DNA from: an uncultured Bacilli bacterium
Lineage (GTDB): Bacteria; Bacillota_I; Bacilli_A; RF39; UBA660
DNA length: 64,000 nucleotides
Direction of reading: 5' to 3'
Assembly (NCBI GenBank): GCA_949425635.1
Contig: CASPWD010000003.1
Location: forward strand, 1 to 64,000
Shown: in pieces, positions 1 through 64,000 of the stretch
Position numbering within the stretch: position 1 is the stretch's first letter
Layout: each line of letters starts with the position of its first letter
Program-made: the position numbers and the translations under genes
The notes under the pieces: model-generated
Told to the model about the DNA's origin: nothing
Seen by the model: only the letters and a program-made list of their open reading frames with translations
The model's database searches: none

Positions 1-6
1 GATGTG

Positions 7-35
7 ATTATACTATAAGTTTTAAAATATGTCAA
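7..35 (-). promoter_or_regulatory. early sigma-A-type promoter, copy 1
   Basis: On the minus strand this reads TTGACA, a 17-base spacer (TATTTTAAAACTTATAG), then TATAAT, matching the vegetative bacterial consensus. It is one of six near-identical copies in the window, all on the minus strand. It points out of the left edge, so further early genes should lie there. Confidence 0.85.
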
Positions 36-59
36 GGGTTTTTTCAAAATTTATTAAAT

Positions 60-506
60 TTATTTTCTTTCATCAGGTTCTCCACAGAATATACAGGTAT
101 TATCATTTCCATCCCATTTACATATACAATTTCCTATTGGACTTAATTCACAGCTCCATTCTGAAAGAAATAAATCTTCTGAATTATCTATTTTAGAAAA
201 TAAATCTACAAAAAAATTATGATAATCTTGTTCTGCTTCATTTAATTTTTGTTCTGCTAATTCAAATATAATTTTTTTAGTATGTAAATTTGCTTTCTCC
301 TTAGGCTCCAATTCATATTTATAAGTTTCTTCTATATACTCATCAGGTACTTTAAATCCTACTTCTTCATTCCATACATAACCATCTTTATCTATAATGT
401 GCATGTGAAAATCAAATTTATCTCTCCACCCTAGATTTATATTATCTAAAAATTCATCATTATCAGATTTATAAACATTAAATACTTTTACTTTTATCTT
501 TTTCAA
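60..506 (-). CDS. small early protein with C-terminal cysteine cluster
   Basis: Unrecognised 148-residue acidic protein. The start is TTG (plus-strand CAA at 504-506), chosen because GGAGGAAG lies about nine bases upstream and no closer ATG exists. The C-terminus carries cysteines at about 119, 127, 129, 138 and 141, the last in a CIFCG motif, suggesting a small zinc site; similar tails occur in uncharacterised proteins of Firmicutes phages. It is the last gene of a three-gene early operon and overlaps its upstream neighbour by 29 bases. A host-takeover role is only inferred from position and promoter class. Confidence 0.8.
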   Translation of the reverse strand: MKKIKVKVFNVYKSDNDEFLDNINLGWRDKFDFHMHIIDKDGYVWNEEVGFKVPDEYIEETYKYELEPKEKANLHTKKIIFELAEQKLNEAEQDYHNFFVDLFSKIDNSEDLFLSEWSCELSPIGNCICKWDGNDNTCIFCGEPDERK

Positions 507-753
507 AATAATCTTCCTCCATTCCTAATATTTGCAATATCTCTTTAGGGTCTGTTTCATAAAATACAGATATAGTATTTCCTTTATTATCTATATCAAA
601 TTCAAGTTCAAGTATATCATAGTGTTTCCCCTTATAATTTCTATGATGAACAGTTACATTTTTTCCAATAAGAGATATAAGAGAGAAACCTTGATTTTCT
701 CCATATACTATAATTTCTTCAGCTTGCTTCTTTAATATTCTATTTATTTTCAT
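478..753 (-). CDS. hypothetical early protein
   Basis: Unrecognised 91-residue protein, middle gene of the 60-985 early operon. An in-frame ATG at 771 exists, but AAGGAGATGG falls between it and the ATG at 753, so 753 is the better start. No cysteine motif, membrane segment or signal peptide is visible; the composition is mixed charged and beta-like. It overlaps both neighbours by a few bases, typical of tightly coupled phage genes. No function can be assigned. Confidence 0.75.
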   Translation of the reverse strand: MKINRILKKQAEEIIVYGENQGFSLISLIGKNVTVHHRNYKGKHYDILELEFDIDNKGNTISVFYETDPKEILQILGMEEDYFEKDKSKSI

Positions 754-985
754 ATTTACCATCTCCTTCATATATTATATTTCCTGAAATGTCATTCCAC
801 TCACAATCACATCTCTTACATCTGTAACCTGATGCACCATACCCACTTCCACTTGATGTATGTATTGGTTTGCTATTTATATCATAAAAACCATCTTTGC
901 CTATTTCATAATAATTAGTAGATATTTCTTCTAACCAATAATCTAATTTATCACAACCACATTTAGGACATTTAATTCTATTCAT
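740..985 (-). CDS. small zinc-ribbon protein
   Basis: 81-residue protein with two cysteine knuckles, CPKCGC at residues 6-11 and CKRCDC at 56-61, the arrangement of a zinc ribbon. Such proteins usually bind nucleic acid or another protein; which one applies here is unknown. It is the first gene of the three-gene early operon, with GAAAGGAAG before the ATG and the early promoter at 1042-1070 directly upstream. Confidence 0.8.
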   Translation of the reverse strand: MNRIKCPKCGCDKLDYWLEEISTNYYEIGKDGFYDINSKPIHTSSGSGYGASGYRCKRCDCEWNDISGNIIYEGDGKYENK

Positions 986-1041
986 AGTATTTCTTCCTTT
1001 CTATATGTTTAACATTTGTATTATCTACTATTTGTAATAGT

Positions 1042-1070
1042 ATTATACTATAAGTTTTAAGATATGTCAA
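1042..1070 (-). promoter_or_regulatory. early sigma-A-type promoter, copy 2
   Basis: Minus-strand TTGACA and TATAAT with a 17-base spacer that differs from the other copies by one base. It lies about 60 bases ahead of the 740-985 gene. A degraded copy (TTGATA followed by the same spacer start) is visible just beyond it, around 1085-1115. Confidence 0.85.
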
Positions 1071-1150
1071 GCATTTTTTAAAATTTTTAAATAAATTTTA
1101 AAATATATCAAGTGAATTTATAAAAATGTTAATTTTGTAATATATATAAG

Positions 1151-1166
1151 TAAAATATTAATGAGG
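1151..1166 (+). promoter_or_regulatory. putative phage late promoter, copy 1
   Basis: TAAAATATTAATGAGG preceded by G, one of seven matches in the window, all on the plus strand ahead of late or nucleotide genes. It has no sigma-A style -35 box. This copy lies 228 bases upstream of the first late gene, leaving room for the structured leader at 1164-1353. Promoter function is inferred from recurrence and placement. Confidence 0.6.
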
Positions 1167-1353
1167 CAGGAATACTTGCCTAATCTCAATAATAAGTTTT
1201 ATGGTTTAGATTAAAGTAAGATATACAATATCTAACAATACTTTTGTATCTAGACCATTTTATTTATAAGGGGATTTGCCTTCCTCTTTTCTCTCAATAG
1301 AAATATTGATAATCAGAAAAGAAAAAGTATGTAAAGAAATCAGGCACTTTACA
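1164..1353 (+). ncRNA. multi-stem structured RNA leader upstream of late operon
   Basis: Several stems can be drawn by hand. An 11-bp stem (1201-1211 with 1248-1258, one G-U pair) encloses two small hairpins (1219-1233 and 1235-1247), giving a compact three-way junction. A second domain pairs 1285-1292 with 1315-1322 and contains TCAATA-GAAA-TATTGA at 1294-1309, a GAAA tetraloop. A third pairs 1330-1336 with 1347-1353; its loop AGGCA can pair with TGCCT at about 1277-1281, a possible pseudoknot. The ribosome site and ATG follow directly. It could be a cis-acting leader or a processed RNA; it matches no family I recognise. Confidence 0.5.
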
Positions 1354-1378
1354 AATATGTATAAAGGAGGAACTTAAA

Positions 1379-1588
1379 ATGGCACAAAGAGATTTTTCAG
1401 CAGTAACAACTGCTACAATCAAAAATGCTGGTGCAAAACCTGTAGAAGTAAGATACTTCAAAGTTAATTTTCCAGAGGAATTACAACCTGAAGATGAAAT
1501 CGTACTAACAGTTAAAACATCAGAAGAAGCTGCTTACTATGCTGCTCAAGAAAATGCTGAGTTAGGTATTGAAGTTACATTAGCTTAG
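1379..1588 (+). CDS. small putative virion protein
   Basis: 69-residue protein, first gene after the late promoter and structured leader, with AAAGGAGG before the ATG. Beta-like, with no cysteines or membrane segment. Its pattern (KPVEVR, then PEDEIVLTV, then a helix ending GIEVT) resembles the N-terminal half of the next gene, suggesting distant paralogy. A structural or head-tail role is inferred only from position in the late operon. Confidence 0.7.
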   Translation: MAQRDFSAVTTATIKNAGAKPVEVRYFKVNFPEELQPEDEIVLTVKTSEEAAYYAAQENAELGIEVTLA

Positions 1589-1617
1589 TTTGAAATGTTA
1601 GTTAGGAGGTATGTTAC

Positions 1618-2046
1618 ATGAAAGTAACAGTTAAAAACCCTAGCAAAAAACCTATAAATATTTCTAAACTTGCTCCTTTGATGCCAACACAGGTATTAAG
1701 TGTAAATGAGGAAATTGAAGTAAATGTTAGGGATATTGAAGGTGTTATGAAAAGGGCAGAAGAAATTGGTGTAACTGTTACCCCAATGGAAGCCTTCGAA
1801 ATAACACCAGTTGTAGATGACCCTGATGGGTTGAAAAATCCAGAAAGTATTACTGAAACTTCTAATAATGAAAAAGATGGTTCTAAAGAAATACCACCAG
1901 AAATAGGTGAGGATGCCCAAGAAACTAATAAAGTAGACGAGGGTATAAAAGATATTGATGAAAAACCTAAATCTAAATTTGTTAGAAAGTCAGCAAAGGG
2001 TAAAAAGACTACAACAAAGAAATCAATTTTTGGTAATAATAAATAA
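1618..2046 (+). CDS. putative virion protein with charged tail
   Basis: 142 residues. Residues 1-55 resemble the preceding gene's product (KKPINIS, NEEIEVNV, GVTVT). Residues 60-142 form a low-complexity tail, acidic first and then very basic near the end (KGKKTTTKK). The ATG follows TTAGGAGG by seven bases. It sits 30 bases after the previous gene in the same operon. The basic tail could contact DNA or a structural partner; function unknown. Confidence 0.7.
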   Translation: MKVTVKNPSKKPINISKLAPLMPTQVLSVNEEIEVNVRDIEGVMKRAEEIGVTVTPMEAFEITPVVDDPDGLKNPESITETSNNEKDGSKEIPPEIGEDAQETNKVDEGIKDIDEKPKSKFVRKSAKGKKTTTKKSIFGNNK

Positions 2047-2132
2047 TTTATATATTATTACAAGTGTAGTTATAGGTAGATACCTACCTCTTCTACCTAT
2101 AACTATACAAATATATACGGAGGTAGATTGGA

Positions 2133-2903
2133 ATGAATGAAGAAGAAATAAATAACTTACCAGAATTGGATAGTATATTTCAGGATAAAGATTTAGTTAA
2201 ACCTAGAAAATACCCTCGTATGAAAAAAAGAACAAAATCAATAGTTAGATATATAGAAAAGCAATTAGGTGGGGATGTTTTAGAGTTGGAACTAACACCT
2301 GCACAGGTAAAAGAAATTGTTGATGAGGCATTTGATGAGTTAAAACATTATATATCAGATACATATACAATTACAGTACCCTTTTCTAAATGTATTGATT
2401 TAAAAAAATACAATATTGATGCAGTAGATAGGGTAACTAGATGCAACGATAGTATTCTATCTGGTACTTCTTATTTAGTACCTATTGCAATGTATCCTAA
2501 TACAGTTACAGGAATATATGATGTACAAGATTATGCAAATGCTTTAATGGTTAAAAAGAATTTGAATATATTATCTACTGATATGGATTATCATTGGGAT
2601 AAACCTAACAGAAAATTATATATATCTGCAAATCCACAGACACCATCATTTGTGACTATATCTTTTAAACCAGAATATTATTCTTGTGAAGATATTAGAG
2701 AAATGTATTGGGAAACTCAATTAAGAAAGATGGCATTAGCAATGGCAAAAATAATAACAGGTAGAATAAGAAGCAAATATACTCCAAATAATGCTACATT
2801 TGGTTTGGACGGACCTACAATATTACAAGAAGGTTTAACCGAACTACAAAATGTAAGAACTTATTTAGATGATAATAAAGATAATTTTAAAGTATTAAAC
2901 TAA
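2133..2903 (+). CDS. putative head-tail (neck) protein
   Basis: 256-residue soluble protein in the late operon upstream of the sheath gene. It has a basic N-terminus, a beta-rich middle, and a C-terminal helical part with the stretch LRKMALAMAKIITGRIRSKY. Helices of that kind recur in phage neck or connector-type structural proteins, and size and position would suit T4 gp13/gp14-like neck proteins, but I cannot prove homology by eye. CGGAGG precedes the ATG. Confidence 0.55.
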   Translation: MNEEEINNLPELDSIFQDKDLVKPRKYPRMKKRTKSIVRYIEKQLGGDVLELELTPAQVKEIVDEAFDELKHYISDTYTITVPFSKCIDLKKYNIDAVDRVTRCNDSILSGTSYLVPIAMYPNTVTGIYDVQDYANALMVKKNLNILSTDMDYHWDKPNRKLYISANPQTPSFVTISFKPEYYSCEDIREMYWETQLRKMALAMAKIITGRIRSKYTPNNATFGLDGPTILQEGLTELQNVRTYLDDNKDNFKVLN

Positions 2904-2940
2904 TTATTTTAAAAGTTATAGAAAGGAAGTGTATCATAAT

Positions 2941-3510
2941 ATGAATTTTATGGAGGCTTATGCACAAGAATTACAAAAAGAGAAAGCAAAGCTTATTGAA
3001 AGTAGAACTAGAAAAGCAAAAAAAGTTGAAACAAAGATAGTTAAAGAAGATACAGAAGAGTATCTAGAACCAAGATTTGATAGTAGAGCATCTTTCTACA
3101 AAAAAGCAAAAGTAGTTAAAAAAGATAATGGTGATGAAGAACTATACTCTTATGGAACACATGTTGGTGGTGTAAGAGGTGGTAAACCATATTCAAAAGG
3201 AAAATTCTCTCAAACAACAACTAGACACCAAAAAGATTATTTTCAACAAAGAGGATTTGACCCTAAAGAAGTTGAAACAGAAGGAAAGAAACTTGAAGAA
3301 AGAGATAGAAGCAGAACAGGAATTATGCAATCTATACAAGATACAATAGTACCTGAGTTAGATTGGGTTGCTGATTGCAGTAAAGATGAGGGACTTGTTG
3401 GTTTAGCAGAGTTATGTGAAGAGTATGCAAATGCTTTAAGAGATTTTGATATAAATAATCTTGAAGAAAATAAAAAGGAGGAAGCTAAAAATGTTAAAAA
3501 AATCAAATAG
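2941..3510 (+). CDS. hypothetical charged protein with YGTxV..TTxRH motif
   Basis: 189 residues. A GTG at 2929 is in frame, but AGGAAG immediately precedes it, whereas the ATG at 2941 has correct spacing. Residues 1-45 are Lys/Glu-rich helix. Near residues 70-105 is a motif of the form SYGTHVGGV, GGKPYSKGKFSQTTTRH, which I have seen in small uncharacterised phage and mobile-element proteins. It overlaps the next gene by 20 bases. Probably virion-associated or a regulator; not resolved. Confidence 0.65.
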   Translation: MNFMEAYAQELQKEKAKLIESRTRKAKKVETKIVKEDTEEYLEPRFDSRASFYKKAKVVKKDNGDEELYSYGTHVGGVRGGKPYSKGKFSQTTTRHQKDYFQQRGFDPKEVETEGKKLEERDRSRTGIMQSIQDTIVPELDWVADCSKDEGLVGLAELCEEYANALRDFDINNLEENKKEEAKNVKKIK

Positions 3511-4678
3511 AATTTCATTAGAAGAAGCTACAAGATTAGCAATTTTAGGTAAATTACCTTTAAAGGAAAATAAATCTATAAAGAAAGAAAGTACAACAGT
3601 TACAACTACACCAGATGGATTAACAGCAGTTGAAACTGATGATGCTAATATTGTAATAGAACCAAAAGAAAATGCAGCAGTTGATATTGGTATGGGTACA
3701 GAACCAGTTATAGATGAAACACCAGTAGAAGATATACCTGTTGAAGAACCAATTATGGATGATTCTGTTGAAGATGAACCAGAAATGGAAGATTTTGAAG
3801 AAAGTAAAAAAATTACTGAAGGAGAAGCTCCTTTATTCAAAAAGAAAATAAATAAAACAGATATAAAAAAAGTTGAAAATAAAGGATTAAAAGAACATAA
3901 AGTTGCATTTAAGCAAAGTAATAAATTACAAGAAGGTGTATATACAGTTGAGTATATTGGTTCTTTCGATGAATTATATAGCTCTAGCTGGAGTGGTGCA
4001 ATATCTACACTAGATACAATAAGAGAAGCAGATAAGGAAGATGAACTAATGGACTACCTTGAATCATTTGAAGATAGTGCTGATACTGCTATGGATAGAA
4101 CTGAATTAAATGATATGCTTTGGTTTGAAAGTGATACAATTTTTGCAGATTTAGGAATATCTGACGAAGAAGATTTAGATGAAAGTAAAAAAGTTGAAGG
4201 TTGTGGTAGAAACTGTGGAAAAGAAAAGAAAGAAGAAGGGGAAGCACAACTATTCAAAAAGAAAATTAATAAAACAGACATTAAAAAAGTAGAAAATAAA
4301 TCTAAAAAAGAAGAAGCAGAAAAAGAACCTAAAAGAAAAGTTATTAATAAAGTTGATTTAAGAAAAACTGAATCTAAAAAATTAAATAAAGAATTAAAAA
4401 CTAAAGTTGAGGAAGGATTATCTAAATTTGTAAATGAAACATATAAAAATGGTAAATCTGTGAAAGTTGAAAAAGTTTTAGCATTAACAGAAAGTAAATT
4501 ATATGTTAAAGGTAAATTAGTTATGGAAAGTGATACAAAAGATTTTACTTGTAAACTAATTCCTATAAAAGAAAATAAAACATTTAGAAAATATACAATT
4601 AAAGAGAATAAACAACTAAAAATTACAGAAGGAAAAACTTTAAAAGGAAAAGAATTTAGTTTAATATTGAAAAAATAA
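3491..4678 (+). CDS. acidic repeat-containing putative structural protein
   Basis: 395 residues. The ATG at 3491 is preceded by AAAAAGGAGG at correct spacing. After a short basic head comes a very acidic Pro/Glu segment (about 60-105). A 22-residue unit (EGEAPLFKKKINKTDIKKVE plus two) occurs at 110-131 and almost identically at 249-270, with a weaker third copy at 281-296. These flank an acidic domain (150-232) and a CGRNCG pair. The C-terminal 95 residues are basic and beta-like. It precedes the sheath gene, so a scaffold, tail-completion or internal virion role is possible but unproven. Confidence 0.7.
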   Translation: MLKKSNRISLEEATRLAILGKLPLKENKSIKKESTTVTTTPDGLTAVETDDANIVIEPKENAAVDIGMGTEPVIDETPVEDIPVEEPIMDDSVEDEPEMEDFEESKKITEGEAPLFKKKINKTDIKKVENKGLKEHKVAFKQSNKLQEGVYTVEYIGSFDELYSSSWSGAISTLDTIREADKEDELMDYLESFEDSADTAMDRTELNDMLWFESDTIFADLGISDEEDLDESKKVEGCGRNCGKEKKEEGEAQLFKKKINKTDIKKVENKSKKEEAEKEPKRKVINKVDLRKTESKKLNKELKTKVEEGLSKFVNETYKNGKSVKVEKVLALTESKLYVKGKLVMESDTKDFTCKLIPIKENKTFRKYTIKENKQLKITEGKTLKGKEFSLILKK

Positions 4679-4697
4679 GAAAAGGAGGAATTAAACA

Positions 4698-6272
4698 ATG
4701 GCATTTATAGAAATTACAACTAATAATCTATCAAGAGAATTAGGAAATTCAAAAGCAGCTATTGATAACTGGGTATATGTACCTGGAACTGCCATAACAG
4801 GTGACTGGACAAAACCAGTATTAGTAACAACTGTTGACGAATTTAAAAATGCTTTTGGACAAAAAGGACCTGAAGGTTCTAGCACATTTGAATATGTAAC
4901 AGGTTTATTAAGTGCTGGTATGCCAATAATGTTTAGAAGAATTGCACACCATAATCAAGCAAACATTACTGAAGAAGATGTTGAAAATGATTTGAATGGT
5001 GCATTAAAAGCAAAAGCAACTTTTAAAAAAGAAACAGATACTGGAGAAATTATTGACTTCATTGTTGAAGAAAAATATGGTGGTAGTTTTGGTAATGACA
5101 TGAAAGTAACTTATAAACCTTCAACAAGTGCTATTTGGTTAGATGTAGAAGTTGGAAGAAGTTTAATAGAAAGAAGAAGATTAGCAATTCGTAAAGCTAA
5201 TTCAGAAGAAACTGCAAAAGAAGTAATTAATTCTTTAAGAACTATTGAATTTGATAGAATAAAAATAAGTTCAGTAAATGAAGATTTTACTACATTTGAT
5301 GTAAATGAGAAAAAAGAATTTATGCTAGTAGGTGGTGCAGATTTTCCTGAAACAGATGTTGCTGCAGAAATTCCAGAATCATATAAATTTATAGAAGATA
5401 AAATGTTATTCAAACCTAAATTTATAACAAGTGGAGGATATACAGATGATATGTCTAATGGAAAAGGACCACTTGCTATTGCTAATGCAATGTTAGCTTT
5501 AACAAAGAAAAGACAAGATTGTGCTGCTATTATAGATTTACCAATAGGTTCAGTACAAGGAGAATATGAAGATGTTGCTGGTTCATTGAAGTATAATCAA
5601 TATACAGATAATGGTATAATAGCAAGTGGACGTATATTTGGACCATGGGTTTATATAAGAATTGGTGCAGATAGTTATTGGATGCCACCATCTTATGCTT
5701 ATTTAACAGCTATGGGTAATAGATTAGCAGAAGGTAAGAAATCATATAACCCAGTTGCTGGCTTGAGCACAGGTGTTATAAAAAATGTAGTTAGAACAGA
5801 ATTTGAGATAGGAACAGACATCGCTGAAAAATGGCAATCAGATGATAGTGTAAATATAAATCCAATTATGAAAATAAATGGAAGTACTTATGCTATTGGT
5901 GGAAATAGTACATTATTGGAACCTGAAGTAGAAACAGGAGAAAATAATCTATTTATTGAATCAAGTGCTGATTTAACAGTAATAGATATTAGAAGATTTG
6001 TTTATAATCTTGCTACAGAACTACAATTCCAATATAACTCAACAGAAGTTTTTGAAACATTTGGATTAAGAACATCTGATTATCTTGATAGAATGATTTC
6101 AGAAGGTGCAGTAACTGACTATGCTATTTACAATGAAAGTACAGATGCTGAACCTAGAAAATTAAAGATAAGACTTGATGTTTACTTATCACCTACTGTT
6201 AAGAAAATTGAAATCTTACTTAATGTTGGTTATGGTAGTGTAGAAATGCAAACAGAAGGAGGTAATAGCTAA
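4698..6272 (+). CDS. tail sheath protein
   Basis: 524 residues, normal length for a contractile sheath subunit. Recognisable sheath features are the variable beta domains in the middle, the AAIIDLP strand near residue 275, and the conserved C-terminal part with FVYNLATELQFQYNS, ETFGLRTSDYLDRM and a final beta hairpin that links neighbouring subunits. The sheath polymerises around the tube and contracts to drive DNA delivery. AAAAGGAGG precedes the ATG. The stop overlaps the start of the tube gene, as expected for sheath-tube pairs. Confidence 0.92.
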   Translation: MAFIEITTNNLSRELGNSKAAIDNWVYVPGTAITGDWTKPVLVTTVDEFKNAFGQKGPEGSSTFEYVTGLLSAGMPIMFRRIAHHNQANITEEDVENDLNGALKAKATFKKETDTGEIIDFIVEEKYGGSFGNDMKVTYKPSTSAIWLDVEVGRSLIERRRLAIRKANSEETAKEVINSLRTIEFDRIKISSVNEDFTTFDVNEKKEFMLVGGADFPETDVAAEIPESYKFIEDKMLFKPKFITSGGYTDDMSNGKGPLAIANAMLALTKKRQDCAAIIDLPIGSVQGEYEDVAGSLKYNQYTDNGIIASGRIFGPWVYIRIGADSYWMPPSYAYLTAMGNRLAEGKKSYNPVAGLSTGVIKNVVRTEFEIGTDIAEKWQSDDSVNINPIMKINGSTYAIGGNSTLLEPEVETGENNLFIESSADLTVIDIRRFVYNLATELQFQYNSTEVFETFGLRTSDYLDRMISEGAVTDYAIYNESTDAEPRKLKIRLDVYLSPTVKKIEILLNVGYGSVEMQTEGGNS

Positions 6273-7027
6273 TGGGAAGAGTATTTTCAACAAACCTAAA
6301 TATGAATGATAGAAATTCTGTTACAGCAGATATTACTGATAAATATTTAGGAACATCTTATATGTTACTACACAAAAAAGACTTTGAACCTGGAAGAAGT
6401 TCAGACTTTATATTCAAAGTTAAATTTGCAAGAGACCTATATGATATGGATTCTAATTTAGTTGCTACTGCTGCTGATGCATCTGAAACTCTTGCATTAT
6501 CTTTAAGAGATTTTGCAGGACCAAGTATGACAGTTGACCCAATGACATTAAGAACTGGTAATGGGGAAATGAAATATGCAGGTGTACCTACTGTTGGTAC
6601 AAGTGCAATATCATTTACTGATTATATTGGTATGGATACAGAAAGAATATTGTTAGCATGGTACACTCAATGTCATAACCCTAAAAATGATAAGATAGGT
6701 TTCAAAGAATACTACAGTAATGATGGATTGCTATATAAGTGGGCTCCGAACGGAACTAGAGTAATTGACTGGAGATTACAAGGTTGCTGGATAAATGAAT
6801 ATAATCAAGGTAACTATTCAAGACAAAATCCTGAATTTAGACAATTCAGTACAACTATTCAATATGATAAGGCTTATCCTTGGACAACAGCTCCATATAG
6901 TCAATTTAAAGTATCTGATGATGAAGTTACAAATCAAAAATCATCAGCACCATTTAACTCACCTACTGCTACGAATTATCTTGGTACTTTGGGTAATGTT
7001 AATACAGATACAAGAAATAACAAATAA
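6272..7027 (+). CDS. tail tube protein
   Basis: 251 residues, directly after the sheath with ATG overlapping its TAA. Size, order and composition (beta-rich, single domain, disordered Asn-rich end) fit the inner tube subunit of a myovirus (T4 gp19-like role). The tube stacks as rings under the sheath and conducts DNA. A strong hairpin follows the stop, ending the sheath-tube transcript. Assignment rests mainly on position; sequence conservation in this family is weak. Confidence 0.8.
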   Translation: MGRVFSTNLNMNDRNSVTADITDKYLGTSYMLLHKKDFEPGRSSDFIFKVKFARDLYDMDSNLVATAADASETLALSLRDFAGPSMTVDPMTLRTGNGEMKYAGVPTVGTSAISFTDYIGMDTERILLAWYTQCHNPKNDKIGFKEYYSNDGLLYKWAPNGTRVIDWRLQGCWINEYNQGNYSRQNPEFRQFSTTIQYDKAYPWTTAPYSQFKVSDDEVTNQKSSAPFNSPTATNYLGTLGNVNTDTRNNK

Positions 7028-7046
7028 TTGAATAATTAAAATAAAG

Positions 7047-7062
7047 TAAAATATTAATGAGG
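7047..7062 (+). promoter_or_regulatory. putative phage late promoter, copy 2
   Basis: GTAAAATATTAATGAGG, 65 bases ahead of the tail chaperone gene. The motif forms the left arm of the hairpin at 7048-7087, so the same bases may stop upstream transcripts and start downstream ones. Confidence 0.55.
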
Positions 7063-7088
7063 AGATAAAATTCCTCATTAATATTTTT
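7048..7088 (+). terminator. hairpin after sheath-tube operon
   Basis: Perfect 16-bp stem (7048-7063 with 7072-7087), eight-base loop and a final T-rich arm (TATTTTT). It follows the tube stop codon by 20 bases. The left arm is a copy of the late promoter motif. Confidence 0.75.
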
Positions 7089-7111
7089 CAATTTATAGGA
7101 GGTAGGAATTT

Positions 7112-7939
7112 ATGGCAGATTTAATGAATACACAAAATCAAGATAAAAAAGAAGAGATTAAAGAGTTTGAGGAAGAGGTAGTACCAAATGTAACTAATAT
7201 AAAAAGTCAGGAAACATTTTTATTACCTAGTAAAGGATTGTTTTATACAAATCAAAATATGAAATCTATAACTTTAAGAAGAATGACAGTAAAAGAAGAT
7301 AAAATTAGATTGAGAAATGATGGGGAAGATAAAATTAGAAAAAACCTATTACAAGCATGTACTATTGGGGAAGGAATAGATATAGGTCAACTAACATTAT
7401 TTGATGTTAATTACTTACTATTTTGTTTAAGAAGAATAAGTTTGTTAAATAATATATATAAAGTTAGATGCTATTGCCCACATTGTGAAGCAGAATTTAT
7501 AGATGAGGTTGATTTATCTAAATTAAAGATTAAATATGCAGAAGAAGGAAATCTACCAAATTTTGATATAATACTTCCAATTTCTAAAATTAAAATTAAA
7601 TTAAAATATCCTTCTTTAAATAATACAATTATGCTTAGAGAAAATATAATTGAATATTTAAAAATGAATGCTGATGAAGAAGTTGGTGAATTATTATATG
7701 AATTAGGTGATATAATTTATATAGATAAAGTCAATGGTGGAAGTATGATTACAGAAGAATTAGAAGATTTTATAGATAATCTTGATATTGTTGATTTAAG
7801 AGCAATAAAAGATGGTATAAAAAAATTAGATGGACAATATGGAATAGATGATGATATTCTATGTAAATGCCCTAATTGTAAAAAAGATGTACATCATGGT
7901 TTACCAATAACTGGAGAATTATTTTCACCCTCATTATAA
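7112..7939 (+). CDS. tail assembly chaperone / T4 gp26-like protein
   Basis: 275 residues between the tube and tape-measure genes, the standard place for tail assembly chaperones. Two zinc knuckles are visible, CYCPHCEAE near residues 125-133 and CKCPNCKKD near 251-259. Length, zinc ribbon and the LRRMTVKEDK segment near residue 60 also recall T4 gp26-type baseplate proteins. The TAA stop at 7937-7939 lies inside a long open frame shifted by +1 (7911-8180) that has no start codon of its own, so a longer frameshift product is likely. GGAGGTAGG precedes the ATG. Confidence 0.75.
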   Translation: MADLMNTQNQDKKEEIKEFEEEVVPNVTNIKSQETFLLPSKGLFYTNQNMKSITLRRMTVKEDKIRLRNDGEDKIRKNLLQACTIGEGIDIGQLTLFDVNYLLFCLRRISLLNNIYKVRCYCPHCEAEFIDEVDLSKLKIKYAEEGNLPNFDIILPISKIKIKLKYPSLNNTIMLRENIIEYLKMNADEEVGELLYELGDIIYIDKVNGGSMITEELEDFIDNLDIVDLRAIKDGIKKLDGQYGIDDDILCKCPNCKKDVHHGLPITGELFSPSL

Positions 7940-8180
7940 ACCATCATCTAAAGAGATTGATAAAGAATTATTTGAATATAGAAAATCAGAATTTGAAGTT
8001 ATTTGTGATAAACAAATAATAGTTAGTCAACTTTCAGAAGGTGGTATTACTTATAATGACTGTAATGATATGGACTTATATGAATTTGAATATGTTGTTA
8101 GAAAACTAATTAAACTTAAAAAAGAAGAAAATGAGATTAGAAAGAAACAAATTGAGGAAGCAAAGAAAAATAAAGGGTAG
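7911..8180 (+). CDS. +1-frame extension of the tail chaperone
   Basis: Open frame of 89 codons from just after a TAA at 7908-7910 to TAG at 8178-8180. It overlaps the last ten codons of the upstream gene in the +1 frame. No ATG, GTG or TTG with a ribosome site occurs before residue 53 (ATG at 8070), so independent initiation is unlikely. The tail is charged and coiled-coil-like (many Lys/Glu). CCC followed by T at 7928-7931, three codons before the zero-frame stop, is a plausible +1 slip site. G/GT-type frameshifted chaperone pairs at this position are known in tailed phages, usually by -1. Confidence 0.6.
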   Translation: MENYFHPHYKPSSKEIDKELFEYRKSEFEVICDKQIIVSQLSEGGITYNDCNDMDLYEFEYVVRKLIKLKKEENEIRKKQIEEAKKNKG

Positions 8181-8194
8181 AAATACCCTTTATT
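8169..8194. terminator. bidirectional terminator at convergent junction
   Basis: Perfect 11-bp stem (8169-8179 with 8184-8194) closed by a GAAA tetraloop, between the plus-strand tail chaperone frame and the minus-strand gene ending at 8193. On the minus strand the stem is followed by TTTTTCTTTG, so it should stop the early transcript well. Confidence 0.75.
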
Positions 8195-9122
8195 ATAGTC
8201 CCATCTCATTTACAATTTCATCTAATTCTTTTATTTTAATATTATTTATTTTAATTATATTATTTTTTATCACATTTAATTTTACACTATTTATATTAGA
8301 ATTTTTACAATATCCATATAATCTCATTATCTCATCAGTACAATATTTTTTATAACCATTCAATGTTTCTTTTGATATGTTAAAATCATTTTTCTTAATA
8401 TAATTACTATAACTATATAACTGTGGAAAACTAAAATTAGAGTGTTTTGTTAATTTATTTATTTTATGATTTCTAAACATTTTTATAATTTTAGTTGATA
8501 TAGGATATATTATTAGAAAAGATATAAAAATATTTAAAAATACTTCTATATTAGTATATGCTGATAAAACACCTAACAATACACCACCAAATACCATTAT
8601 ACAAAACCAAGTAATAAAAATATTATAAGTATTTGAATCATTTTTAGATTGTAAGTATTCAATATTCTTTATAATCCTATTCATATCTATTGCATTTCGA
8701 TAGTATTCGTAAGTATCATGTACAATATTAAATGCTTCTTTAGATGCATATTCTATTTGTATATCTTGTACCTTCTCCTGTTCTGATTTTTGTTCTAAAT
8801 TAAGTTTAATTTTAGCTTCTTTTTCTTTTCTGTTAAAATAATTTGTTATTTCTATATTAGATGCATTTTTAAGAAATGTTCCTAATATATAATCTTTTTC
8901 TGATTGAATACAATCACTTATAGAATTATCATACTCTTCTTTGGAATCATTATATTCTTTTTCTAATTGTTTATTATATTTTTCTTCCTCTATTTTTGCT
9001 AATTTTTCTGTTGCAATAACATTATCATATAGTAACTTATCTCTTTCCCATTGTCTTTGTTTTTCATCTTGAGATAACCCTCTGTATTTTGGGTCTGTTA
9101 GTGTTGGTCTGTAAACTCTCAT
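8193..9122 (-). CDS. early membrane protein with coiled coil
   Basis: 309 residues. Residues 20-125 are a long charged coiled-coil-like region, two hydrophobic segments lie at about 168-188 and 193-212, and a basic C-terminal domain follows. The topology suggests an inner-membrane protein with both ends in the cytoplasm. It is second in a two-gene early island driven by the promoter at 9408-9436, placed inside the late tail operon. Function unrecognised; interference with host membrane processes or superinfection control is speculative. GAAAGGAAG precedes the ATG. Confidence 0.75.
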   Translation of the reverse strand: MRVYRPTLTDPKYRGLSQDEKQRQWERDKLLYDNVIATEKLAKIEEEKYNKQLEKEYNDSKEEYDNSISDCIQSEKDYILGTFLKNASNIEITNYFNRKEKEAKIKLNLEQKSEQEKVQDIQIEYASKEAFNIVHDTYEYYRNAIDMNRIIKNIEYLQSKNDSNTYNIFITWFCIMVFGGVLLGVLSAYTNIEVFLNIFISFLIIYPISTKIIKMFRNHKINKLTKHSNFSFPQLYSYSNYIKKNDFNISKETLNGYKKYCTDEIMRLYGYCKNSNINSVKLNVIKNNIIKINNIKIKELDEIVNEMGL

Positions 9123-9139
9123 TATTATTCACTTCCTTT

Positions 9140-9364
9140 CTATATGTAATACTTAAACTCTTCTATTTCATAATCTTTAAAATTCTTAAAATACATAGCA
9201 CAGAATTTTTCTGCTTGTGTATCTGTTTCAAACCATATTACATCTTCACTACTAAAGTCCCATTCACATTTTATTATACCATTTGAAAATATATTAGTAC
9301 ATTTTAGATATAACTTTCTTCCTGCTTTAGTTTTCATTATTATTCTATAAAATATTTCTAACAT
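9140..9364 (-). CDS. hypothetical early protein
   Basis: Unrecognised 74-residue protein, first gene of the 8193-9364 early island, with AAAGGAGAG before the ATG. Basic N-terminal helix, then an acidic aromatic-rich half (WFETDTQAEKF, IEEFKYY). No membrane segment. Similar short proteins ending in a Tyr/Phe/Glu-rich stretch occur among early genes of Firmicutes phages. Confidence 0.7.
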   Translation of the reverse strand: MLEIFYRIIMKTKAGRKLYLKCTNIFSNGIIKCEWDFSSEDVIWFETDTQAEKFCAMYFKNFKDYEIEEFKYYI

Positions 9365-9407
9365 TTGAATCTCTCCTTTAGGATTATTATTTACTCATTA
9401 TAGATTT

Positions 9408-9436
9408 ATTATACTATAAGTTTTAAAATATGTCAA
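9408..9436 (-). promoter_or_regulatory. early sigma-A-type promoter, copy 3
   Basis: Minus-strand TTGACA, the common 17-base spacer, then TATAAT. It drives the 8193-9364 island and lies back to back with the late promoter at 9465-9480. Confidence 0.85.
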
Positions 9437-9464
9437 GTATTTTTTCAAAATTTTTAAAATTCTG

Positions 9465-9480
9465 TAAAATATTAATGAGG
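9465..9480 (+). promoter_or_regulatory. putative phage late promoter, copy 3
   Basis: GTAAAATATTAATGAGG, 43 bases before the tape-measure ATG at 9508 and divergent from early promoter copy 3. Confidence 0.6.
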
Positions 9481-9507
9481 GAAAATCTAAATGGAGGGAT
9501 TGTTATA

Positions 9508-12500
9508 ATGAGTAAAGAGCTTGATAATGAATTAAATAAACTTAGAGAACAATTAAAATTGTTAGAGGAATTAAATAAACTTAAAAATAGTCAAGTTGAT
9601 TCTGCAAATAGATATCAGAATGTTCAAGAAAAAATAAATAAAACAGTTGAATTAAGAACTAAACTAGAGCAACAAGGCTTAAAAACATCTCAATATTTAG
9701 ATGATGTTGAAGAGAAACTTTTAAAAGTAAGAACAAAACTAAATGAATTAGAAGATGGTTTACTAAATACAGAAAAAGAAAGAGAAAAAGTAAATAAAAA
9801 TATAACAGAAACAAAAAAAGAAACTTCTAAAATAGATAAAGAACAGATAGTAGATTTAGATAAAATATATGATAAAGAATTAGGAAGATTACAGAATTTA
9901 GGTACTGTACAGGGAATAGAAGAAGATATATTAGAAGCAAAAAAATCTCAATTAGATGCTATTAGAGATGCTGAGTTAAGTGGAAAAAGAATATCAGATG
10001 AAGAAAAGAAACGATTGGTATTTGAAAATGAAAAAGTAAAAGCTTTAGAAAAACAGAAAAGATTAAGAGAACAAGAAGAAAGAAAGCAAAATAAAAGTAG
10101 TGAGAGTATAAGTCAATCTATAAACAATATAAATATACCAGGTCTTGGAAAAGTATCTAATATAAAACAATATAGTGAACTTAGTACAAGTGCTAAATTG
10201 ATAACAGTTGCTGCAGATACATTTAATAAGGCAGTAGATAAATTTAGTGGATTATTTAAAGATGGTCTTGATACAATAGCTAGAAATGCAAATAAACAGT
10301 ATCAAAATATATCTATAATGACAGGTATGTCATATAGTACATATCGTAATGGAATAGGTGGTATGGGAAATTCCTTAAAGAATTGGAATGGTTATGACCT
10401 ACAAAATAATATAAGAACCAGTGATATTCAAGATACAATGAATAGCTTAGCAAGTGCTGGTGTAAGTCAGGAAAATCTATTATCAAATGCAGTTGAAAAT
10501 GCTATAACAAATACAGTAGTTCCATACCTTGATATATCATCTGAAAACTTTATTCTTTTAAATGAAAGATTAGGTGGAGATTTCTCAAAACAAATTAGAG
10601 GAATAAATAAAGCAAATTTAGAAATAGCTGGTAATAATTTAGCAACAAAAGATATTTTAAACTCTATGATAGATTTAGTAAAACCAATGTCTGATGAAGC
10701 AATAGAAAATCTAGCAAAAGGCTCAACAGAAGTGGCTGCAATGACTAATAAACTTGTAAAAGAACAAGGTTGGAGTAAAGAAGCAGCAACAGAATATGCT
10801 TTACAAGCTTTTAAATATCAAAAATATGGTGCTGCTGAATTAGCTGGTGGTTCTACATCCGATATATTAAAATATACCAATATAATGAATAGTGGGTATA
10901 ACTTATTTGATGTAAATGATGCTAATAATATTGCTGGTATAGCATTAGATACAGATATGAAACTAATGGGAATGGCTCCTGGTTATGGTTCTACATCAAA
11001 TGGGTTTATGTCTAATACTATTGCAGGTACATGGGGAATTGATTATAATTATAGACAACATTTATATAATTCAAACAAAAAAGGTTTGTCTGGAAGAGAA
11101 CTTGCAAATTCAACAGATTTGACACCAGAAGAATTAGATAAATATGGTGATGATGCAGTAAATGATTTAGCTAATGATAAAAACCAAACATTAGAACAAA
11201 GACAATCAATACTAATGGAAAATCTATCTTCTGAAATTGCAATGTGGAAAGTAGATAGTGGTGTTTGGTTTGATGTTTTGACTACTGCTGTCAAAGGTAT
11301 TGCAAGTATATTGCTAACATATTTTGCTGGAAAAGCAGTTAGTGGTATTGGTGGAAAATTATTAGGGGGTGCTGGAGGTAAAGCATTAGGAGGTTTAAGT
11401 GGTGCAGGTACTTATCTAAATGCAGGACTACAGCAAGGATTTGCTAAAGGTTCTACTACTGCTTTTGGAGCTGGGAAATTAGGATTTATGTCTAGTACAG
11501 GTGGTGCTATTGCTGGAGGAGCAGGTATATTAGCTGGTGGTGCTATGGCAATTAAAGGTACTTCTGATGTGATAAACGATTTTAAAGAGGGAGATGTTAA
11601 TGCTGGTACTGCTATGAGTGCTACAGGAGCAGTTGGTGGTGCTGTTGGTGCTGGTTCTTTAATAGCTTTGGGTGCTTCAAATCCTGTAGGATGGGTGGCA
11701 TTAGCTATTGGTGGTGCTGCATTATTAGGAAGGTCACTTTATGATTCTGCACATAATTTTGAAAAAGCAGGTAAAAAGGTAGAAAGTGAATTTAATGAGG
11801 TTGCAAGTAGATTACAAGAAGAATCAATACAAAAAGAAGAACATTTAGTAGAGATAAAGGAAAATTTAAAATCTAACCAAGATGTTGAAGAAGCAAGAAG
11901 AAAACTTATTGAAACAGGAATGTTATCTGATGAAGATTTACAAAAGGCACAAAAAGCAAGTAGAGAAGAATTGGAAAAATTGACAGAACAATACATACAA
12001 TCAACAAGAGATTTTTCAAATGAAGAACAAGAATTATTAGAAAGAATTAAGAATGATAAAATTGATGAAGCTAATGAATCTGCAAAATCAATAAAAGAAT
12101 GGTTTGAAAATGATTTTAAAAAGAATGATACAAGTGAAAATAATGATGTTGCTAAAAATCTTATAACAAATATGGCACAACAATTAAATAATAAAGGTGC
12201 TGCTAATTGGACAGGTGATGAAAAGAAATTTATGGAAAGATACCAAAAGAACAGCAGAGAGAATAAGTGGGGACATGATGATATGAAATGGGTTCTTGAA
12301 GGTGGTGGTTCTTGGTGGGGTATATCAAATGCAGTAATGGATAATACAACAGATTTGATGATGAATACTGGATTTGCTACTTACGCCAAGAGCAAAGGAA
12401 AAGACATATCTAAATATGGTGGATTAGACCCTAATTTAATTCCATATATTACAGCTATAAACTTTGCAACTAATGATTCTACAAGAGATAAAGCAATAGA

Positions 12501-12876
12501 AGATGCTAAAGCAGCTGGTGTGAAATATAATGATTGGAAAGAATATCTAAACGACAATATTCCTGCATTTAGAGTAGGTACAGATAGTATTCCTTTTGAT
12601 AACTATCCTGCAATGCTTCATGAAGGAGAAGCTGTACTTACTGCTTCAACAGCAAATGAATTAAGAAGTTTAGTTGATGAATATAGAGAAACTAAAAATG
12701 AAAGCACAAGATTAGAAAAAGCAATACAAGACCAAACCACTGTATTAGTTGAAAAGCTAAATGCAATATATACTAAAATGCCAGGAAATGATGAGGTACA
12801 GGCACAAGCAATAATGCCTGGAAGATTAGAACAAAATACAAGAGCAATGACTACACCTTATAATCAATTTAGTTAA
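9508..12876 (+). CDS. tail tape measure protein
   Basis: 1,122 residues from the ATG at 9508 (GGAGGG upstream); in-frame codons further upstream would read through the promoter. The first 220 residues are a charged coiled coil. A Gly/Ala-rich, membrane-like region spans about residues 594-741, followed by another coiled coil and a C-terminal domain near 1030-1122 containing FDNYPAMLHEGEAVLTASTANELRSL cut into its typical tape-measure form (MLHEGEAVLT). The protein sets tail length during assembly and probably inserts into the host membrane during DNA entry. A terminator follows immediately. Confidence 0.9.
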   Translation: MSKELDNELNKLREQLKLLEELNKLKNSQVDSANRYQNVQEKINKTVELRTKLEQQGLKTSQYLDDVEEKLLKVRTKLNELEDGLLNTEKEREKVNKNITETKKETSKIDKEQIVDLDKIYDKELGRLQNLGTVQGIEEDILEAKKSQLDAIRDAELSGKRISDEEKKRLVFENEKVKALEKQKRLREQEERKQNKSSESISQSINNINIPGLGKVSNIKQYSELSTSAKLITVAADTFNKAVDKFSGLFKDGLDTIARNANKQYQNISIMTGMSYSTYRNGIGGMGNSLKNWNGYDLQNNIRTSDIQDTMNSLASAGVSQENLLSNAVENAITNTVVPYLDISSENFILLNERLGGDFSKQIRGINKANLEIAGNNLATKDILNSMIDLVKPMSDEAIENLAKGSTEVAAMTNKLVKEQGWSKEAATEYALQAFKYQKYGAAELAGGSTSDILKYTNIMNSGYNLFDVNDANNIAGIALDTDMKLMGMAPGYGSTSNGFMSNTIAGTWGIDYNYRQHLYNSNKKGLSGRELANSTDLTPEELDKYGDDAVNDLANDKNQTLEQRQSILMENLSSEIAMWKVDSGVWFDVLTTAVKGIASILLTYFAGKAVSGIGGKLLGGAGGKALGGLSGAGTYLNAGLQQGFAKGSTTAFGAGKLGFMSSTGGAIAGGAGILAGGAMAIKGTSDVINDFKEGDVNAGTAMSATGAVGGAVGAGSLIALGASNPVGWVALAIGGAALLGRSLYDSAHNFEKAGKKVESEFNEVASRLQEESIQKEEHLVEIKENLKSNQDVEEARRKLIETGMLSDEDLQKAQKASREELEKLTEQYIQSTRDFSNEEQELLERIKNDKIDEANESAKSIKEWFENDFKKNDTSENNDVAKNLITNMAQQLNNKGAANWTGDEKKFMERYQKNSRENKWGHDDMKWVLEGGGSWWGISNAVMDNTTDLMMNTGFATYAKSKGKDISKYGGLDPNLIPYITAINFATNDSTRDKAIEDAKAAGVKYNDWKEYLNDNIPAFRVGTDSIPFDNYPAMLHEGEAVLTASTANELRSLVDEYRETKNESTRLEKAIQDQTTVLVEKLNAIYTKMPGNDEVQAQAIMPGRLEQNTRAMTTPYNQFS

Positions 12877-12908
12877 AAGAAGTCTAAAATTTAGACTTCT
12901 TTATTTTT
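12876..12908 (+). terminator. intrinsic terminator after tape measure
   Basis: Inverted repeat of 13 bases (12876-12888 with 12890-12902) followed by ATTTTT. The next late promoter copy begins two bases further on, making a terminator-promoter pair. Confidence 0.8.
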
Positions 12909-12910
12909 GG

Positions 12911-12926
12911 TAAAATATTAATGAGG
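12911..12926 (+). promoter_or_regulatory. putative phage late promoter, copy 4
   Basis: GTAAAATATTAATGAGG, 55 bases before the ATG of the dockerin-like tail protein and directly after a terminator. Confidence 0.6.
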
Positions 12927-12965
12927 GCAGATACCCTATAATAATATGAAGGAGAGGAATTTTTA

Positions 12966-15626
12966 ATGAATATAAACTTTGGAATGGATAATTTTTATGT
13001 TAGGTATCTAAAAAGATTTTTAGCAAGTGAAATGCCACAGACTAATATGGTACTTGGTGAATTTGATAAAGATGACCAACAATTATTAATTCAATATCTA
13101 AATCTACCTAATGTTGAACCTATGTCAAAAGTTCAAAGAGAAATGTTAAAAAGATTTCCTCAACTCAGAACATTATTTATAATGACATTAAAAGATGATT
13201 TTATAACTTGGACTTCTAAATCTATAAATGAAGAAGCATCTAAATACATAATGGAAAATATAGAAGATATAAAAGAATATTGTAAATCAGTTGGATGGGA
13301 ATTACACGATGCTCACGAATGGGTAAATGACTTAATGGATATAAATGGTGATGGTAATGTAGATAGTAAAGATTTACAGATATTAGATGATATTATTTTT
13401 CATAATAACGGATATGAAGTACAAAAAGGTAGAATATCAGGAAAGATAATAAATGATAATATTCAAAATTGGAATTTACTGGATGCTGAAGTAGACTTGT
13501 ATAATTCATATAATCAATTAGTATCTACCTCTAAATTAGAATTAACAGATAATTCATATTTATTTAAAGACTTAAATCCAGGAGCTTATAAAATAGTAGT
13601 ATCTGCAAATGGTTACCTTACATCTGAAATGAATGATGTATATGTAAAAACAGGATTTATATCTCATGTACAAGATATAGAAATATTTGGTGGGGATGTA
13701 AATAATGATGGAATTATAGACCAAGATGATATAAATTTATTGTATGCACATAATGGAGAAACAGTAGACAATACTAATATAATTTTTGATATAAATAAAG
13801 ATAATAGTATAAATAATTCTGATATTGTAATAGTATCTCAAAATAAAGGTAAGGTAAGGTCAATTTCATATTGGAAAGAAAATACAGAAGAGATGGATAC
13901 AAAAAGTAAGTATCCTGCTGAGATTAGAAAGAAAGCTGATATAAATAGAGATGGTATTGTAGATAAAGAAGATATGGAAATGCTAACAAATTATTTAGAA
14001 AATGGAAGGGTGTTCTTTTCTATTAAGAGAAGTAGTAGAAAAAATTACTTTCCTAATAAAGATATGTTAGTATTTATAAATCAATTTGATGGTTCTTTTC
14101 TATATGATTATGCAATTAGAGATGGTGGAACAGGTGTTGATAATATCCCTCATAAAAATAGCACTGGATTATTTAAAATTGCATTATATAAATGTAAACC
14201 TAATCAAAAAATAACTATTGCTCATAATAATACTAAAAGCACAAAACTTGTTATAGGAAGTTCTGCAATGAGATTAAAACAAGATGTAACTAAAGAAATG
14301 TTACAAAATGTTGTAGAAGTAAATTTAAACCCAGGAGAAAGTTATCAATATCAAGCAAGTGGTAGTGAAACTGATACTTATGATGCAAATTGGATATGTA
14401 TTCAATGTCCTTCTAATCATGGAGATTTATCTGGTACTGTTGAAAAATCTATTACAGGTGAGATTGGAGATATAAATTTTGATGGAAAAATTGACATGGA
14501 GGATTATAAACTTGCTGCCTATTACACAGCAGAAGGAAACCCTCAACAAGTTGCTCAATACCATTGGGAAGCAACACCTAGACAAATAATGGCAATGGAT
14601 GTAGATAAAGATGGAAAAGTAACAACTAGCGATGCAGTTGCAATTTATGATTTTTTAAATGGTAATTATCCAGGTATTAGTTTGGGATTATACGAATATA
14701 CTTACAATGTACCCAGTGATTATAAAGACTTAGATAATGTTAGTAATCTTTTAATTATAGATGGTTGGTATGATAGAGAGGTAGGAATACCATTTTTAGA
14801 ATTTGCACAAGGAAAAGAATGGATAATACACAATAAATTCTTTAATTATCTTCTAAGCATGGCAATTACAAATTATTCTAATTCAGAAAGTATATCATTT
14901 GTGCAAGAGATGTTAAAAGAATATTATCCATATACTAATTTTGGTACAGATTTCTTACATGTTGGTAACTATACTCAAACAATGAGAGATATGGTTAAAG
15001 AATATCAAAAAAGTAAAATAACTTATACATTTGGAGACATAGATAGAGATGGTAAATTAACTGAAAAAGATTTAATTATATTAAGAGAATATCTATATGG
15101 ACTAAATGATTTGGAATTAGAAACACCTATAACATTGAAAGAATTAAGAGATTATTTAGATGGTGTTGACACTAGTTTATCTTATGAAAAATTACAGTGG
15201 GCTGATGTGAATAGAGATGGCGTTATAAATGAAGCAGATTATCAATTATTATTAATATATAAAGGAGATAAAACATTAGCAAATAAGGTTGAAAAATATT
15301 TGAAGAGAGAAGAAACTCTTACACCAGATGAACTAGAATTAGCAGATATGAATAATGATGGAGAAGTTACTCAAGATGACCTTGATAAATTAAATTCATA
15401 TCCTAGAACATTAGATGGTGTTCAAAGAACAAATGCAGATATAAATCACACAGGAAGAATTGATACAAGTTGTTATAATATACTAAAAGCAAATATAGAT
15501 GGTGCATCTGATAGTCTAACTGTATATACAATACCATTTTCTTTAGGTTGGTATGATATGGATACAGAGTTTTATATGGAACAAGAATTTAATGCTTATG
15601 AAAATATAAGTGAGGTGAGTAAGTAA
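12966..15626 (+). CDS. tail/baseplate protein with about ten dockerin/EF-hand-like loops
   Basis: 886 residues. Loops of the form D-x-N/D-x-D-G-x-I/V-x-x-x-D recur at about residues 124, 243, 273, 322, 500, 543, 688, 745, 792 and 823, each followed by a short helix as in dockerin type I or EF-hand repeats (for example DINGDGNVDSKD, ADVNRDGVINEAD). The tenth (DINHTGRID) is degenerate. Residues about 155-235 look like a carboxypeptidase-regulatory beta domain. The N-terminal 110 residues resemble a helical peptidoglycan-binding-type module. Placed between tape measure and baseplate genes, it is probably a Ca2+-stabilised tail-tip or baseplate component. GGAGAGG precedes the ATG. Confidence 0.75.
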   Translation: MNINFGMDNFYVRYLKRFLASEMPQTNMVLGEFDKDDQQLLIQYLNLPNVEPMSKVQREMLKRFPQLRTLFIMTLKDDFITWTSKSINEEASKYIMENIEDIKEYCKSVGWELHDAHEWVNDLMDINGDGNVDSKDLQILDDIIFHNNGYEVQKGRISGKIINDNIQNWNLLDAEVDLYNSYNQLVSTSKLELTDNSYLFKDLNPGAYKIVVSANGYLTSEMNDVYVKTGFISHVQDIEIFGGDVNNDGIIDQDDINLLYAHNGETVDNTNIIFDINKDNSINNSDIVIVSQNKGKVRSISYWKENTEEMDTKSKYPAEIRKKADINRDGIVDKEDMEMLTNYLENGRVFFSIKRSSRKNYFPNKDMLVFINQFDGSFLYDYAIRDGGTGVDNIPHKNSTGLFKIALYKCKPNQKITIAHNNTKSTKLVIGSSAMRLKQDVTKEMLQNVVEVNLNPGESYQYQASGSETDTYDANWICIQCPSNHGDLSGTVEKSITGEIGDINFDGKIDMEDYKLAAYYTAEGNPQQVAQYHWEATPRQIMAMDVDKDGKVTTSDAVAIYDFLNGNYPGISLGLYEYTYNVPSDYKDLDNVSNLLIIDGWYDREVGIPFLEFAQGKEWIIHNKFFNYLLSMAITNYSNSESISFVQEMLKEYYPYTNFGTDFLHVGNYTQTMRDMVKEYQKSKITYTFGDIDRDGKLTEKDLIILREYLYGLNDLELETPITLKELRDYLDGVDTSLSYEKLQWADVNRDGVINEADYQLLLIYKGDKTLANKVEKYLKREETLTPDELELADMNNDGEVTQDDLDKLNSYPRTLDGVQRTNADINHTGRIDTSCYNILKANIDGASDSLTVYTIPFSLGWYDMDTEFYMEQEFNAYENISEVSK

Positions 15627-15790
15627 TGGCAGGAATGAATGGTGTAGTAAATGCAACACAATCTAATTTTATAAATTTAGATGAAGATACAGGACGTAAT
15701 GGATTTCAGCAATGGGAATGTTATATGCTTCTAAAGTATGGTCAACCAAAGACATTTGGATTACGGAGGAGAATCAGAATACTTAATTGA
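15626..15790 (+). CDS. baseplate protein, N-terminal part in a separate frame
   Basis: 54 codons starting at an ATG that overlaps the previous TAA, with GAGGTGAG as ribosome site. The sequence WECYMLLKYGQPKTF flows naturally into the protein of the next frame (DYGGESEYLIEM) if one base is skipped near TTTGGAT at about 15757-15763. After that point this frame continues with CGG AGG AGA arginines that are out of keeping with local codon use, then stops at TGA. Either a programmed +1 shift or a one-base insertion separates the halves. Confidence 0.6.
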   Translation: MAGMNGVVNATQSNFINLDEDTGRNGFQQWECYMLLKYGQPKTFGLRRRIRILN

Positions 15791-16478
15791 AATGCCACTA
15801 TACCCAAATGAGGTAACTGAGAGTATAAATGCAAATTGGGAAGAACAATCTATTATAGGTAGGTCATCATCAATAGCTGCTTATGCAGGAACAAGTTTAA
15901 AATCTGTAAGTTTTAGTTTAGATTTACATAGAGATTTATTGACTGGAAGCTATTCACTTACTGACCAAAATCTACATGAAATTGCTGCTGACCAAGGAAC
16001 ATCATATCGTGATGTTAAAATAAATCAAGCAGCAGGAAAACAAATAGATTATGGAAGTGGTGTATTTGGTGGTAGAACATGGTATGTAGACTTGAATAAA
16101 ATGTTACAAATGTCATGTTACCCTCAATATACAAATAGTGGTACAATACCACCAACAACATATTTCATATTTGGACAAATGATTTTAAAAGGATTTGTAG
16201 AAAGTTATTCAACAACTTGGAAAAAACCTATTATAAATACATTCTATGGTTGTAATACAGTAAATATATCAATGAAATGTTATCCTGATTCTGTTGTATC
16301 TGCGAATGACCTTATATCTGGAGATACAAGTACACAAAATACTTATAGTACAGAATTCCCATCTAGGGGTGGAAGTAGTAATGTTATGAACTACTCACAA
16401 CATAAAAATTATAACAGAAGTACAAAAAGAACAGGAAGTCTTAAAGATTTTCAAAATGGAAATATTATAAAAACATAG
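15738..16478 (+). CDS. putative baseplate protein, main part
   Basis: 246 codons open from an ATG at 15738, but that ATG has no ribosome site, and the real N-terminus is probably supplied by the frame at 15626. From LDYGGESEY onward the protein is soluble and beta-rich (YLIEMPLYPNEVTESI, KSVSFSLDLHRDLL), in the style of LysM-associated or gp53-neighbouring baseplate proteins. The last 45 residues are Ser/Asn-rich and disordered. Next gene is a gp53-like wedge 17 bases on. Exact family not recognised. Confidence 0.65.
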   Translation: MVNQRHLDYGGESEYLIEMPLYPNEVTESINANWEEQSIIGRSSSIAAYAGTSLKSVSFSLDLHRDLLTGSYSLTDQNLHEIAADQGTSYRDVKINQAAGKQIDYGSGVFGGRTWYVDLNKMLQMSCYPQYTNSGTIPPTTYFIFGQMILKGFVESYSTTWKKPIINTFYGCNTVNISMKCYPDSVVSANDLISGDTSTQNTYSTEFPSRGGSSNVMNYSQHKNYNRSTKRTGSLKDFQNGNIIKT

Positions 16479-16495
16479 ATAGGAGGTAGAAGATA

Positions 16496-16915
16496 TTGTC
16501 AACAAAAAATATAAAATTTACAATTAGAAATAGTAATATATCACCTGCTTATTTAGCCCAATTTAGAGAAAAGTTTGAAGATTTAGAATATCTAAACCCA
16601 AGAGAATATAGAAATGTAAGTAGATATAAAAATGTAAGAACTATTCAAGATAAAGATACTGCAAAGATATATCATGAAACAATGAATCAATATACAGTTG
16701 ATAAAGAAGATGAAGAATCAACTTATATTGTTGGTATAGAAACAGAAAATAGATTAGATTTAGTTTCATTTAGATGTTATACAACTGCTAAATATTGGTG
16801 GGTTATTGCATTAGCTAATTATATAATAGACCCATTTGATGTTCCTTATGGAACAGTATTAAGAATACCATCCTTAACTTCATTATATGAAAAAGGAGGA
16901 ATCTTATATGGCTAG
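16496..16915 (+). CDS. baseplate wedge protein, T4 gp53-like
   Basis: 139 residues with a TTG start preceded by AGGAGGTAG; no ATG is available near the start. The C-terminal half carries the family's signature, TAKYWWVIALANYIIDPF followed by a Gly-containing turn and LRIPS. In T4, gp53 joins neighbouring wedges into the hexagonal baseplate. The gene overlaps the next one by eight bases. Length is shorter than T4 gp53 (196), as is common in Gram-positive myophages. Confidence 0.8.
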   Translation: MSTKNIKFTIRNSNISPAYLAQFREKFEDLEYLNPREYRNVSRYKNVRTIQDKDTAKIYHETMNQYTVDKEDEESTYIVGIETENRLDLVSFRCYTTAKYWWVIALANYIIDPFDVPYGTVLRIPSLTSLYEKGGILYG

Positions 16916-18506
16916 AAATTTTAATGCAAATACTACTGCTGTAATGGACATGAATACTATGTCTAAAAGATTTGAAAACATGCTTACTTCTGTTACAGAT
17001 ATGATAAATGATAATAATATATATTCTGTATGGATAAAATTAGTCATAGGTAAATCTAGCAAACATCAAATAATATTCGATACAAGTAGTACAAATAGAG
17101 ATAAAAATTTATTTATAGGATTAGACTATGAAAAATGTGGTGCTGGTGTTGCAAATAAATTTACATTTAAAGTAGCTTATGACTTATTTCATTATGGACA
17201 AGATACTAAGGGAAATGTTGAGAAGTTGGATGAGTTAATATATAAAGCAATGAATACTACTGAATATAAAGAAGCAATGGATATGTTTTATTGTAAATTT
17301 CAATATGGATATAATGTTACAGGAAATACACAAATAGTTAGCCCTTTATATGAAGGATTAATTTTGGATATTATACCTTCTATTGATTATACAAATGGAA
17401 AAACATATTATACTATATCTGGAAATAGTATAATATCAGGTGCAAGTATTACATATTCTTTTGATGAAATTGGTAATAGTGAAACAGAAGAAGGAAGATG
17501 GAAAGGTTTGGATTTAGTATTATGGATACTATGGTACTATCATGGAAATAAAGCAACTATAAGTCAACTTCCACAAGATTATTCTGGGAATATAGATAAC
17601 CAACATGATGATGTTAAAAAAGGAATTTCACCTGCAATGAATATAGATATACCTGCTGATTTAATGAATAGTTCTAGTAATGTATATATGCCACAAATGA
17701 ATGAGATGACGGCTATAGATTATTGTAAAGAAGTGCTAAATAAAACTGTGAATATAAATGATTCCAGATTTAATGGAGATACTAAAAATCCTGATTATGA
17801 TTTAGAAGATGATGAATTTAGACCTTACTACACTTTATATATAACTGATTCAGGAGGCTCTGGTGTACCTACAATACATATTGCCTTTATATCTTCTAAA
17901 GATGACGAAAATACTAGAAAAGAAGCATATCCAATAAATTTTAACTTTACATGGTATAATCAAAAAAATAGTATTGTAATAAACTGGCAACCTGATGTAA
18001 GTGTTAGAAATTACCTACTAACAAGAGCAGAAAATGAGCATAAAAAATTAGCATTACAAAAAATACAAGATGCAGTTAATAGTACACTCAAAGATACAGG
18101 AAACAATGTAAAAAATGCAGTAGAAGATGCTAAGAATAAGATAAATGGTATAGTAAAAGGGGAATCATCAGATATTACAGGAGCTGCAAAATCTGTAATC
18201 AGTCTTATTGTTTCAGGTAGTGTTGCATTAGGTGTATTAGCTGCAAATGCAGTATTAGATAGTAAGATAAAAGAATTATCAAATACAACAGAAGAATTCT
18301 ATAAAGCAAAACTTACATTAGTAGGTATGCCTTGCGATATTCCTATTGGTGTATTATTAGATATAAAACCAGTCATATTAGAATCTGTTAGTAGAACTCA
18401 AGGAAAATATTATACATTAGGTGCAAAAGATACCATAAACAGTAATGGTTTATTTACAACTACAATAGAAGTATTTAGATTAAAAGATAGAAATAAAAGA
18501 AATTAG
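16908..18506 (+). CDS. baseplate hub / tail protein, gp27-like
   Basis: 532 residues from the ATG at 16908 (AAAAGGAGGA upstream). Beta-rich N-terminal and middle parts suit a tail hub that adapts the six-fold baseplate to the three-fold spike. Around residues 384-450 there is an unusual helical insert ending in a hydrophobic stretch (VSGSVALGVLAANAVL). The C-terminus (YYTLGAKDTI, GLFTTTIEVFRL) is typical of gpD/gp27-type hub folds. Position just before the spike supports the call. The insert could be a membrane-active or oligomerising helix. Confidence 0.7.
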   Translation: MARNFNANTTAVMDMNTMSKRFENMLTSVTDMINDNNIYSVWIKLVIGKSSKHQIIFDTSSTNRDKNLFIGLDYEKCGAGVANKFTFKVAYDLFHYGQDTKGNVEKLDELIYKAMNTTEYKEAMDMFYCKFQYGYNVTGNTQIVSPLYEGLILDIIPSIDYTNGKTYYTISGNSIISGASITYSFDEIGNSETEEGRWKGLDLVLWILWYYHGNKATISQLPQDYSGNIDNQHDDVKKGISPAMNIDIPADLMNSSSNVYMPQMNEMTAIDYCKEVLNKTVNINDSRFNGDTKNPDYDLEDDEFRPYYTLYITDSGGSGVPTIHIAFISSKDDENTRKEAYPINFNFTWYNQKNSIVINWQPDVSVRNYLLTRAENEHKKLALQKIQDAVNSTLKDTGNNVKNAVEDAKNKINGIVKGESSDITGAAKSVISLIVSGSVALGVLAANAVLDSKIKELSNTTEEFYKAKLTLVGMPCDIPIGVLLDIKPVILESVSRTQGKYYTLGAKDTINSNGLFTTTIEVFRLKDRNKRN

Positions 18507-18517
18507 GAGGTCATTAC

Positions 18518-20200
18518 ATGGATATTTCAAATAAAATAACTTACTATATGAAAGTTATGTCTGCTTATGTAGTCAATAAAAATAGTAGTGATGACCCTTC
18601 TGGAGATTCTAAAAGAGCACAGGTATATATACCAAGTATTCAAATGGAACTTGAAAATATGTATAAAACATATATAAATGAATCAGATAAGAAAAATGCA
18701 AAAGGGTATAGGAAGTTCCCATGGGCTTACAATACTGTTGAAAATCTAAATGAAGGTGACCTTGTATATGTTTCTGCATTAAATAACACAAATGGGGATT
18801 ATTTAATTATTGGAAGAGACGCATCTTGTTTTCCTTCAGGTGGTATTGGTGGTGGAGACAGTTTAGATGCATCAGGAATTGCAGAATTATTAGCACCATT
18901 AGTTATTCACAATGAAATGAGCCAAGGAACAATGCCAACATTATCAGATGCTTGGGATAATAATATATCTGATTATGCTTATGGAAATTATAATACGAAT
19001 ACATCTAAATATTGGACTGTTGGAATAGGACAATGGGATGCTACAAGAGCATATAATCTATTATTAGATATTGCAAGAGAAGATGGAAATTGGAGAAATA
19101 ATTGGGGAGATAAAAGTAGTGATTTATACAAAGCATTAGATAGTGATTGTAATGGGGGTAATTATTCTAGTAAGTTTGACTTAAATATAATAGGAAGAAC
19201 ATCAAATCAAAGTACAATTTCTAGTATAAAATCAATGTTGGTTTCAAGTGTAGGTAAAAAAGTGCAACTTACCAAATTAAGAGCAGATTTAACTAATGTT
19301 GTTCAAGGTTTAATGGATTCAGGAATTACAAATCCAGCAATAATTATTATGGTAGGAGATATTGTACATCAATATGGTTCTATTGGTTCAGAATTGAAAA
19401 ATGCAGCTAAAAATCCTTCTAGCCTAAATGTAAATCAAGAAAATCTAAATAAAGTAATATCATCATATTCAAACTCTCCTTCAAGTATGATGCAAGATTT
19501 TGAGAAATTTCAAGTATGGTTCTTTGACACATACTTACCTACAAGTTTCCATAATCAATATAAGCCTAGAAGAAGTAATGCTCCAGTTTATATTAGAGAA
19601 TTATATAAACAAGGTAAGTTAGTAGATGCTGGATTAACTATGATAGGTGATTTAGTTGCAACTTCTTACAGAGGTATTACTATTGTATCTCCTTTGAAAG
19701 ATGAAGTTGTTGCAGCTTATCAATCTGATTTCTTTAGTGGTACATTACATCACCAATACAAAGCACATAAAATCAATACTTATTTTGGTAGCTATAAAAC
19801 AATGTATCAAAATGGAAGTCTTAAACCACACGCTGGTGTTGATTTCAATATCAGTAGGGGAGAATTATATTATGCATCTCATAATGGTACAATGACAGTT
19901 ACAGATTCTAACAGTGGTTATGGTTATCATGTAAAGATAAAATTTAATGAAGCAGGACATAATTGGACTATAATTTATGGACACATGGATAGAGCATTAT
20001 CTAAACCGTACTTTACTCCAGGAACTTATGAGATAAAAGCTGGGCAACCAGTAGGAGCAGGAGATAGTACAGGAAATTCAACAGGAGACCACTTACACTA
20101 CGAAATTCAAATGGATGGGACACCAATAAATCCGTTACTGTTTTTGGGTATGGGAAATGCAGTTACTAAATTCTACCCTAACCAACAATTAAATGAATAG
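18518..20200 (+). CDS. baseplate spike with muramidase-like and M23 peptidase domains
   Basis: 560 residues. Residues 1-105 look like a gp5-type OB fold ending in GDYLIIGRDAS. Near 165-185, YWTVGIGQWDATRAYNLLLDI matches the core of tail-associated lysozyme-like domains. The C-terminal 140 residues are an M23 metallopeptidase with zinc ligands in HAGVD (about 438 and 442) and HLHYEI (about 525-527). The protein should cut glycan strands and peptide crosslinks of the host wall as the tube enters. AGGAGG precedes the ATG. Confidence 0.85.
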   Translation: MDISNKITYYMKVMSAYVVNKNSSDDPSGDSKRAQVYIPSIQMELENMYKTYINESDKKNAKGYRKFPWAYNTVENLNEGDLVYVSALNNTNGDYLIIGRDASCFPSGGIGGGDSLDASGIAELLAPLVIHNEMSQGTMPTLSDAWDNNISDYAYGNYNTNTSKYWTVGIGQWDATRAYNLLLDIAREDGNWRNNWGDKSSDLYKALDSDCNGGNYSSKFDLNIIGRTSNQSTISSIKSMLVSSVGKKVQLTKLRADLTNVVQGLMDSGITNPAIIIMVGDIVHQYGSIGSELKNAAKNPSSLNVNQENLNKVISSYSNSPSSMMQDFEKFQVWFFDTYLPTSFHNQYKPRRSNAPVYIRELYKQGKLVDAGLTMIGDLVATSYRGITIVSPLKDEVVAAYQSDFFSGTLHHQYKAHKINTYFGSYKTMYQNGSLKPHAGVDFNISRGELYYASHNGTMTVTDSNSGYGYHVKIKFNEAGHNWTIIYGHMDRALSKPYFTPGTYEIKAGQPVGAGDSTGNSTGDHLHYEIQMDGTPINPLLFLGMGNAVTKFYPNQQLNE

Positions 20201-20213
20201 GAGGTATATAATT

Positions 20214-20606
20214 ATGAAATTTACAACTTTTGCATTTCCAACAATGATAGATAGAATAAATGGAAAAACAAGATTATCGACAGATGAAAAAAGTGTTAAT
20301 GAATGTTTAGGTATTCTTTTAAGAACAAGACCAGGAGAATTAATGGGTGAACCTGGGTATGGTTGTAATCTAATAAATAGAATATATCAATATAATGGTG
20401 TTATTCTTGCAGATTTATGTAAAGAAGACATTATGGAAGCTGCATCTATATGGGAAAAAAGATGTACTATAAATAAAGATGATATACAAATCATTAGAAA
20501 AGATAGATATGTATATATTTATATACTATACACTAATCTAATAACAGGAACTATTGAAGAATTAGAAGTAAATTTAGATTATACAACAGATACAACTTAT
20601 TACTAA
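20214..20606 (+). CDS. baseplate wedge protein, gp25-like
   Basis: 130 residues from the ATG at 20214, which has TAGGAGG upstream. Sequence features of the gp25/GpW lysozyme-like family are LLRTRPGELMGEPGYGCNL near residues 38-56 and the final beta strands. In T4, gp25 initiates sheath polymerisation from the baseplate. It closes the tail operon; a strong terminator hairpin follows 20 bases later. Confidence 0.88.
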   Translation: MKFTTFAFPTMIDRINGKTRLSTDEKSVNECLGILLRTRPGELMGEPGYGCNLINRIYQYNGVILADLCKEDIMEAASIWEKRCTINKDDIQIIRKDRYVYIYILYTNLITGTIEELEVNLDYTTDTTYY

Positions 20607-20626
20607 AATATGCAATATTAATAGTC

Positions 20627-20667
20627 TGAAAGATGTTTATAATAGTGTAAACATCTTTCAATATTTT
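20627..20667 (+). terminator. terminator ending the tail operon
   Basis: Perfect 13-bp stem (20627-20639 with 20648-20660), eight-base loop, then ATATTTT. Confidence 0.8.
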
Positions 20668-20669
20668 AA

Positions 20670-20736
20670 ATAGAAATACTTGACAAATATATAAAATTGT
20701 TATCAATTCGAAGCAAGATTGATACTGAATTTCTAT
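20670..20736 (+). promoter_or_regulatory. nested inverted repeats upstream of nrdD
   Basis: An outer 8-bp pair (20670-20677 with 20729-20736) encloses an inner 7-bp pair (20701-20707 with 20718-20724). TTGACA at 20680-20685 resembles the early -35 box on the plus strand, but no good -10 follows at 17 bases. It may be a regulatory stem-loop or operator next to the late promoter copy at 20737. Confidence 0.35.
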
Positions 20737-20749
20737 TAAAATATTAATG
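20737..20749 (+). promoter_or_regulatory. putative phage late promoter, copy 5 (divergent end)
   Basis: TAAAATATTAATG followed by TAAT instead of AGG and preceded by T instead of G. It lies 43 bases before the nrdD ATG, the same distance as copy 3. Confidence 0.5.
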
Positions 20750-20779
20750 TAATACATTTTTTGAGAGGAGAAGATAATA

Positions 20780-22954
20780 ATGGAAGTAATCAAGAGAGAT
20801 GGTAAGATTACACATTTTGACGAAGATAAAATCAAAGTTGCAATTAACAAAGCTAATGCTGAAGTAGTTGTAAAAGAAAGAGCAACAGATGAGGAAATAT
20901 TAGAAATAATCAAACACATTAAAGATTTAAACAAAGAACAAATAAGTGTTGAGGAAATTCAAGATATTATTGAAAATAAATTAATGGACTTTGGTAAGAA
21001 TTTATTATCAAAAAAATATATTGTTTATAGGTATCAAAGGGAGTTAGTTAGAAAACAAAATACAACAGACCAAACAATTAAAGAATTAATTGAGGGTGAT
21101 AGTGAATATTGGAATACAGAAAATTCTAATAAAAATGCTATTGTTGTAACTACTCAAAGAGATTATATCGCAGGTACTACAAGCACAGATATAACAAGAA
21201 GATTTTTATTACCAAAAGAAATAGTTGAAGCACATGACAAAGGTATATTACATTTCCATGATGCTGATTATTTTGCACAAAAAATACATAATTGTTGTTT
21301 AATCAATTTAGATGATATGTTACAAAATGGAACTATTATAAATGGTGTTATGATAGAGAAACCACATAAATTTATAACAGCATCTACTATTGCAACACAA
21401 ATAATTTTAGGTGTTAGTTCATCTCAATATGGTGGTTGTACAGTATCTTTAACACATCTAGCACCATTTGTAAGAGATAGTTATAATAAATATTTAGAAG
21501 AATATATTAATAGAGGTTTAGACGAAGAGAAAGCAAAAGAATTTGCTAAATTAGATACTAAAAAAGAAGTTGAGGCTGGAGTTCAAACATTTAATTATCA
21601 AGTAAATTCTATGACAAACACTAACGGTCAAGCACCATTTCTATCTGTATGTATGTATCTAGGGGAGACAGATGAATACAAAGATGAGTTAGCAATGATA
21701 ATAGAAGAATTTTTAAATCAAAGAATTTTAGGATTTAAAAATGAACAAGGTGTATATATAACACCAGCATTTCCAAAACTTTTATACGTGTTAGAAGAAG
21801 ATAATATTTATGAAGATAGTAAATATTGGTATCTAACAGAATTAGCAGCAAAATGTACTGCTAAAAGAATGGTTCCTGATTATATTTCTGAAAAAGTTAT
21901 GAAAGAATTAAAGAAAGATAAATCAGGTAATGGAAACTGCTATCCTTGTATGGGTTGTAGAAGTTTCTTAACACCAGATAGACAAACAGAAAATTATGGT
22001 AAAGCATTAAACTATGATAAAAATAAATCTAAATATTATGGAAGATTTAATCAAGGTGTTGTAACAATAAACTTACCTGATATTGCTTTATCTTCTAAAA
22101 AAGATATGGATAAATTCTGGGAAATATTTGATGAGAGATTAGAATTATGTCACAAAGCTTTACAATGTAGACATGAAAGATTAAGTACAGCAATATCAGA
22201 TGTTGCTCCTATCATGTGGCAAAATGGTGCATTAGCAAGATTGAAAAAAGGTGAAAGTATTCATGAATTATTACATCACGGATACTCAACAATTTCATTA
22301 GGTTATGCTGGTTTGTATGAGTGTGTTAAATATATGACTGGATATTCTCATACAGGAGAAGGTAAAGAATTTGGTTTAGCAGTAATGCAACATTTGAATG
22401 ATGCTTGTGCAAAATGGAAAGCAGCAGAAGATATTGATTATTCAGTATATGGTACTCCTATTGAAAGCACAACATATAAATTTGCTAAAAAATTAAAAGA
22501 AAGATTTGGTGTTGTAGAAGGAATAACAGACAGGGATTATATTACAAACTCTTATCATGTACCAGTATTTGAAGAAATTGATGCATTTACAAAATTAAAA
22601 TTAGAGAGTGATTTTCAAAAACTATCTCCTGGAGGTGCAATTTCCTATATTGAAACACCTAATTTACAAAATAACTTAGATGCAGTAATTCAAGTTATAA
22701 AATTCATATATGGAAATATTATGTATGCAGAACTTAATACTAAATCTGATTATTGTCAAAAATGTGGTTTTGATGGAGAAATTCTAGTTGATGAAAATTT
22801 AGAATGGTACTGCCCTAACTGTGGAAACAGAGACCATAATAAAATGAATGTTGCTAGACGTACTTGTGGTTATATAGGAAGTAATTTCTGGAATAGAGGT
22901 AGAACACAAGAAATTAAAGAAAGAGTATTACATTTAGATAATAAAGATTTATAA
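20780..22954 (+). CDS. nrdD: anaerobic ribonucleoside-triphosphate reductase (class III), NrdD
   Basis: 724 residues, full length. The N-terminus is an ATP-cone (EVIKRDGKITHFDEDKIKVA). The catalytic barrel ends with a zinc site of paired cysteines near 658/661 and 677/680, then the glycyl-radical motif RTCGYIGSNFWNRGR around 693-707. The enzyme makes dNTP precursors using a glycyl radical that oxygen destroys, so the host lives without oxygen. Its activase NrdG is encoded four genes downstream in the same operon. GAGAGGAG precedes the ATG. Confidence 0.97.
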   Translation: MEVIKRDGKITHFDEDKIKVAINKANAEVVVKERATDEEILEIIKHIKDLNKEQISVEEIQDIIENKLMDFGKNLLSKKYIVYRYQRELVRKQNTTDQTIKELIEGDSEYWNTENSNKNAIVVTTQRDYIAGTTSTDITRRFLLPKEIVEAHDKGILHFHDADYFAQKIHNCCLINLDDMLQNGTIINGVMIEKPHKFITASTIATQIILGVSSSQYGGCTVSLTHLAPFVRDSYNKYLEEYINRGLDEEKAKEFAKLDTKKEVEAGVQTFNYQVNSMTNTNGQAPFLSVCMYLGETDEYKDELAMIIEEFLNQRILGFKNEQGVYITPAFPKLLYVLEEDNIYEDSKYWYLTELAAKCTAKRMVPDYISEKVMKELKKDKSGNGNCYPCMGCRSFLTPDRQTENYGKALNYDKNKSKYYGRFNQGVVTINLPDIALSSKKDMDKFWEIFDERLELCHKALQCRHERLSTAISDVAPIMWQNGALARLKKGESIHELLHHGYSTISLGYAGLYECVKYMTGYSHTGEGKEFGLAVMQHLNDACAKWKAAEDIDYSVYGTPIESTTYKFAKKLKERFGVVEGITDRDYITNSYHVPVFEEIDAFTKLKLESDFQKLSPGGAISYIETPNLQNNLDAVIQVIKFIYGNIMYAELNTKSDYCQKCGFDGEILVDENLEWYCPNCGNRDHNKMNVARRTCGYIGSNFWNRGRTQEIKERVLHLDNKDL

Positions 22955-22973
22955 TTTTAAAGGAGAATATTTT

Positions 22974-23237
22974 ATGAATTGGAAAGAAGTAATTAAATTA
23001 CAAAATGAAGAATTTGAGTTTTTAGATACAATAGATATAAGTCAATATATTCCAAGTAATGGAGAAATAGATGTATGGGAACTAATGCAGACAATAGAAA
23101 AGAACCACAGTAAAGATTATAGGGAACTCTATATATTTAATGTTATAACTGAAAGTGAATTTATAGATTATCTTAAAAAGAGATATAACATATATCATAG
23201 AGAATCTATAACAAATTTTATAAAATTTAGTGAATAA
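22974..23237 (+). CDS. hypothetical protein in nucleotide operon
   Basis: Unrecognised 87-residue acidic protein between nrdD and glyA, with AAAGGAG before the ATG. Rich in aromatic and acidic residues, mostly helical by eye, no cysteine or membrane segment. Spacing of 19 and 12 bases to its neighbours shows it belongs to the operon. Confidence 0.7.
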   Translation: MNWKEVIKLQNEEFEFLDTIDISQYIPSNGEIDVWELMQTIEKNHSKDYRELYIFNVITESEFIDYLKKRYNIYHRESITNFIKFSE

Positions 23238-23249
23238 GGAGTAAATAGT

Positions 23250-24485
23250 ATGAGTAGTTATGAAGATTTAATTCAATTAGAACAACAAAGACAAAATGAC
23301 AATATAGAACTTATTGCAAGTGAAAATTTTTGTAGTAGTAGAATAAGAGAAGCATGTGGAAGTATATTAACTAATAAATATGCTGAAGGTTATTCTAGAA
23401 AAAGGTATTATGGTGGTTGTCAATATATAGATATGATAGAAACAAAAGCAATAGAGGATGCTTGCAAACTATTTAATTGTAAATATGCAAATGTTCAACC
23501 ACATTGTGGTAGTAGTGCTAATCAAGCAATATATAGAGCATTTCTTAAACCAAATGACAATGTATTGTCTATGAACTTGGGTGCTGGAGGGCATCTAAGC
23601 CATGGACATAAAATGAGTTTCTCAGGACAAGATTATAATATAATTTCTTATGGTTTAACAGATGATGGAATACTTGATTATGAAGATTTAGAAAATAAAT
23701 TATTTAAGTATGGTGCAGATATGGTACTTGTGGGAGCAAGCTCATATTCAAGAATAATTGACTATGAAAGAATTGGAAGAATTATAGAAGACTATGTAAA
23801 TAGTACTGGTGCAGAAAAACCACTATATATGGTAGATATGGCTCATGTAGCTGGTTTAATTGCTGCTGGGTTACACCCATCTCCATTCCCATGGGCTGAT
23901 GTTGTAACAAGCACTACACACAAAACATTAAGAGGACCAAGAGGTGGACTTATTCTAACAAATAATGAAGAAATGATAAAAAAGATAAACAGAACTGTAT
24001 TTCCTGGCATACAAGGTGGACCATTAGAGCATATAATTGCTGCAAAAGGTATTTGTTTTGAAGAAGCAATGCAATCTGAATTTAGAGATTATATTAACCA
24101 AGTAATTGAAAATTCTAAAGCATTTGCAACTAAATTTATAGATTTAGGTTGGAAGGTAATATCAAATGGAACAGACAATCACATGTTCATATTAGATACT
24201 TTCCATTCAATAGGACTTACAGGACAACAGGTTGAGGAAGCATTAGATAAAATAAATATAACTGTAAATAAAAATCAAATATGGAAAGACCCATTACCAC
24301 CTTTAAAATCAAGTGGAGTTAGAATTGGAACAGCTGCAATGACTACTAAAGGTTGGAAAGAAGAACAATTTACAATACTTGCAGAAATAATAGTTGCTTA
24401 TTTATTAGGTATTGCTTCAAATCTTCCAGTAAATATAGAAAACTTTAAAAATCTAGTAAAAAATCTAAATGTTAAAGGAGAATAA
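23250..24485 (+). CDS. glyA: serine hydroxymethyltransferase
   Basis: 411 residues, the normal length. Conserved parts are all present: ELIASENF near the start, NKYAEGY, the active-site TSTTHKTLRGPRGG with the PLP-binding lysine at about residue 224, GPLEH, and GVRIGTAAMTTKG near the end. It converts serine and tetrahydrofolate to glycine and 5,10-methylene-tetrahydrofolate, the carbon donor used by ThyX encoded in the same operon. Phage-borne copies are uncommon. A role in DNA base hypermodification is an alternative but no partner enzyme is evident here. Confidence 0.95.
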   Translation: MSSYEDLIQLEQQRQNDNIELIASENFCSSRIREACGSILTNKYAEGYSRKRYYGGCQYIDMIETKAIEDACKLFNCKYANVQPHCGSSANQAIYRAFLKPNDNVLSMNLGAGGHLSHGHKMSFSGQDYNIISYGLTDDGILDYEDLENKLFKYGADMVLVGASSYSRIIDYERIGRIIEDYVNSTGAEKPLYMVDMAHVAGLIAAGLHPSPFPWADVVTSTTHKTLRGPRGGLILTNNEEMIKKINRTVFPGIQGGPLEHIIAAKGICFEEAMQSEFRDYINQVIENSKAFATKFIDLGWKVISNGTDNHMFILDTFHSIGLTGQQVEEALDKINITVNKNQIWKDPLPPLKSSGVRIGTAAMTTKGWKEEQFTILAEIIVAYLLGIASNLPVNIENFKNLVKNLNVKGE

Positions 24486-24486
24486 T

Positions 24487-24759
24487 ATGAAGATATCAGA
24501 TATTCAAAAATATGCAGAGCTTAGAGATTTACAAATCCCTATAATAGATGGTTTTGATGAAAGTACAATACTTGGATTATCTCAAGATAATAAAGTTATT
24601 TATAGTTTTGATAAAATGATAAATAATTTAAAAGACAGAGATGGAATGACAACAATAGAAGCACAAGAATACATTGAGTATAATATTATAAGAGCATTAC
24701 CTTATTTAGGGAATAATGCTCCTGTAATTCTTTATATAGAACATATTATTATTGATTAG
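24487..24759 (+). CDS. conserved hypothetical protein of phages
   Basis: 90 residues from the ATG at 24487, immediately after the glyA stop, with AAAGGAG inside the end of glyA. The pattern of a leading IPIIDGFDESTILG, then IYSFDKM, MTTIEAQEYIEYNIIRALPY and a hydrophobic end is that of a widespread small uncharacterised protein of phages and gut bacteria. Function unknown. Confidence 0.75.
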   Translation: MKISDIQKYAELRDLQIPIIDGFDESTILGLSQDNKVIYSFDKMINNLKDRDGMTTIEAQEYIEYNIIRALPYLGNNAPVILYIEHIIID

Positions 24760-24771
24760 GGGGTATTTTAA

Positions 24772-25260
24772 TTGAATTACAATAAAATTAGAAAAATGGA
24801 TATATCAAATGGACCTGGAGTTAGGGTATCTATCTTCATGCAAGGTTGTGCATTTCATTGTAAAAATTGTTTTAATCCTGAAACTTGGGATTTTGATAAT
24901 GGTTTAGAATTTTGTGGAGAAACTATACAAAAAGTAATAGAATTATGTGACAAACCAGAAATTGCAGGGCTATCTATATTAGGAGGAGAACCATTACATC
25001 CAAGAAATATAGAAGGAACTACACAATTAGCAGAAGCATTTAAAAAGAAATTTATTGATAAAAATATATGGGTATGGACTGGTTTTCAATTTGAAAATAT
25101 AAGGAATAGTAAAGTATTACAGTACATAGATGTTTTAGTAGACGGACAATTTAAAGAAGAATGTAGAAATCCAAAGTTACAATGGAGAGGTTCTGAAAAT
25201 CAAAGAGTAATAGATGTAAAATCTACAATTAAAACTAATAGAATAGTTGAAATAAAATAG
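24772..25260 (+). CDS. nrdG: anaerobic ribonucleotide reductase activating protein, NrdG
   Basis: 162 residues, normal for NrdG. Start is TTG, just after GGGGG; no ATG lies nearby and the N-terminus MNYNKIRKMDISNGPGVRVS matches the family. The radical-SAM cluster CAFHCKNC (about residues 26-33) is present, followed by LGGEPLHP and WVWTGF. It uses S-adenosylmethionine and a 4Fe-4S cluster to make the glycyl radical on NrdD, encoded in the same operon. Confidence 0.95.
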   Translation: MNYNKIRKMDISNGPGVRVSIFMQGCAFHCKNCFNPETWDFDNGLEFCGETIQKVIELCDKPEIAGLSILGGEPLHPRNIEGTTQLAEAFKKKFIDKNIWVWTGFQFENIRNSKVLQYIDVLVDGQFKEECRNPKLQWRGSENQRVIDVKSTIKTNRIVEIK

Positions 25261-25334
25261 GTCGCTTTGTAACCAGAATAAATTTCTAGGCAATTTAAAA
25301 TAAAAGTAATATAAGTTTATAGGAGGTAGGAAAA

Positions 25335-25514
25335 ATGGACTGGAAAATCAAAATATGTGCATTAGGGTTATTAATATTAGGTATAACAGAAACAATACAT
25401 TATTATAAAAAGGTGAAAGATGGTAGTCATACAGAATTACCTAAATTATTATTTTATTCTATAATGGCAACATCTGGATTTTGGGCATTATTTATATCTA
25501 TATTATGGAGGTAG
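25335..25514 (+). CDS. tiny two-segment membrane protein
   Basis: 59 residues with AGGAGGTAGG before the ATG. Hydrophobic segments at about 5-20 and 38-57 are separated by a charged loop (HYYKKVKDGSHTE). It is followed five bases later by another small membrane protein. Size and topology would suit a holin or antiholin, but no endolysin gene is adjacent, so this stays open. Confidence 0.65.
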   Translation: MDWKIKICALGLLILGITETIHYYKKVKDGSHTELPKLLFYSIMATSGFWALFISILWR

Positions 25515-25518
25515 AAAG

Positions 25519-25728
25519 ATGGAATTTTATGAACTTTTAATCCTAGTATTTGGTTGTTTATCTTTATTAGACTTAATTAGATGGAAAATTACAGAACTTA
25601 CAAATAAGAATGTAGTTTCAATATTAGAAGTATTAGGTGGTTATAAAACAAGTTTTATAGTTAAACAAATAATAGAAAAGTTATTAGTAGTAATCTGTAT
25701 TATATGGATAATATGGAAACTATGGTAG
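25519..25728 (+). CDS. small two-segment membrane protein
   Basis: 69 residues with hydrophobic segments at about 4-21 and 50-68 and a basic loop between (RWKITELTNKN). TATGGAGG within the preceding gene's end serves as ribosome site. It forms a pair with the 59-residue membrane protein just upstream. Holin-like or an anchor for nucleotide enzymes at the membrane are both guesses. Confidence 0.65.
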   Translation: MEFYELLILVFGCLSLLDLIRWKITELTNKNVVSILEVLGGYKTSFIVKQIIEKLLVVICIIWIIWKLW

Positions 25729-25741
25729 TTGGAGGTATTTT

Positions 25742-26410
25742 ATGAAATTATTAGACCCTGTTATAGAAGTTGAGAAATATGATGGCATTCAAATTATGAA
25801 AAATATAGAAAGAGCTTGTAGAACTTGTTACAGAAGTGAAGATAAAATAACAGATACAAGTTATCAAAATTTATTAAAAAATTGTATTAATAGAGGACAT
25901 GAAAGTGTATTAGAACATGAGAAAATAACAGTTAGAATGCTATGTTCTATAAATACATATAAAGATTTAACTAGGCATAGAGCAGGTGCATCTTTCTCAA
26001 TAGAGAGTACAAGATATTGTAATTATTCTAAAGATAAATTTGATAATAATATTAAATTTATAAATCCAGTATATATCACAGACCCAAATAATTATGCTTG
26101 TTGGTTAGAATGTATGAAAAATATAGAAACTTTTTATATGGTAATGGCAAATAACAAAGCAACACCAGACCAATGTAGAACAATGCTTCCACATAGTGTA
26201 GCTGCTGAAGTTTGTATGACATGCAATATTAGAGAGTGGAAACATGTATTAGAATTAAGATGTAGTAATAAAGTACATCCAGAAATAAGACAGTTACTAA
26301 TTCCATTATTACTTAAATTCAAAGAAGATATGCCTGAAATATTTGATACAATACCTTATGATGAAGATTTCCCAAAAGAATGGTATGCAGAAATTAAAAT
26401 AATGAAATAG
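25742..26410 (+). CDS. thyX: flavin-dependent thymidylate synthase ThyX
   Basis: 222 residues. The ThyX motif is clear at about residues 77-93 (TRHRAGASFSIESTRYC), followed by the C-terminal DQCRTMLPHSVAAEVCMTCN and RCSNKVHPEIRQL segments that build the dUMP and FAD sites. It makes dTMP from dUMP with methylene-tetrahydrofolate and FAD. The phage also encodes SHMT, which supplies that folate, and a dUTPase, which supplies dUMP. GGAGG precedes the ATG. Confidence 0.95.
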   Translation: MKLLDPVIEVEKYDGIQIMKNIERACRTCYRSEDKITDTSYQNLLKNCINRGHESVLEHEKITVRMLCSINTYKDLTRHRAGASFSIESTRYCNYSKDKFDNNIKFINPVYITDPNNYACWLECMKNIETFYMVMANNKATPDQCRTMLPHSVAAEVCMTCNIREWKHVLELRCSNKVHPEIRQLLIPLLLKFKEDMPEIFDTIPYDEDFPKEWYAEIKIMK

Positions 26411-26421
26411 GGGTGATAATA

Positions 26422-26712
26422 GTGGCAAAAACAATATTTGAATTTGATGAGTTTGAAGATAGAGATGATATAAACATAATTGTAAATAGGCATAAATTAG
26501 TAACAGCATTATATGAACTAGCCAATTTAAGAAGAAATTTATATAAAGGATATACTAATATAATTGTAGTTAAAGATAATGAAATTGTATTTAAAGATGG
26601 AAGAGCATTAAAAGAATATAATACAGATAATACAGAAGAATATATAAATACGGATGATATTATAAATAAGATAGATGGAATACTAGAAGAAATAAATTCT
26701 CTCATAAATTAG
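26422..26712 (+). CDS. hypothetical protein
   Basis: Unrecognised 96-residue protein. Start GTG at 26422 has AGGGGTG six bases upstream; an earlier in-frame GTG at 26413 lies inside that site. The C-terminal third is acidic and helical. It follows thyX by 11 bases in the operon and has no motif I can name. Confidence 0.65.
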   Translation: MAKTIFEFDEFEDRDDINIIVNRHKLVTALYELANLRRNLYKGYTNIIVVKDNEIVFKDGRALKEYNTDNTEEYINTDDIINKIDGILEEINSLIN

Positions 26713-26730
26713 TAAGAATGGGGTGATAAT

Positions 26731-27117
26731 ATGTTAGATTTAGATGAAGCTAATTTAGCAATTTGTAGAAGAATAACATCTGAAAAGTTAGATTTATTAA
26801 AAGATTATGATATAAATCACAGACCTGGATATAGAGTAGTTTTAGAGGAACATTTACAAAGAGCTAGAGATTTTGCAATAAAAGAATATAAAGTACAAAA
26901 AAGATATGTAGAAAGTAATAAATTAGAATTAGATGATGCTTTAAATCATATTAAAGAAAGATGTGTTGATTTAACAAATCTTATAAGTATTACTAAAAAT
27001 AAAGAAACAGATGATTATATGTATCCAATAGGAGAGTTATGGGGATATATTGGTGCTTATGAAGGATTACAAATATTATTAAGGCAATTAACAGAAGGGG
27101 ATTATAAGAAGTTGTAA
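26731..27117 (+). CDS. hypothetical helical protein
   Basis: Unrecognised 128-residue, mostly helical, charged protein with GGGGTGAT before the ATG. No cysteines beyond two isolated ones and no membrane segment. Its stop codon TAA is the first part of the late promoter motif at 27115, so the gene ends within the next gene's control region. Confidence 0.65.
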   Translation: MLDLDEANLAICRRITSEKLDLLKDYDINHRPGYRVVLEEHLQRARDFAIKEYKVQKRYVESNKLELDDALNHIKERCVDLTNLISITKNKETDDYMYPIGELWGYIGAYEGLQILLRQLTEGDYKKL

Positions 27118-27130
27118 AATATTAATGAGG
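27115..27130 (+). promoter_or_regulatory. putative phage late promoter, copy 6
   Basis: GTAAAATATTAATGAGG, 48 bases before the ATG at 27163 and overlapping the stop of the previous gene. Confidence 0.55.
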
Positions 27131-27162
27131 GGTAGAATATATTTAAAAAGAGAGGTATTACT

Positions 27163-27360
27163 ATGGAAAAAGAAATTAAAAGAGATGGTTTATTTAAGTA
27201 CACATTTTATAATGAACAGCATAAAGAAGTTGCAGTTGTTAATATGGAAGGAATTACTAAAATAATAAATAATGATAATATTGAAGAATTTTTAAATATA
27301 GAAAACCTTAAAAAGATATTAAATGTAGATGAACTTATAATTGAAGAAATTTATAGATAA
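27163..27360 (+). CDS. hypothetical small protein
   Basis: Unrecognised 65-residue protein with its own late-type promoter and GAGAGG ribosome site, last gene of the nucleotide region. The pattern KRDGLFKYTFYNEQHKEVAVVNMEGI suggests a small beta domain followed by a helix. A terminator follows directly. Confidence 0.65.
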   Translation: MEKEIKRDGLFKYTFYNEQHKEVAVVNMEGITKIINNDNIEEFLNIENLKKILNVDELIIEEIYR

Positions 27361-27370
27361 TAAATTACAA

Positions 27371-27404
27371 AAACACATACTTAAATGTATGTGTTTATTT
27401 TTTA
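27371..27404. terminator. bidirectional terminator at convergent junction
   Basis: Perfect 10-bp stem (27371-27380 with 27387-27396), six-base loop, then ATTTTTTT on the plus strand; A-rich on the other side gives a T-run for the minus transcript. It separates the nucleotide operon from the early minus-strand genes. Confidence 0.85.
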
Positions 27405-27641
27405 ATCATTATTATATATAAGGTCATGAAGATTTCTAACTAATGTATAGATATTACCATCACTTTCTTTATAATTTCTTAAATAGTATTCTAACATAAC
27501 TATTTTGTTACTATCTCTATATCTATTTCTTTTATATGTACTAAATTCTTTTGAAAGTTTATCATACTTTATATCACTTTTGACATAAAGTATTAATAAG
27601 AATATAGAAACACAAATTAGAACTATGACTAAAATGTTCAT
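27402..27641 (-). CDS. small single-pass membrane protein
   Basis: 79 residues. An N-terminal hydrophobic segment (about 3-20) is followed by a basic, Tyr-rich cytoplasmic or exposed tail. It is the last gene of the long early operon and ends at the terminator. GAGGATATT precedes the ATG. Function unrecognised. Confidence 0.7.
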   Translation of the reverse strand: MNILVIVLICVSIFLLILYVKSDIKYDKLSKEFSTYKRNRYRDSNKIVMLEYYLRNYKESDGNIYTLVRNLHDLIYNND

Positions 27642-27660
27642 ATTTAATATCCTCTTTTCT

Positions 27661-28137
27661 TTATTCTTTTGAATGATAATCTCTATATATTTGTAATATT
27701 TTCTCAGCAGTCATCTCATCTTCTCCTAAAAATAGTATTTTATAGTTTCCACCATACCTTTTGGAACAACTTTTCAATCTTTCAGAGCTTCCTATAATTA
27801 AATCTTTCTTAGCAAACTTTTTAGCAGAACAATGTTGTTGATATAATATAACACCATAATCATCTATTAGCATATATTCACCATTTATATCTTTAGTTCC
27901 ATCATTGCTATTGCTAAGTATATATAATTTTCTTGGTATATCAAAATCTAAATATTCTGTTTTAATATGTATATGTTTATTATTTCTATATCTAACAAGT
28001 TGTGATGTGTGATGTTTAGTTTTATATTCATTATTAAATAATAATACATGTTCTCCTTTAAATACTTTGAATTTACCAGATACTTTATCATTTATATATA
28101 CATCTCTATTAATAGTTGCACCAAATTGATAGCTCAT
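27661..28137 (-). CDS. hypothetical early protein
   Basis: Unrecognised 158-residue basic protein, beta-rich in the first 110 residues and helical at the end (EMTAEKILQIYRDYH). Histidines and arginines are frequent (KTKHHTSQLVRYRNNKHIHIK), which could suit nucleic-acid contact. GGAGAAAG overlaps the end of the upstream gene. Confidence 0.65.
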   Translation of the reverse strand: MSYQFGATINRDVYINDKVSGKFKVFKGEHVLLFNNEYKTKHHTSQLVRYRNNKHIHIKTEYLDFDIPRKLYILSNSNDGTKDINGEYMLIDDYGVILYQQHCSAKKFAKKDLIIGSSERLKSCSKRYGGNYKILFLGEDEMTAEKILQIYRDYHSKE

Positions 28138-28139
28138 TT

Positions 28140-28364
28140 TTAATCACTTTCTCCTTCAAAGGATTTAGTTCCCTTTAAATAATTATTAAGATTGAATATT
28201 GTTTGCTGATATGTTTCACCATTCTTTTCTATGTATTGTTCATTTGTCATGTAGAAATTACACTTTTCTTTAGTACAATATAATTGTTTAAGACAAGCAC
28301 AATCTACTGACTTAGCTTTTTGTTCAAAAGCAAAACAATCAGATTTAGGTTGTTGTTTTTGCAT
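28140..28364 (-). CDS. small cysteine-cluster protein
   Basis: 74 residues with six cysteines in CFAF, CACLKQLYC and CNFY contexts at about residues 10-37. This spacing is typical of a small zinc-binding family common in Firmicutes phages. AAAGGAGGAT precedes the ATG. It lies two bases from its downstream neighbour, so translation is probably coupled. Confidence 0.7.
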   Translation of the reverse strand: MQKQQPKSDCFAFEQKAKSVDCACLKQLYCTKEKCNFYMTNEQYIEKNGETYQQTIFNLNNYLKGTKSFEGESD

Positions 28365-29357
28365 CTATTTATCCTCCTTTATATTTAATTCAACAATTCT
28401 TTTTATTGAATAATCATCTAATGTTTCTTTAGATTTACCATTTATAATTTTCTGTATTTTATTTATATATTGATAAAATCTTTTAATTAAATCATTATTC
28501 TTTTTGTTTTCTTCTTTAGAAGTAGTTGGGTCAGAGATTAAACATTCAAACCAAGTTTCAATAGATATTTTATTAAAATATTTATCATCAAACTTGTCAA
28601 TGATATTAACATCTTTTTCAAAATCTTCTGAACTAGCTCCTTTTTGTACTGCAAGTCTAACTTCTATTTTTGGACTCCAACCATCACGTTCTATTACTAT
28701 ATAATCCATTGTTTTCAACTTTTTAACAAGTTTCTTTGCTATTGATATATGATATTTCAATTCAAACCATTGTTTTAAACTAGATTGGATATGATATTTT
28801 AAATCTTTGATATATATTCTTAATGCTCTAAAATTAGATACTTCATAATATATCTTATCTTTACCATAACCAGAATAGATATATGATTTTATAGGATGCT
28901 TGTGTATGAATTTTAATATATCTGGTATATCATCTAAATACCATTCTTCTTTTTTAATTCTTTTATTATTAGAATTTATTTCATACCATGCCTGTCTATA
29001 TGCACCTTGTAAAAAACTAGAATAAGAAGGTTTAAACTTATCTATATTTCTTTCATATTGAGTAAAGAATACAAGTTCAGATTCTGAAGATATTCTATAA
29101 GAATCTGACCATAATGTATTATTACTTTCTAATGCCTCTTTCAAGCTATCAAATCTTTTAGTATTCCAGAATGCAAACTTAAATCCAGGTATCTCTTTAA
29201 TATGGAAATGACAAATGCTGTCTTTAGGTCCTTTAAAGAAAAAATATGTATCACCAAATTCCACATCTATAATATGAAAATCAGTTTCTTCTTCAATTTG
29301 CAATAATGCAGATTTAATTAAATTTTTATTTGATATTTTACTAGGTTTAACATTCAT
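28365..29357 (-). CDS. hypothetical early protein, 330 residues
   Basis: No family recognised. The first 130 residues are mixed beta with many aromatic residues; residues 150-240 are basic and helical; the last 70 residues are Lys/Asn-rich. No cysteine cluster, nucleotide-binding motif or membrane segment. It overlaps the upstream gene by 11 bases. A host-directed early role is only inferred from its promoter and strand. Confidence 0.65.
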   Translation of the reverse strand: MNVKPSKISNKNLIKSALLQIEEETDFHIIDVEFGDTYFFFKGPKDSICHFHIKEIPGFKFAFWNTKRFDSLKEALESNNTLWSDSYRISSESELVFFTQYERNIDKFKPSYSSFLQGAYRQAWYEINSNNKRIKKEEWYLDDIPDILKFIHKHPIKSYIYSGYGKDKIYYEVSNFRALRIYIKDLKYHIQSSLKQWFELKYHISIAKKLVKKLKTMDYIVIERDGWSPKIEVRLAVQKGASSEDFEKDVNIIDKFDDKYFNKISIETWFECLISDPTTSKEENKKNNDLIKRFYQYINKIQKIINGKSKETLDDYSIKRIVELNIKEDK

Positions 29358-29808
29358 CGCTACTTACACCTCGCTTACTATTAAAATAATCTGTTTCATG
29401 TTTTAAACATCTGTATAGATTATTATATTCTTTTATAGTCATATCTCCTAAATCATCTATATCTACATATTCTTTTTCAATATCATCTTTATTTACTTTT
29501 ATAATATACTCATCTTTGAAAGCTCTAGGTAAACTTAATTTTAAATCATTTTTAATCATATTAAGTGCAGTATCTAAAAATTCTTTACTTTCAGAAGTTG
29601 ACCATATTTCTGTTTGTATTTCAATATTCTCATTAGAACCAGCATCTATATAAATATCACCAACAGGAGAATACTGTAATCCTTTTTCTAATTTAGATGC
29701 AATATTTGTAGATTTTCTAATGCAATTTATTGTTACTAACCAATGTATTAAATTATCAGAATAGAACTTTACATCATCTTCAATTAGTTTTTCAAAAACA
29801 TTATTCAT
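29347..29808 (-). CDS. hypothetical early protein
   Basis: Unrecognised 153-residue acidic protein with GGAGGTATT before the ATG. The middle (VGDIYIDAGSNENIEIQTEIWSTS without longer motif) looks beta-like, and the C-terminal 40 residues are helical. It is cotranscribed with its neighbours from the promoter at 30215-30243. Confidence 0.65.
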   Translation of the reverse strand: MNNVFEKLIEDDVKFYSDNLIHWLVTINCIRKSTNIASKLEKGLQYSPVGDIYIDAGSNENIEIQTEIWSTSESKEFLDTALNMIKNDLKLSLPRAFKDEYIIKVNKDDIEKEYVDIDDLGDMTIKEYNNLYRCLKHETDYFNSKRGVSSDEC

Positions 29809-29820
29809 AATTAATACCTC

Positions 29821-30168
29821 CTACATTCTTTTAGGTTCATGTAAACCTAATAATCCTATAAATTTAGATTGGGATAAAGTATTTTCTATATCTTCTATAA
29901 AATCTTTTATTCTTTTTAATTCTTCTCCATCTATTACATCTCGTGTGCCTAATCTACATACTTTAGTATAGTCTACTATATAATATGACATTGTATCATA
30001 AATTATTGTTTTTGGTATAAATCTGTTTATAGGCATTGAAAATCCTTTATTTTTATATTCATGTGCAAACATAATTGAATTTCCTGTTCTAGTATCTTCG
30101 CATGTAAGTTTTAAAGTTGTCCCAAATTCACCTTTTAATTCTATTTTTAAATCAAATAAATCTTTCAT
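29821..30168 (-). CDS. hypothetical early protein
   Basis: Unrecognised 115-residue protein, first gene after early promoter copy 4, with GAGAGGAT before the ATG. Beta-rich first half (FGTTLKLTCEDTRTGNS), then a helix ending LHEPKRM. No known motif. Confidence 0.65.
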   Translation of the reverse strand: MKDLFDLKIELKGEFGTTLKLTCEDTRTGNSIMFAHEYKNKGFSMPINRFIPKTIIYDTMSYYIVDYTKVCRLGTRDVIDGEELKRIKDFIEDIENTLSQSKFIGLLGLHEPKRM

Positions 30169-30214
30169 AATAAAATCCTCTCTTTCATATTTATTATTTA
30201 CTTACTATGTTATA

Positions 30215-30243
30215 ATTATACTATAAGTTTTAAAATATGTCAA
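30215..30243 (-). promoter_or_regulatory. early sigma-A-type promoter, copy 4
   Basis: Minus-strand TTGACA, the common 17-base spacer and TATAAT. It lies inside the long early region and boosts the genes from 30168 down to 27402. Confidence 0.85.
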
Positions 30244-30258
30244 GGGTTTTTGAAATTT

Positions 30259-30531
30259 TTATAAGTTTAGATTTCCAAAAAATTCTTTTATATCTTTTTC
30301 TGTAATGAATGGATTATATGTTTCTTCTTGATATTCTAATTCTTCTTCACTTAATTCTTTATGTCTTACCATATATCTTTGTATATCATCTTCTTTATAT
30401 TCTTTTATTTCATTATAAGAACGAACATATACTTCATATACTATTTCTTTATTATTCCTAATCCAAGATTTAACTATAACACCTATTAAATTTCCTTCTA
30501 CTACAACCATATCCCCAAAACAAAATTTCAT
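30259..30531 (-). CDS. conserved small phage protein
   Basis: 90 residues with a beta-barrel-like start (FGDMVVVEGNLIGVIVKSW, YEVYVRSYNEIKEYKEDDI) and the stretch RYMVRHKELSEEELEYQ, a pattern I recognise from uncharacterised proteins of many Firmicutes phages. GGGAGG precedes the ATG. Function unknown. Confidence 0.75.
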   Translation of the reverse strand: MKFCFGDMVVVEGNLIGVIVKSWIRNNKEIVYEVYVRSYNEIKEYKEDDIQRYMVRHKELSEEELEYQEETYNPFITEKDIKEFFGNLNL

Positions 30532-30556
30532 ATATAAACCTCCCTAACTATAATTA

Positions 30557-32803
30557 TTATTTAGTGTATGCTTTTACATTATTTCTGTCTAATACTCTTC
30601 TTACTGTTGTTCCTGAAATATTATATAAATCACCAACCTTTTCAGCACTTTTAATTCTTAAATAATCACTACATATAGAATCTTCGTCTAGGTCTAGTTT
30701 AGAGTGTGATTTTTTCATCTCTATATTATTGTTATTTAATATTAATTTAACTAATTCCCTGTTGCAATGTAATTTTTGTGCAACCTTAGTGTATGATTTG
30801 AGTTTTTTATATAATAAGCATACCTCATCATCATTAATAGATTTTTTCCTTCTTTTTAATACATTAATATGATTACTGTGTAATATTCTACTAATATATG
30901 ACGAACTTTTATTGGTAATTTTATGAATATCTTGTATTGATTTATTTTCTTTAGTATATAACTTACATATATATTTTATGTCTTCCTGTGTTGCCTTTCT
31001 TGGATTTGTATTTGCTTTTATACTGCGTAAGTAATCTCTGACAGTATCATATCCGAAATCAAGTGCAATACTTAATTGTTTTATCGTCATACTTCCAAAG
31101 TTGTTTTTAATAAATTTTTTATCATCGTCAGATAGTAGATAGTTTTCTATTTCACCCATATTATATAATATTCTTCTAACAAGTGGTACAGTAATCTCTA
31201 ATTCATTTGATATGTCAGTACAAGATTTATTTTGATTATATAAATCTATTACTTTACCACAAACATCATCATTAAATGTAAATTTCTTAAAATTTTCACA
31301 CCCTATATTGCACAAATCTAATCCTCTAAGTAAGTGCCATCTTTTAAGATTAAGTCGTGAACATAATTCTTCCAATGTTATACCATTTTGGATATTTTTC
31401 TCTATAAACTTTTTATTTTTATTTATTATTTTGATTAAATCATCATTAGATATAATGTTTAATGGTTTTCCATTATAGCAGTTATTTTCCTTGAGTATTT
31501 TAACAACAGTACCTCTATTTATTTTATATTTATTCGCAATTTCTGCTATTGATAAATTATTGTCTTTTGCTATCTCTGCTCTAATATCATCAGGTACCTC
31601 TTTCCAATGTTTAAATTTATTTAAAACATCTTCTATTTCTTTTGTTTTGGATATAAGATTTATACACTCACTAAATATCTTTTTATCTTTATTAGACTTG
31701 ATACTTAAATCTAAATTATTTTGACTTCCACACTCAAAATCATTCTCTATTTGTCGTATATGTGAACTATTATCAACTAAATCAAATATAACAGGTTTAT
31801 TACCATTTATAGCTCTTCCTATCTGTTGAAAATACACAATAGGTGAGGTTGTTCTTCTTAAAAGAATAGCAATACTACATTTTGGTAAATGTAATCCTTC
31901 ATTTAGTTTATTACAAGAAATCATAATATCAATAGAATTATTATCTTCATCATCAGAATATTCATTTAGATAATTATTATTCTCCTTATCTGTATAATCT
32001 GAACTTAAACTAAATATCTTTATATTCTTATTTGGGAATGCTTCTGTAAACCATTTATAACAACTTTCTTTTGCAGTATCAATATCTTTTAGTCTTGATA
32101 TATAAAGAACTACTTTTAGATTTTCTTTAAGTTTATTTTTTGATATATTCTCTCTAAGGATATTGGAAACATTTAAAAGTTTATCTATCTCATATCTATC
32201 TACATCTTCCATTCTTTCATCATATATTTCTTTATCTAATCCTGATAAATCACAATATGCAACAACATAATCTATTTTAGGAGTATATCCTGCCTGAATA
32301 CCGTCTAATAAATCAAATCTTGATGTTTCAATGCCATCAAAAAAGTCTTCTACAACATTTATCATATCTCCTCTTTCTGGTGTTGCAGTAAACCCTATTA
32401 TTTTTGTTTTTCCATTATTAATAATATCAAAAGCATTTATAATAGATTGTCTCCACTTATTTCTTCCTAGCCTATGTACTTCATCACAAATAATATAATC
32501 AATGTTAGAAAAGTTATCTTCTATTTCACTATCTTTCATAAACAATAATGATTGATATGTTTTAATAATTACGTCATAGTCTTGAAATATCTTTTTATAT
32601 CCTTTAATTAAACTTTTCGCTGGTACAAATACTATAAATTTCTTATCTGGTAATATTTCAATTAATCTTTTTATTAAATAATATGTCTTTCCATAACCAG
32701 TATATCTAACACAACATACCCTATCATTTTGTTTTAATTTACCCAATATTTCACCAATAGTTCTACTTCTATGCTCCTCTAAAGTTATAGATGTACTATT
32801 CAT
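30557..32803 (-). CDS. SF2 helicase fused to a tandem array of seven HTH domains
   Basis: 748 residues. Residues 1-350 form a superfamily 2 helicase: Walker A TGYGKT (35-40), DEVH (107-110), FTATPERGD (138-146), and QIGRAI (327-332). From about residue 405 there are seven consecutive helix-turn-helix-like units, near 406-440, 455-492, 512-550, 560-595, 606-645, 658-694 and 706-743, several with the resolvase-type pattern S-x-x-x-I-A then T-V-x-x-I-L. The motor should act on DNA in an ATP-dependent way while the array may give extended sequence recognition. Early gene; AAAGGAGG before the ATG. Confidence 0.85.
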   Translation of the reverse strand: MNSTSITLEEHRSRTIGEILGKLKQNDRVCCVRYTGYGKTYYLIKRLIEILPDKKFIVFVPAKSLIKGYKKIFQDYDVIIKTYQSLLFMKDSEIEDNFSNIDYIICDEVHRLGRNKWRQSIINAFDIINNGKTKIIGFTATPERGDMINVVEDFFDGIETSRFDLLDGIQAGYTPKIDYVVAYCDLSGLDKEIYDERMEDVDRYEIDKLLNVSNILRENISKNKLKENLKVVLYISRLKDIDTAKESCYKWFTEAFPNKNIKIFSLSSDYTDKENNNYLNEYSDDEDNNSIDIMISCNKLNEGLHLPKCSIAILLRRTTSPIVYFQQIGRAINGNKPVIFDLVDNSSHIRQIENDFECGSQNNLDLSIKSNKDKKIFSECINLISKTKEIEDVLNKFKHWKEVPDDIRAEIAKDNNLSIAEIANKYKINRGTVVKILKENNCYNGKPLNIISNDDLIKIINKNKKFIEKNIQNGITLEELCSRLNLKRWHLLRGLDLCNIGCENFKKFTFNDDVCGKVIDLYNQNKSCTDISNELEITVPLVRRILYNMGEIENYLLSDDDKKFIKNNFGSMTIKQLSIALDFGYDTVRDYLRSIKANTNPRKATQEDIKYICKLYTKENKSIQDIHKITNKSSSYISRILHSNHINVLKRRKKSINDDEVCLLYKKLKSYTKVAQKLHCNRELVKLILNNNNIEMKKSHSKLDLDEDSICSDYLRIKSAEKVGDLYNISGTTVRRVLDRNNVKAYTK

Positions 32804-32820
32804 GTTATATTCCTCCTTTG

Positions 32821-33192
32821 TTACATATCTTTTAAAATTCTGTTTATTGCTTCGAAGCCACCAATATATTTATGTTGTTCAGTAGTTGCAGAAGTAATAT
32901 CATAACTACCTGCATTTTTTATACATTGTGCTCTTTCTTCTTTCAATATGTCCTTCCAATACTCATTATTTTCATATCTTGCTTGAGCAGCACCTAATTC
33001 ATATTCCTTACTCAAACTTTCATTTAATGATTTACATCTATTTAGATATTTATTAAATAATACTTCTATTATATGCAAATTTCCTTGCTGCAGATTATTG
33101 ACAAAAGGGCTTAAATTTTCATCTCCTATTTTTATAAGTCTGTTATAACAATCATTAAATGTTTCAATATCTCTCTTTATCTCTTCATCCAT
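32821..33192 (-). CDS. hypothetical helical early protein
   Basis: Unrecognised 123-residue acidic helical protein with TAGGAGG before the ATG, two bases from its upstream neighbour and 17 bases before the helicase gene. It may be translated together with the helicase; no direct evidence of partnership. Confidence 0.65.
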   Translation of the reverse strand: MDEEIKRDIETFNDCYNRLIKIGDENLSPFVNNLQQGNLHIIEVLFNKYLNRCKSLNESLSKEYELGAAQARYENNEYWKDILKEERAQCIKNAGSYDITSATTEQHKYIGGFEAINRILKDM

Positions 33193-33194
33193 AT

Positions 33195-33806
33195 CTAATA
33201 TTTCCTCCTAATCTTTGCTCTTGTTATAAATGAATGTAATCCAAATTTAGCCATATCTTCAAGTAAAAATTCTAATTGTTTTCTGGTTTCATCATGTAAA
33301 AGCATTCTTTCTTTATTTTTATTATAAAATTCTAATGGAGATTCTTTATTCCATTTATCTCCTAAATATGTTTGTCCAGCAGCAATCATATTACATATCA
33401 TTTCAATTAAATAATTATATGGTATCTCAATAGGTTCTGGAATACTAATATATTTAGTGTAATGTATTGTTTGTCTTTTTGAATATTTACTAGGAATACT
33501 AGGTATAAATTCTCCTGTAGTTTGAATAGGTTTAGGTTCAAAGTTATCAACCCAATATTCCCAATGATGTGGATTATGTCCTCTATGGTGTAGCCAAGCA
33601 AAAGAATAACCTTTATCTTTCTTTTCTGCATCTATTGGGCTACTTGTTCCTTGATAATATTTTGCACTTGTAAAAAATTCAATAGAAGAATACTTACTTA
33701 AATCGTGTAACAATCCTTGTTTATATAATCCTATTTTAAAACATAGTTTCATTACCTTATGTCTGTGTTTAGTAATTGTTTTAAAATGTTGCCAATATTT
33801 ATTCAT
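33195..33806 (-). CDS. DUF5662-like HD-type protein
   Basis: 203 residues. The pattern HRHKVMKLCFKIGLYKQGLL then HDLSKYSSIEFFTSAKYY, followed by YSFAWLHHRGHNPHHWEYW, matches the DUF5662 family, whose His and Asp residues (HRH, HDxSK, HHRGHNPHH) suggest a metal-dependent HD-like hydrolase. Substrate unknown. It heads the 32821-30557 group, with GAAGGAG before the ATG. Confidence 0.8.
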   Translation of the reverse strand: MNKYWQHFKTITKHRHKVMKLCFKIGLYKQGLLHDLSKYSSIEFFTSAKYYQGTSSPIDAEKKDKGYSFAWLHHRGHNPHHWEYWVDNFEPKPIQTTGEFIPSIPSKYSKRQTIHYTKYISIPEPIEIPYNYLIEMICNMIAAGQTYLGDKWNKESPLEFYNKNKERMLLHDETRKQLEFLLEDMAKFGLHSFITRAKIRRKY

Positions 33807-33842
33807 TTATATATCTCCTTCCATTATAATTATTACAACATC

Positions 33843-33983
33843 TTATAAATAGCTATCTAAATAATCTAGTATGTCAAGTTTAGCATCATCACCTGCTTTA
33901 GTAAACATTTCTGTATTCTCAATTAGATGTATTAAATATAAAATATCATCTACAACTGCATCTTTATATTCTTTATCGTCCAT
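33843..33983 (-). CDS. tiny acidic early protein
   Basis: 46-residue, strongly acidic protein (starts MDDKEYKDAVVDDILYLI) with AAGGAGGTAA before the ATG, the first gene after early promoter copy 5. It is probably a single or paired helix. Small acidic early proteins often bind host enzymes, but no target can be named. Confidence 0.65.
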   Translation of the reverse strand: MDDKEYKDAVVDDILYLIHLIENTEMFTKAGDDAKLDILDYLDSYL

Positions 33984-34013
33984 AAATATTACCTCCTTGT
34001 AATTGTTATATTT

Positions 34014-34042
34014 AATATACTATAAGTTTTAAAATATGTCAA
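34014..34042 (-). promoter_or_regulatory. early sigma-A-type promoter, copy 5
   Basis: Minus-strand TTGACA, the common spacer, and TATATT as -10. It drives the tiny gene at 33843 and probably the long run down to 30259. Confidence 0.8.
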
Positions 34043-34059
34043 GCATTTTTGTAAAATTT

Positions 34060-34095
34060 TTATAAAATATAGATAGAGCGTTAAACTCTATCTAT
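34060..34095 (-). terminator. terminator after the papain-like protease gene
   Basis: Perfect 10-bp stem (34069-34078 with 34086-34095), seven-base loop, followed on the minus strand by ATTTTATAAAAATTTT. It separates the protease transcript from early promoter copy 5. Confidence 0.75.
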
Positions 34096-34108
34096 TGTAG
34101 TATTATTC

Positions 34109-34987
34109 TTAAAATCCAAATATACCTTTAAAGAAATCTGCTATTTTCTCAAATATATTCTTTTCTTCTTGAGTTTGATTTTGTTGTTCTATAATAGGTA
34201 CTTCTGTTGTTTCTTCCTTTTCATCTTCAAGTTTAGTTTCTATAATTTCTCCATTTGCAAGTGTTAAACTTTCTATACCATAACAACCATTTGCTATTTG
34301 ACATTTATCTTCATAAGATAACCAAGCTGTTCCATTATTTCCCCATTGAGTACCCCAAGAATTTAATACTAACCATGCACCATCATTTTCAGGTTTTTCA
34401 TAGTAGAAATTGTCTTTTGAATAATTATCATCCCAACCTATTATCACTATTGCATGTCCAATAGGTCTTTCTTCTACAAATTTATCTTTACGATATATTC
34501 CACCTTTATATCTATCTGTTTGTCTATCACATTGAATTGAAGCAAATGTTCCTCCATAGTTCATTATATATTTTTTAACTGTTTCTACATCTTTATTTAT
34601 ATTCATTGCATACTCAAATTTTTCTATTACTGCTTTTTTAGTTGCTTCATCAAACTTCTTTTGATTTGTTTCATTTATTGCATATTCTTTAGTAGGAAAA
34701 TCACTCTCTAATACATGCTTCCCATAAGTACCACCAAAGTCGTTCCAATGTGAAAAATATCCTATTGATAGATTATAATTTATTCCTTTTGTTTTTTGTA
34801 TATATGTTTCTATCATTTTTTGCTCTGCATAAATTCCACATAATGATGTTTGCTTTTGATTTTCTACTTCAATACTTATATCATTTCTTAAATCATATTT
34901 ACTTGGTATTTCCTCATCTGTTGCATAAACACTGGTACATAATAGAATTAGAATTAAAATAATACTACTTAAAATTTTATTTTTCAT
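34109..34987 (-). CDS. secreted papain-like (C1A) cysteine protease
   Basis: 292 residues from the ATG at 34987 (AGAGGTG upstream). An N-terminal signal peptide (basic MKNK, hydrophobic stretch, then VYAT) is followed by the mature start PSKYDLRND. The catalytic set is complete: oxyanion Gln about 44, Cys about 50 in QTSLCGIYA, His about 178 in GHAIVIIGW, Asn about 209 in LNSWGTQWG. After a Glu/Thr-rich linker the C-terminus ends in an amphipathic helix (FEKIADFFKGIFGF). It should act outside the cytoplasmic membrane. It has its own early promoter and terminator. Such a gene is unusual in a phage. Confidence 0.88.
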   Translation of the reverse strand: MKNKILSSIILILILLCTSVYATDEEIPSKYDLRNDISIEVENQKQTSLCGIYAEQKMIETYIQKTKGINYNLSIGYFSHWNDFGGTYGKHVLESDFPTKEYAINETNQKKFDEATKKAVIEKFEYAMNINKDVETVKKYIMNYGGTFASIQCDRQTDRYKGGIYRKDKFVEERPIGHAIVIIGWDDNYSKDNFYYEKPENDGAWLVLNSWGTQWGNNGTAWLSYEDKCQIANGCYGIESLTLANGEIIETKLEDEKEETTEVPIIEQQNQTQEEKNIFEKIADFFKGIFGF

Positions 34988-35029
34988 ATAAAACACCTCT
35001 CAACTATATTATAAACTTAAATTTTAATT

Positions 35030-35058
35030 ATTATACAATAAGTTTTGAAATATGTCAA
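35030..35058 (-). promoter_or_regulatory. early sigma-A-type promoter, copy 6
   Basis: Minus-strand TTGACA, a 17-base spacer with two changes from the consensus copy, and TATAAT. It drives only the protease gene and lies back to back with late promoter copy 7. Confidence 0.8.
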
Positions 35059-35086
35059 GTATTATTTTTATAGTTTAATAATTTTG

Positions 35087-35100
35087 TAAAATATTAATGA
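35087..35100 (+). promoter_or_regulatory. putative phage late promoter, copy 7
   Basis: GTAAAATATTAATGA followed by CAGG, 48 bases before the ATG of the tail-fibre gene. Confidence 0.55.
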
Positions 35101-35134
35101 CAGGAAATTTTTATTGAAAGGAGGAATTTATGTA

Positions 35135-37804
35135 ATGGCAAATAAAAATCCACAGGGACCTAAAGTTGGTTCAAACCTACCATCTATAAATAATCTTGCT
35201 ATAAGAACTGAAAAATGGTCTTGGGTAGGGGGTGTGTTAGATGGACAAGAAGCAGGTATATTCATATTCACTAAAATAGAAGCTTGGAGAGACCATGCCT
35301 ATTATGATAAACAATTACATATAAAATTTTATATGGATAGTGAATCTAAATATATGGCAACCAATAAATATACACATGATTGGGAGGCTATTATTGGAAT
35401 ACAAAATAAGAAAACAAGATTTTTTTACGAATCTGGTTATGGACAAGCACCATTTCCACCTCAACCTGTAAGTGAAGGAATTATAGGGCATTTATGGAGT
35501 GGTACTAACCCTATTGAAATTATAGTAGAAAATACAGATAGAAGAGATAGTTGGATTGAACAAGAAGAGAAAGAAAATGGTTTGATACCTGATGCTACAA
35601 TTTATACATACGAAACTGGTAGATTTTCAGAAGCCTATGTAAAGGGATATGTTCATGCTAATGATGTTGGGTCTCATACTGCATCTAAACAAATAAAAGC
35701 AGATTTCTTTTATCCTCCGTATAGAGAAATAGTAGATAATGATAAACACCCAGACCCTCCACCTGTAGGAAGTAATACTGGAGGAAAAGATATAGGAAAA
35801 GGAACTGAAAATGAAACTGTAACAATATCTAGTACATATTCTATATCAAGGGTAGGAGATACTCAATCTGTAAGTTGGACTCCTAACGGAACATCTGGAA
35901 ACTATGGTGAATCTATAACAAATAAAGTAATTGTTGATAGAGTAGGTAATTCTAATAGTAGTCCATATAATTTTACAACACCATCTCCTGTTGCAAGTAC
36001 CTATAATGCTTATGTAGAAAGATACTATACAAATTATCCAGATATTATGACAAGAAGTAATACACTTTCATTGAAAACTTACTCTAAACCAAGTCTAACA
36101 GGTATTACACTAGGTAAATACACTTTAAGTCCAAGAGCAGGAACAACTTTAGGTATTACATTTAATGGTATAAATAATAGAACACATTCTATTGAGAACA
36201 ATTTTAGAAGTGGAATTTGGAGTAATATCAAAGGGAAGTATTATATAGATGAAGTTAAGACAGGAAGTTATAGAGAATTATCATTAGATGAAATAAAAAC
36301 AATGTTTCCAGATACATCTGCTGTAAATGGTATTGTTAATGGAACAGTTTATGGAAATAGAAGAAATTTAGGTGTAAATGGTGGAAATCCAGGAAATGGT
36401 CAACTTGTATATGAAACAAATACTTATTCAAGAGGAATTACTATAAAATATACACCAACAGAAACAATAGACCCAAATAAAGAACCAAATAATGACCCAT
36501 CAAGTAGTGGTTTAAGATATAATAAAAGAGAAAATAGAACACAAGGAGCTAAATTAACTGCAGGGCATACATGGGTTTTACCTAATACCTATAATATAAG
36601 TAGTATGGATGGTGTTGATGTAACTATTCAATATCCTAAAATAGATAGTTCTGGTGTATTAAGTGGTTATAGAATTAGATTATATTCTGCAAATGATGGT
36701 TCGCCACATGCAAATGAAAGATATTATGAACATCATTTTGATACTACGAATTATACAGATACTTTTTTAATTCCATATAATGATATTAGAAGAGGTGTAA
36801 GTGGTAATATAATTGAGATTACACCATATTATACATCAAGTAGTGGTGCTAGATGGTATGGACCAACAATTAGTAAAAAATTTGTAGATATTGCATGGAT
36901 GTTAAATGACCCAGTAATTGATTGTCCTTTAACAGGAACAACATGGCATAATCATCAATATAGAGTATTATTTAAACTGCCTATTGATAGAGATACAAAT
37001 TATAAAGGACAAAATGATATAGAATTTTATTATGGTGCTGGAACTTATAGATACCAAGAAATTCAAATAGATATAAATGGAACTGTAACTACAATAGGGA
37101 ATAATGCTTATATGAATGCTCAAAATAACTGGAATGGTCCTATTAATATTAATAATGCAAAATTAACTTATTTAAGAAAAATAATAATAAATCAATCTTT
37201 AATACCAACATATAATAATACAAATTATTATATGATTAGAATTAGAATTAGAAAGGCATATGGACAAAATCCTAATTGGGATGGCTGGAGTAATTGGTCA
37301 TCATATATAAATGTTAGTAAACAAACAGTATCTAATGAAAATGTTTTAAGACATCAAACTATAATGGCTTCTCATTACATGAATGTTCAAAATGCTTTTA
37401 ATAGAAGTACTGCTTGTTATGCTAAAACAGCATCAGATAATCAAAATTTTGTAATAAAAGAAAGTTTTGACAGAAGTAGAGGAGATAATATAAATGGACC
37501 ACATTTATCTCCACCTCAAAATACACCATTAGGAACTGTAAAAGAATATGTAAGTGAATTTAATGATTTACATCAAATGAAAAATAAAATAAATTCTTAT
37601 GGAACATTTGATACAGATAAAAACAGAAATCCTGTTAAATTAGATTATCAAAATAAACTATTAGCTACTTTTGTTCCTTCCCAAGAATTTATAACTGCTG
37701 AAAAAGACCAAAATGGTGCAACAGAATGTGATAGTCCTACAACAATATTAAAGGGTAGAAACTACATGAAATATATGTGTGATGAATTAAATAATTTATG
37801 GTAG
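35135..37804 (+). CDS. putative tail fibre / adhesin
   Basis: 889 residues from the ATG at 35135, which has AAAGGAGG ten bases upstream. Beta-rich throughout, with aromatic and Asn/Thr-rich composition and Ig- or fibronectin-like strands around residues 240-330 and 480-590. A Pro/Gly-rich hinge (PDPPPVGSNTGG) lies near residue 210. No membrane or enzymatic motif. Its own late-type promoter, size and folding style suggest a receptor-binding or virion surface protein; the exact family is not recognised. A strong terminator follows. Confidence 0.65.
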   Translation: MANKNPQGPKVGSNLPSINNLAIRTEKWSWVGGVLDGQEAGIFIFTKIEAWRDHAYYDKQLHIKFYMDSESKYMATNKYTHDWEAIIGIQNKKTRFFYESGYGQAPFPPQPVSEGIIGHLWSGTNPIEIIVENTDRRDSWIEQEEKENGLIPDATIYTYETGRFSEAYVKGYVHANDVGSHTASKQIKADFFYPPYREIVDNDKHPDPPPVGSNTGGKDIGKGTENETVTISSTYSISRVGDTQSVSWTPNGTSGNYGESITNKVIVDRVGNSNSSPYNFTTPSPVASTYNAYVERYYTNYPDIMTRSNTLSLKTYSKPSLTGITLGKYTLSPRAGTTLGITFNGINNRTHSIENNFRSGIWSNIKGKYYIDEVKTGSYRELSLDEIKTMFPDTSAVNGIVNGTVYGNRRNLGVNGGNPGNGQLVYETNTYSRGITIKYTPTETIDPNKEPNNDPSSSGLRYNKRENRTQGAKLTAGHTWVLPNTYNISSMDGVDVTIQYPKIDSSGVLSGYRIRLYSANDGSPHANERYYEHHFDTTNYTDTFLIPYNDIRRGVSGNIIEITPYYTSSSGARWYGPTISKKFVDIAWMLNDPVIDCPLTGTTWHNHQYRVLFKLPIDRDTNYKGQNDIEFYYGAGTYRYQEIQIDINGTVTTIGNNAYMNAQNNWNGPININNAKLTYLRKIIINQSLIPTYNNTNYYMIRIRIRKAYGQNPNWDGWSNWSSYINVSKQTVSNENVLRHQTIMASHYMNVQNAFNRSTACYAKTASDNQNFVIKESFDRSRGDNINGPHLSPPQNTPLGTVKEYVSEFNDLHQMKNKINSYGTFDTDKNRNPVKLDYQNKLLATFVPSQEFITAEKDQNGATECDSPTTILKGRNYMKYMCDELNNLW

Positions 37805-37835
37805 AGGTAGGAACATATAAGTCCTACCTCTTTTT
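37803..37835 (+). terminator. intrinsic terminator after tail fibre gene
   Basis: Perfect 10-bp GC-containing stem (37803-37812 with 37822-37831), nine-base loop, then TTTT. It overlaps the last bases of the fibre stop region. Confidence 0.85.
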
Positions 37836-37852
37836 ATATAAGGAGTGATTTT

Positions 37853-38026
37853 ATGTCTTTAAAAAGTAAATGCTATAAATGTGAAAAGAGATATGTAGGT
37901 TGTCATTCAAATTGTAATGACTATAAGGAATATAGAAAGGCATTAGATGTTATTAATATTAGAAGGAATAAAATAAAAGAAGATGAAAGAATGGCTTGGA
38001 GGTGTAATCATGGAAAACCCATTTAA
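37853..38026 (+). CDS. small cysteine-rich protein
   Basis: 57 residues with AAGGAGTG before the ATG. The start CYKCEKRYVGCHSNCNDYKEY has four clustered cysteines and matches a small uncharacterised family common in clostridial phages and prophages, probably a zinc-binding domain. Another cysteine sits near the end. It overlaps the next gene by 17 bases. Confidence 0.75.
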   Translation: MSLKSKCYKCEKRYVGCHSNCNDYKEYRKALDVINIRRNKIKEDERMAWRCNHGKPI

Positions 38027-38267
38027 TATAAAAGAATTAGAAAAAAATTTAATTGAAAAATTAAGCGAGGTAAAAACAATAATGGATAAACAAAGAGATG
38101 AATTAGCTGTAAGTATTAGAAAGGATGTTGTAGCAGTTCAATTAAAAGATATACTAACTGAAAACTCTAGTTTTTATTCATTAAAAAATGCTTTAGAAGA
38201 TTATATAAAAGATTTATATAATAATATACAACCAGTAGAGGAGGACAAAGAAGATGAAATCAACTAA
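38010..38267 (+). CDS. hypothetical acidic helical protein
   Basis: 85 residues from the ATG at 38010 (TTGGAGG upstream). Helical, with a basic middle and a very acidic end (EEDKEDEIN). It overlaps both neighbours. An antitoxin role for the MazF-like gene two positions downstream is conceivable from its acidic tail but not supported by any motif. Confidence 0.6.
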   Translation: MENPFNIKELEKNLIEKLSEVKTIMDKQRDELAVSIRKDVVAVQLKDILTENSSFYSLKNALEDYIKDLYNNIQPVEEDKEDEIN

Positions 38268-38424
38268 TAAAAGTGATTATATAGAATTGATTTGTAAAAA
38301 CTTATGTAAAAATTATGATACATGTGATAAAAACCATATATACATAAACACAATTAGTGAGAAAACTTCAAACATAGGTTGTCCTGTTTTTATGAAAAAG
38401 GGGGATACTATAAATGGAAATTAA
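38254..38424 (+). CDS. small cysteine-containing protein
   Basis: 56 residues with GAGGAGG upstream of the ATG. Cysteines occur in CKNLCKNYDTC near the start and in GCPVF near residue 43, a zinc-type arrangement. It overlaps the MazF-like gene by 11 bases, so their translation is coupled. Confidence 0.65.
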   Translation: MKSTNKSDYIELICKNLCKNYDTCDKNHIYINTISEKTSNIGCPVFMKKGDTINGN

Positions 38425-38737
38425 AAGAGGGGAGATTTGGTATTGTAAAAATTTTGGAAATGGTTTACAAGGAATACTATCTGGACCAAGACCTGTGCTA
38501 ATAATATCGAATGATGTATTTAATCAATTTAGTCCAGTAGTAAACATATTAGGAATATCAGAACAAAAGAAAGAAAGTCCAGTACATTTTTCTGTAAATC
38601 TTGAAGCAAAAAGCTATATTAACTGTGAACAAATATATACAGTAAATAAATCATCATTAGTTAGGAAAATGTCAACTTTAGATGACCATCAGATGTTAGA
38701 AATAGAAAATTTATTAACTTTTCAATTACACTTATAA
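38414..38737 (+). CDS. MazF/PemK-like endoribonuclease
   Basis: 107 residues, the usual length. Family features are the start EIKRGEIWYC, GPRPVLIISNDVFN near residues 24-37, the strand VVNILGISEQ, and INCEQIYTVNKSSL near 69-82. These toxins are small beta-barrel RNases that cut mRNA at short motifs. No MazE-type antitoxin is recognisable next to it. In a lytic gene cluster it may serve host or phage mRNA turnover; activity is inferred from family only. GAGGGG-like sites are internal, and the start overlaps the previous gene. Confidence 0.82.
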   Translation: MEIKRGEIWYCKNFGNGLQGILSGPRPVLIISNDVFNQFSPVVNILGISEQKKESPVHFSVNLEAKSYINCEQIYTVNKSSLVRKMSTLDDHQMLEIENLLTFQLHL

Positions 38738-38750
38738 GATGTTATAAATA
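38737..38750 (+). promoter_or_regulatory. putative middle promoter motif, copy a
   Basis: AGATGTTATAAATA, 31 bases before the ATG at 38768. Similar motifs precede three further replication genes. No -35 box is apparent. Confidence 0.35.
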
Positions 38751-38767
38751 AATAGGAGGACAAATTT

Positions 38768-39028
38768 ATGGAAAATTCTAATATAGATTTACAATCTATT
38801 ATAAAGAGAATAAATATGTATAAAGTTTCTTCTAGTAATATTTCTGCACTAGGATATAATCAAACAACTCATGTATTAAGGGTCATATTTAGTAATAATG
38901 CTTCTTACTTATATTTTGAGGTAGAACCTTTAATATGGGATGCATTAATTAAAAGTCAAAGTAAGGGAAGATTTTTAACAGAAAATATAATTAGAAGAAA
39001 AGATAAATATAAATATTTAAAAATATAG
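38768..39028 (+). CDS. KTSC-domain protein
   Basis: 86 residues. The C-terminal 65 fit the KTSC family: VSSSNISALGYNQ, then VIFSNNASYLYFEV, then ALIKSQSKGRFL. KTSC domains are short, often found in phage and bacterial proteins linked to RNA or tRNA metabolism, but their activity is not settled. AATAGGAGG precedes the ATG. Confidence 0.8.
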   Translation: MENSNIDLQSIIKRINMYKVSSSNISALGYNQTTHVLRVIFSNNASYLYFEVEPLIWDALIKSQSKGRFLTENIIRRKDKYKYLKI

Positions 39029-39043
39029 AAAGGAGGAAATAAG

Positions 39044-39574
39044 ATGTTTGACAGTTTAAAAAGATTACATAAAAGTAAAGCATTATCTAACCTACCACAT
39101 TATAATTATAAGAAATTTTGTAAAAGATTTTCAACATCAAACCCAGCAAGAATATTTTGGTTAGAATCTGATTTTGTTAGGAAATTTGAAATTAGAGATG
39201 CAATGACAAGAGCTTTATTAGAAACAAATTACACTAAAAGTAAAAATGAAAAATGGACTACATCGACTGTTGTTTCATTTATACATTTATATTTAGAAAG
39301 TTTAAGAGTAGATGCAAATGAAGAAATAACTAATGATTTATTAAGTGAAAGATTTAATGTAGGAAAAACAAAAATAAATACATACATATCTACATTTATA
39401 AATTTAAAACAAAATCATTATAATTTAAAACAATATTTTACTTGTTATGAATTAGTGTTTTTAAAATATAGAAATCCTAAAACACTAGCAAAGAACTTGA
39501 ATGAAAATAAAATCCCATCAAATGAATTGCAACTATTAGATGAGGTGGGTTATATAAATGTAAATAGAAGATAA
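39044..39574 (+). CDS. hypothetical basic protein
   Basis: Unrecognised 176-residue basic protein with AAAGGAGG before the ATG. Residues 100-118 (LSERFNVGKTKINTYISTF) could form a helix-turn-helix. It may be a DNA-binding regulator of the replication genes. The end of the gene runs into a short frame-disturbed stretch (39564-39742). Confidence 0.6.
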   Translation: MFDSLKRLHKSKALSNLPHYNYKKFCKRFSTSNPARIFWLESDFVRKFEIRDAMTRALLETNYTKSKNEKWTTSTVVSFIHLYLESLRVDANEEITNDLLSERFNVGKTKINTYISTFINLKQNHYNLKQYFTCYELVFLKYRNPKTLAKNLNENKIPSNELQLLDEVGYINVNRR

Positions 39575-39742
39575 AATAAGACAGCAAAAACTAGGTAAAA
39601 AATTTGATGATAATTGGAAAGAAAACTTGGCTAATGCAAAAAAAGTAAAATACTTATGAATAATGGTATTATTGCAAAATATATAAATAGAGTAGAAGAA
39701 CAAGATTACTTAAAAAAGGGATGGAAAAGAGGTAGAAAATGA
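39564..39742 (+). pseudogene. frame-disturbed remnant of a small NUMOD/homing-endonuclease-like protein
   Basis: Two short overlapping frames. The first (39564-39659) follows an ATG-TAA start-stop at 39558-39563 and reads about 31 residues without a proper start. The second (ATG 39656 to TGA 39742) reads 28 residues ending LKKGWKRGRK, the tail pattern seen in HNH-associated proteins. A run of seven A at 39638-39644 forms A AAA AAA in the first frame; a -1 slip there joins the two frames smoothly. It may be decay, or a tiny frameshifted gene. Confidence 0.45.
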
Positions 39743-40818
39743 TGAAACTTAATATTGAATTTGGAAGAACACTACTTATAGATGGTAGTTATGTCTTACA
39801 TAGAATGTTATCACAACCAAACCAATGGGATTTACAAACAACAGCTGGTAAGAGAACTGGAGGCATATTTGGATGTTTAAAAAGTATATTTAAAGAAATG
39901 CAAAGATACAACTATTTCCCAATAGTTGTATTTGATGGTGGATTATCACCCAGAAGATTAAATGTATATTCTAATTATAAAAGAAATGAAGAAAAACAAC
40001 TACTATTAGAATGTAAAGAATGTGAAAAAACAGAACAACAGATATTAGACGAAGCATTTATGAGAGAATATAGAACACAAAGAAAAGATATTATAACAAT
40101 GTTACATGGATTAGGTATTCCTTGTATTAGACTTGAAGGTTGGGAAGGTGATGACTTACTTTATATATTATCTAAAATGTCAAGAGATAGTATTATAATA
40201 TCAGATGATAAAGATTTAATTCAAGCAGTTTATGAAGATGAAAACAGAAAATGTAGAATTTGGAGAACAATGCACGAAGAAATGTGGGATATAAATACAT
40301 TAAAAAGTAAAGAAATGGATGCATGGAAATACATAAACTGCAAAGCAATAATAGGTGACCCATCTGATAATATTCCATCTGCTTGTTATGGTGTAGGTGA
40401 AAAGACTGCTAGTGGGTTATTACAACTTATAGAATCTTGCAATAAATCTAATATTTCTTTTCCACACACAGAGGAAGATTTAGATTGTAAATGTAAAAAC
40501 TTCAATATTCCAAAAAGAAAGGCATATATAAATTTTGATAAAGCACAATTTGTAGTGAATATGGAATTAATGAATTTAAAATTAGTTGATAATGATATCA
40601 CAGATGATTTTGTGAATAAATTATATGATGAAGTTATAATGGAATATAGTACAAATGATTTATATTTAGTAGACCAAAAAATAAAAGAATTCGAAATGTA
40701 TTCTGTAAATATAAATGAAATATTAAAAAGAGTATCAAAGTTACATGATTATTTAAAAATAGAAGATGAATTAAAAGTAAAAAATAGTTCAGAAGAATCA
40801 ATAAATAAATTATTTTAA
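39739..40818 (+). CDS. 5'-3' exonuclease / flap endonuclease
   Basis: 359 residues; two adjacent ATGs (39739, 39742) are both possible starts after AGAGGT. Acidic catalytic positions are visible in LLIDGSY, VVFDGG, LEGWEGDDLLY and IISDDKDL, and the H3TH DNA-binding motif in GDPSDNIPSACYGVGEKTA near residues 204-222. The family removes RNA primers and 5' flaps during replication (T4 RNase H or Pol I N-domain role). The last residues SINKLF carry the LF tail shared by six proteins here, which may bind the sliding clamp. Confidence 0.9.
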   Translation: MMKLNIEFGRTLLIDGSYVLHRMLSQPNQWDLQTTAGKRTGGIFGCLKSIFKEMQRYNYFPIVVFDGGLSPRRLNVYSNYKRNEEKQLLLECKECEKTEQQILDEAFMREYRTQRKDIITMLHGLGIPCIRLEGWEGDDLLYILSKMSRDSIIISDDKDLIQAVYEDENRKCRIWRTMHEEMWDINTLKSKEMDAWKYINCKAIIGDPSDNIPSACYGVGEKTASGLLQLIESCNKSNISFPHTEEDLDCKCKNFNIPKRKAYINFDKAQFVVNMELMNLKLVDNDITDDFVNKLYDEVIMEYSTNDLYLVDQKIKEFEMYSVNINEILKRVSKLHDYLKIEDELKVKNSSEESINKLF

Positions 40819-40822
40819 AATT

Positions 40823-40884
40823 AGATTGTCAAGATGTTATAATGAATAAGATGAAAATTACATGATAAAAACACTTGACAATCT
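40823..40884 (+). repeat. inverted repeat carrying divergent TTGACA boxes
   Basis: Arms AGATTGTCAAG (40823-40833) and CTTGACAATCT (40874-40884) are perfect 11-base inverted repeats, 40 bases apart. The right arm continues with the early promoter spacer (TTTAAAACTTATA) but its -10 is replaced by the ribosome site. The middle-type motif lies between the arms. Confidence 0.55.
40832..40848 (+). promoter_or_regulatory. putative middle promoter motif, copy b
   Basis: AGATGTTATAATGAATA, 83 bases before the ATG at 40915, inside the inverted repeat 40823-40884. Confidence 0.35.
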
Positions 40885-40914
40885 TTAAAACTTATATAAG
40901 GAAGAGGTAGTTTA

Positions 40915-43446
40915 ATGAATTTTAAATTTGATGTACAAAGTACAAGTAAAGTAAATCCAGGATTAATATATAGTGTAAAAGAGGAACTTATAGAAACAAA
41001 AAATAAAAAATTCATTACAGATAATTTGCTAGATAACTTTGAAGAAGAATTAGAAGAAGATGGTACAGAATACAATCAAAGTTCATTTAATGAGGATAAA
41101 AGTGTAGAAAAACCAAATCAATTTGAACTAATGAATTCACCATATTACAGAATGTCAGAATTATCTAATAATGAATTGATAAGAAGATATTTGAATGATT
41201 CTATTGAAAATATTATAGTAGATGATGATGCATATACTAAATTTGAAAGAACACAAGATGATATTTTAAAAATTATCAAACTTATTAATGGTTCTAGTTT
41301 ACAAGAAATAGCAGATACTCAAAATAAAGGCATTACATTATACAGAGAAGAATTTGTAGAAAATTTAAAATCTAAATTAAAAAGAAAAAGTAAGGGAAGT
41401 ATAACAATAGATAAATTTGGTCTTAAAATAGATTATGAATTAGATACAGATGGAATAGTTAAATTTACTAGAGTTATATCCTTATATAATTATATTTTAA
41501 GTGGTACAGGAATAGACGAAACAATGTTTGATTTAGATAGAACAGAATATAGTACCATCTTTTGGGATTCGTTTTCAAAAACATATCCTGTTATTCCAAC
41601 TAATAAAAATATGATAATAGATTTTTCACTAATTTCTAAAAATTCTGATGGTAGAATGTCAACAATGGATGCAATAACAGAATTTAGAAATATAGTAGAT
41701 ACAGGATGGGCTACTTTAATAGATACTAGAATTAATGCAGGTAATAATCATTATATGCAAGTATGTGAAATAAATGATAATACTCAAGTGCCTATTATGG
41801 GTAGATATGGGAAAGTAGTATCACAATATATACCAATACATAAAACATTAACTAATAAACAATTATCAGAGTTCGAACTAAAAAATGGATTTGAATTATT
41901 TAGCCATTTAGAAACAGGTTATAATATAATAACTATGCCAGATGGTTTATTTGGCATACTTAATGAAGGTGAGTTTGCTTGTGCAAGAAAAACAGGTATA
42001 TCAACATTTGATGTATTAGTCATAAAAAATTTAAAAAAGATGAGCAGATTTAAAAATAAATATAAAGAAATGAAAGCAATAGACCCAACTTATACAGATA
42101 TATTTGATGATGAAGATGGGGAACAAATACAAATAAAAACACTAGCAAAAAATAAAGTTATATCAACAGAAATGCAATTATATAATATATTCATATCTAC
42201 CCTACAAAAAAGCAGCAAAACATTGAGATATAAGGGTGGTAATTTCTCATTGCCTTATGAAGATATAAAACTTAATAAAAATATGATGTATGAACCAGAT
42301 ACTCTATGGAAAGATTTTATAACAACAGATAGACTTATAGATGAAAGTGATAAAGCATATAATAGAAGACAATATACAATAGGAAATATGTTTAATAGAT
42401 TTGTAACCCAATTTAATATTGAGGGAATGAAAGTAACAAGTAATGCTAAAAAATATGCAAATTCATTATTAAATAATATAAATGGAATTAATAAAAATTT
42501 TGGTATTATAAAACCAATAGACTATGAACAATTATCAAACATGACAGTAGGAGAAGTAGTCGATATAGATATGAAGTATTCATTTACAAAATCATATTGT
42601 TCTTTTATGAATAAAAAGATTAAGGAAGAAAATAAGAACTTTAAAGAACAGGTTATAGACAAGATGCTTAAAGGGAATGGTGGAAAAAGAATAAAAGTAT
42701 CAGAAATGATAAGTATAGACAAGTTCATGCATAATAAACTAAATAATATTATATCTAAATTAAGTGAGAATAACCCAGAAACTATTTTAAATTTAAAAGC
42801 AATAAAAGACTACAGGGATAAAATAAATAATATAAATAAAGAATTTGGTATAGATTTAGATATAGATGACTATATGATTGAATATTATAAACAAAAAAAG
42901 ATATATAATGAATTTATTAATCAAATTCAAGTATATTCTAATATAAATACTTTATCATTTAGAACAAAACTAGATATACAAAAAATATTAGAGGAACACA
43001 ATAAACTAACAGGAAATAATATACAAATACAAAATTTTAAAATGCAAGTAATAGACTTATCAAATGAAATTATAGAAGAAAATAAAGAAATAATAAATAA
43101 TTTAGAAGATAAACAAGTAAAATCAGTAGTAAGAAAAACAAATACAAATCTAAGAAGATTAAATAAGATATTGAAACAAAATATATATAGAATAGTAAAT
43201 TATAGAGATTATAAAACAGCAAAACAAGAAATAAATTTAAAAGAAATATGTATTAGTTTGAAAGAACAATTTAAAATTATATTAGAGAATAAAAATATAA
43301 TTAAGACAAATAGATATATTGAAAATATTAATATTATGCAGAATTATATTGATAGTGTTCTAAAAGAATGTTATTCCATAGATTATTACGAAAAATATTC
43401 AATGAATTTATTATCACTAAATAATGTATGTGTTAATTGTGCATAA
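40915..43446 (+). CDS. large hypothetical protein of the replication region
   Basis: 843 residues, not recognised. Residues 1-75 are acidic and disordered, 80-420 look globular and mixed alpha/beta, and 530-820 are strongly helical, basic and coiled-coil-like. The C-terminus ends in CVNCA, a lone cysteine pair. No Walker motif, polymerase or nuclease signature was found. It sits between an exonuclease and a DinG-type helicase, and a 476-base AT-rich gap follows, so a role in replication initiation is possible. GGAAGAGG precedes the ATG. Confidence 0.75.
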   Translation: MNFKFDVQSTSKVNPGLIYSVKEELIETKNKKFITDNLLDNFEEELEEDGTEYNQSSFNEDKSVEKPNQFELMNSPYYRMSELSNNELIRRYLNDSIENIIVDDDAYTKFERTQDDILKIIKLINGSSLQEIADTQNKGITLYREEFVENLKSKLKRKSKGSITIDKFGLKIDYELDTDGIVKFTRVISLYNYILSGTGIDETMFDLDRTEYSTIFWDSFSKTYPVIPTNKNMIIDFSLISKNSDGRMSTMDAITEFRNIVDTGWATLIDTRINAGNNHYMQVCEINDNTQVPIMGRYGKVVSQYIPIHKTLTNKQLSEFELKNGFELFSHLETGYNIITMPDGLFGILNEGEFACARKTGISTFDVLVIKNLKKMSRFKNKYKEMKAIDPTYTDIFDDEDGEQIQIKTLAKNKVISTEMQLYNIFISTLQKSSKTLRYKGGNFSLPYEDIKLNKNMMYEPDTLWKDFITTDRLIDESDKAYNRRQYTIGNMFNRFVTQFNIEGMKVTSNAKKYANSLLNNINGINKNFGIIKPIDYEQLSNMTVGEVVDIDMKYSFTKSYCSFMNKKIKEENKNFKEQVIDKMLKGNGGKRIKVSEMISIDKFMHNKLNNIISKLSENNPETILNLKAIKDYRDKINNINKEFGIDLDIDDYMIEYYKQKKIYNEFINQIQVYSNINTLSFRTKLDIQKILEEHNKLTGNNIQIQNFKMQVIDLSNEIIEENKEIINNLEDKQVKSVVRKTNTNLRRLNKILKQNIYRIVNYRDYKTAKQEINLKEICISLKEQFKIILENKNIIKTNRYIENINIMQNYIDSVLKECYSIDYYEKYSMNLLSLNNVCVNCA

Positions 43447-43922
43447 TCGATGAAATGCAGTATTTTCAAAGGTTTTAAGGTTTTCAAAAATTAAATGTTG
43501 AAAGCCTATTAAGTGTTCCAAGAAATTTTTAGAATTTAATAAAATATAAATAAGTTTTACTAAATAACAATATATTACTAAAATAGATATTAAATATACT
43601 GAATAATTGTATGAATTTAGGAAGCAATTTTAATAATTATTTTTGAAGATAAATAAGAGTTTTCGTCATTCAACATTTTTGGCTATTTACTATATGCCTC
43701 CTCATATTCTAATATATATTATATTTTTCATGTTCTTTTATTTAAAATTTATTTTATATTTAAAATTATATTTTATATTAAAATCATATCAAGAATAAAT
43801 TGAAGAAGAGGAAGAATGTAAATAATCTTACACGTAAATCAAAATCTGAAATTCCATCAAAATATTTCAAAATATAGAATATTGTGGTAATATAGATGTT
43901 ATATATAATGAGGAGGTAACAA
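43447..43922. other. 476-base AT-rich gap, candidate replication origin
   Basis: No credible open frame. The middle (about 43710-43795) is almost pure A/T with runs such as TTTATTTTATATTTAAAATT. A 10-base inverted repeat, AAATGTTGAA at 43493-43502 and TTCAACATTT at 43669-43678, frames part of it. A local repeat of AAGGTTTT occurs near 43470. The right end carries a middle-type promoter motif. Position between replication genes makes an origin plausible; nothing proves it. Confidence 0.35.
43894..43910 (+). promoter_or_regulatory. putative middle promoter motif, copy c
   Basis: AGATGTTATATATAATG, 29 bases before the helicase ATG. Confidence 0.35.
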
Positions 43923-46241
43923 ATGAATACAATAGATGATTTGACTAAACAGGAAATAGAAGAAATTAATGAAGAGTATAATAAAGAATTAGAGCAATAT
44001 TCTTTATTAGAAGATAATCTAGCAGAAATATTAAATTCAAAATGTAGTCTATCAACAAAAAGTATAGCTGCATTGAAATACTTAATTAGTAAACTTCCAA
44101 ATGGAGAAATTAGACCTCAACAATTAATCTTAATACATAAAATAAGTAATGTTATTGAGTATAAAGATGATGGCTTAATGCAAGCTGGGACTGGTGTTGG
44201 TAAAAGTATTGCATATTTAATACCTGCCATTATTAGTAAGAGAAAATGTTTTGTTAGTACCTCAACTATTCAGCTTACTTCTCAATTAGCAGATAAAGAT
44301 TTGCCAACATTAAAAAAGTATTTATTTCCAGAATTAGAATATTTAGCATTGCAGAGTTTGTCTAATTATATATGTCCAAGAAAAATGACAGAATTATTAG
44401 ATGAATTACATAAAGATGAAAAAATATTTATGAAATCAAGACCTGAAGAATATAAATCTTTACAGAAAGTAGTTCCTCAATATGAGGAATATTTAAAGGG
44501 GAATATAAAGGAAGAATATTTTACTATCGATAGTTTAGGTTGTAATTGTGAAAGTTTTTCTTGTGCTGGTTCTAATTGTATAAAAAATTGTAAATTTGAA
44601 GGTAGAAATTCTTGTCCTGTTTATAAAATAGTAAATAGAGCATATTCAAGTAATGTAGTTATTACAAATCATGCATATATTAGTAGAATGATTGTAGATG
44701 CAAGTAAACAAAGGGACAAAAATTTGGGTGTATTAAAAAGTAGATATTTATGGATATGCGATGAAGCACATGATTTGGATAATTGGCTTGAGAAGGCTTT
44801 TTCAACAGAAGTTACACAAGGTGAGCTTAAGTATAATTTATTAGCAAAATTAAATAAATATGTAAATGAAACAAAGATTGAAGATACTTTCAGCGAGGAG
44901 TATGATAGGTATAATTATTGTATGCAAAAATTAGAAGAACATAATCCTGATATTAGAGATATTATGTATCAGTCAGGAAATGATGTAAAACAAGATGTAA
45001 TTGAATTAGGTGTTGCTGTAGGTAGATTATATAATATAATGGATAAGTACAGACAGGATATTAAAGAAAAAATAGAAATATATAACACAAATTCAACAAA
45101 ACCAATAACTTCTTTAGAAGATGTATTTGAATTTGAAAAAGATGATATAGAAACTATATCTAAAGACGTAAATAAGTTATTATCATTAAAGGTAAGATTA
45201 GATACATTATCATGTGTCAATGTTAAGTATATTCCAACAGTTAAAAGAATATTAGATACTTTATTAGAAATAGAAAGAATATTCAATCTTGCATATATTG
45301 ATAAAAATTCTTATGTTACATATTTTAATTATATTGAAACAGATAAAGAAAGTGTAGAACCATTTAGAATATCTGCAACATATCTAAATACAGGAGATGC
45401 TTTACAAGCAGGTTTAGGATTTTTAGATGGGGATAAATCAAATATAACTACTATAAATGAAAATAAAGTAAATTTAATTGGTGTATCTGCTACATTATGT
45501 GTTGAAAACAGTTTTAGAGATTCAGCAGATAAATTAGGTATGTTGAAGCTTAAAGATATAAAATGTCAATGTTCAGATGTAGGAACAGTATTTGACTACC
45601 CTAAACAAGGATTAATGTATATACCTCAAAATATTCCTGATGTAAAAACAAAAAGAAAAGAACATTTTGATTACTTTAAATCAAATGTAAAAACATTAAT
45701 TGAAGCATCTAATGGTGGTGCATTAATATTATGTACTACATCAAGAGAAACAAGTGAAACTTATACATATTTGTTAAATGAATTAGGAGATAAATATACT
45801 ATTTTATGTGCAGATGATAAAAGATGGAAAAATAAAAATGAACTAGTTACTACATTTAGAGAAGATACAAATAGTGTTTTAGTTGGTACTAGAGGTTTCT
45901 TTCAAGGTTTGGATGTACAAGGTGATTCATTAAGATTACTATGTTTGAATAAATTGCCTTTTGGAAATCCAGGAGTAGTAAGTAAAAGAAAAAGTGAGAT
46001 TGCAGAATCAAAAGGATTAGATGCATTTAGAGTTACAGCTGTTGTCCCTACTACAATGATGTTATTACAGGCAATAGGTAGACTTATAAGACATACATCT
46101 GATAAGGGTGTTGTAGCAATATTTGATAACAGATTATATAGTGGTGTAAGATGGCTATCTCCTGTAGTTCGTTCACTACCACCATTTACTGCTGTTGACA
46201 CCGTAGAGGATGTTGAAGAATTTTTTACAAATAATTTATAA
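43923..46241 (+). CDS. DinG/XPD-type superfamily 2 DNA helicase
   Basis: 772 residues. Walker A QAGTGVGKS (about 87-95), an iron-sulphur cysteine cluster between about 185 and 232 (GCNCESFSC, CIKNC, CPVYK), DEAH at about 279-282, SATLC near 525, and the late motifs GTRGFFQGLD and QAIGRLIRH. This is the XPD/DinG architecture: a 5'-3' helicase whose FeS domain senses DNA structure. It should unwind replication or repair intermediates. AGGAGG precedes the ATG. Confidence 0.93.
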   Translation: MNTIDDLTKQEIEEINEEYNKELEQYSLLEDNLAEILNSKCSLSTKSIAALKYLISKLPNGEIRPQQLILIHKISNVIEYKDDGLMQAGTGVGKSIAYLIPAIISKRKCFVSTSTIQLTSQLADKDLPTLKKYLFPELEYLALQSLSNYICPRKMTELLDELHKDEKIFMKSRPEEYKSLQKVVPQYEEYLKGNIKEEYFTIDSLGCNCESFSCAGSNCIKNCKFEGRNSCPVYKIVNRAYSSNVVITNHAYISRMIVDASKQRDKNLGVLKSRYLWICDEAHDLDNWLEKAFSTEVTQGELKYNLLAKLNKYVNETKIEDTFSEEYDRYNYCMQKLEEHNPDIRDIMYQSGNDVKQDVIELGVAVGRLYNIMDKYRQDIKEKIEIYNTNSTKPITSLEDVFEFEKDDIETISKDVNKLLSLKVRLDTLSCVNVKYIPTVKRILDTLLEIERIFNLAYIDKNSYVTYFNYIETDKESVEPFRISATYLNTGDALQAGLGFLDGDKSNITTINENKVNLIGVSATLCVENSFRDSADKLGMLKLKDIKCQCSDVGTVFDYPKQGLMYIPQNIPDVKTKRKEHFDYFKSNVKTLIEASNGGALILCTTSRETSETYTYLLNELGDKYTILCADDKRWKNKNELVTTFREDTNSVLVGTRGFFQGLDVQGDSLRLLCLNKLPFGNPGVVSKRKSEIAESKGLDAFRVTAVVPTTMMLLQAIGRLIRHTSDKGVVAIFDNRLYSGVRWLSPVVRSLPPFTAVDTVEDVEEFFTNNL

Positions 46242-46254
46242 GAGGTGAAAAATT

Positions 46255-46410
46255 ATGGCATTTGATTTAGATGATGAGGAATTGGAAATGACAAGGGTTT
46301 ATATAAATCATTTAGAACCTAAAAATAAAGATGTTAAAAATAATAGTATTGATAAGTTTAAATATTTGTCAAGTAATAAATTAAAGGAGGATAAAGAAAA
46401 TGGGAAATGA
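46255..46410 (+). CDS. tiny charged protein
   Basis: 51-residue acidic then basic protein starting MAFDLDDEELEMTR, with AGAGGTG before the ATG. It overlaps the next gene by 11 bases. No recognisable family; likely disordered. Confidence 0.55.
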   Translation: MAFDLDDEELEMTRVYINHLEPKNKDVKNNSIDKFKYLSSNKLKEDKENGK

Positions 46411-46702
46411 TAGTTTCTTAAAATTATGTAAATTGTTAGTAAAGGATTATTATAATGATATTGTTGAAAAAACTGATGATTTTAAAATAACAGAAGATAA
46501 TATTTATATTGTATGGAGTTGTAAAACATTACAAAATAATAAAGCATTAGTAAGTACATCTGTTAGCGATGGTATGTACTATGAAATTACTTACAACGGT
46601 GATAAAGATGAAGTTTATTTTGATGCCTATAAAAAATGGGAAAATAAAGCAAAGAAAGTTACAGAATTTCTTAAAGAGAAAGGTATTGATTTAGATGATT
46701 AA
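46400..46702 (+). CDS. DUF6275-like protein
   Basis: 100 residues. The middle, VWSCKTLQNNKALVSTSVS followed by MYYEITYNGDKDEVYFDAYKK, is the recognisable core of a small family frequent in Gram-positive phages (DUF6275). Function unknown. TTAAAGGAGG lies upstream inside the preceding gene. Confidence 0.78.
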   Translation: MGNDSFLKLCKLLVKDYYNDIVEKTDDFKITEDNIYIVWSCKTLQNNKALVSTSVSDGMYYEITYNGDKDEVYFDAYKKWENKAKKVTEFLKEKGIDLDD

Positions 46703-46988
46703 TAAAGTATCTGATTTAGCAGATTATGACAGGAATATGACAGTAGGGGAAGTTATAGAACAATTTAAGAAGGAAAGACCTCATATATGCCCTAAATGTA
46801 ATGGTACTGGAGAAGTTTATAATGATGTAGATGAAAATTATGATTTATGTGGACCTCATTCAAGTAGTGGTTATATAAAATGTGATATATGTAGTGGGCA
46901 TGGAAGAACTATTGATAAATATGTACCTGTTTATAAGTTAATTGGATATAAGACAGGAGTTGAAACACCTATTTATGAAACAGATTAA
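46695..46988 (+). CDS. DnaJ-type zinc-finger protein
   Basis: 97 residues. Two CxxCxGxG-type units are visible, CPKCNGTGE (about 34-42) and CDICSGHGR (about 65-73), as in the zinc centre of DnaJ. It lacks a J domain, so it is probably a protein-binding or nucleic-acid-binding small factor. It overlaps both neighbours. Confidence 0.75.
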   Translation: MINKVSDLADYDRNMTVGEVIEQFKKERPHICPKCNGTGEVYNDVDENYDLCGPHSSSGYIKCDICSGHGRTIDKYVPVYKLIGYKTGVETPIYETD

Positions 46989-47274
46989 AATTAAAGATAC
47001 TATTGATTTATACAAATTGACTATGCCACCCTTTAATTTTTCATTTGTAATAGATTATGCATGTGTAGATAAGTATAAGGCTAATTTTTATTGTAAAAAG
47101 ATTTATACTGGAAATGATAATGATGATAAGACGTTTTATAAGATATTTGAGTATGATAGAATTATAAGAATACCTAGATTAGATGGTGCATTAGATGATA
47201 CATTATATCATCTAATTAAAAATGATTTAACGGAGGTTATTGAAACAGATGGAAACAATAAAGTTTGGTATTAG
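46975..47274 (+). CDS. hypothetical protein
   Basis: Unrecognised 99-residue protein; the ATG at 46975 is preferred over an in-frame TTG at 46942. Mixed alpha/beta, several aromatic residues, ending in KVWY. It overlaps the neighbours at both ends by 14 and 26 bases. Confidence 0.55.
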   Translation: MKQIKIKDTIDLYKLTMPPFNFSFVIDYACVDKYKANFYCKKIYTGNDNDDKTFYKIFEYDRIIRIPRLDGALDDTLYHLIKNDLTEVIETDGNNKVWY

Positions 47275-47590
47275 TTTTGCAAATTGGTATAAATATATAA
47301 TACCTAAAAGAATGGTAACTCACTATTATATATTTAGATGGTTATGTTTTATTTGGGTAGTAGATAGAGAAAGATACCAGAAAAATCAGGTACAAAAGGG
47401 AATTAGAAGTTCTTTTATATATTGTCCCAAATGTAATGCTGATTTAATTGAAAATAATAGTTTTATAGAAGATACAGATTTTGTTTATTATAAGTGTACT
47501 AATTGTGGTACTAAAAGTAAATGGGATTTTGATGCCCCATGTCCAATATTAATGGATAGTGATATAAAATTAGATGGGAGAGGTAAATAA
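47249..47590 (+). CDS. zinc-ribbon protein with hydrophobic segment
   Basis: 113 residues from the ATG at 47249 (CGGAGG 12 bases upstream; a TTG at 47240 is also possible). A hydrophobic aromatic stretch near residues 24-37 precedes a zinc ribbon, CPKCNADL near 58-65 and CTNCGTKSKW near 84-93. The ribbon recalls small restriction-alleviation-like or ribosomal ribbons. Function unknown. Confidence 0.65.
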   Translation: METIKFGISFANWYKYIIPKRMVTHYYIFRWLCFIWVVDRERYQKNQVQKGIRSSFIYCPKCNADLIENNSFIEDTDFVYYKCTNCGTKSKWDFDAPCPILMDSDIKLDGRGK

Positions 47591-47859
47591 TGAAAATTAA
47601 AGAGAATGTAGACTTACAAAAGCTAAAAAGTTTTGGGTATAAATATGACCCATCTACTGGAGGATATTATAAAGTTTATTTTCCTAAATTTTTAAAACTT
47701 ATACCAATACCATATCATAATATGGTTAGAGGATTAGCAATATATGATGATAGAAAAATTATAATTAAAAAGAAATATGGTTTTGCATGGATACCAGCAC
47801 TTAATGATTTATTTGCAATTAGAGATTTAATTCATGCAGGATTAGTTGAGGAGGTATAG
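47590..47859 (+). CDS. conserved small phage protein
   Basis: 89 residues starting on the last base of the previous stop. Basic first half with aromatics, and a conserved-looking end LFAIRDLIHAGLVEEV that I have seen in small hypothetical phage proteins. No functional motif. Confidence 0.65.
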   Translation: MKIKENVDLQKLKSFGYKYDPSTGGYYKVYFPKFLKLIPIPYHNMVRGLAIYDDRKIIIKKKYGFAWIPALNDLFAIRDLIHAGLVEEV

Positions 47860-47861
47860 TA

Positions 47862-48248
47862 ATGAGTTTAAGAATAAATATTTGCCAAGCAAAGGGATAT
47901 GAGGGAGAAACAGTTGGTGACATTGAGAAGAGAAGATATCCTATATTAAAAGAATTAGAATTTATATCAGGTGGTGAAAAGAATGTAATTAAGTATTTAT
48001 CAGAGAGCCAGATAGAAGAAATTATAATGATGGGTAATATTTTATTGAGTTATAATGCAAATAATAGTGATGATTATGTTAAATTTAGTGTGAATGTGGA
48101 TACTTATGATGATAATGGTGTTACTTGTTACCACTTGCTTATAACAACATCAGACTACGATGAAGAAGGAATGACATTTGGTGGTGTTGAATTTTTTTAT
48201 GATATATCAAAAGATTTATATAATAAGTTTAAAAGCAGGGGGTTGTAG
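47862..48248 (+). CDS. hypothetical protein
   Basis: Unrecognised 128-residue acidic protein with GAGGAGG before the ATG. Helical first half, then beta strands (FSVNVDTYDDNGVTCYHLLI). It precedes the SbcD-like gene by two bases and may be translated with it. Confidence 0.65.
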   Translation: MSLRINICQAKGYEGETVGDIEKRRYPILKELEFISGGEKNVIKYLSESQIEEIIMMGNILLSYNANNSDDYVKFSVNVDTYDDNGVTCYHLLITTSDYDEEGMTFGGVEFFYDISKDLYNKFKSRGL

Positions 48249-48250
48249 CA

Positions 48251-49420
48251 ATGAGATTATTTATATATTCAGATGTACATATAAGTAGAACAAGTAGTAT
48301 ATTACCTATTACAAGTAGTTATAGAAAATATACATATAGACAAGATATGATAGTAAAAACTGCACAATGGATGACAGATATTATTCAACAAAATAATGTT
48401 GATATGATTATAAATTTAGGAGATACATTCGACCAAAATACAATAACAAGCTATGATATAGATACTGCAAGTGAATTTTTTAAAGTATTTCAATATCTAA
48501 ATAAACAACATATAATATTATGTGGAAATCATGAGATGCTTAATACAGATTATAATGTATTAAAATTATTAGACAATATACAAGGAATACAAGTTATTGA
48601 TACACCAACAGTTATTGACAATTTATTATTCTTACCATATTGTGACTATAAAGATTTAGACTTATCAAATTATAATGGTAGTGATTATGCTTTTATGCAC
48701 CACGATATATATGGTAGTAAAATTTCTGCAAATAGAATACTTGATTTTGGAATAGAGAAAGACAGTTTATCTAAATTTAAGAAAGTATTTAATGGGCATG
48801 TTCATGCTTGTAGTAAATTTGCAAATATAGTAAATGTAGGAAGTATAACAACTCATTCTTTTGCAGATAGCACTGATTCAGTTCCTACTTGTTATATATT
48901 TGATACAATTACACAAGAATTGAAAGAGTTTGAAAATAAAATATGCCCTTTATTTAGAAAAATAAAAATAGATACTATTGAAGAAGCTAATGATTATATT
49001 AAAGAAGCAGAGAATAGCACCTATAATTTTATATTACAGGTTGAATGTGATTTTGAGATGAAAAATGATATAGAAGCATTATTACAAAATTGTAATAAAA
49101 TACTTAATTATAAAATAGTTACAAAATCAATTAAGCAAGAAGAACAAAATCAAAATAGTAATATTACATTGGAAAGTAATTTAGATATAAAACAATCTTT
49201 TAAAGATTTTTTAAATTCAGGTGTTGAGTTAAGATATCCTATGAATTTATATAATGTAGTTATTGGAGAAGTTAAAGGGCAAGAAGAAGTTAATGTAAAT
49301 GATATAACTAATTATGATACTGGAGAAGTTATAAATACTTGGGAAGCTAAATATGGAATTGAAAATAAAAGTCAAGAAAATATGGATAAGATTTCAAATA
49401 AATCAAGTAATTTATTTTAG
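48251..49420 (+). CDS. SbcD/Mre11/gp47-like nuclease
   Basis: 389 residues. Metallophosphoesterase motifs run in order: SDVHI (7-11), NLGDTFDQ (about 56-63), CGNHE (about 95-99), MHHDI (about 153-157) and FNGHVHA (about 178-184). With the SbcC-like ATPase at 55547 it should form the Mre11-Rad50 type complex that trims DNA ends for recombination-dependent replication. The two subunits are separated by four genes. The C-terminus SSNLF carries the shared LF tail. Confidence 0.93.
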   Translation: MRLFIYSDVHISRTSSILPITSSYRKYTYRQDMIVKTAQWMTDIIQQNNVDMIINLGDTFDQNTITSYDIDTASEFFKVFQYLNKQHIILCGNHEMLNTDYNVLKLLDNIQGIQVIDTPTVIDNLLFLPYCDYKDLDLSNYNGSDYAFMHHDIYGSKISANRILDFGIEKDSLSKFKKVFNGHVHACSKFANIVNVGSITTHSFADSTDSVPTCYIFDTITQELKEFENKICPLFRKIKIDTIEEANDYIKEAENSTYNFILQVECDFEMKNDIEALLQNCNKILNYKIVTKSIKQEEQNQNSNITLESNLDIKQSFKDFLNSGVELRYPMNLYNVVIGEVKGQEEVNVNDITNYDTGEVINTWEAKYGIENKSQENMDKISNKSSNLF

Positions 49421-49431
49421 GGGTGTTTTGA

Positions 49432-50307
49432 ATGGGTAAACATATAAAAAAGTCTAATAAAGGTGTATATGGATTTAAGTTGTTAGATTATTTAGAATAT
49501 ATTGTATATTCTAATCTTAATACTAAAATATATAAGGTCGAGGAGGTTGGACTAAAGGGAGAGTTATTCGCAGATATACCAAAATTCAATGGAGAATATA
49601 TGATTAGTAATAAAGGAAACATATTTAGAAAGATTTACAATAAGTCTTTTAGTAAATGGGAATATACAAAGGTATCTGTATTTATGGATAAATTTATATC
49701 TGAAAAGGAACAGGGTAATGGAACTGTAAACAATTATTTATATGCAAATATTATTAGTGATGGTAAATCTTATAAATTATGGGTAGGAAGAACAGTTGCA
49801 GAATTATTTGTTCCTAAACCAAAATACATTTTATTTAAAGATGGACTATTTGAATCTAAAATACCAATAGACCAAAGTAAGCTTAGAGTGTGCTATAAAA
49901 ATAATACTGGAACAGATGTAAGTAGCGATAATATAAGATGGGTGTTTAGAAATGATGTGAGCTATAAAGGTGTTACTATTGGAAATAATACCTTACCTAA
50001 ATATAATAATAACGGAGAGCGTTATGTTGTTTATAGAGTTAGCGATGGATTTGTTAAAAAGATATTTTCTAATATTAGAGATACTGGTGCATTCCTAGGA
50101 TACCCAAATGCAAATGGTGACGTTACTATAAGATTGTGTAAAGGAAGAAGAAAAACAATTACAGATATAGAAGGTGACGTTGTATCCTGTAGAAAACTAA
50201 GTCAACTTAAAAATGATACTACAAGAGAATGTGTCAATTTGTATGAAAGTGCATTAAAGGTGCTGAATATGGAAAAAGAAAAAGAGATTTCTAATAAATT
50301 ATTTTAA
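49432..50307 (+). CDS. NUMOD4/HNH-like protein, nuclease site degenerate
   Basis: 291 residues. Near 53-66, IPKFNGEYMISNKGNIFR fits the NUMOD4 module of homing endonucleases. WVGRTVAELFVPKP and the later SSDNIRW correspond to the LvA-x-F-P-N-P and NLeW parts of an HNH domain, but the VNH histidine and paired asparagines between them are missing (YILFKDGLF, VCYKNNTG). It ends ISNKLF, the shared tail. It may be a former homing endonuclease kept as a DNA-binding replication factor. AGGGGTG precedes the ATG. Confidence 0.65.
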   Translation: MGKHIKKSNKGVYGFKLLDYLEYIVYSNLNTKIYKVEEVGLKGELFADIPKFNGEYMISNKGNIFRKIYNKSFSKWEYTKVSVFMDKFISEKEQGNGTVNNYLYANIISDGKSYKLWVGRTVAELFVPKPKYILFKDGLFESKIPIDQSKLRVCYKNNTGTDVSSDNIRWVFRNDVSYKGVTIGNNTLPKYNNNGERYVVYRVSDGFVKKIFSNIRDTGAFLGYPNANGDVTIRLCKGRRKTITDIEGDVVSCRKLSQLKNDTTRECVNLYESALKVLNMEKEKEISNKLF

Positions 50308-50320
50308 GGAGTGTATAAGT

Positions 50321-50554
50321 ATGTTTGATATGAGATGTAAAGAAGATGTAATGAGGGATATATCTATATTAAATGATATATGTTTAGAATATCAAAATTA
50401 TAAAGGAATTATAGCAGCTTGTTTAAAACAATGTAATATTAAAGAGATAAAGGTTTGTAAATGTTCTAAAAATAAAAAGTTAGACAATATTCAAGAAAGA
50501 TTAAATTGTAAAGAGTGTCAAGGGACAGGATATAAAATCATATTTAATAAGTAG
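50321..50554 (+). CDS. small zinc-finger protein
   Basis: 77 residues with AAGGAGTG before the ATG. The C-terminal half has CKCSK and CKECQGTGYK, a DnaJ-like CxxCxGxGY zinc site. The N-terminal half is helical. It lies between two LF-tail genes. Confidence 0.7.
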   Translation: MFDMRCKEDVMRDISILNDICLEYQNYKGIIAACLKQCNIKEIKVCKCSKNKKLDNIQERLNCKECQGTGYKIIFNK

Positions 50555-50559
50555 ATTAA

Positions 50560-50573
50560 AGATGTTATAAATA
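50560..50573 (+). promoter_or_regulatory. putative middle promoter motif, copy d
   Basis: AGATGTTATAAATA, 34 bases before the ATG at 50594; identical to copy a. Confidence 0.35.
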
Positions 50574-50593
50574 GCAGAGAGGTGTAAGAGAAA

Positions 50594-53500
50594 ATGAATT
50601 TAATACAAAATATTTTTCAAAACCCTGAATTTAAAATTGAGGGAGACCAACATAAATTAAAAAAGAGAATATTAAAAGATATAATCAATATGAATTGGTT
50701 TAACAGTTGCGATTTATTAGTTGGATATAAAGATGGTCAGAGAGAATACACAAATCCACAAAGATGGCAACTAGATGCAGCAAATAGTTTATTTGAGTTT
50801 TACTGGAACTATACAGTAGATAGATATACTAATTATCAAGATTTAGAGAATGAAATTTATAATCACATGAAAAATTCTAAATATATAGGAGTACAAACAA
50901 CAGTATTACCTAAATTTACAATTCCATTTAGAGCAGATAAGGGACAATGTATGGTAGATGAAAATGGAAATCAAACATTTAGAGATGGTACACCTACAAG
51001 ACCTTTTTACTCATTGATATATATTGCACAGAATGGATTTATTGATTTTGATAATAAAGTAAGATTGAAAGACTGGAATGAAGTTGTAAAATCAAATCCT
51101 AAATACTTGAAATATTTTGAAACTTGTATAGACCATTTTGATGATGGAGAGAATGGTGTTAAAAAAGAAATAAGAGATTTGGCTAAATCATATAAGGATT
51201 TTAGAGAATACCTAGACCCAAATCTACCAATTTTAGAAGATAGAAAATGGTTATATGATTTTTGTGTTAATGTAGAAGTAAAATGTGACCCATATAAAAA
51301 TTATGAAACAGAGTTATTAAGAAAAAATGGTTTTATAGTTATGGGTGGAAATGAATTTATATATTATAATGATATTGCATGTGTAAATTGTGGTAAACCT
51401 CATTTTAGAAACGGCTTATGTAAAGACTGTTGTGAAATGAATTTTAAAGATAGAATGATAGGAAATAAATTATATGGGAATATAAGTCAAAAAAGTAATT
51501 CAATTCAACAAGATGCAGTTAAATTAGCAGGGGCAGCTTCAAGTGCAAGTTCAGGAAGTTTTAGAGTTAGTGATGGTACATCAAGACAAGGACATTCTGT
51601 AAGCGATGAGAGTATAGATAATGTGTCTTGGAACTCTGTTGCAAGTAGAGCTAGTAGAGCAGCAGGATTAAATGTTGGTACTGCACCTTCTGGAAATAGT
51701 GGTGTGATAGGTGATGATGAGTTATCAAGTGCTGGAAATACAGCAGTAAAAAGTAATGCCAGTAAGTCTGTTGGGTATAATGTAGGAGAAGTAACAGTAA
51801 GTAACAATACAACAGGAATATCAACAGCAGTTGCAGAAGAAAGAATGTCAGATGCAAGTCATACAGCAGTTGCAAGTAAAGTAAGTAGAATGCCAGGTCA
51901 AAATGTAAGTGTAAATATAACTGGTAAATCTCATACAGTACTTGATGATACAATATCTATTGTAAGTGGTGCTTCTGCAGCAAGTATAGCTAGTAGAGCT
52001 TCAGGAATGCAATTAGAAAATCAAAGTGTGCAAGTAGGTACACAAACAACATCAAATAGTGAAACAATGAGAGCAGATATTTTAACAGAAGCAGGACATA
52101 ATGCTTCTAAATCTGCAAGTAATTCAAATACAGTTCAAGTTGGCACATCAACATCTGCACATAGCACATCAATATCAGATGATAGTGTAGGTTCTGTTGC
52201 AAATGTTAGTGTTTCAAGTGGTAGTTCACAATCAAGAGGCTTAAATATAGGTATGCAAAAATCAAGTGCAAATTCAAGTGTAATTGATGATGAAACATTG
52301 CAATTTGCAAGTCATGATAGTAGAATTGCAGCATTTACACATTCATCAGGGGCATCAAATGTAACATCAGAAGAGAGTGTTCAAAGAGCTGGTTTAGAAT
52401 CAAGAACTGCTGGATTCCAAACCGCTGTTAGAGCTGTAAATGTAGGTAATAATGAGTTTGCAAACTCAAAAACAAGAGTGGGAAATTCAACTTCAGGAAA
52501 TTCACATACAACAGGAGATAATACAGTATCTCAAATAGGTATGGAGGCTAGAACCAGTGCATTTCAAACAAAATTAAGTTCTGAAAATGTAATAAATGTT
52601 GGAACAACTACATCAAGAGTTTCTAATGTAAATGTAGAAGAAACTACAGCAGAAGCAGGTATGACAAGTAGAAGTAGTATGACAACATCTGTTTCTGCAA
52701 ATAGTGTAAATGTAGGTACAACTACATCTGAACAATCATTTGCAAGAAATAAAGATACAGTTGATGAGGCAGGAAAAGCAAGTAGAAGTAGCATAACAAC
52801 CTCACCATCTGCATTAAATAGTAATGATGTTAAATTTATTGGAAATATAAAAGATTTTGTTTATACATCTGAAAATACTGTTAGATACTATTCATCTCAA
52901 GGTAAAATATTTGATATGACAATTCCAGATGGTTATAAATATCCAGATAATATATCTACAAATAGATTTTTTATGTTTGGAAGTTTTAATGGGAATTTAG
53001 AATTATTAAAACAATTTTGCCCTTCAAATGCTTTTGTATTTGACCCATTTGCAGGACACGGAGACAGAGCATTATTCTTTATGGAATATGGCTGTAAAAC
53101 ATATATAGGAAATGATACAAATGAACGTGAATGGAATTTCCTAAATAATAATCTAATTGAATTAATAAATAAATATAAGAGATTTAACCAAAGATGTGAG
53201 GTTAGAATCAAAAATTCAATGATTTATGAACCAGAATTAGAGAATAAGGTTGATTTTGTTTACACATCTCCTCCATATTTTGATTTTGAAATGTATGATG
53301 GGTTTACAGAGCAAATCGCTGGTATGAAAACTTATGATGATTTCCATAGAGAATTTTCAATACCTATCTTTAAAAATGTATATAGATATATGAAAGATGG
53401 TGGTGTTGTAATATTACAAACAGAGAAAGATAAAAAACTAAAACAAAAATGGATAGATATGATGGTAAGTGTTGGATTTAAAAATATTACAGAGAATGAT

Positions 53501-53614
53501 TTAAGTAATGAACAGAAACATGGTATTAATAAAACTATTCAAGAAATAGGAATTTTTGTTAAAGGTGACTATGGAAGAGCAGAAGCAAAACAATCAAGCA
53601 ACACATTATTTTAG
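50594..53614 (+). CDS. zinc-knuckle / Ser-rich repeat / DNA methyltransferase-like protein, paralogue 1
   Basis: 1,006 residues. Residues 1-255 are a conserved N-terminal domain shared with the next gene. A zinc knuckle CVNCGKPHFRNGLCKDCC lies near 257-275. About 310-740 is a Ser/Thr/Asn-rich region of roughly ten degenerate units, mostly 35-42 residues, many starting NVGTTTS-like. The C-terminal 220 residues hold methyltransferase motifs: SAM-binding VFDPFAGHGDRALFF and catalytic TSPPYFDF. Motif I precedes motif IV, as in gamma or alpha class enzymes. It ends SSNTLF. It probably modifies DNA or RNA bases; substrate unknown. Confidence 0.8.
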   Translation: MNLIQNIFQNPEFKIEGDQHKLKKRILKDIINMNWFNSCDLLVGYKDGQREYTNPQRWQLDAANSLFEFYWNYTVDRYTNYQDLENEIYNHMKNSKYIGVQTTVLPKFTIPFRADKGQCMVDENGNQTFRDGTPTRPFYSLIYIAQNGFIDFDNKVRLKDWNEVVKSNPKYLKYFETCIDHFDDGENGVKKEIRDLAKSYKDFREYLDPNLPILEDRKWLYDFCVNVEVKCDPYKNYETELLRKNGFIVMGGNEFIYYNDIACVNCGKPHFRNGLCKDCCEMNFKDRMIGNKLYGNISQKSNSIQQDAVKLAGAASSASSGSFRVSDGTSRQGHSVSDESIDNVSWNSVASRASRAAGLNVGTAPSGNSGVIGDDELSSAGNTAVKSNASKSVGYNVGEVTVSNNTTGISTAVAEERMSDASHTAVASKVSRMPGQNVSVNITGKSHTVLDDTISIVSGASAASIASRASGMQLENQSVQVGTQTTSNSETMRADILTEAGHNASKSASNSNTVQVGTSTSAHSTSISDDSVGSVANVSVSSGSSQSRGLNIGMQKSSANSSVIDDETLQFASHDSRIAAFTHSSGASNVTSEESVQRAGLESRTAGFQTAVRAVNVGNNEFANSKTRVGNSTSGNSHTTGDNTVSQIGMEARTSAFQTKLSSENVINVGTTTSRVSNVNVEETTAEAGMTSRSSMTTSVSANSVNVGTTTSEQSFARNKDTVDEAGKASRSSITTSPSALNSNDVKFIGNIKDFVYTSENTVRYYSSQGKIFDMTIPDGYKYPDNISTNRFFMFGSFNGNLELLKQFCPSNAFVFDPFAGHGDRALFFMEYGCKTYIGNDTNEREWNFLNNNLIELINKYKRFNQRCEVRIKNSMIYEPELENKVDFVYTSPPYFDFEMYDGFTEQIAGMKTYDDFHREFSIPIFKNVYRYMKDGGVVILQTEKDKKLKQKWIDMMVSVGFKNITENDLSNEQKHGINKTIQEIGIFVKGDYGRAEAKQSSNTLF
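51520..52815 (+). repeat. degenerate Ser/Thr-rich coding repeats
   Basis: About ten imperfect units of mostly 105-126 bases within the methyltransferase-like gene, each coding a form of N-V-G-T-x-T-S, an acidic turn, then A-G-x-x-S-R-x-S. The next gene keeps only two short related units, each ending with an RGIR-type motif, so the array has expanded or contracted. Confidence 0.65.
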
Positions 53615-53628
53615 AAAGAGGTTTAATA

Positions 53629-55527
53629 ATGAATTTAGTACAGAATATTTTTCAGAATCCTGAATTTAAAATTACAGGGGATAAAAATAAGCTAAAACAG
53701 AAAATTGCTAAAGATATTATTAATATGTATTGGTGGAATGATTGTCATATCCTAATTGGGTATGACAGTTCATTTCGAGTATATTCTAACCCAGAATTAT
53801 GGCAAATAGATATTGCAAATGACCTTTACGAATATTATTGGAATAAACAACAAGATAGTATTACAATAGATAAGTTGGAAGATAGTATTTATAAATATTT
53901 TAAAGGTAAGCAACAAGATTTTGATACAAATAATGGATATTTATCTGCATTTAATATGAAATACAGAATGGACACACAACAGTTTATGCATGACGAAAAT
54001 GGAAATCAAACATTTAGAGATGGTACACATAATAGAGCATTTTATTCATTAATATATTTAGGACAAAATGGATTTATTGATAGAGATGGATTTATGAAAA
54101 TCAAAGATTTTGATACAGTAATAAAAGGAACTAAATTTGAAAAGTTTTTTGAATTATCAAAACATAAAATTAAAAGTGAAAAAAGTATGGTATCTGAGGA
54201 GATAAATGCACTAAAAAATACATATAGACAGTTTGATGAATACCTAGACCCAAATTTACCAATTTTAGAAGACAGAAAATGGTTATATGAAATATATTTA
54301 GATTTAAAATTAAAATGTGACCCATTTAAAAATTATGAATTAGAATTATTAAATAAGAATGGTTCGATAGTTGGTTCTGGGAATGAAGATATTTATATAG
54401 ACATAGATGGTAATAAATGCGATTGTTGTGGTGTTAATAATAGGTATATAAATGGTTTGTGTAAAAATTGCCAAGATGTTAAAATATCTAAAAATGGTAG
54501 GGTTTCAAGGGTATCTGGAACAAGTATTGCAACTAGAAGTATTGATGCAGGTGTTCAAGATGCATCTGTTATGGTAAATACTACAAGTCATACATATCAA
54601 CCAAGAGGAATAAGAGCAGATAGGATATCAAGTACAAGTACATCATGTATATCTGATAATGATATGACAACTGCTGCTGCATTTTCAACAAAGGCTTCAG
54701 CAACATATCGTCCTAGAGGAATAAGAGTAGATGATGAAGATTGTATTGGTGGTATTAAATATTTTAAATATAATGAAGATGGAACAGTACATTATGATTT
54801 TCCAAGTGGTAAGATACAAATGGATATGTCTGTACCAAAAGGATATACATACCCTAAACAAATTGCAATAGATAGATTTGCCATATATGGAAGTTTTAAA
54901 GGTAATCCTGAATTATTAAAAGAATTTTGCCCTAAAAGTGCATTTGTATTTGACCCTTTTGCTGGGCATGGAGATAGGGTTTTAATGTTTGCTAAATATG
55001 GTGTTAAAACATATATAGGAAATGATACAAATTCAAAAGAATGGAATTATCTTAACAGTACTTTTATGCCTATATTAAATAAATATAAAAAATTTGGACA
55101 ACATTTTGAAGTTAGAATAAAAGATTCTAAAATTTATGAACCAGAATTAGAGAATAAGGTTGATTTTGTTTACACATCTCCACCTTACTTTGACTTTGAA
55201 ATGTATGATGGTTTTGAAGAACAGATACAAGGTATGAAAGATTATGATGATTTCCATAAGTATTTTTCAACACCTATATTCACAAATGTTTATAAGTACA
55301 TGAAAGACGGAGGAATAGTAATTTTACAAACTGAAAGAATTGATAAATATAAAGAAAAATGGATAAAAATGATGGAAAATGTTGGTTTTAAGTGTTTATC
55401 TAGTAATGTACTAAATATGAAAAATGCAATGGCAAAAAGAGTAAATATGCTACAAGAAGTTGCTATTTTTGTTAAAGGTGACTATAAGATAGATGAAGTC
55501 AAAACACAACAGAATAAATTATTTTAG
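53629..55527 (+). CDS. zinc-knuckle / DNA methyltransferase-like protein, paralogue 2
   Basis: 632 residues, a tandem paralogue of the previous gene. The N-termini (MNLVQNIFQNPEFKITGD) and the methyltransferase motifs (VFDPFAGHGDRVLMF, TSPPYFDFEMYDGF) are nearly the same. The zinc knuckle reads CDCCGVNNRYINGLCKNC. The middle region is only about 90 residues and contains two units ending YQPRGIRAD and YRPRGIRVD instead of the long repeat. It ends QQNKLF. Both copies keep catalytic residues, so both may be active. Confidence 0.82.
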   Translation: MNLVQNIFQNPEFKITGDKNKLKQKIAKDIINMYWWNDCHILIGYDSSFRVYSNPELWQIDIANDLYEYYWNKQQDSITIDKLEDSIYKYFKGKQQDFDTNNGYLSAFNMKYRMDTQQFMHDENGNQTFRDGTHNRAFYSLIYLGQNGFIDRDGFMKIKDFDTVIKGTKFEKFFELSKHKIKSEKSMVSEEINALKNTYRQFDEYLDPNLPILEDRKWLYEIYLDLKLKCDPFKNYELELLNKNGSIVGSGNEDIYIDIDGNKCDCCGVNNRYINGLCKNCQDVKISKNGRVSRVSGTSIATRSIDAGVQDASVMVNTTSHTYQPRGIRADRISSTSTSCISDNDMTTAAAFSTKASATYRPRGIRVDDEDCIGGIKYFKYNEDGTVHYDFPSGKIQMDMSVPKGYTYPKQIAIDRFAIYGSFKGNPELLKEFCPKSAFVFDPFAGHGDRVLMFAKYGVKTYIGNDTNSKEWNYLNSTFMPILNKYKKFGQHFEVRIKDSKIYEPELENKVDFVYTSPPYFDFEMYDGFEEQIQGMKDYDDFHKYFSTPIFTNVYKYMKDGGIVILQTERIDKYKEKWIKMMENVGFKCLSSNVLNMKNAMAKRVNMLQEVAIFVKGDYKIDEVKTQQNKLF

Positions 55528-55546
55528 TAATGAGGTAGGTTTTCAA

Positions 55547-57544
55547 ATGAATATTGTATTTAAAAAAATTCATATAAAGAATTTTCAATCAGTAGAGAAT
55601 ATAGAACTTGAACTTGACAGTAAAGGAATAGTTGTAGTTAAAGGAATAAATAACTATGAGGCTAATGTTAAAAGCAATGGTAGTGGAAAATCAAGTATTT
55701 TTGAATCTATTATATTTTCTTTATATGGAGAAACAAGTTTAGGGATAAAAGACCCAGAGAATAGGATATTAAATCAAGGATATAGAGTTAGTTTAGATTT
55801 AAGTATAAATGGAATTAATTACACAATTATTAGATATAAAGAAAATGGAAAATCTAATATACAATTATTAGAAAATGGTATAGATGTATCTGGGAGAAAT
55901 AAAACAGATACAGATAAGTTAATACAAAAATATTTAGGAATAAATAAAGACTTATTCCTTGATAGTATATTTTTAGCACAGGGGGTAAGTACAAATTTAA
56001 GTTCTTTATCACCAACTGCTAGAAAAGAAAGATTAGAAATATTAACAGGAACTGAAAAACTAATTGAAGATTTTAAACTATATATAAAGAACAAACAAAT
56101 AGAGTATGAAGCTGAGTGTACTAGATTGACTTTAGACAAAACAAAATTAGAAGGTAATATACAATCATTACAAAGTCAAATAAATACCTTAAATTCTAAA
56201 ATAAATGATATTAAGATAGAGAATGAAAAAAAGAAGTCTTTGGGAAATGTAGAAGAAATAGATATTGAAATAAATCAAATACATAAAGATATTAATATAT
56301 TGAATAATGATATTGTAGATATTGAAAATATAGTTATACCTGAATTTGATTCTGTAATTAGTAATAAACAATTAGATATGAATAATCTTAAATCTAATAG
56401 AGTAGAAATAGAGAATAAGAGAGAAGAAATAAACAATATACTAAATACACAAAGAGATTTAGTTAATAAATTAAGTTCTGAGGTAGATAAGTGGGAATTT
56501 GAAATATCTAATTTTGAAAGTTCTATTAATAGATTAAATAGTGAGATAGATAGTATTAGGAAGTCAGACACATGCCCTACTTGTGGTAGAAAATATGATA
56601 ATGCTAATGAGGAACATATTTTAAATTTAATAAAAGAGAAAGAAACAGAAATATTAGATATACAAAATAAGATACAAGATAATAAAAATTTAATAAATAA
56701 TAAGAGTATTGAAATAAATACAGAAACAGAAAAAGGAAAACAGATAAGAGAACAATATGATTTAGAGCAAAATAGGATACAGAATATAGATAATCAAATA
56801 CAAGATATTGAAAAATATATACAAGATAATCAAAATAAGATAAGAGAACAGAGAGAGCTTATATCATCTAAGCAAAATCAAATAAGAGAATTACAAAATA
56901 AAAAGGATATGCTACAAGGTAAAAAAGAGGAATTATTAAAAGTTGAAATTCAAAGTACAGCAGAATATGAAGAAATGATAGATGAAGCAAATAGTAATAT
57001 AAATAGTAGCAACATTCAAATAAGGGAAATTGAATCAAAATGGAATGAGCAAAATGATTTAGTAGATGTATGTAAATATTCGCAACAACTAATAACAAAA
57101 CCATTTAGAACTTATTTATTACAAAATAGTATAAAAATATTAAATGATAAGTTAGAATATTTAAGTAATAGATTATTTAGTAACCATAAAGATGTTATAA
57201 TTATTGATGGTGACGATTCTAAGTTAGATATAAGATTAGGTGATGCTTCTTATGAGAGTTTAAGTGGTGGTGAGAAAACAAGAGTAAATATTTGTTTGTT
57301 ATTAGCACAGAAATATTTAGCATCAAATCTTGGAAATGTTGACTGTAATTTAATAGTTTTGGATGAGGTTTTAGGACAATGTGATAGTGACGCTGAAATG
57401 AATATTATAGATTTGATAATAGAAGAATTACAAAGTGTTTCTAGTATAATATTTATTGGACATAAAGAACTTACAATACCTAATGATGGAACAATTACAG
57501 TTATAAAAGATGAGAATGGACTATCAAGATTATTAAATAAATAG
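55547..57544 (+). CDS. SbcC/Rad50/gp46-like ATPase
   Basis: 665 residues from the ATG at 55547 (GAGGTAGG upstream). Walker A NGSGKSS near residues 43-50, a long coiled coil interrupted by a zinc hook CPTCGRKY near residue 343, signature LSGGEKTR near 573 and Walker B LIVLDEVL near 603. The short coiled coil is like T4 gp46. It partners the SbcD-like nuclease. Two methyltransferase-like genes lie between the pair, an unusual arrangement. Confidence 0.93.
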   Translation: MNIVFKKIHIKNFQSVENIELELDSKGIVVVKGINNYEANVKSNGSGKSSIFESIIFSLYGETSLGIKDPENRILNQGYRVSLDLSINGINYTIIRYKENGKSNIQLLENGIDVSGRNKTDTDKLIQKYLGINKDLFLDSIFLAQGVSTNLSSLSPTARKERLEILTGTEKLIEDFKLYIKNKQIEYEAECTRLTLDKTKLEGNIQSLQSQINTLNSKINDIKIENEKKKSLGNVEEIDIEINQIHKDINILNNDIVDIENIVIPEFDSVISNKQLDMNNLKSNRVEIENKREEINNILNTQRDLVNKLSSEVDKWEFEISNFESSINRLNSEIDSIRKSDTCPTCGRKYDNANEEHILNLIKEKETEILDIQNKIQDNKNLINNKSIEINTETEKGKQIREQYDLEQNRIQNIDNQIQDIEKYIQDNQNKIREQRELISSKQNQIRELQNKKDMLQGKKEELLKVEIQSTAEYEEMIDEANSNINSSNIQIREIESKWNEQNDLVDVCKYSQQLITKPFRTYLLQNSIKILNDKLEYLSNRLFSNHKDVIIIDGDDSKLDIRLGDASYESLSGGEKTRVNICLLLAQKYLASNLGNVDCNLIVLDEVLGQCDSDAEMNIIDLIIEELQSVSSIIFIGHKELTIPNDGTITVIKDENGLSRLLNK

Positions 57545-57555
57545 GAGGTTTTTCA

Positions 57556-58026
57556 ATGATTAAATTTGAATATGTAAATAGGCTAAAAGAAATCGGTGTA
57601 GACCCAAGTGCAGATGGTTCTGAAATGAGATTACCATATAGAAGCACAAAGAAGTCAGCAGGGTATGACTTTATAAATCCAGAAACAGTTACAATTCAAC
57701 CGAAGGAAATTAAGTATGTAAAGACAGGAATTAAAGCATTATTTCCAGATGATTTTGTATTAAAATTATACAACAGAAGCTCAAATCCAAAGAAATTAGG
57801 ATTAGTATTAGCAAATGGTGTTGGAATTGTAGATGCAGACTATTATAATAACCCTGATAATGAAGGAGAAATTGCATTTGCATTTGTGAATATTAAAGAT
57901 GAGCCAGTTACATTAGAATATGGTTGTAAATTAGGACAAGGAATATTTGAAAAATATTATATTGTTAATGAAGAAGATACTATTACAGCAGAAAGAACTT
58001 CTGGGTTTGGTTCAACAGGAGAATAA
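57556..58026 (+). CDS. dut: dUTPase
   Basis: 156 residues, trimeric dUTPase family. Motifs in order: SAGYDF (about 35-40), YNRSSNPKK (about 74-82), GVGIVDADYYNNPDNEGEI (about 93-111), and C-terminal RTSGFGSTG. It hydrolyses dUTP to dUMP, keeping uracil out of DNA and feeding ThyX. AGGAGG precedes the ATG. Confidence 0.93.
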   Translation: MIKFEYVNRLKEIGVDPSADGSEMRLPYRSTKKSAGYDFINPETVTIQPKEIKYVKTGIKALFPDDFVLKLYNRSSNPKKLGLVLANGVGIVDADYYNNPDNEGEIAFAFVNIKDEPVTLEYGCKLGQGIFEKYYIVNEEDTITAERTSGFGSTGE

Positions 58027-58027
58027 T

Positions 58028-58219
58028 ATGATATATGAAGTTAGAACGACAGACTTTAAAGGAAAATGTGGTAATTGTTTCTATTTTGAAACATCGAATG
58101 GAATTGATGGAAATTGTACTAGTTTAGAAACACAAATCAGACCATGGAACAGGTTTAGAAGTTATAATAGTAAAGCATGTGTTCATAAGGAGGTAAGTAG
58201 TGAGAAGACAAGACCTTGA
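58028..58219 (+). CDS. small cysteine-containing protein
   Basis: 63 residues; the ATG at 58028 follows the dut stop by one base, with AGGAG inside the end of dut. Cysteines occur in GKCGNCFYF (about 13-18), GNCTS and KACVH, a small zinc-type domain. It ends at TGA and overlaps the next gene by 20 bases. Confidence 0.65.
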   Translation: MIYEVRTTDFKGKCGNCFYFETSNGIDGNCTSLETQIRPWNRFRSYNSKACVHKEVSSEKTRP

Positions 58220-58553
58220 AAAGGGAATAGAGGATTTAAAAGAAATTAGAAATATAGCCTCAAAACAAGATTATAATACATCTGTTGCAATAAATCAAAA
58301 GTTAATTAAAATAATACCACTATTAGAAAGTGAATATAATAGAATGGTTAAAGATAATATAGATTTAGACAGTCCAATGTACAGAGAAATAACAATGTGT
58401 GATTGTGAAGAAGTACATAAAACAATGGAAGAATTTTTAAATAATTATATGGCAGAGTTAGTTGATAATGACTTCTTTATTGTAGATTATGGAATAATCT
58501 ATATAGATAAACAAAATAAGTATGGATATGTTAAGTATAGTAGAAATAAGTAA
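58200..58553 (+). CDS. hypothetical protein
   Basis: Unrecognised 117-residue acidic helical protein with a GTG start at 58200, preceded by AAGGAGG. Two cysteines in TMCDCEEVH. No family call. Confidence 0.65.
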   Translation: MRRQDLEKGIEDLKEIRNIASKQDYNTSVAINQKLIKIIPLLESEYNRMVKDNIDLDSPMYREITMCDCEEVHKTMEEFLNNYMAELVDNDFFIVDYGIIYIDKQNKYGYVKYSRNK

Positions 58554-58566
58554 GGTGGTGTTATAG

Positions 58567-58857
58567 ATGATTGCAATGATAAGTCAACCAATGGGAAATA
58601 AAACAAATAAAGAAATAGAAGAAGAAAGAAAAGAATTGGTAGAAGTTTTAGAAGAACAAGGATATGATGTTTTAGATACAGTTCTTACAGCAGATGATGT
58701 TTCTAAAGATGACCCAATATGCTATTTAGCAAAATCATTAGAATTATTAGCAGAAGCAGATATTTTAGTATGTATGAGCGGTTGGGAAAATGCAAGAGGT
58801 TGTAGAATAGAGCATTTAGTAGCAGAAGAATATGGTAAGCAGATAATGGAATTATAG
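58567..58857 (+). CDS. DUF4406 / nucleoside 2-deoxyribosyltransferase-like protein
   Basis: 96 residues. The start ISQPMGNKTNKEIEEER, the middle LAKSLELLAEADILVCMSGW and the end ARGCRIEHLVAEEYG fit the DUF4406 branch of the nucleoside deoxyribosyltransferase fold, common in phages. Members probably act on nucleosides or nucleotides. AAGGTGG precedes the ATG. Confidence 0.8.
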   Translation: MIAMISQPMGNKTNKEIEEERKELVEVLEEQGYDVLDTVLTADDVSKDDPICYLAKSLELLAEADILVCMSGWENARGCRIEHLVAEEYGKQIMEL

Positions 58858-58869
58858 GAGGAATTTGTT

Positions 58870-59223
58870 ATGCAATATTTCCTTAAAGTATATAATCTAA
58901 ATAAAGAAACATTGGTAGGTTATTATAAATCAACAGGTTTAAGTTGTATTTCTAAATTACCTAAGGGAATCAAATATTGGAATAATAGAGAAGAAGCATT
59001 AGAAGTTGCAAGAGATATGAATTATAATGGTTTTATGAGAGATTCTGATGGTAAGTATTATACACCTTTTTGGGTGGTTTGTGGTGACCATACCAAAGAA
59101 CCTAAAAAGAATACATTTAAAAATCAATTTGAAAATGAAGAAGGAGAGAACAATTATGGTATTGAAGCCTATTTACGACAAAATAGTAGTAAAGATGAAA
59201 AATACACAGGAGATACATTCTGA
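58870..59223 (+). CDS. hypothetical protein
   Basis: Unrecognised 117-residue basic protein with TAGGAGG before the ATG, ending at TGA. Its last 22 codons overlap the GroES start, unusually long for this genome, so part of the tail may be under constraint from both frames. No motif recognised. Confidence 0.6.
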   Translation: MQYFLKVYNLNKETLVGYYKSTGLSCISKLPKGIKYWNNREEALEVARDMNYNGFMRDSDGKYYTPFWVVCGDHTKEPKKNTFKNQFENEEGENNYGIEAYLRQNSSKDEKYTGDTF

Positions 59224-59467
59224 AACAGGTTTGGTATATCAGAAAGACATGAGCCAAACATCAAATACAACCCTAGTTGCTGAAATAGTTGCAGTTGGAG
59301 ATGGAAGATTATTAAGTGATGGTTCAATAGTACCATTAAAAGTAAAAGTAGGAGATAATATTGTTATATCTAAACATCAAGGAGAAAGTTTTAGTGATGG
59401 TAAAAATGAATATACAATATTATCTGAAAGTCACGTATTATCAATAATTGAGGAGGATAACCAATAA
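59156..59467 (+). CDS. groS: GroES-like co-chaperonin
   Basis: 103 residues from the ATG at 59156 (AAGGAGAG upstream). It follows the GroES pattern: VLKPIYDKIVVK at the start, a mobile-loop region of about residues 16-38, AEIVAVGDG, KVKVGDNIVISKHQGESF and an end resembling ILRE-DILAI (ILSESHVLSII). It should cap the GroEL-like chaperonin encoded two genes downstream. Sequence divergence from host types suggests a phage-specific pair. Confidence 0.88.
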   Translation: MVLKPIYDKIVVKMKNTQEIHSETGLVYQKDMSQTSNTTLVAEIVAVGDGRLLSDGSIVPLKVKVGDNIVISKHQGESFSDGKNEYTILSESHVLSIIEEDNQ

Positions 59468-59745
59468 TGAATGGTATTGAAATTACAGATATAAAGATAA
59501 AAAAATTAAATAATTTAGGAAGATTAATAGGAGAAGCATCTATAACATTAAATGAATGTTTGGTAATACATAATATTCAAATTATTCAAACAGATGAGAG
59601 AAGATTTATTAGTTTTCCACATAAAAAATTACATGATAAGATAGTAGACACAGTACATCCGATAACAAGAGAATTTAGGAGTTATGTTGAGGATAATATT
59701 TTTGAAATGTTTGATAGGGGAGAGGTAGATGAAAGTATTAGATAA
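59467..59745 (+). CDS. SpoVG-like nucleic-acid-binding protein
   Basis: 92 residues beginning at the last base of the groS stop. The pattern IEITDIKIKKL, IGEASITLNECLVIHNIQII, RFISFPHKK, VDTVHPITREFRSYVEDNI matches SpoVG closely in order and spacing. Bacterial SpoVG proteins bind DNA and RNA and tune sporulation, division and virulence genes. A phage copy could act on host regulation or on phage RNA. GGAGGAT lies upstream. Confidence 0.85.
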   Translation: MNGIEITDIKIKKLNNLGRLIGEASITLNECLVIHNIQIIQTDERRFISFPHKKLHDKIVDTVHPITREFRSYVEDNIFEMFDRGEVDESIR

Positions 59746-59950
59746 TGGTATTGAAATTGGTGAATTATCAAAAATACATTTAGAAGAAAATGATATTGTA
59801 GTTTTTGATTTTAAAGATAAAACTTTAAACCAAGAATCTATAAATAATATATATAATAATATGAAATCTATTTTTCCTAATAATAAGATTCTATTTAAAA
59901 ATAATGATGTTGAGATTAAAATTATAGAAGGGAGAAAAGATAATGAGTAA
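59729..59950 (+). CDS. hypothetical small protein
   Basis: Unrecognised 73-residue protein between the SpoVG-like and GroEL genes, overlapping both. Pattern of beta strands (NDIVVFDFKDKTL), a helix and a final strand. GAGAGG precedes the ATG. Confidence 0.6.
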   Translation: MKVLDNGIEIGELSKIHLEENDIVVFDFKDKTLNQESINNIYNNMKSIFPNNKILFKNNDVEIKIIEGRKDNE

Positions 59951-61583
59951 AGATATTAAGTTTGGTGATGATGCTCAAAAATCAATTATAAAAGGTATAA
60001 ATTCTGTTTCAAATATTGTAAAAACAACAATAGGACCAAAAGGTAGAAATGTTTTGATTAGAGAGAATGGAAGCATTCCAGTAATAACAAATGACGGTGT
60101 TACGATAGCAAAATCAATAAAATTAAAAGATAATACAGAGGATGCAGGAGCAGCACTAATAATATCTGCTGCAAATAAAACAAATATGGTAGCAGGAGAT
60201 GGAACAACAACTACAACTGTATTAGCATCTGAAATGATAAATAAGGGTTTTGAAACATTAAGTAACTTAAACTTAAATCCAGTACAAATACAAAAAGAAT
60301 TAAATAATATAGCAGAAGATATTAGTAATAAATTATTAGAAAGTGCTATTGAAGTTAAAGATGATGAATCAATTAAGAGAGTTGCAACTATTTCAAGTGG
60401 TAATGAGAAAACTGGCGAACTTATTGCAGATGCATTTAAACAAGCTGGTGAACATGGAACAGTAATTGTAGAAGATAGTAAAACTGGAATTACAGGTTTA
60501 ACTTCTGTAATGGGAATGAGATTACCAAATGGCTCTGTATCTCCATATTTATTAGAAAGAAGAACACTTGTATCAGAGATAGATGATGTTAGTGTTTTAA
60601 TATCAAAGGATAGACTAGATAATGTACCAGATTTATTACCTATATTAGATACTTGTAATAAAGAAGGCAGAAGATTGCTAATTATATGTGAAGATATAGA
60701 TGTTGAACCTTTAAATTTTATTGTAATGAATAAAGCTAATGGAGCATTAAATGTAAACATTATTAGACTTCCTGGATTTAATATGGACTTAAAAAATTCT
60801 ATGATAGATGATTTATGTATTGCAACAGGTTCCACAACAATTAGTAGAGAGGCAGGAAGACCTATTAAATCATTTAATTCTTCTTGGTTTGGTGAATTAA
60901 GTAGTGCAAAAATAGAATTAGATGAAACAATATTAAAATTTAAAGATGTAAATTCTTTTGGAGTTAATTTATTAGAAGATAGAACTGCAAGAGTTGAGGA
61001 ACTATTAGAACAGAAAAAGACTTTAGGTGTAGGTAAGGATACAACTCAATATGATAAAAGGATTGCCAATTTAGCTGGTGGAATATCTGTTATAGAAATA
61101 GGTGGAAATTCAGACGTGGAAATAAAAGATACTAAATTAAGAGTTGAAGATGCTTTAAATTCAGTCAAAGCAGCTATGGAAGAAGGAATTGTTGCAGGTG
61201 GTGGATATAGTTTATTAAAAGTTGCTAATGAAATATCAGAAGATTTATCAAACATGTCATTAGAAAAAGCAACAGCTTATACTATAATGCAAGAATCTTT
61301 AACCAAAGTTACACAACAAATTGCTAACAATGCTGGATTTGATGGTAAAGATGTGGTAATGAAATGTATTGAAATACAAAAAGGATTTAATGCTTTAACA
61401 AATGAATATGAAGATTTAATTGAAACTGGTGTTATAAATGCAGTAAAAGTTGATAGATATTGTGTTTTAAATGCTGCTAGTGTAGCAGGAACTATACTTA
61501 CTATGGGTGGTGCAATTATAGAGGAAAATGAAAAAGACCAAAATTTATTACAACTTATTCAACCAAATGTACCAATAATATAG
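59943..61583 (+). CDS. groL: GroEL-like chaperonin
   Basis: 546 residues, full length. Present are the apical and equatorial landmarks TTIGPKGRNVLI, NDGVTIAKSI, AGDGTTTTTVLA (ATP site, about 84-95), VEDALNSVKAAMEEGIVAGGG and the KVDRYCVLNAASVAGTIL segment near the end. The Gly-Gly-Met tail of bacterial GroEL is absent; it ends NVPII. It probably folds phage capsid or tail proteins with the GroES-like partner. GAAGGGAG precedes the ATG. Confidence 0.95.
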   Translation: MSKDIKFGDDAQKSIIKGINSVSNIVKTTIGPKGRNVLIRENGSIPVITNDGVTIAKSIKLKDNTEDAGAALIISAANKTNMVAGDGTTTTTVLASEMINKGFETLSNLNLNPVQIQKELNNIAEDISNKLLESAIEVKDDESIKRVATISSGNEKTGELIADAFKQAGEHGTVIVEDSKTGITGLTSVMGMRLPNGSVSPYLLERRTLVSEIDDVSVLISKDRLDNVPDLLPILDTCNKEGRRLLIICEDIDVEPLNFIVMNKANGALNVNIIRLPGFNMDLKNSMIDDLCIATGSTTISREAGRPIKSFNSSWFGELSSAKIELDETILKFKDVNSFGVNLLEDRTARVEELLEQKKTLGVGKDTTQYDKRIANLAGGISVIEIGGNSDVEIKDTKLRVEDALNSVKAAMEEGIVAGGGYSLLKVANEISEDLSNMSLEKATAYTIMQESLTKVTQQIANNAGFDGKDVVMKCIEIQKGFNALTNEYEDLIETGVINAVKVDRYCVLNAASVAGTILTMGGAIIEENEKDQNLLQLIQPNVPII

Positions 61584-61603
61584 TAATAAGGTGGTAGAAA
61601 ACC

Positions 61604-61780
61604 ATGAAATTGAATCAAAAATATTTAAGGTGTAAAAGATGTCATAGAAGGTTGAAAACAGAAGAGGCACAAAAAAGAGGGTATGGTTATCACTGTTTTC
61701 AACTATACCTTGAAGAGAGAAAGAAAAAGAGTAAAAATTTAATAGATATTGCAGAGGAAATGAAACAAGGTAATATCTAA
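61604..61780 (+). CDS. DUF6011-like small zinc protein
   Basis: 58 residues. The sequence LRCKRCHRRLKTEEAQKRGYGYHC fits the DUF6011-type zinc motif (two Cys, later Gly-x-x-Cys) found in phage and bacterial proteins. AAGGTGG precedes the ATG. Function unknown. Confidence 0.7.
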   Translation: MKLNQKYLRCKRCHRRLKTEEAQKRGYGYHCFQLYLEERKKKSKNLIDIAEEMKQGNI

Positions 61781-61794
61781 AATTGGAGTGAGAT

Positions 61795-62217
61795 ATGATG
61801 AAACAAAGTGATTTTGAAAAGAAATTAAATAAGGTACTTACAGAGGAAGAACATTATGTTCTTAATATCTTATTGCTATCATATCTAACCAATGATGAAA
61901 GTTATAAAGATATAGCAGAATTATGCTTTATGTTTGATGAATATTCTAATTTTAAAAAATTTATAAAATATTATGGTGGTAGAACTTTAAAGATACCAAC
62001 ACAAGAAGAGTTAAGACTTGCATTGAAACATTTACTATTATTCCAATATGTAAAAATAGATGGTGCAGATTTTGAAGATAGCTATAAAAGAGTTAAACTA
62101 AAAGAACTAAATATTAGTAAGGAAGATGCAAGTAATACTATTGAAAGATTTTACAATTACTTAAAGGAGAATGGAAATCAAGTATTTAGAGGTAGAAAAA
62201 GAAATAGATTATTTTAG
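61795..62217 (+). CDS. putative DNA-binding regulator with LF tail
   Basis: 140 residues; ATG at 61795 or 61798 after GGAGTGAG. Helical, with the stretch FIKYYGGRTLKIPTQEELRLALKHLLLFQ near 56-84, a pattern seen in small Gram-positive phage proteins and in HTH activators. The basic end RGRKRNRLF carries the shared LF tail. Likely DNA-bound; exact role unknown. Confidence 0.65.
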   Translation: MMKQSDFEKKLNKVLTEEEHYVLNILLLSYLTNDESYKDIAELCFMFDEYSNFKKFIKYYGGRTLKIPTQEELRLALKHLLLFQYVKIDGADFEDSYKRVKLKELNISKEDASNTIERFYNYLKENGNQVFRGRKRNRLF

Positions 62218-62226
62218 GGGGTATAT

Positions 62227-62589
62227 ATGAAAATAATAACAAAGCCTAAAGTATATTTATATCCTACTAGATACAGATATGATATTGTAAAGAATATATT
62301 TTGTTTAGATGAAAGTATTATTAAATATCTACAAGCAGATATTATAAGTCATAGGGTAGAAGTTAAATCTGATATGTTAAGTAAAAGAATTGAAGAAAGA
62401 ATATCTAAAATAAGTATAGACTATGACAATAAAGTAAATAAAATGCTAGATAGATTAATTATAAATAATGACCTTGAAAAATATTCTATTGAAAACTTAA
62501 ATAGATTAGTAACTTCTGTAATGAGAGTAACAAAATCATTAAGCAGTTCATTAACAAGTATAGTCATTGGTTTGGAGGATATAAAATAA
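62227..62589 (+). CDS. hypothetical helical protein
   Basis: Unrecognised 120-residue basic helical protein with GGGGGT before the ATG. The Leu/Ser-rich end (MRVTKSLSSSLTSIVIGLED) resembles the helical C-terminal domain of the next gene product, hinting at a shared fold. It overlaps the next start by one base. Confidence 0.6.
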   Translation: MKIITKPKVYLYPTRYRYDIVKNIFCLDESIIKYLQADIISHRVEVKSDMLSKRIEERISKISIDYDNKVNKMLDRLIINNDLEKYSIENLNRLVTSVMRVTKSLSSSLTSIVIGLEDIK

Positions 62590-63692
62590 TGATAGTATCA
62601 GCATTTGCAGGTGTAGGTAAAACTACACTTGCTAAAAAATATGGTAAAGATGTTATAGATTTAGAAAGTGGAAATTTTAAATGGTTAGAAAATGGAAATA
62701 CAGAGGCAACAAAAGGAGATAATAAAAGAACACAAAATCCAAAGTATCCTATAAACTATTTGGAAGCGATAAAGAAAGCAAATGCAGAATATAAAGTTGT
62801 TTTAATAAGTCAACATTCTATAATAAGAAAGTGTCTTGATGCTGTTAAATTAGATTATGTATTAGTTTATCCAAATATAGACATGAAAGATGAATTTATA
62901 CAAAGATATAAAAATAGAGGTAATAATGAGAATTTTATAAATCTTATTTTAAATAATTGGGATAGCTGGATATATGATTTAGATAATGTTCAAAATCATA
63001 CTAAAATAGTTTTGAATAAAGGTCAATATTTAACAGATTTTGTTGTAGAATTAGGACTTGAAGAAAAAGTTGAAGAATCTATTTCAGATGAAATTATTGA
63101 ACAAGTTACAGATGAAATTGTGGATAATGTGGATAACAATGTGGAAAACTTACCACAGATTTTAGGTAATAAAGATATAACTATTTCAGATATGATGGAT
63201 GATAAATTTTATATAGATGACCTTACTTTGAGGGAGTTTAAAGTAGTTGAAAATAAAGTAAGAGCAGGAATGCTAATACAAGCAAAAAATAGATTAACTC
63301 GAGTAGATAAACTTTTAAATACATTAAATACATTAGAAGATGAGTTGTTTAATAGAATTGAGGAAGATATATCAACGATGAGATTAGATAGAATTATGGA
63401 AACAACAAAATTTATCAGCACACTCATAAAAGATACTAATGATATGATAATGTCTGTTATAGGAAATCCAAAGCTACAAAATTTCTTTATCGTAGATAAC
63501 AGTAGTAATGTTACAGTTGAAGATACAAATGGATTAGATGTAGTTAAAAGAAAGAAAATTAGACACGCTGTTCAGGTAGTACTTGAAAATATAGATAAAG
63601 TTGAGAATGGAAATTTACAAGATATATCAAATCCAAATATTATAGTACAATCTAACAATCAAAAGGAGGATAATACAAATGTCAATACCTAA
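62589..63692 (+). CDS. P-loop nucleotide kinase-like protein with helical C-domain
   Basis: 367 residues. Walker A AFAGVGKTT lies at residues 5-13, with a kinase-like fold over about 170 residues (DVIDLESGNFKW, KVVLISQHSIIRKCL, YVLVYPN). An acidic linker (about 160-195) joins a second helical domain (200-330) ending PKLQNFFIVD. The C-terminal domain recalls proteins encoded near packaging genes in Gram-positive phages. Function of the fusion is unknown. GGAGGAT precedes the ATG. Confidence 0.7.
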   Translation: MIVSAFAGVGKTTLAKKYGKDVIDLESGNFKWLENGNTEATKGDNKRTQNPKYPINYLEAIKKANAEYKVVLISQHSIIRKCLDAVKLDYVLVYPNIDMKDEFIQRYKNRGNNENFINLILNNWDSWIYDLDNVQNHTKIVLNKGQYLTDFVVELGLEEKVEESISDEIIEQVTDEIVDNVDNNVENLPQILGNKDITISDMMDDKFYIDDLTLREFKVVENKVRAGMLIQAKNRLTRVDKLLNTLNTLEDELFNRIEEDISTMRLDRIMETTKFISTLIKDTNDMIMSVIGNPKLQNFFIVDNSSNVTVEDTNGLDVVKRKKIRHAVQVVLENIDKVENGNLQDISNPNIIVQSNNQKEDNTNVNT

Positions 63693-64000
63693 ACCATCTC
63701 AATATGAATGCGATAATATGCAAAATGGTGATATTGTAATGGTACAAAGAAGACCATTTTTATATAAGTGGTTTAGGAACACTTTTCAGAAAGATAAGAT
63801 AAAAATAAAAATAAGACCAGTATTAACCTCTGATGATAGGATTGAAGTATATCAAGAAGATTGCACATTGGTATTTAGCTGGGAGATAAATGGAAAAAGT
63901 GAATATAATGATGAAGTACCATATTATATAGGTTATAATGGTAGATTTTCTAAAAAAGTAAATAAGCTTCCAACATTACAAGTTGGAAGTGAAAATACTT
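63679..64000 (+). CDS. hypothetical protein, cut by window end
   Basis: Open from the ATG at 63679 (AAAAGGAGG upstream) to the end of the window, at least 107 residues. It starts MSIPKPSQYECDNM and is basic in the first 55 residues, then acidic and aromatic. It overlaps the previous gene by 14 bases. No family can be named from this part. Confidence 0.65.
   Translation, partial: MSIPKPSQYECDNMQNGDIVMVQRRPFLYKWFRNTFQKDKIKIKIRPVLTSDDRIEVYQEDCTLVFSWEINGKSEYNDEVPYYIGYNGRFSKKVNKLPTLQVGSENT

Follow-up and report, generated by a model that had tools for sequence, protein, structure and literature searches.

Two genes for methyltransferase-like proteins lie one behind the other in the window analysed here (the whole 64-kb stretch of DNA, 64,000 nucleotides, itself part of a 220-kb myophage-like contig), and their features are collected in Table 1 with those of four other genes. 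The first-pass annotation of this DNA had described them as tandem methyltransferase-like paralogues, a description that is borne out, since both open reading frames are present and score above the curated cut-off of PF01555 (34.3 and 30.9 bits against 26.7). Each protein consists of an N-terminal domain of approximately 260 residues (hereafter N-domain), a four-cysteine knuckle, a linker and a methyltransferase core that ends in a short C-terminal tail. The two genes are flanked by sbcD and sbcC genes.

Table 1. Features of the two methyltransferase paralogues and of other genes in the window (positions in the window; residues numbered within each protein).
Feature	Position	Strand	Details
5'-3' (flap-type) exonuclease	39739..40818	+	tail INKLF
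SbcD-like nuclease	48251..49420	+	tail SSNLF
HNH/NUMOD4 endonuclease	49432..50307	+	tail SNKLF
Methyltransferase paralogue 1	50594..53614	+	1006 aa
N-domain, paralogue 1	50594..51370	+	aa 1-259; 51% identity to paralogue 2, 30% to L052
Four-cysteine knuckle, paralogue 1	51380..51430	+	C263 C266 C276 C279
Ser/Thr/Ala/Asn-rich linker, paralogue 1	51482..52825	+	aa 297-744
Array of 11 units of ~38 aa, paralogue 1	51551..52822	+	aa 320-743
Motif I (SAM binding), paralogue 1	53042..53068	+	DPFAGHGDR
Motif IV (catalytic), paralogue 1	53264..53281	+	TSPPYF
Tail, paralogue 1	53588..53611	+	KQSSNTLF
Methyltransferase paralogue 2	53629..55527	+	632 aa
N-domain, paralogue 2	53629..54402	+	aa 1-258; AlphaFold model pLDDT 80.7
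Four-cysteine knuckle, paralogue 2	54418..54471	+	C264 C267 C278 C281
Short linker, paralogue 2	54478..54738	+	aa 284-370
Methyltransferase core with tail, paralogue 2	54862..55524	+
Motif I, paralogue 2	54952..54978	+	DPFAGHGDR
Motif IV, paralogue 2	55174..55191	+	TSPPYF
Tail, paralogue 2	55504..55524	+	TQQNKLF, fits QxxLF (consensus PMC12309361)
Protein with no assigned function	61795..62217	+	140 aa; tail RNRLF

The gene set of the 220-kb contig is of the contractile-tail and large-phage type, and includes genes for tail sheath, SbcC/SbcD, DnaB, primase, family-A polymerase, RecA, clamp-loader subunits, dUTPase, GroEL, SHMT, ThyX and NAD-ligase. A third methyltransferase, of the short Twortvirinae type, is encoded in the same contig at 211036-212055, and a SAM synthetase at 82710-83912; the SAM-lyase domain found at contig positions 175065-178823 is puzzling beside the phage's own SAM synthetase. 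An Rfam search of positions 47000-58000 gave no match. The genome bin measures 2.4 Mb with 5.6% contamination (genomes of the same genus measure 1.0-1.8 Mb), so that the phage contig may merely have been binned with a bacterial genome, binning being no proof of host. Over 13.9 kb the window has identical counterparts in two IMG/VR contigs, and in a third the array of paralogue 1 is the same up to the contig end, three contigs that perhaps come from related samples and do not by themselves prove full genome independence. Assembly collapse or expansion, which had been named as a possible origin of the repeat in paralogue 1, is therefore unlikely: the IMG/VR contigs carry the identical sequence and synonymous codons are randomised among the units.

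The motifs that had been read as a methyltransferase core, DPFAGHGDR and TSPPYF, are intact in both paralogues. In the form DPFxGxG and TSPPYF they are invariant in nine members of the family described below, all nine of which match PF01555 and contain the FxGxG and [S/D]PPY signatures by which it is recognised, and a profile of these nine members leads, in the PDB, to DNA amino-methyltransferases. Six classes of amino-methyltransferases have been listed (PMC3036652). In the alignment with the beta-class enzyme 2zie, the SPPY stretch falls at residues 39-99 and DPFaGtG at residues 238-265, an order opposite to that of the paralogues, which implies that their cores are circularly permuted relative to the beta class; in place of the beta-class order (motif IV, target-recognition domain or TRD, motif I), the paralogues have motif I and then motif IV. 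The zeta class is defined by the order TRD, motif I, motif IV. All nine of the aligned members have the order N-domain, motif I, motif IV. The core lacks the length for a target-recognition domain and is preceded by the N-domain in every member; the paralogues would thus match the zeta class in order, on the presumption that the N-domain is the TRD. The predicted target would be the amino group of cytosine or adenine (N4-cytosine or N6-adenine), TSPPY being a motif that cannot decide between them.

The N-domain shared by the two proteins, which the first-pass annotation had also recognised, is 51% identical between the paralogues, while the cores are 63% identical. Both copies are under purifying selection, with pN values of 0.30 for the N-domain and 0.20 for the core and pS values that are saturated (0.55 and 0.52, respectively). 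A profile search with the N-terminal region and a structure prediction, two of the checks that had been suggested at the outset, returned neither a known family nor a fold match. The N-domain has no family match in Pfam, PHROGs, NCBIfam or the PDB by sequence or fold, its relatives are absent from 50,697 phage records and from the searched genomes of the class, and a scan of the genome contigs gave no relative. Weak similarities were dismissed as chance, whether they fell in the genomes of the class (395 genomes; E about 0.001-0.05), in PDB chains (E >= 0.049) or in the Pfam families PAZ_2/NUC153. An AlphaFold model made from the two paralogues only was unusable (pLDDT 34), and a good one was obtained when the eight relatives described below were added and the N-domain was folded alone (ten sequences; pLDDT 80.7, pTM 0.74). 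With this model, searches of the PDB and BFVD gave no match at E <= 0.001, and a re-examination gave none that reached Z >= 2. To judge from its sequence, the N-domain is an undescribed family; on the model, a new fold is possible, a missing match being no proof of it. The knuckle that follows the N-domain has the pattern CxxC-x9/10-CxxC in both paralogues, which agrees with the four cysteines originally noted; its reading as a zinc knuckle is less firm, given that the best of the Pfam zinc ribbons (Zn_ribbon_3, E 0.018) stays below the cut-off. The knuckle is confined to paralogues 1 and 2 and is absent from the eight relatives.

The first-pass annotation had stated that the architecture matches no known family. 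That part stands, as no described family with this architecture was found and literature searches returned no such methyltransferase; the architecture is not unique, since eight other uncultured phage contigs share the layout. The earliest scans of viral contigs gave solely copies of the same phage. The core profile reached a 548-residue protein (contig L052) in which the N-domain (30% identity, E 1e-25) is joined to the core by a Ser/Ala repeat linker. A search based on L052 added a remnant and seven further phage contigs in which all three parts are present, so that eight contigs in total have the N-domain and the core with a repeat linker at the corresponding place between them. One relative (L138) has an intein-like insert inside motif I. 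Of the remnant (L148) only both gene ends are left, in different frames; most of the gene has been lost there, so that it is dispensable in some phages. As far as the searches go, this three-part methyltransferase family and its architecture are undescribed, the kind of enzyme itself being known.

The linker had been regarded as unusual for an intracellular DNA-modifying enzyme; that it is a one-off oddity is not supported by the relatives. All eight intact relatives have a linker of strict x-Ala-Ser triplets, 79-142 residues long, with serine in one phase (p <= 0.0005), and in two of them (L052 and L131) this stretch of the gene is repetitive as DNA, a tandem array with a 9-bp period. The linkers of paralogues 1 and 2 show no triplet phase. 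The linker slot is thus conserved and the repeat sequence is not, which argues for a tether. The lengths first estimated (about 430 and about 90 residues, with about ten units) were close to those found, which are 448 residues in paralogue 1 and 87 in paralogue 2, with 11 units (10 full and 1 partial) in the former. The description of the linker as expandable holds across the family, where its length ranges from 79 to 448 residues and 9-bp arrays occur; it does not hold within the phage, whose copies show no difference. No evidence was found for display, clustering or phase separation, the roles first proposed for it.

The units of paralogue 1 have a consensus of about NVGTxTSxxSxxxxDDxVxxAGxxSRxS, in which V, G, S, D/E and A are the strongly conserved residues. 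Their HMM domain scores are 31-52 bits, and the leave-one-out z value per unit is 5.3-7.1 against residues drawn from the linker composition, a slightly optimistic figure in that the left-out unit was present when the alignment was made. Tandem Repeats Finder detects no DNA tandem array at this linker. At identical residues, the units share the same codon 253 times (255.3 expected from codon usage), and non-synonymous differences between units are below those of shuffled pairings (pN 0.55 vs 0.71). Codon matches at chance together with reduced pN imply that the array is old and maintained at the protein level. A recent expansion of the 38-residue units is unlikely, since they match as protein and their synonymous codons are randomised. 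These data bear on the proposal that the linker is a by-product, that is, that slippage-prone repeats are tolerated in a hinge whose function is merely to join two domains. The 9-bp arrays, the span of linker lengths and the apparent low complexity of several neighbouring open reading frames in the L052 and L131 phages agree with it, but all eight intact relatives retain a repeat linker with strict triplet phase and the units of paralogue 1 hold their consensus in spite of randomised codons, so that such an origin appears unlikely.

Beyond the last core strand, both paralogues extend into short tails that end in SNTLF and QNKLF. Seven of the 283 open reading frames of the contig end in NxLF (0.09 expected, p 6e-12), and no other C-terminal pattern of the phage is as enriched; the binned chromosome has such an end in 1 of 271 open reading frames over 250 kb. 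The bearers are the 5'-3' exonuclease, the HNH endonuclease, the three methyltransferases, the NAD-ligase and the 140-aa protein, and the end of SbcD (SSNLF) is similar; given that the three methyltransferases are related, the bearers amount to about six independent families. This tail common to replication enzymes, the third methyltransferase and the permuted order of the core motifs are new with respect to the first-pass annotation. The bacterial clamp-binding consensus is QL[S/D]LF, with a looser form QxxLF and, in some polymerases, xxxLF (PMC12309361, PMC2705854). PolC has its clamp motif at the C-terminus (PMC12309361), and the PolC of the same genome bin ends in QLSLF. In T4, interchangeable C-terminal clamp peptides are present on three proteins (PMC2988020), and ligase and flap nuclease are known clamp clients elsewhere (PMC2705854, PMC9690074). 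The resemblance suggests that the NxLF-like tails may act as sliding-clamp-binding peptides. A methyltransferase cluster of a different phage contig (G437, locus L067) has endings such as NSQALFESRLF and SQRNTLFDL, which are suggestive only, with a modest genome-wide enrichment (LF-ending p 1e-4). The apparent LFxF endings of some other methyltransferases (L061 and L107) were rejected as tails, as they align with the last core strand.

A different docking partner has also been considered, such as a phage single-stranded-DNA-binding protein or another hub of the replisome. The QxxLF consensus is matched by QNKLF of paralogue 2, but SNTLF of paralogue 1 and most of the other tails have no Gln at the first position, and searches of the contig found no phage sliding clamp (a 366-aa protein at contig positions 66921-68021 was not supported as one). 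Against this stand the clamp-loader subunits that the phage encodes and the identity of the bearers, since ligase, flap-type exonuclease, SbcD and methyltransferases are a typical set of clamp clients; docking away from the clamp is unlikely. The NxLF tail is absent from the eight relatives of the same architecture, which implies that docking would be an addition of this lineage and not the core mechanism of the family.

The reading that is preferred here, with a probability of roughly 45%, is that the paralogues are replication-coupled, clamp-docked phage DNA amino-methyltransferases, built from a new N-domain, a tether of variable length and a minimal core with motif I before motif IV. The N-domain would most likely recognise the DNA target or a partner, the tether, which is repetitive and non-globular, would give reach, and the NxLF tail would dock the enzymes on the sliding clamp, where the core would methylate the new phage DNA during copying. 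The modification would probably protect the phage DNA against restriction, and the SAM synthetase of the phage would fit the need for a methyl donor.

The protein-level conservation of the 38-residue unit speaks against a pure spacer, which would not need it, and the units could instead form a multivalent docking array, each of them binding a partner (protein or DNA) in an enzyme that works as a scaffold gathering many copies; if the unit does bind something, paralogue 1 would be a scaffold. The strong conservation of V, G, S, D/E and A in the face of codon saturation points in this direction, as does the copy number, 11 in paralogue 1 against no more than a single degenerate copy in paralogue 2. 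On the other side, the unit occurs in no other protein of the 220-kb contig, it has no known partner, and the relatives fill the linker slot with a triplet repeat unrelated to it, which leaves the proposal quite unlikely. Less probable still is a wider version in which the paralogues are a new kind of DNA modifier: a new N-domain fold is joined to a clamp-riding methyltransferase, the conserved array serves as a multivalent scaffold on freshly replicated phage DNA, where it would bring together replication enzymes or copies of the enzyme, and a docking code used throughout the phage (NxLF-COOH) brings modification and repair enzymes to the replication fork. That the paralogues act on RNA or protein is highly improbable: some family members score weakly to such families (Cons_hypoth95) and the order motif I, motif IV occurs also among RNA and protein methyltransferases, but the best matches throughout are DNA N4/N6 methyltransferases, the genes lie between those of SbcD and SbcC, and those of the Twort-type relatives are neighbours of genes for a helicase and SbcD.

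Taken together, these observations describe an unnamed family of phage methyltransferases with an orphan domain, possibly of a new fold, in which a repeat linker is a conserved part. From the shared C-terminal tail it is predicted that a single common peptide serves a large phage to bring its enzymes for modification, repair and Okazaki processing to the replisome which, if true, would explain how the protection of phage DNA keeps pace with its copying. Such tails could also aid the assignment of functions to phage genes, for example that of the 140-aa protein at 61795.

Among known systems, the Twortvirinae methyltransferases (for example Staphylococcus phage Alsa_4 WNM51395.1; PHROG 12517) have the same permuted core, with approximately 38% identity over 172 residues and the same motifs, and their gene sits between those of the DnaB helicase and SbcD. 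The cores of the paralogues match PHROG 12517 with E values of 5e-12 and 9.5e-11, and all nine family members match it. The Twortvirinae proteins, of approximately 330 residues, have a different N-terminus of 130 residues and lack the repeat linker, knuckle and NxLF tail; this layout of short N-terminus and no linker differs from that of the paralogues, which have the 260-residue N-domain and the linker. The beta-class enzymes of PF01555 (2zie, DpnA, MboIIA, CcrM and the N4-cytosine enzyme 8s9n) align with both catalytic motifs and the adjacent residues, but their motif order is reversed and they have neither the N-domain nor the linker. Gene 11 of Haloarcula virus HCTV-2 encodes an N-terminal accessory domain followed by a core in the same order; however, this domain is annotated as ParB-like and has no detectable relation to the N-domain of the paralogues, and the repeat linker is missing. 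The comparison with DNMT1, a C5 enzyme, is one of analogy only, no homology to the N-domain or linker having been found. The likeness lies in the working mode, in that DNMT1 is a methyltransferase that docks on a clamp through a peptide (DNMT1-PCNA, PMC9690074).

Two relatives of the methyltransferase paralogues, on other uncultured phage contigs, stand out. In one of them (L138), an apparent intein, read by eye, splits methyltransferase motif I (FDPFC / GHGT). The other (L148) is a remnant that keeps the first 42 and the last ~60 residues of a family member in different frames, the middle having been deleted; a ParB-like ORF lies immediately upstream of it. Several other ORFs, putative genes made of short Ala-Arg, Trp-Ser-Arg or Pro-Leu repeats, occur in the genomes of relatives (L131, L148 and L138), and simple repeats look abundant throughout these phages.

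Features discussed in this part (coordinates on the phage contig G000:C3 unless stated)
Feature	Position	Local coordinates	Remark
HNH/NUMOD4 endonuclease	window 49432-50307		NxLF tail
77-aa protein	window 50321-50554		directly upstream of paralogue 1
Paralogue 1 linker DNA	window 51490-52825
SAM synthetase	82710-83912	L008:2710-3912	full three-domain
GIY-YIG-type ORF	126526-127419		by eye; immediately upstream of ligase
NAD-dependent ligase	127755-129386	L010:7755-9386
1252-aa protein	175065-178823	L012:15065-18823	SAM-lyase domain + DUF5662
Third methyltransferase	211036-212055	L004:1000-2019	Twort type; C-terminus SNKLF
Methyltransferase relative		L138:3715-6345	apparent intein, by eye
Family-member remnant		L148:5992-6141 + next 150 bases
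Short-repeat ORFs		L131:4053-4544; L148:4144-4401; L138:7160-7693	putative genes
Five clustered methyltransferase-like ORFs		L067:3467-9591	G437, another phage

At 36% G+C, the linker DNA of paralogue 1 lies above the contig value of 27%, which is what its Ala, Gly, Ser and Thr codons would predict. The small upstream protein carries the cysteine pattern CxC..CxxCxGTG, and family searches with it gave no match. The neighboring HNH/NUMOD4 endonuclease is probably of the homing type, and it bears the C-terminal NxLF peptide despite this. The ligase matches its profile only from position 129 onward and is preceded by the ORF that resembles a GIY-YIG type by eye; perhaps a homing element has split this gene.

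A SAM synthetase and a SAM-lyase domain are both encoded by this one contig, with opposing effects on SAM within a single phage.

The third methyltransferase shares 59% identity with one in G438. The G437 cluster includes two tandem paralogues of the Twort type and several ORFs with terminal [RK][LF][FW] or Q-x-L-F tails.
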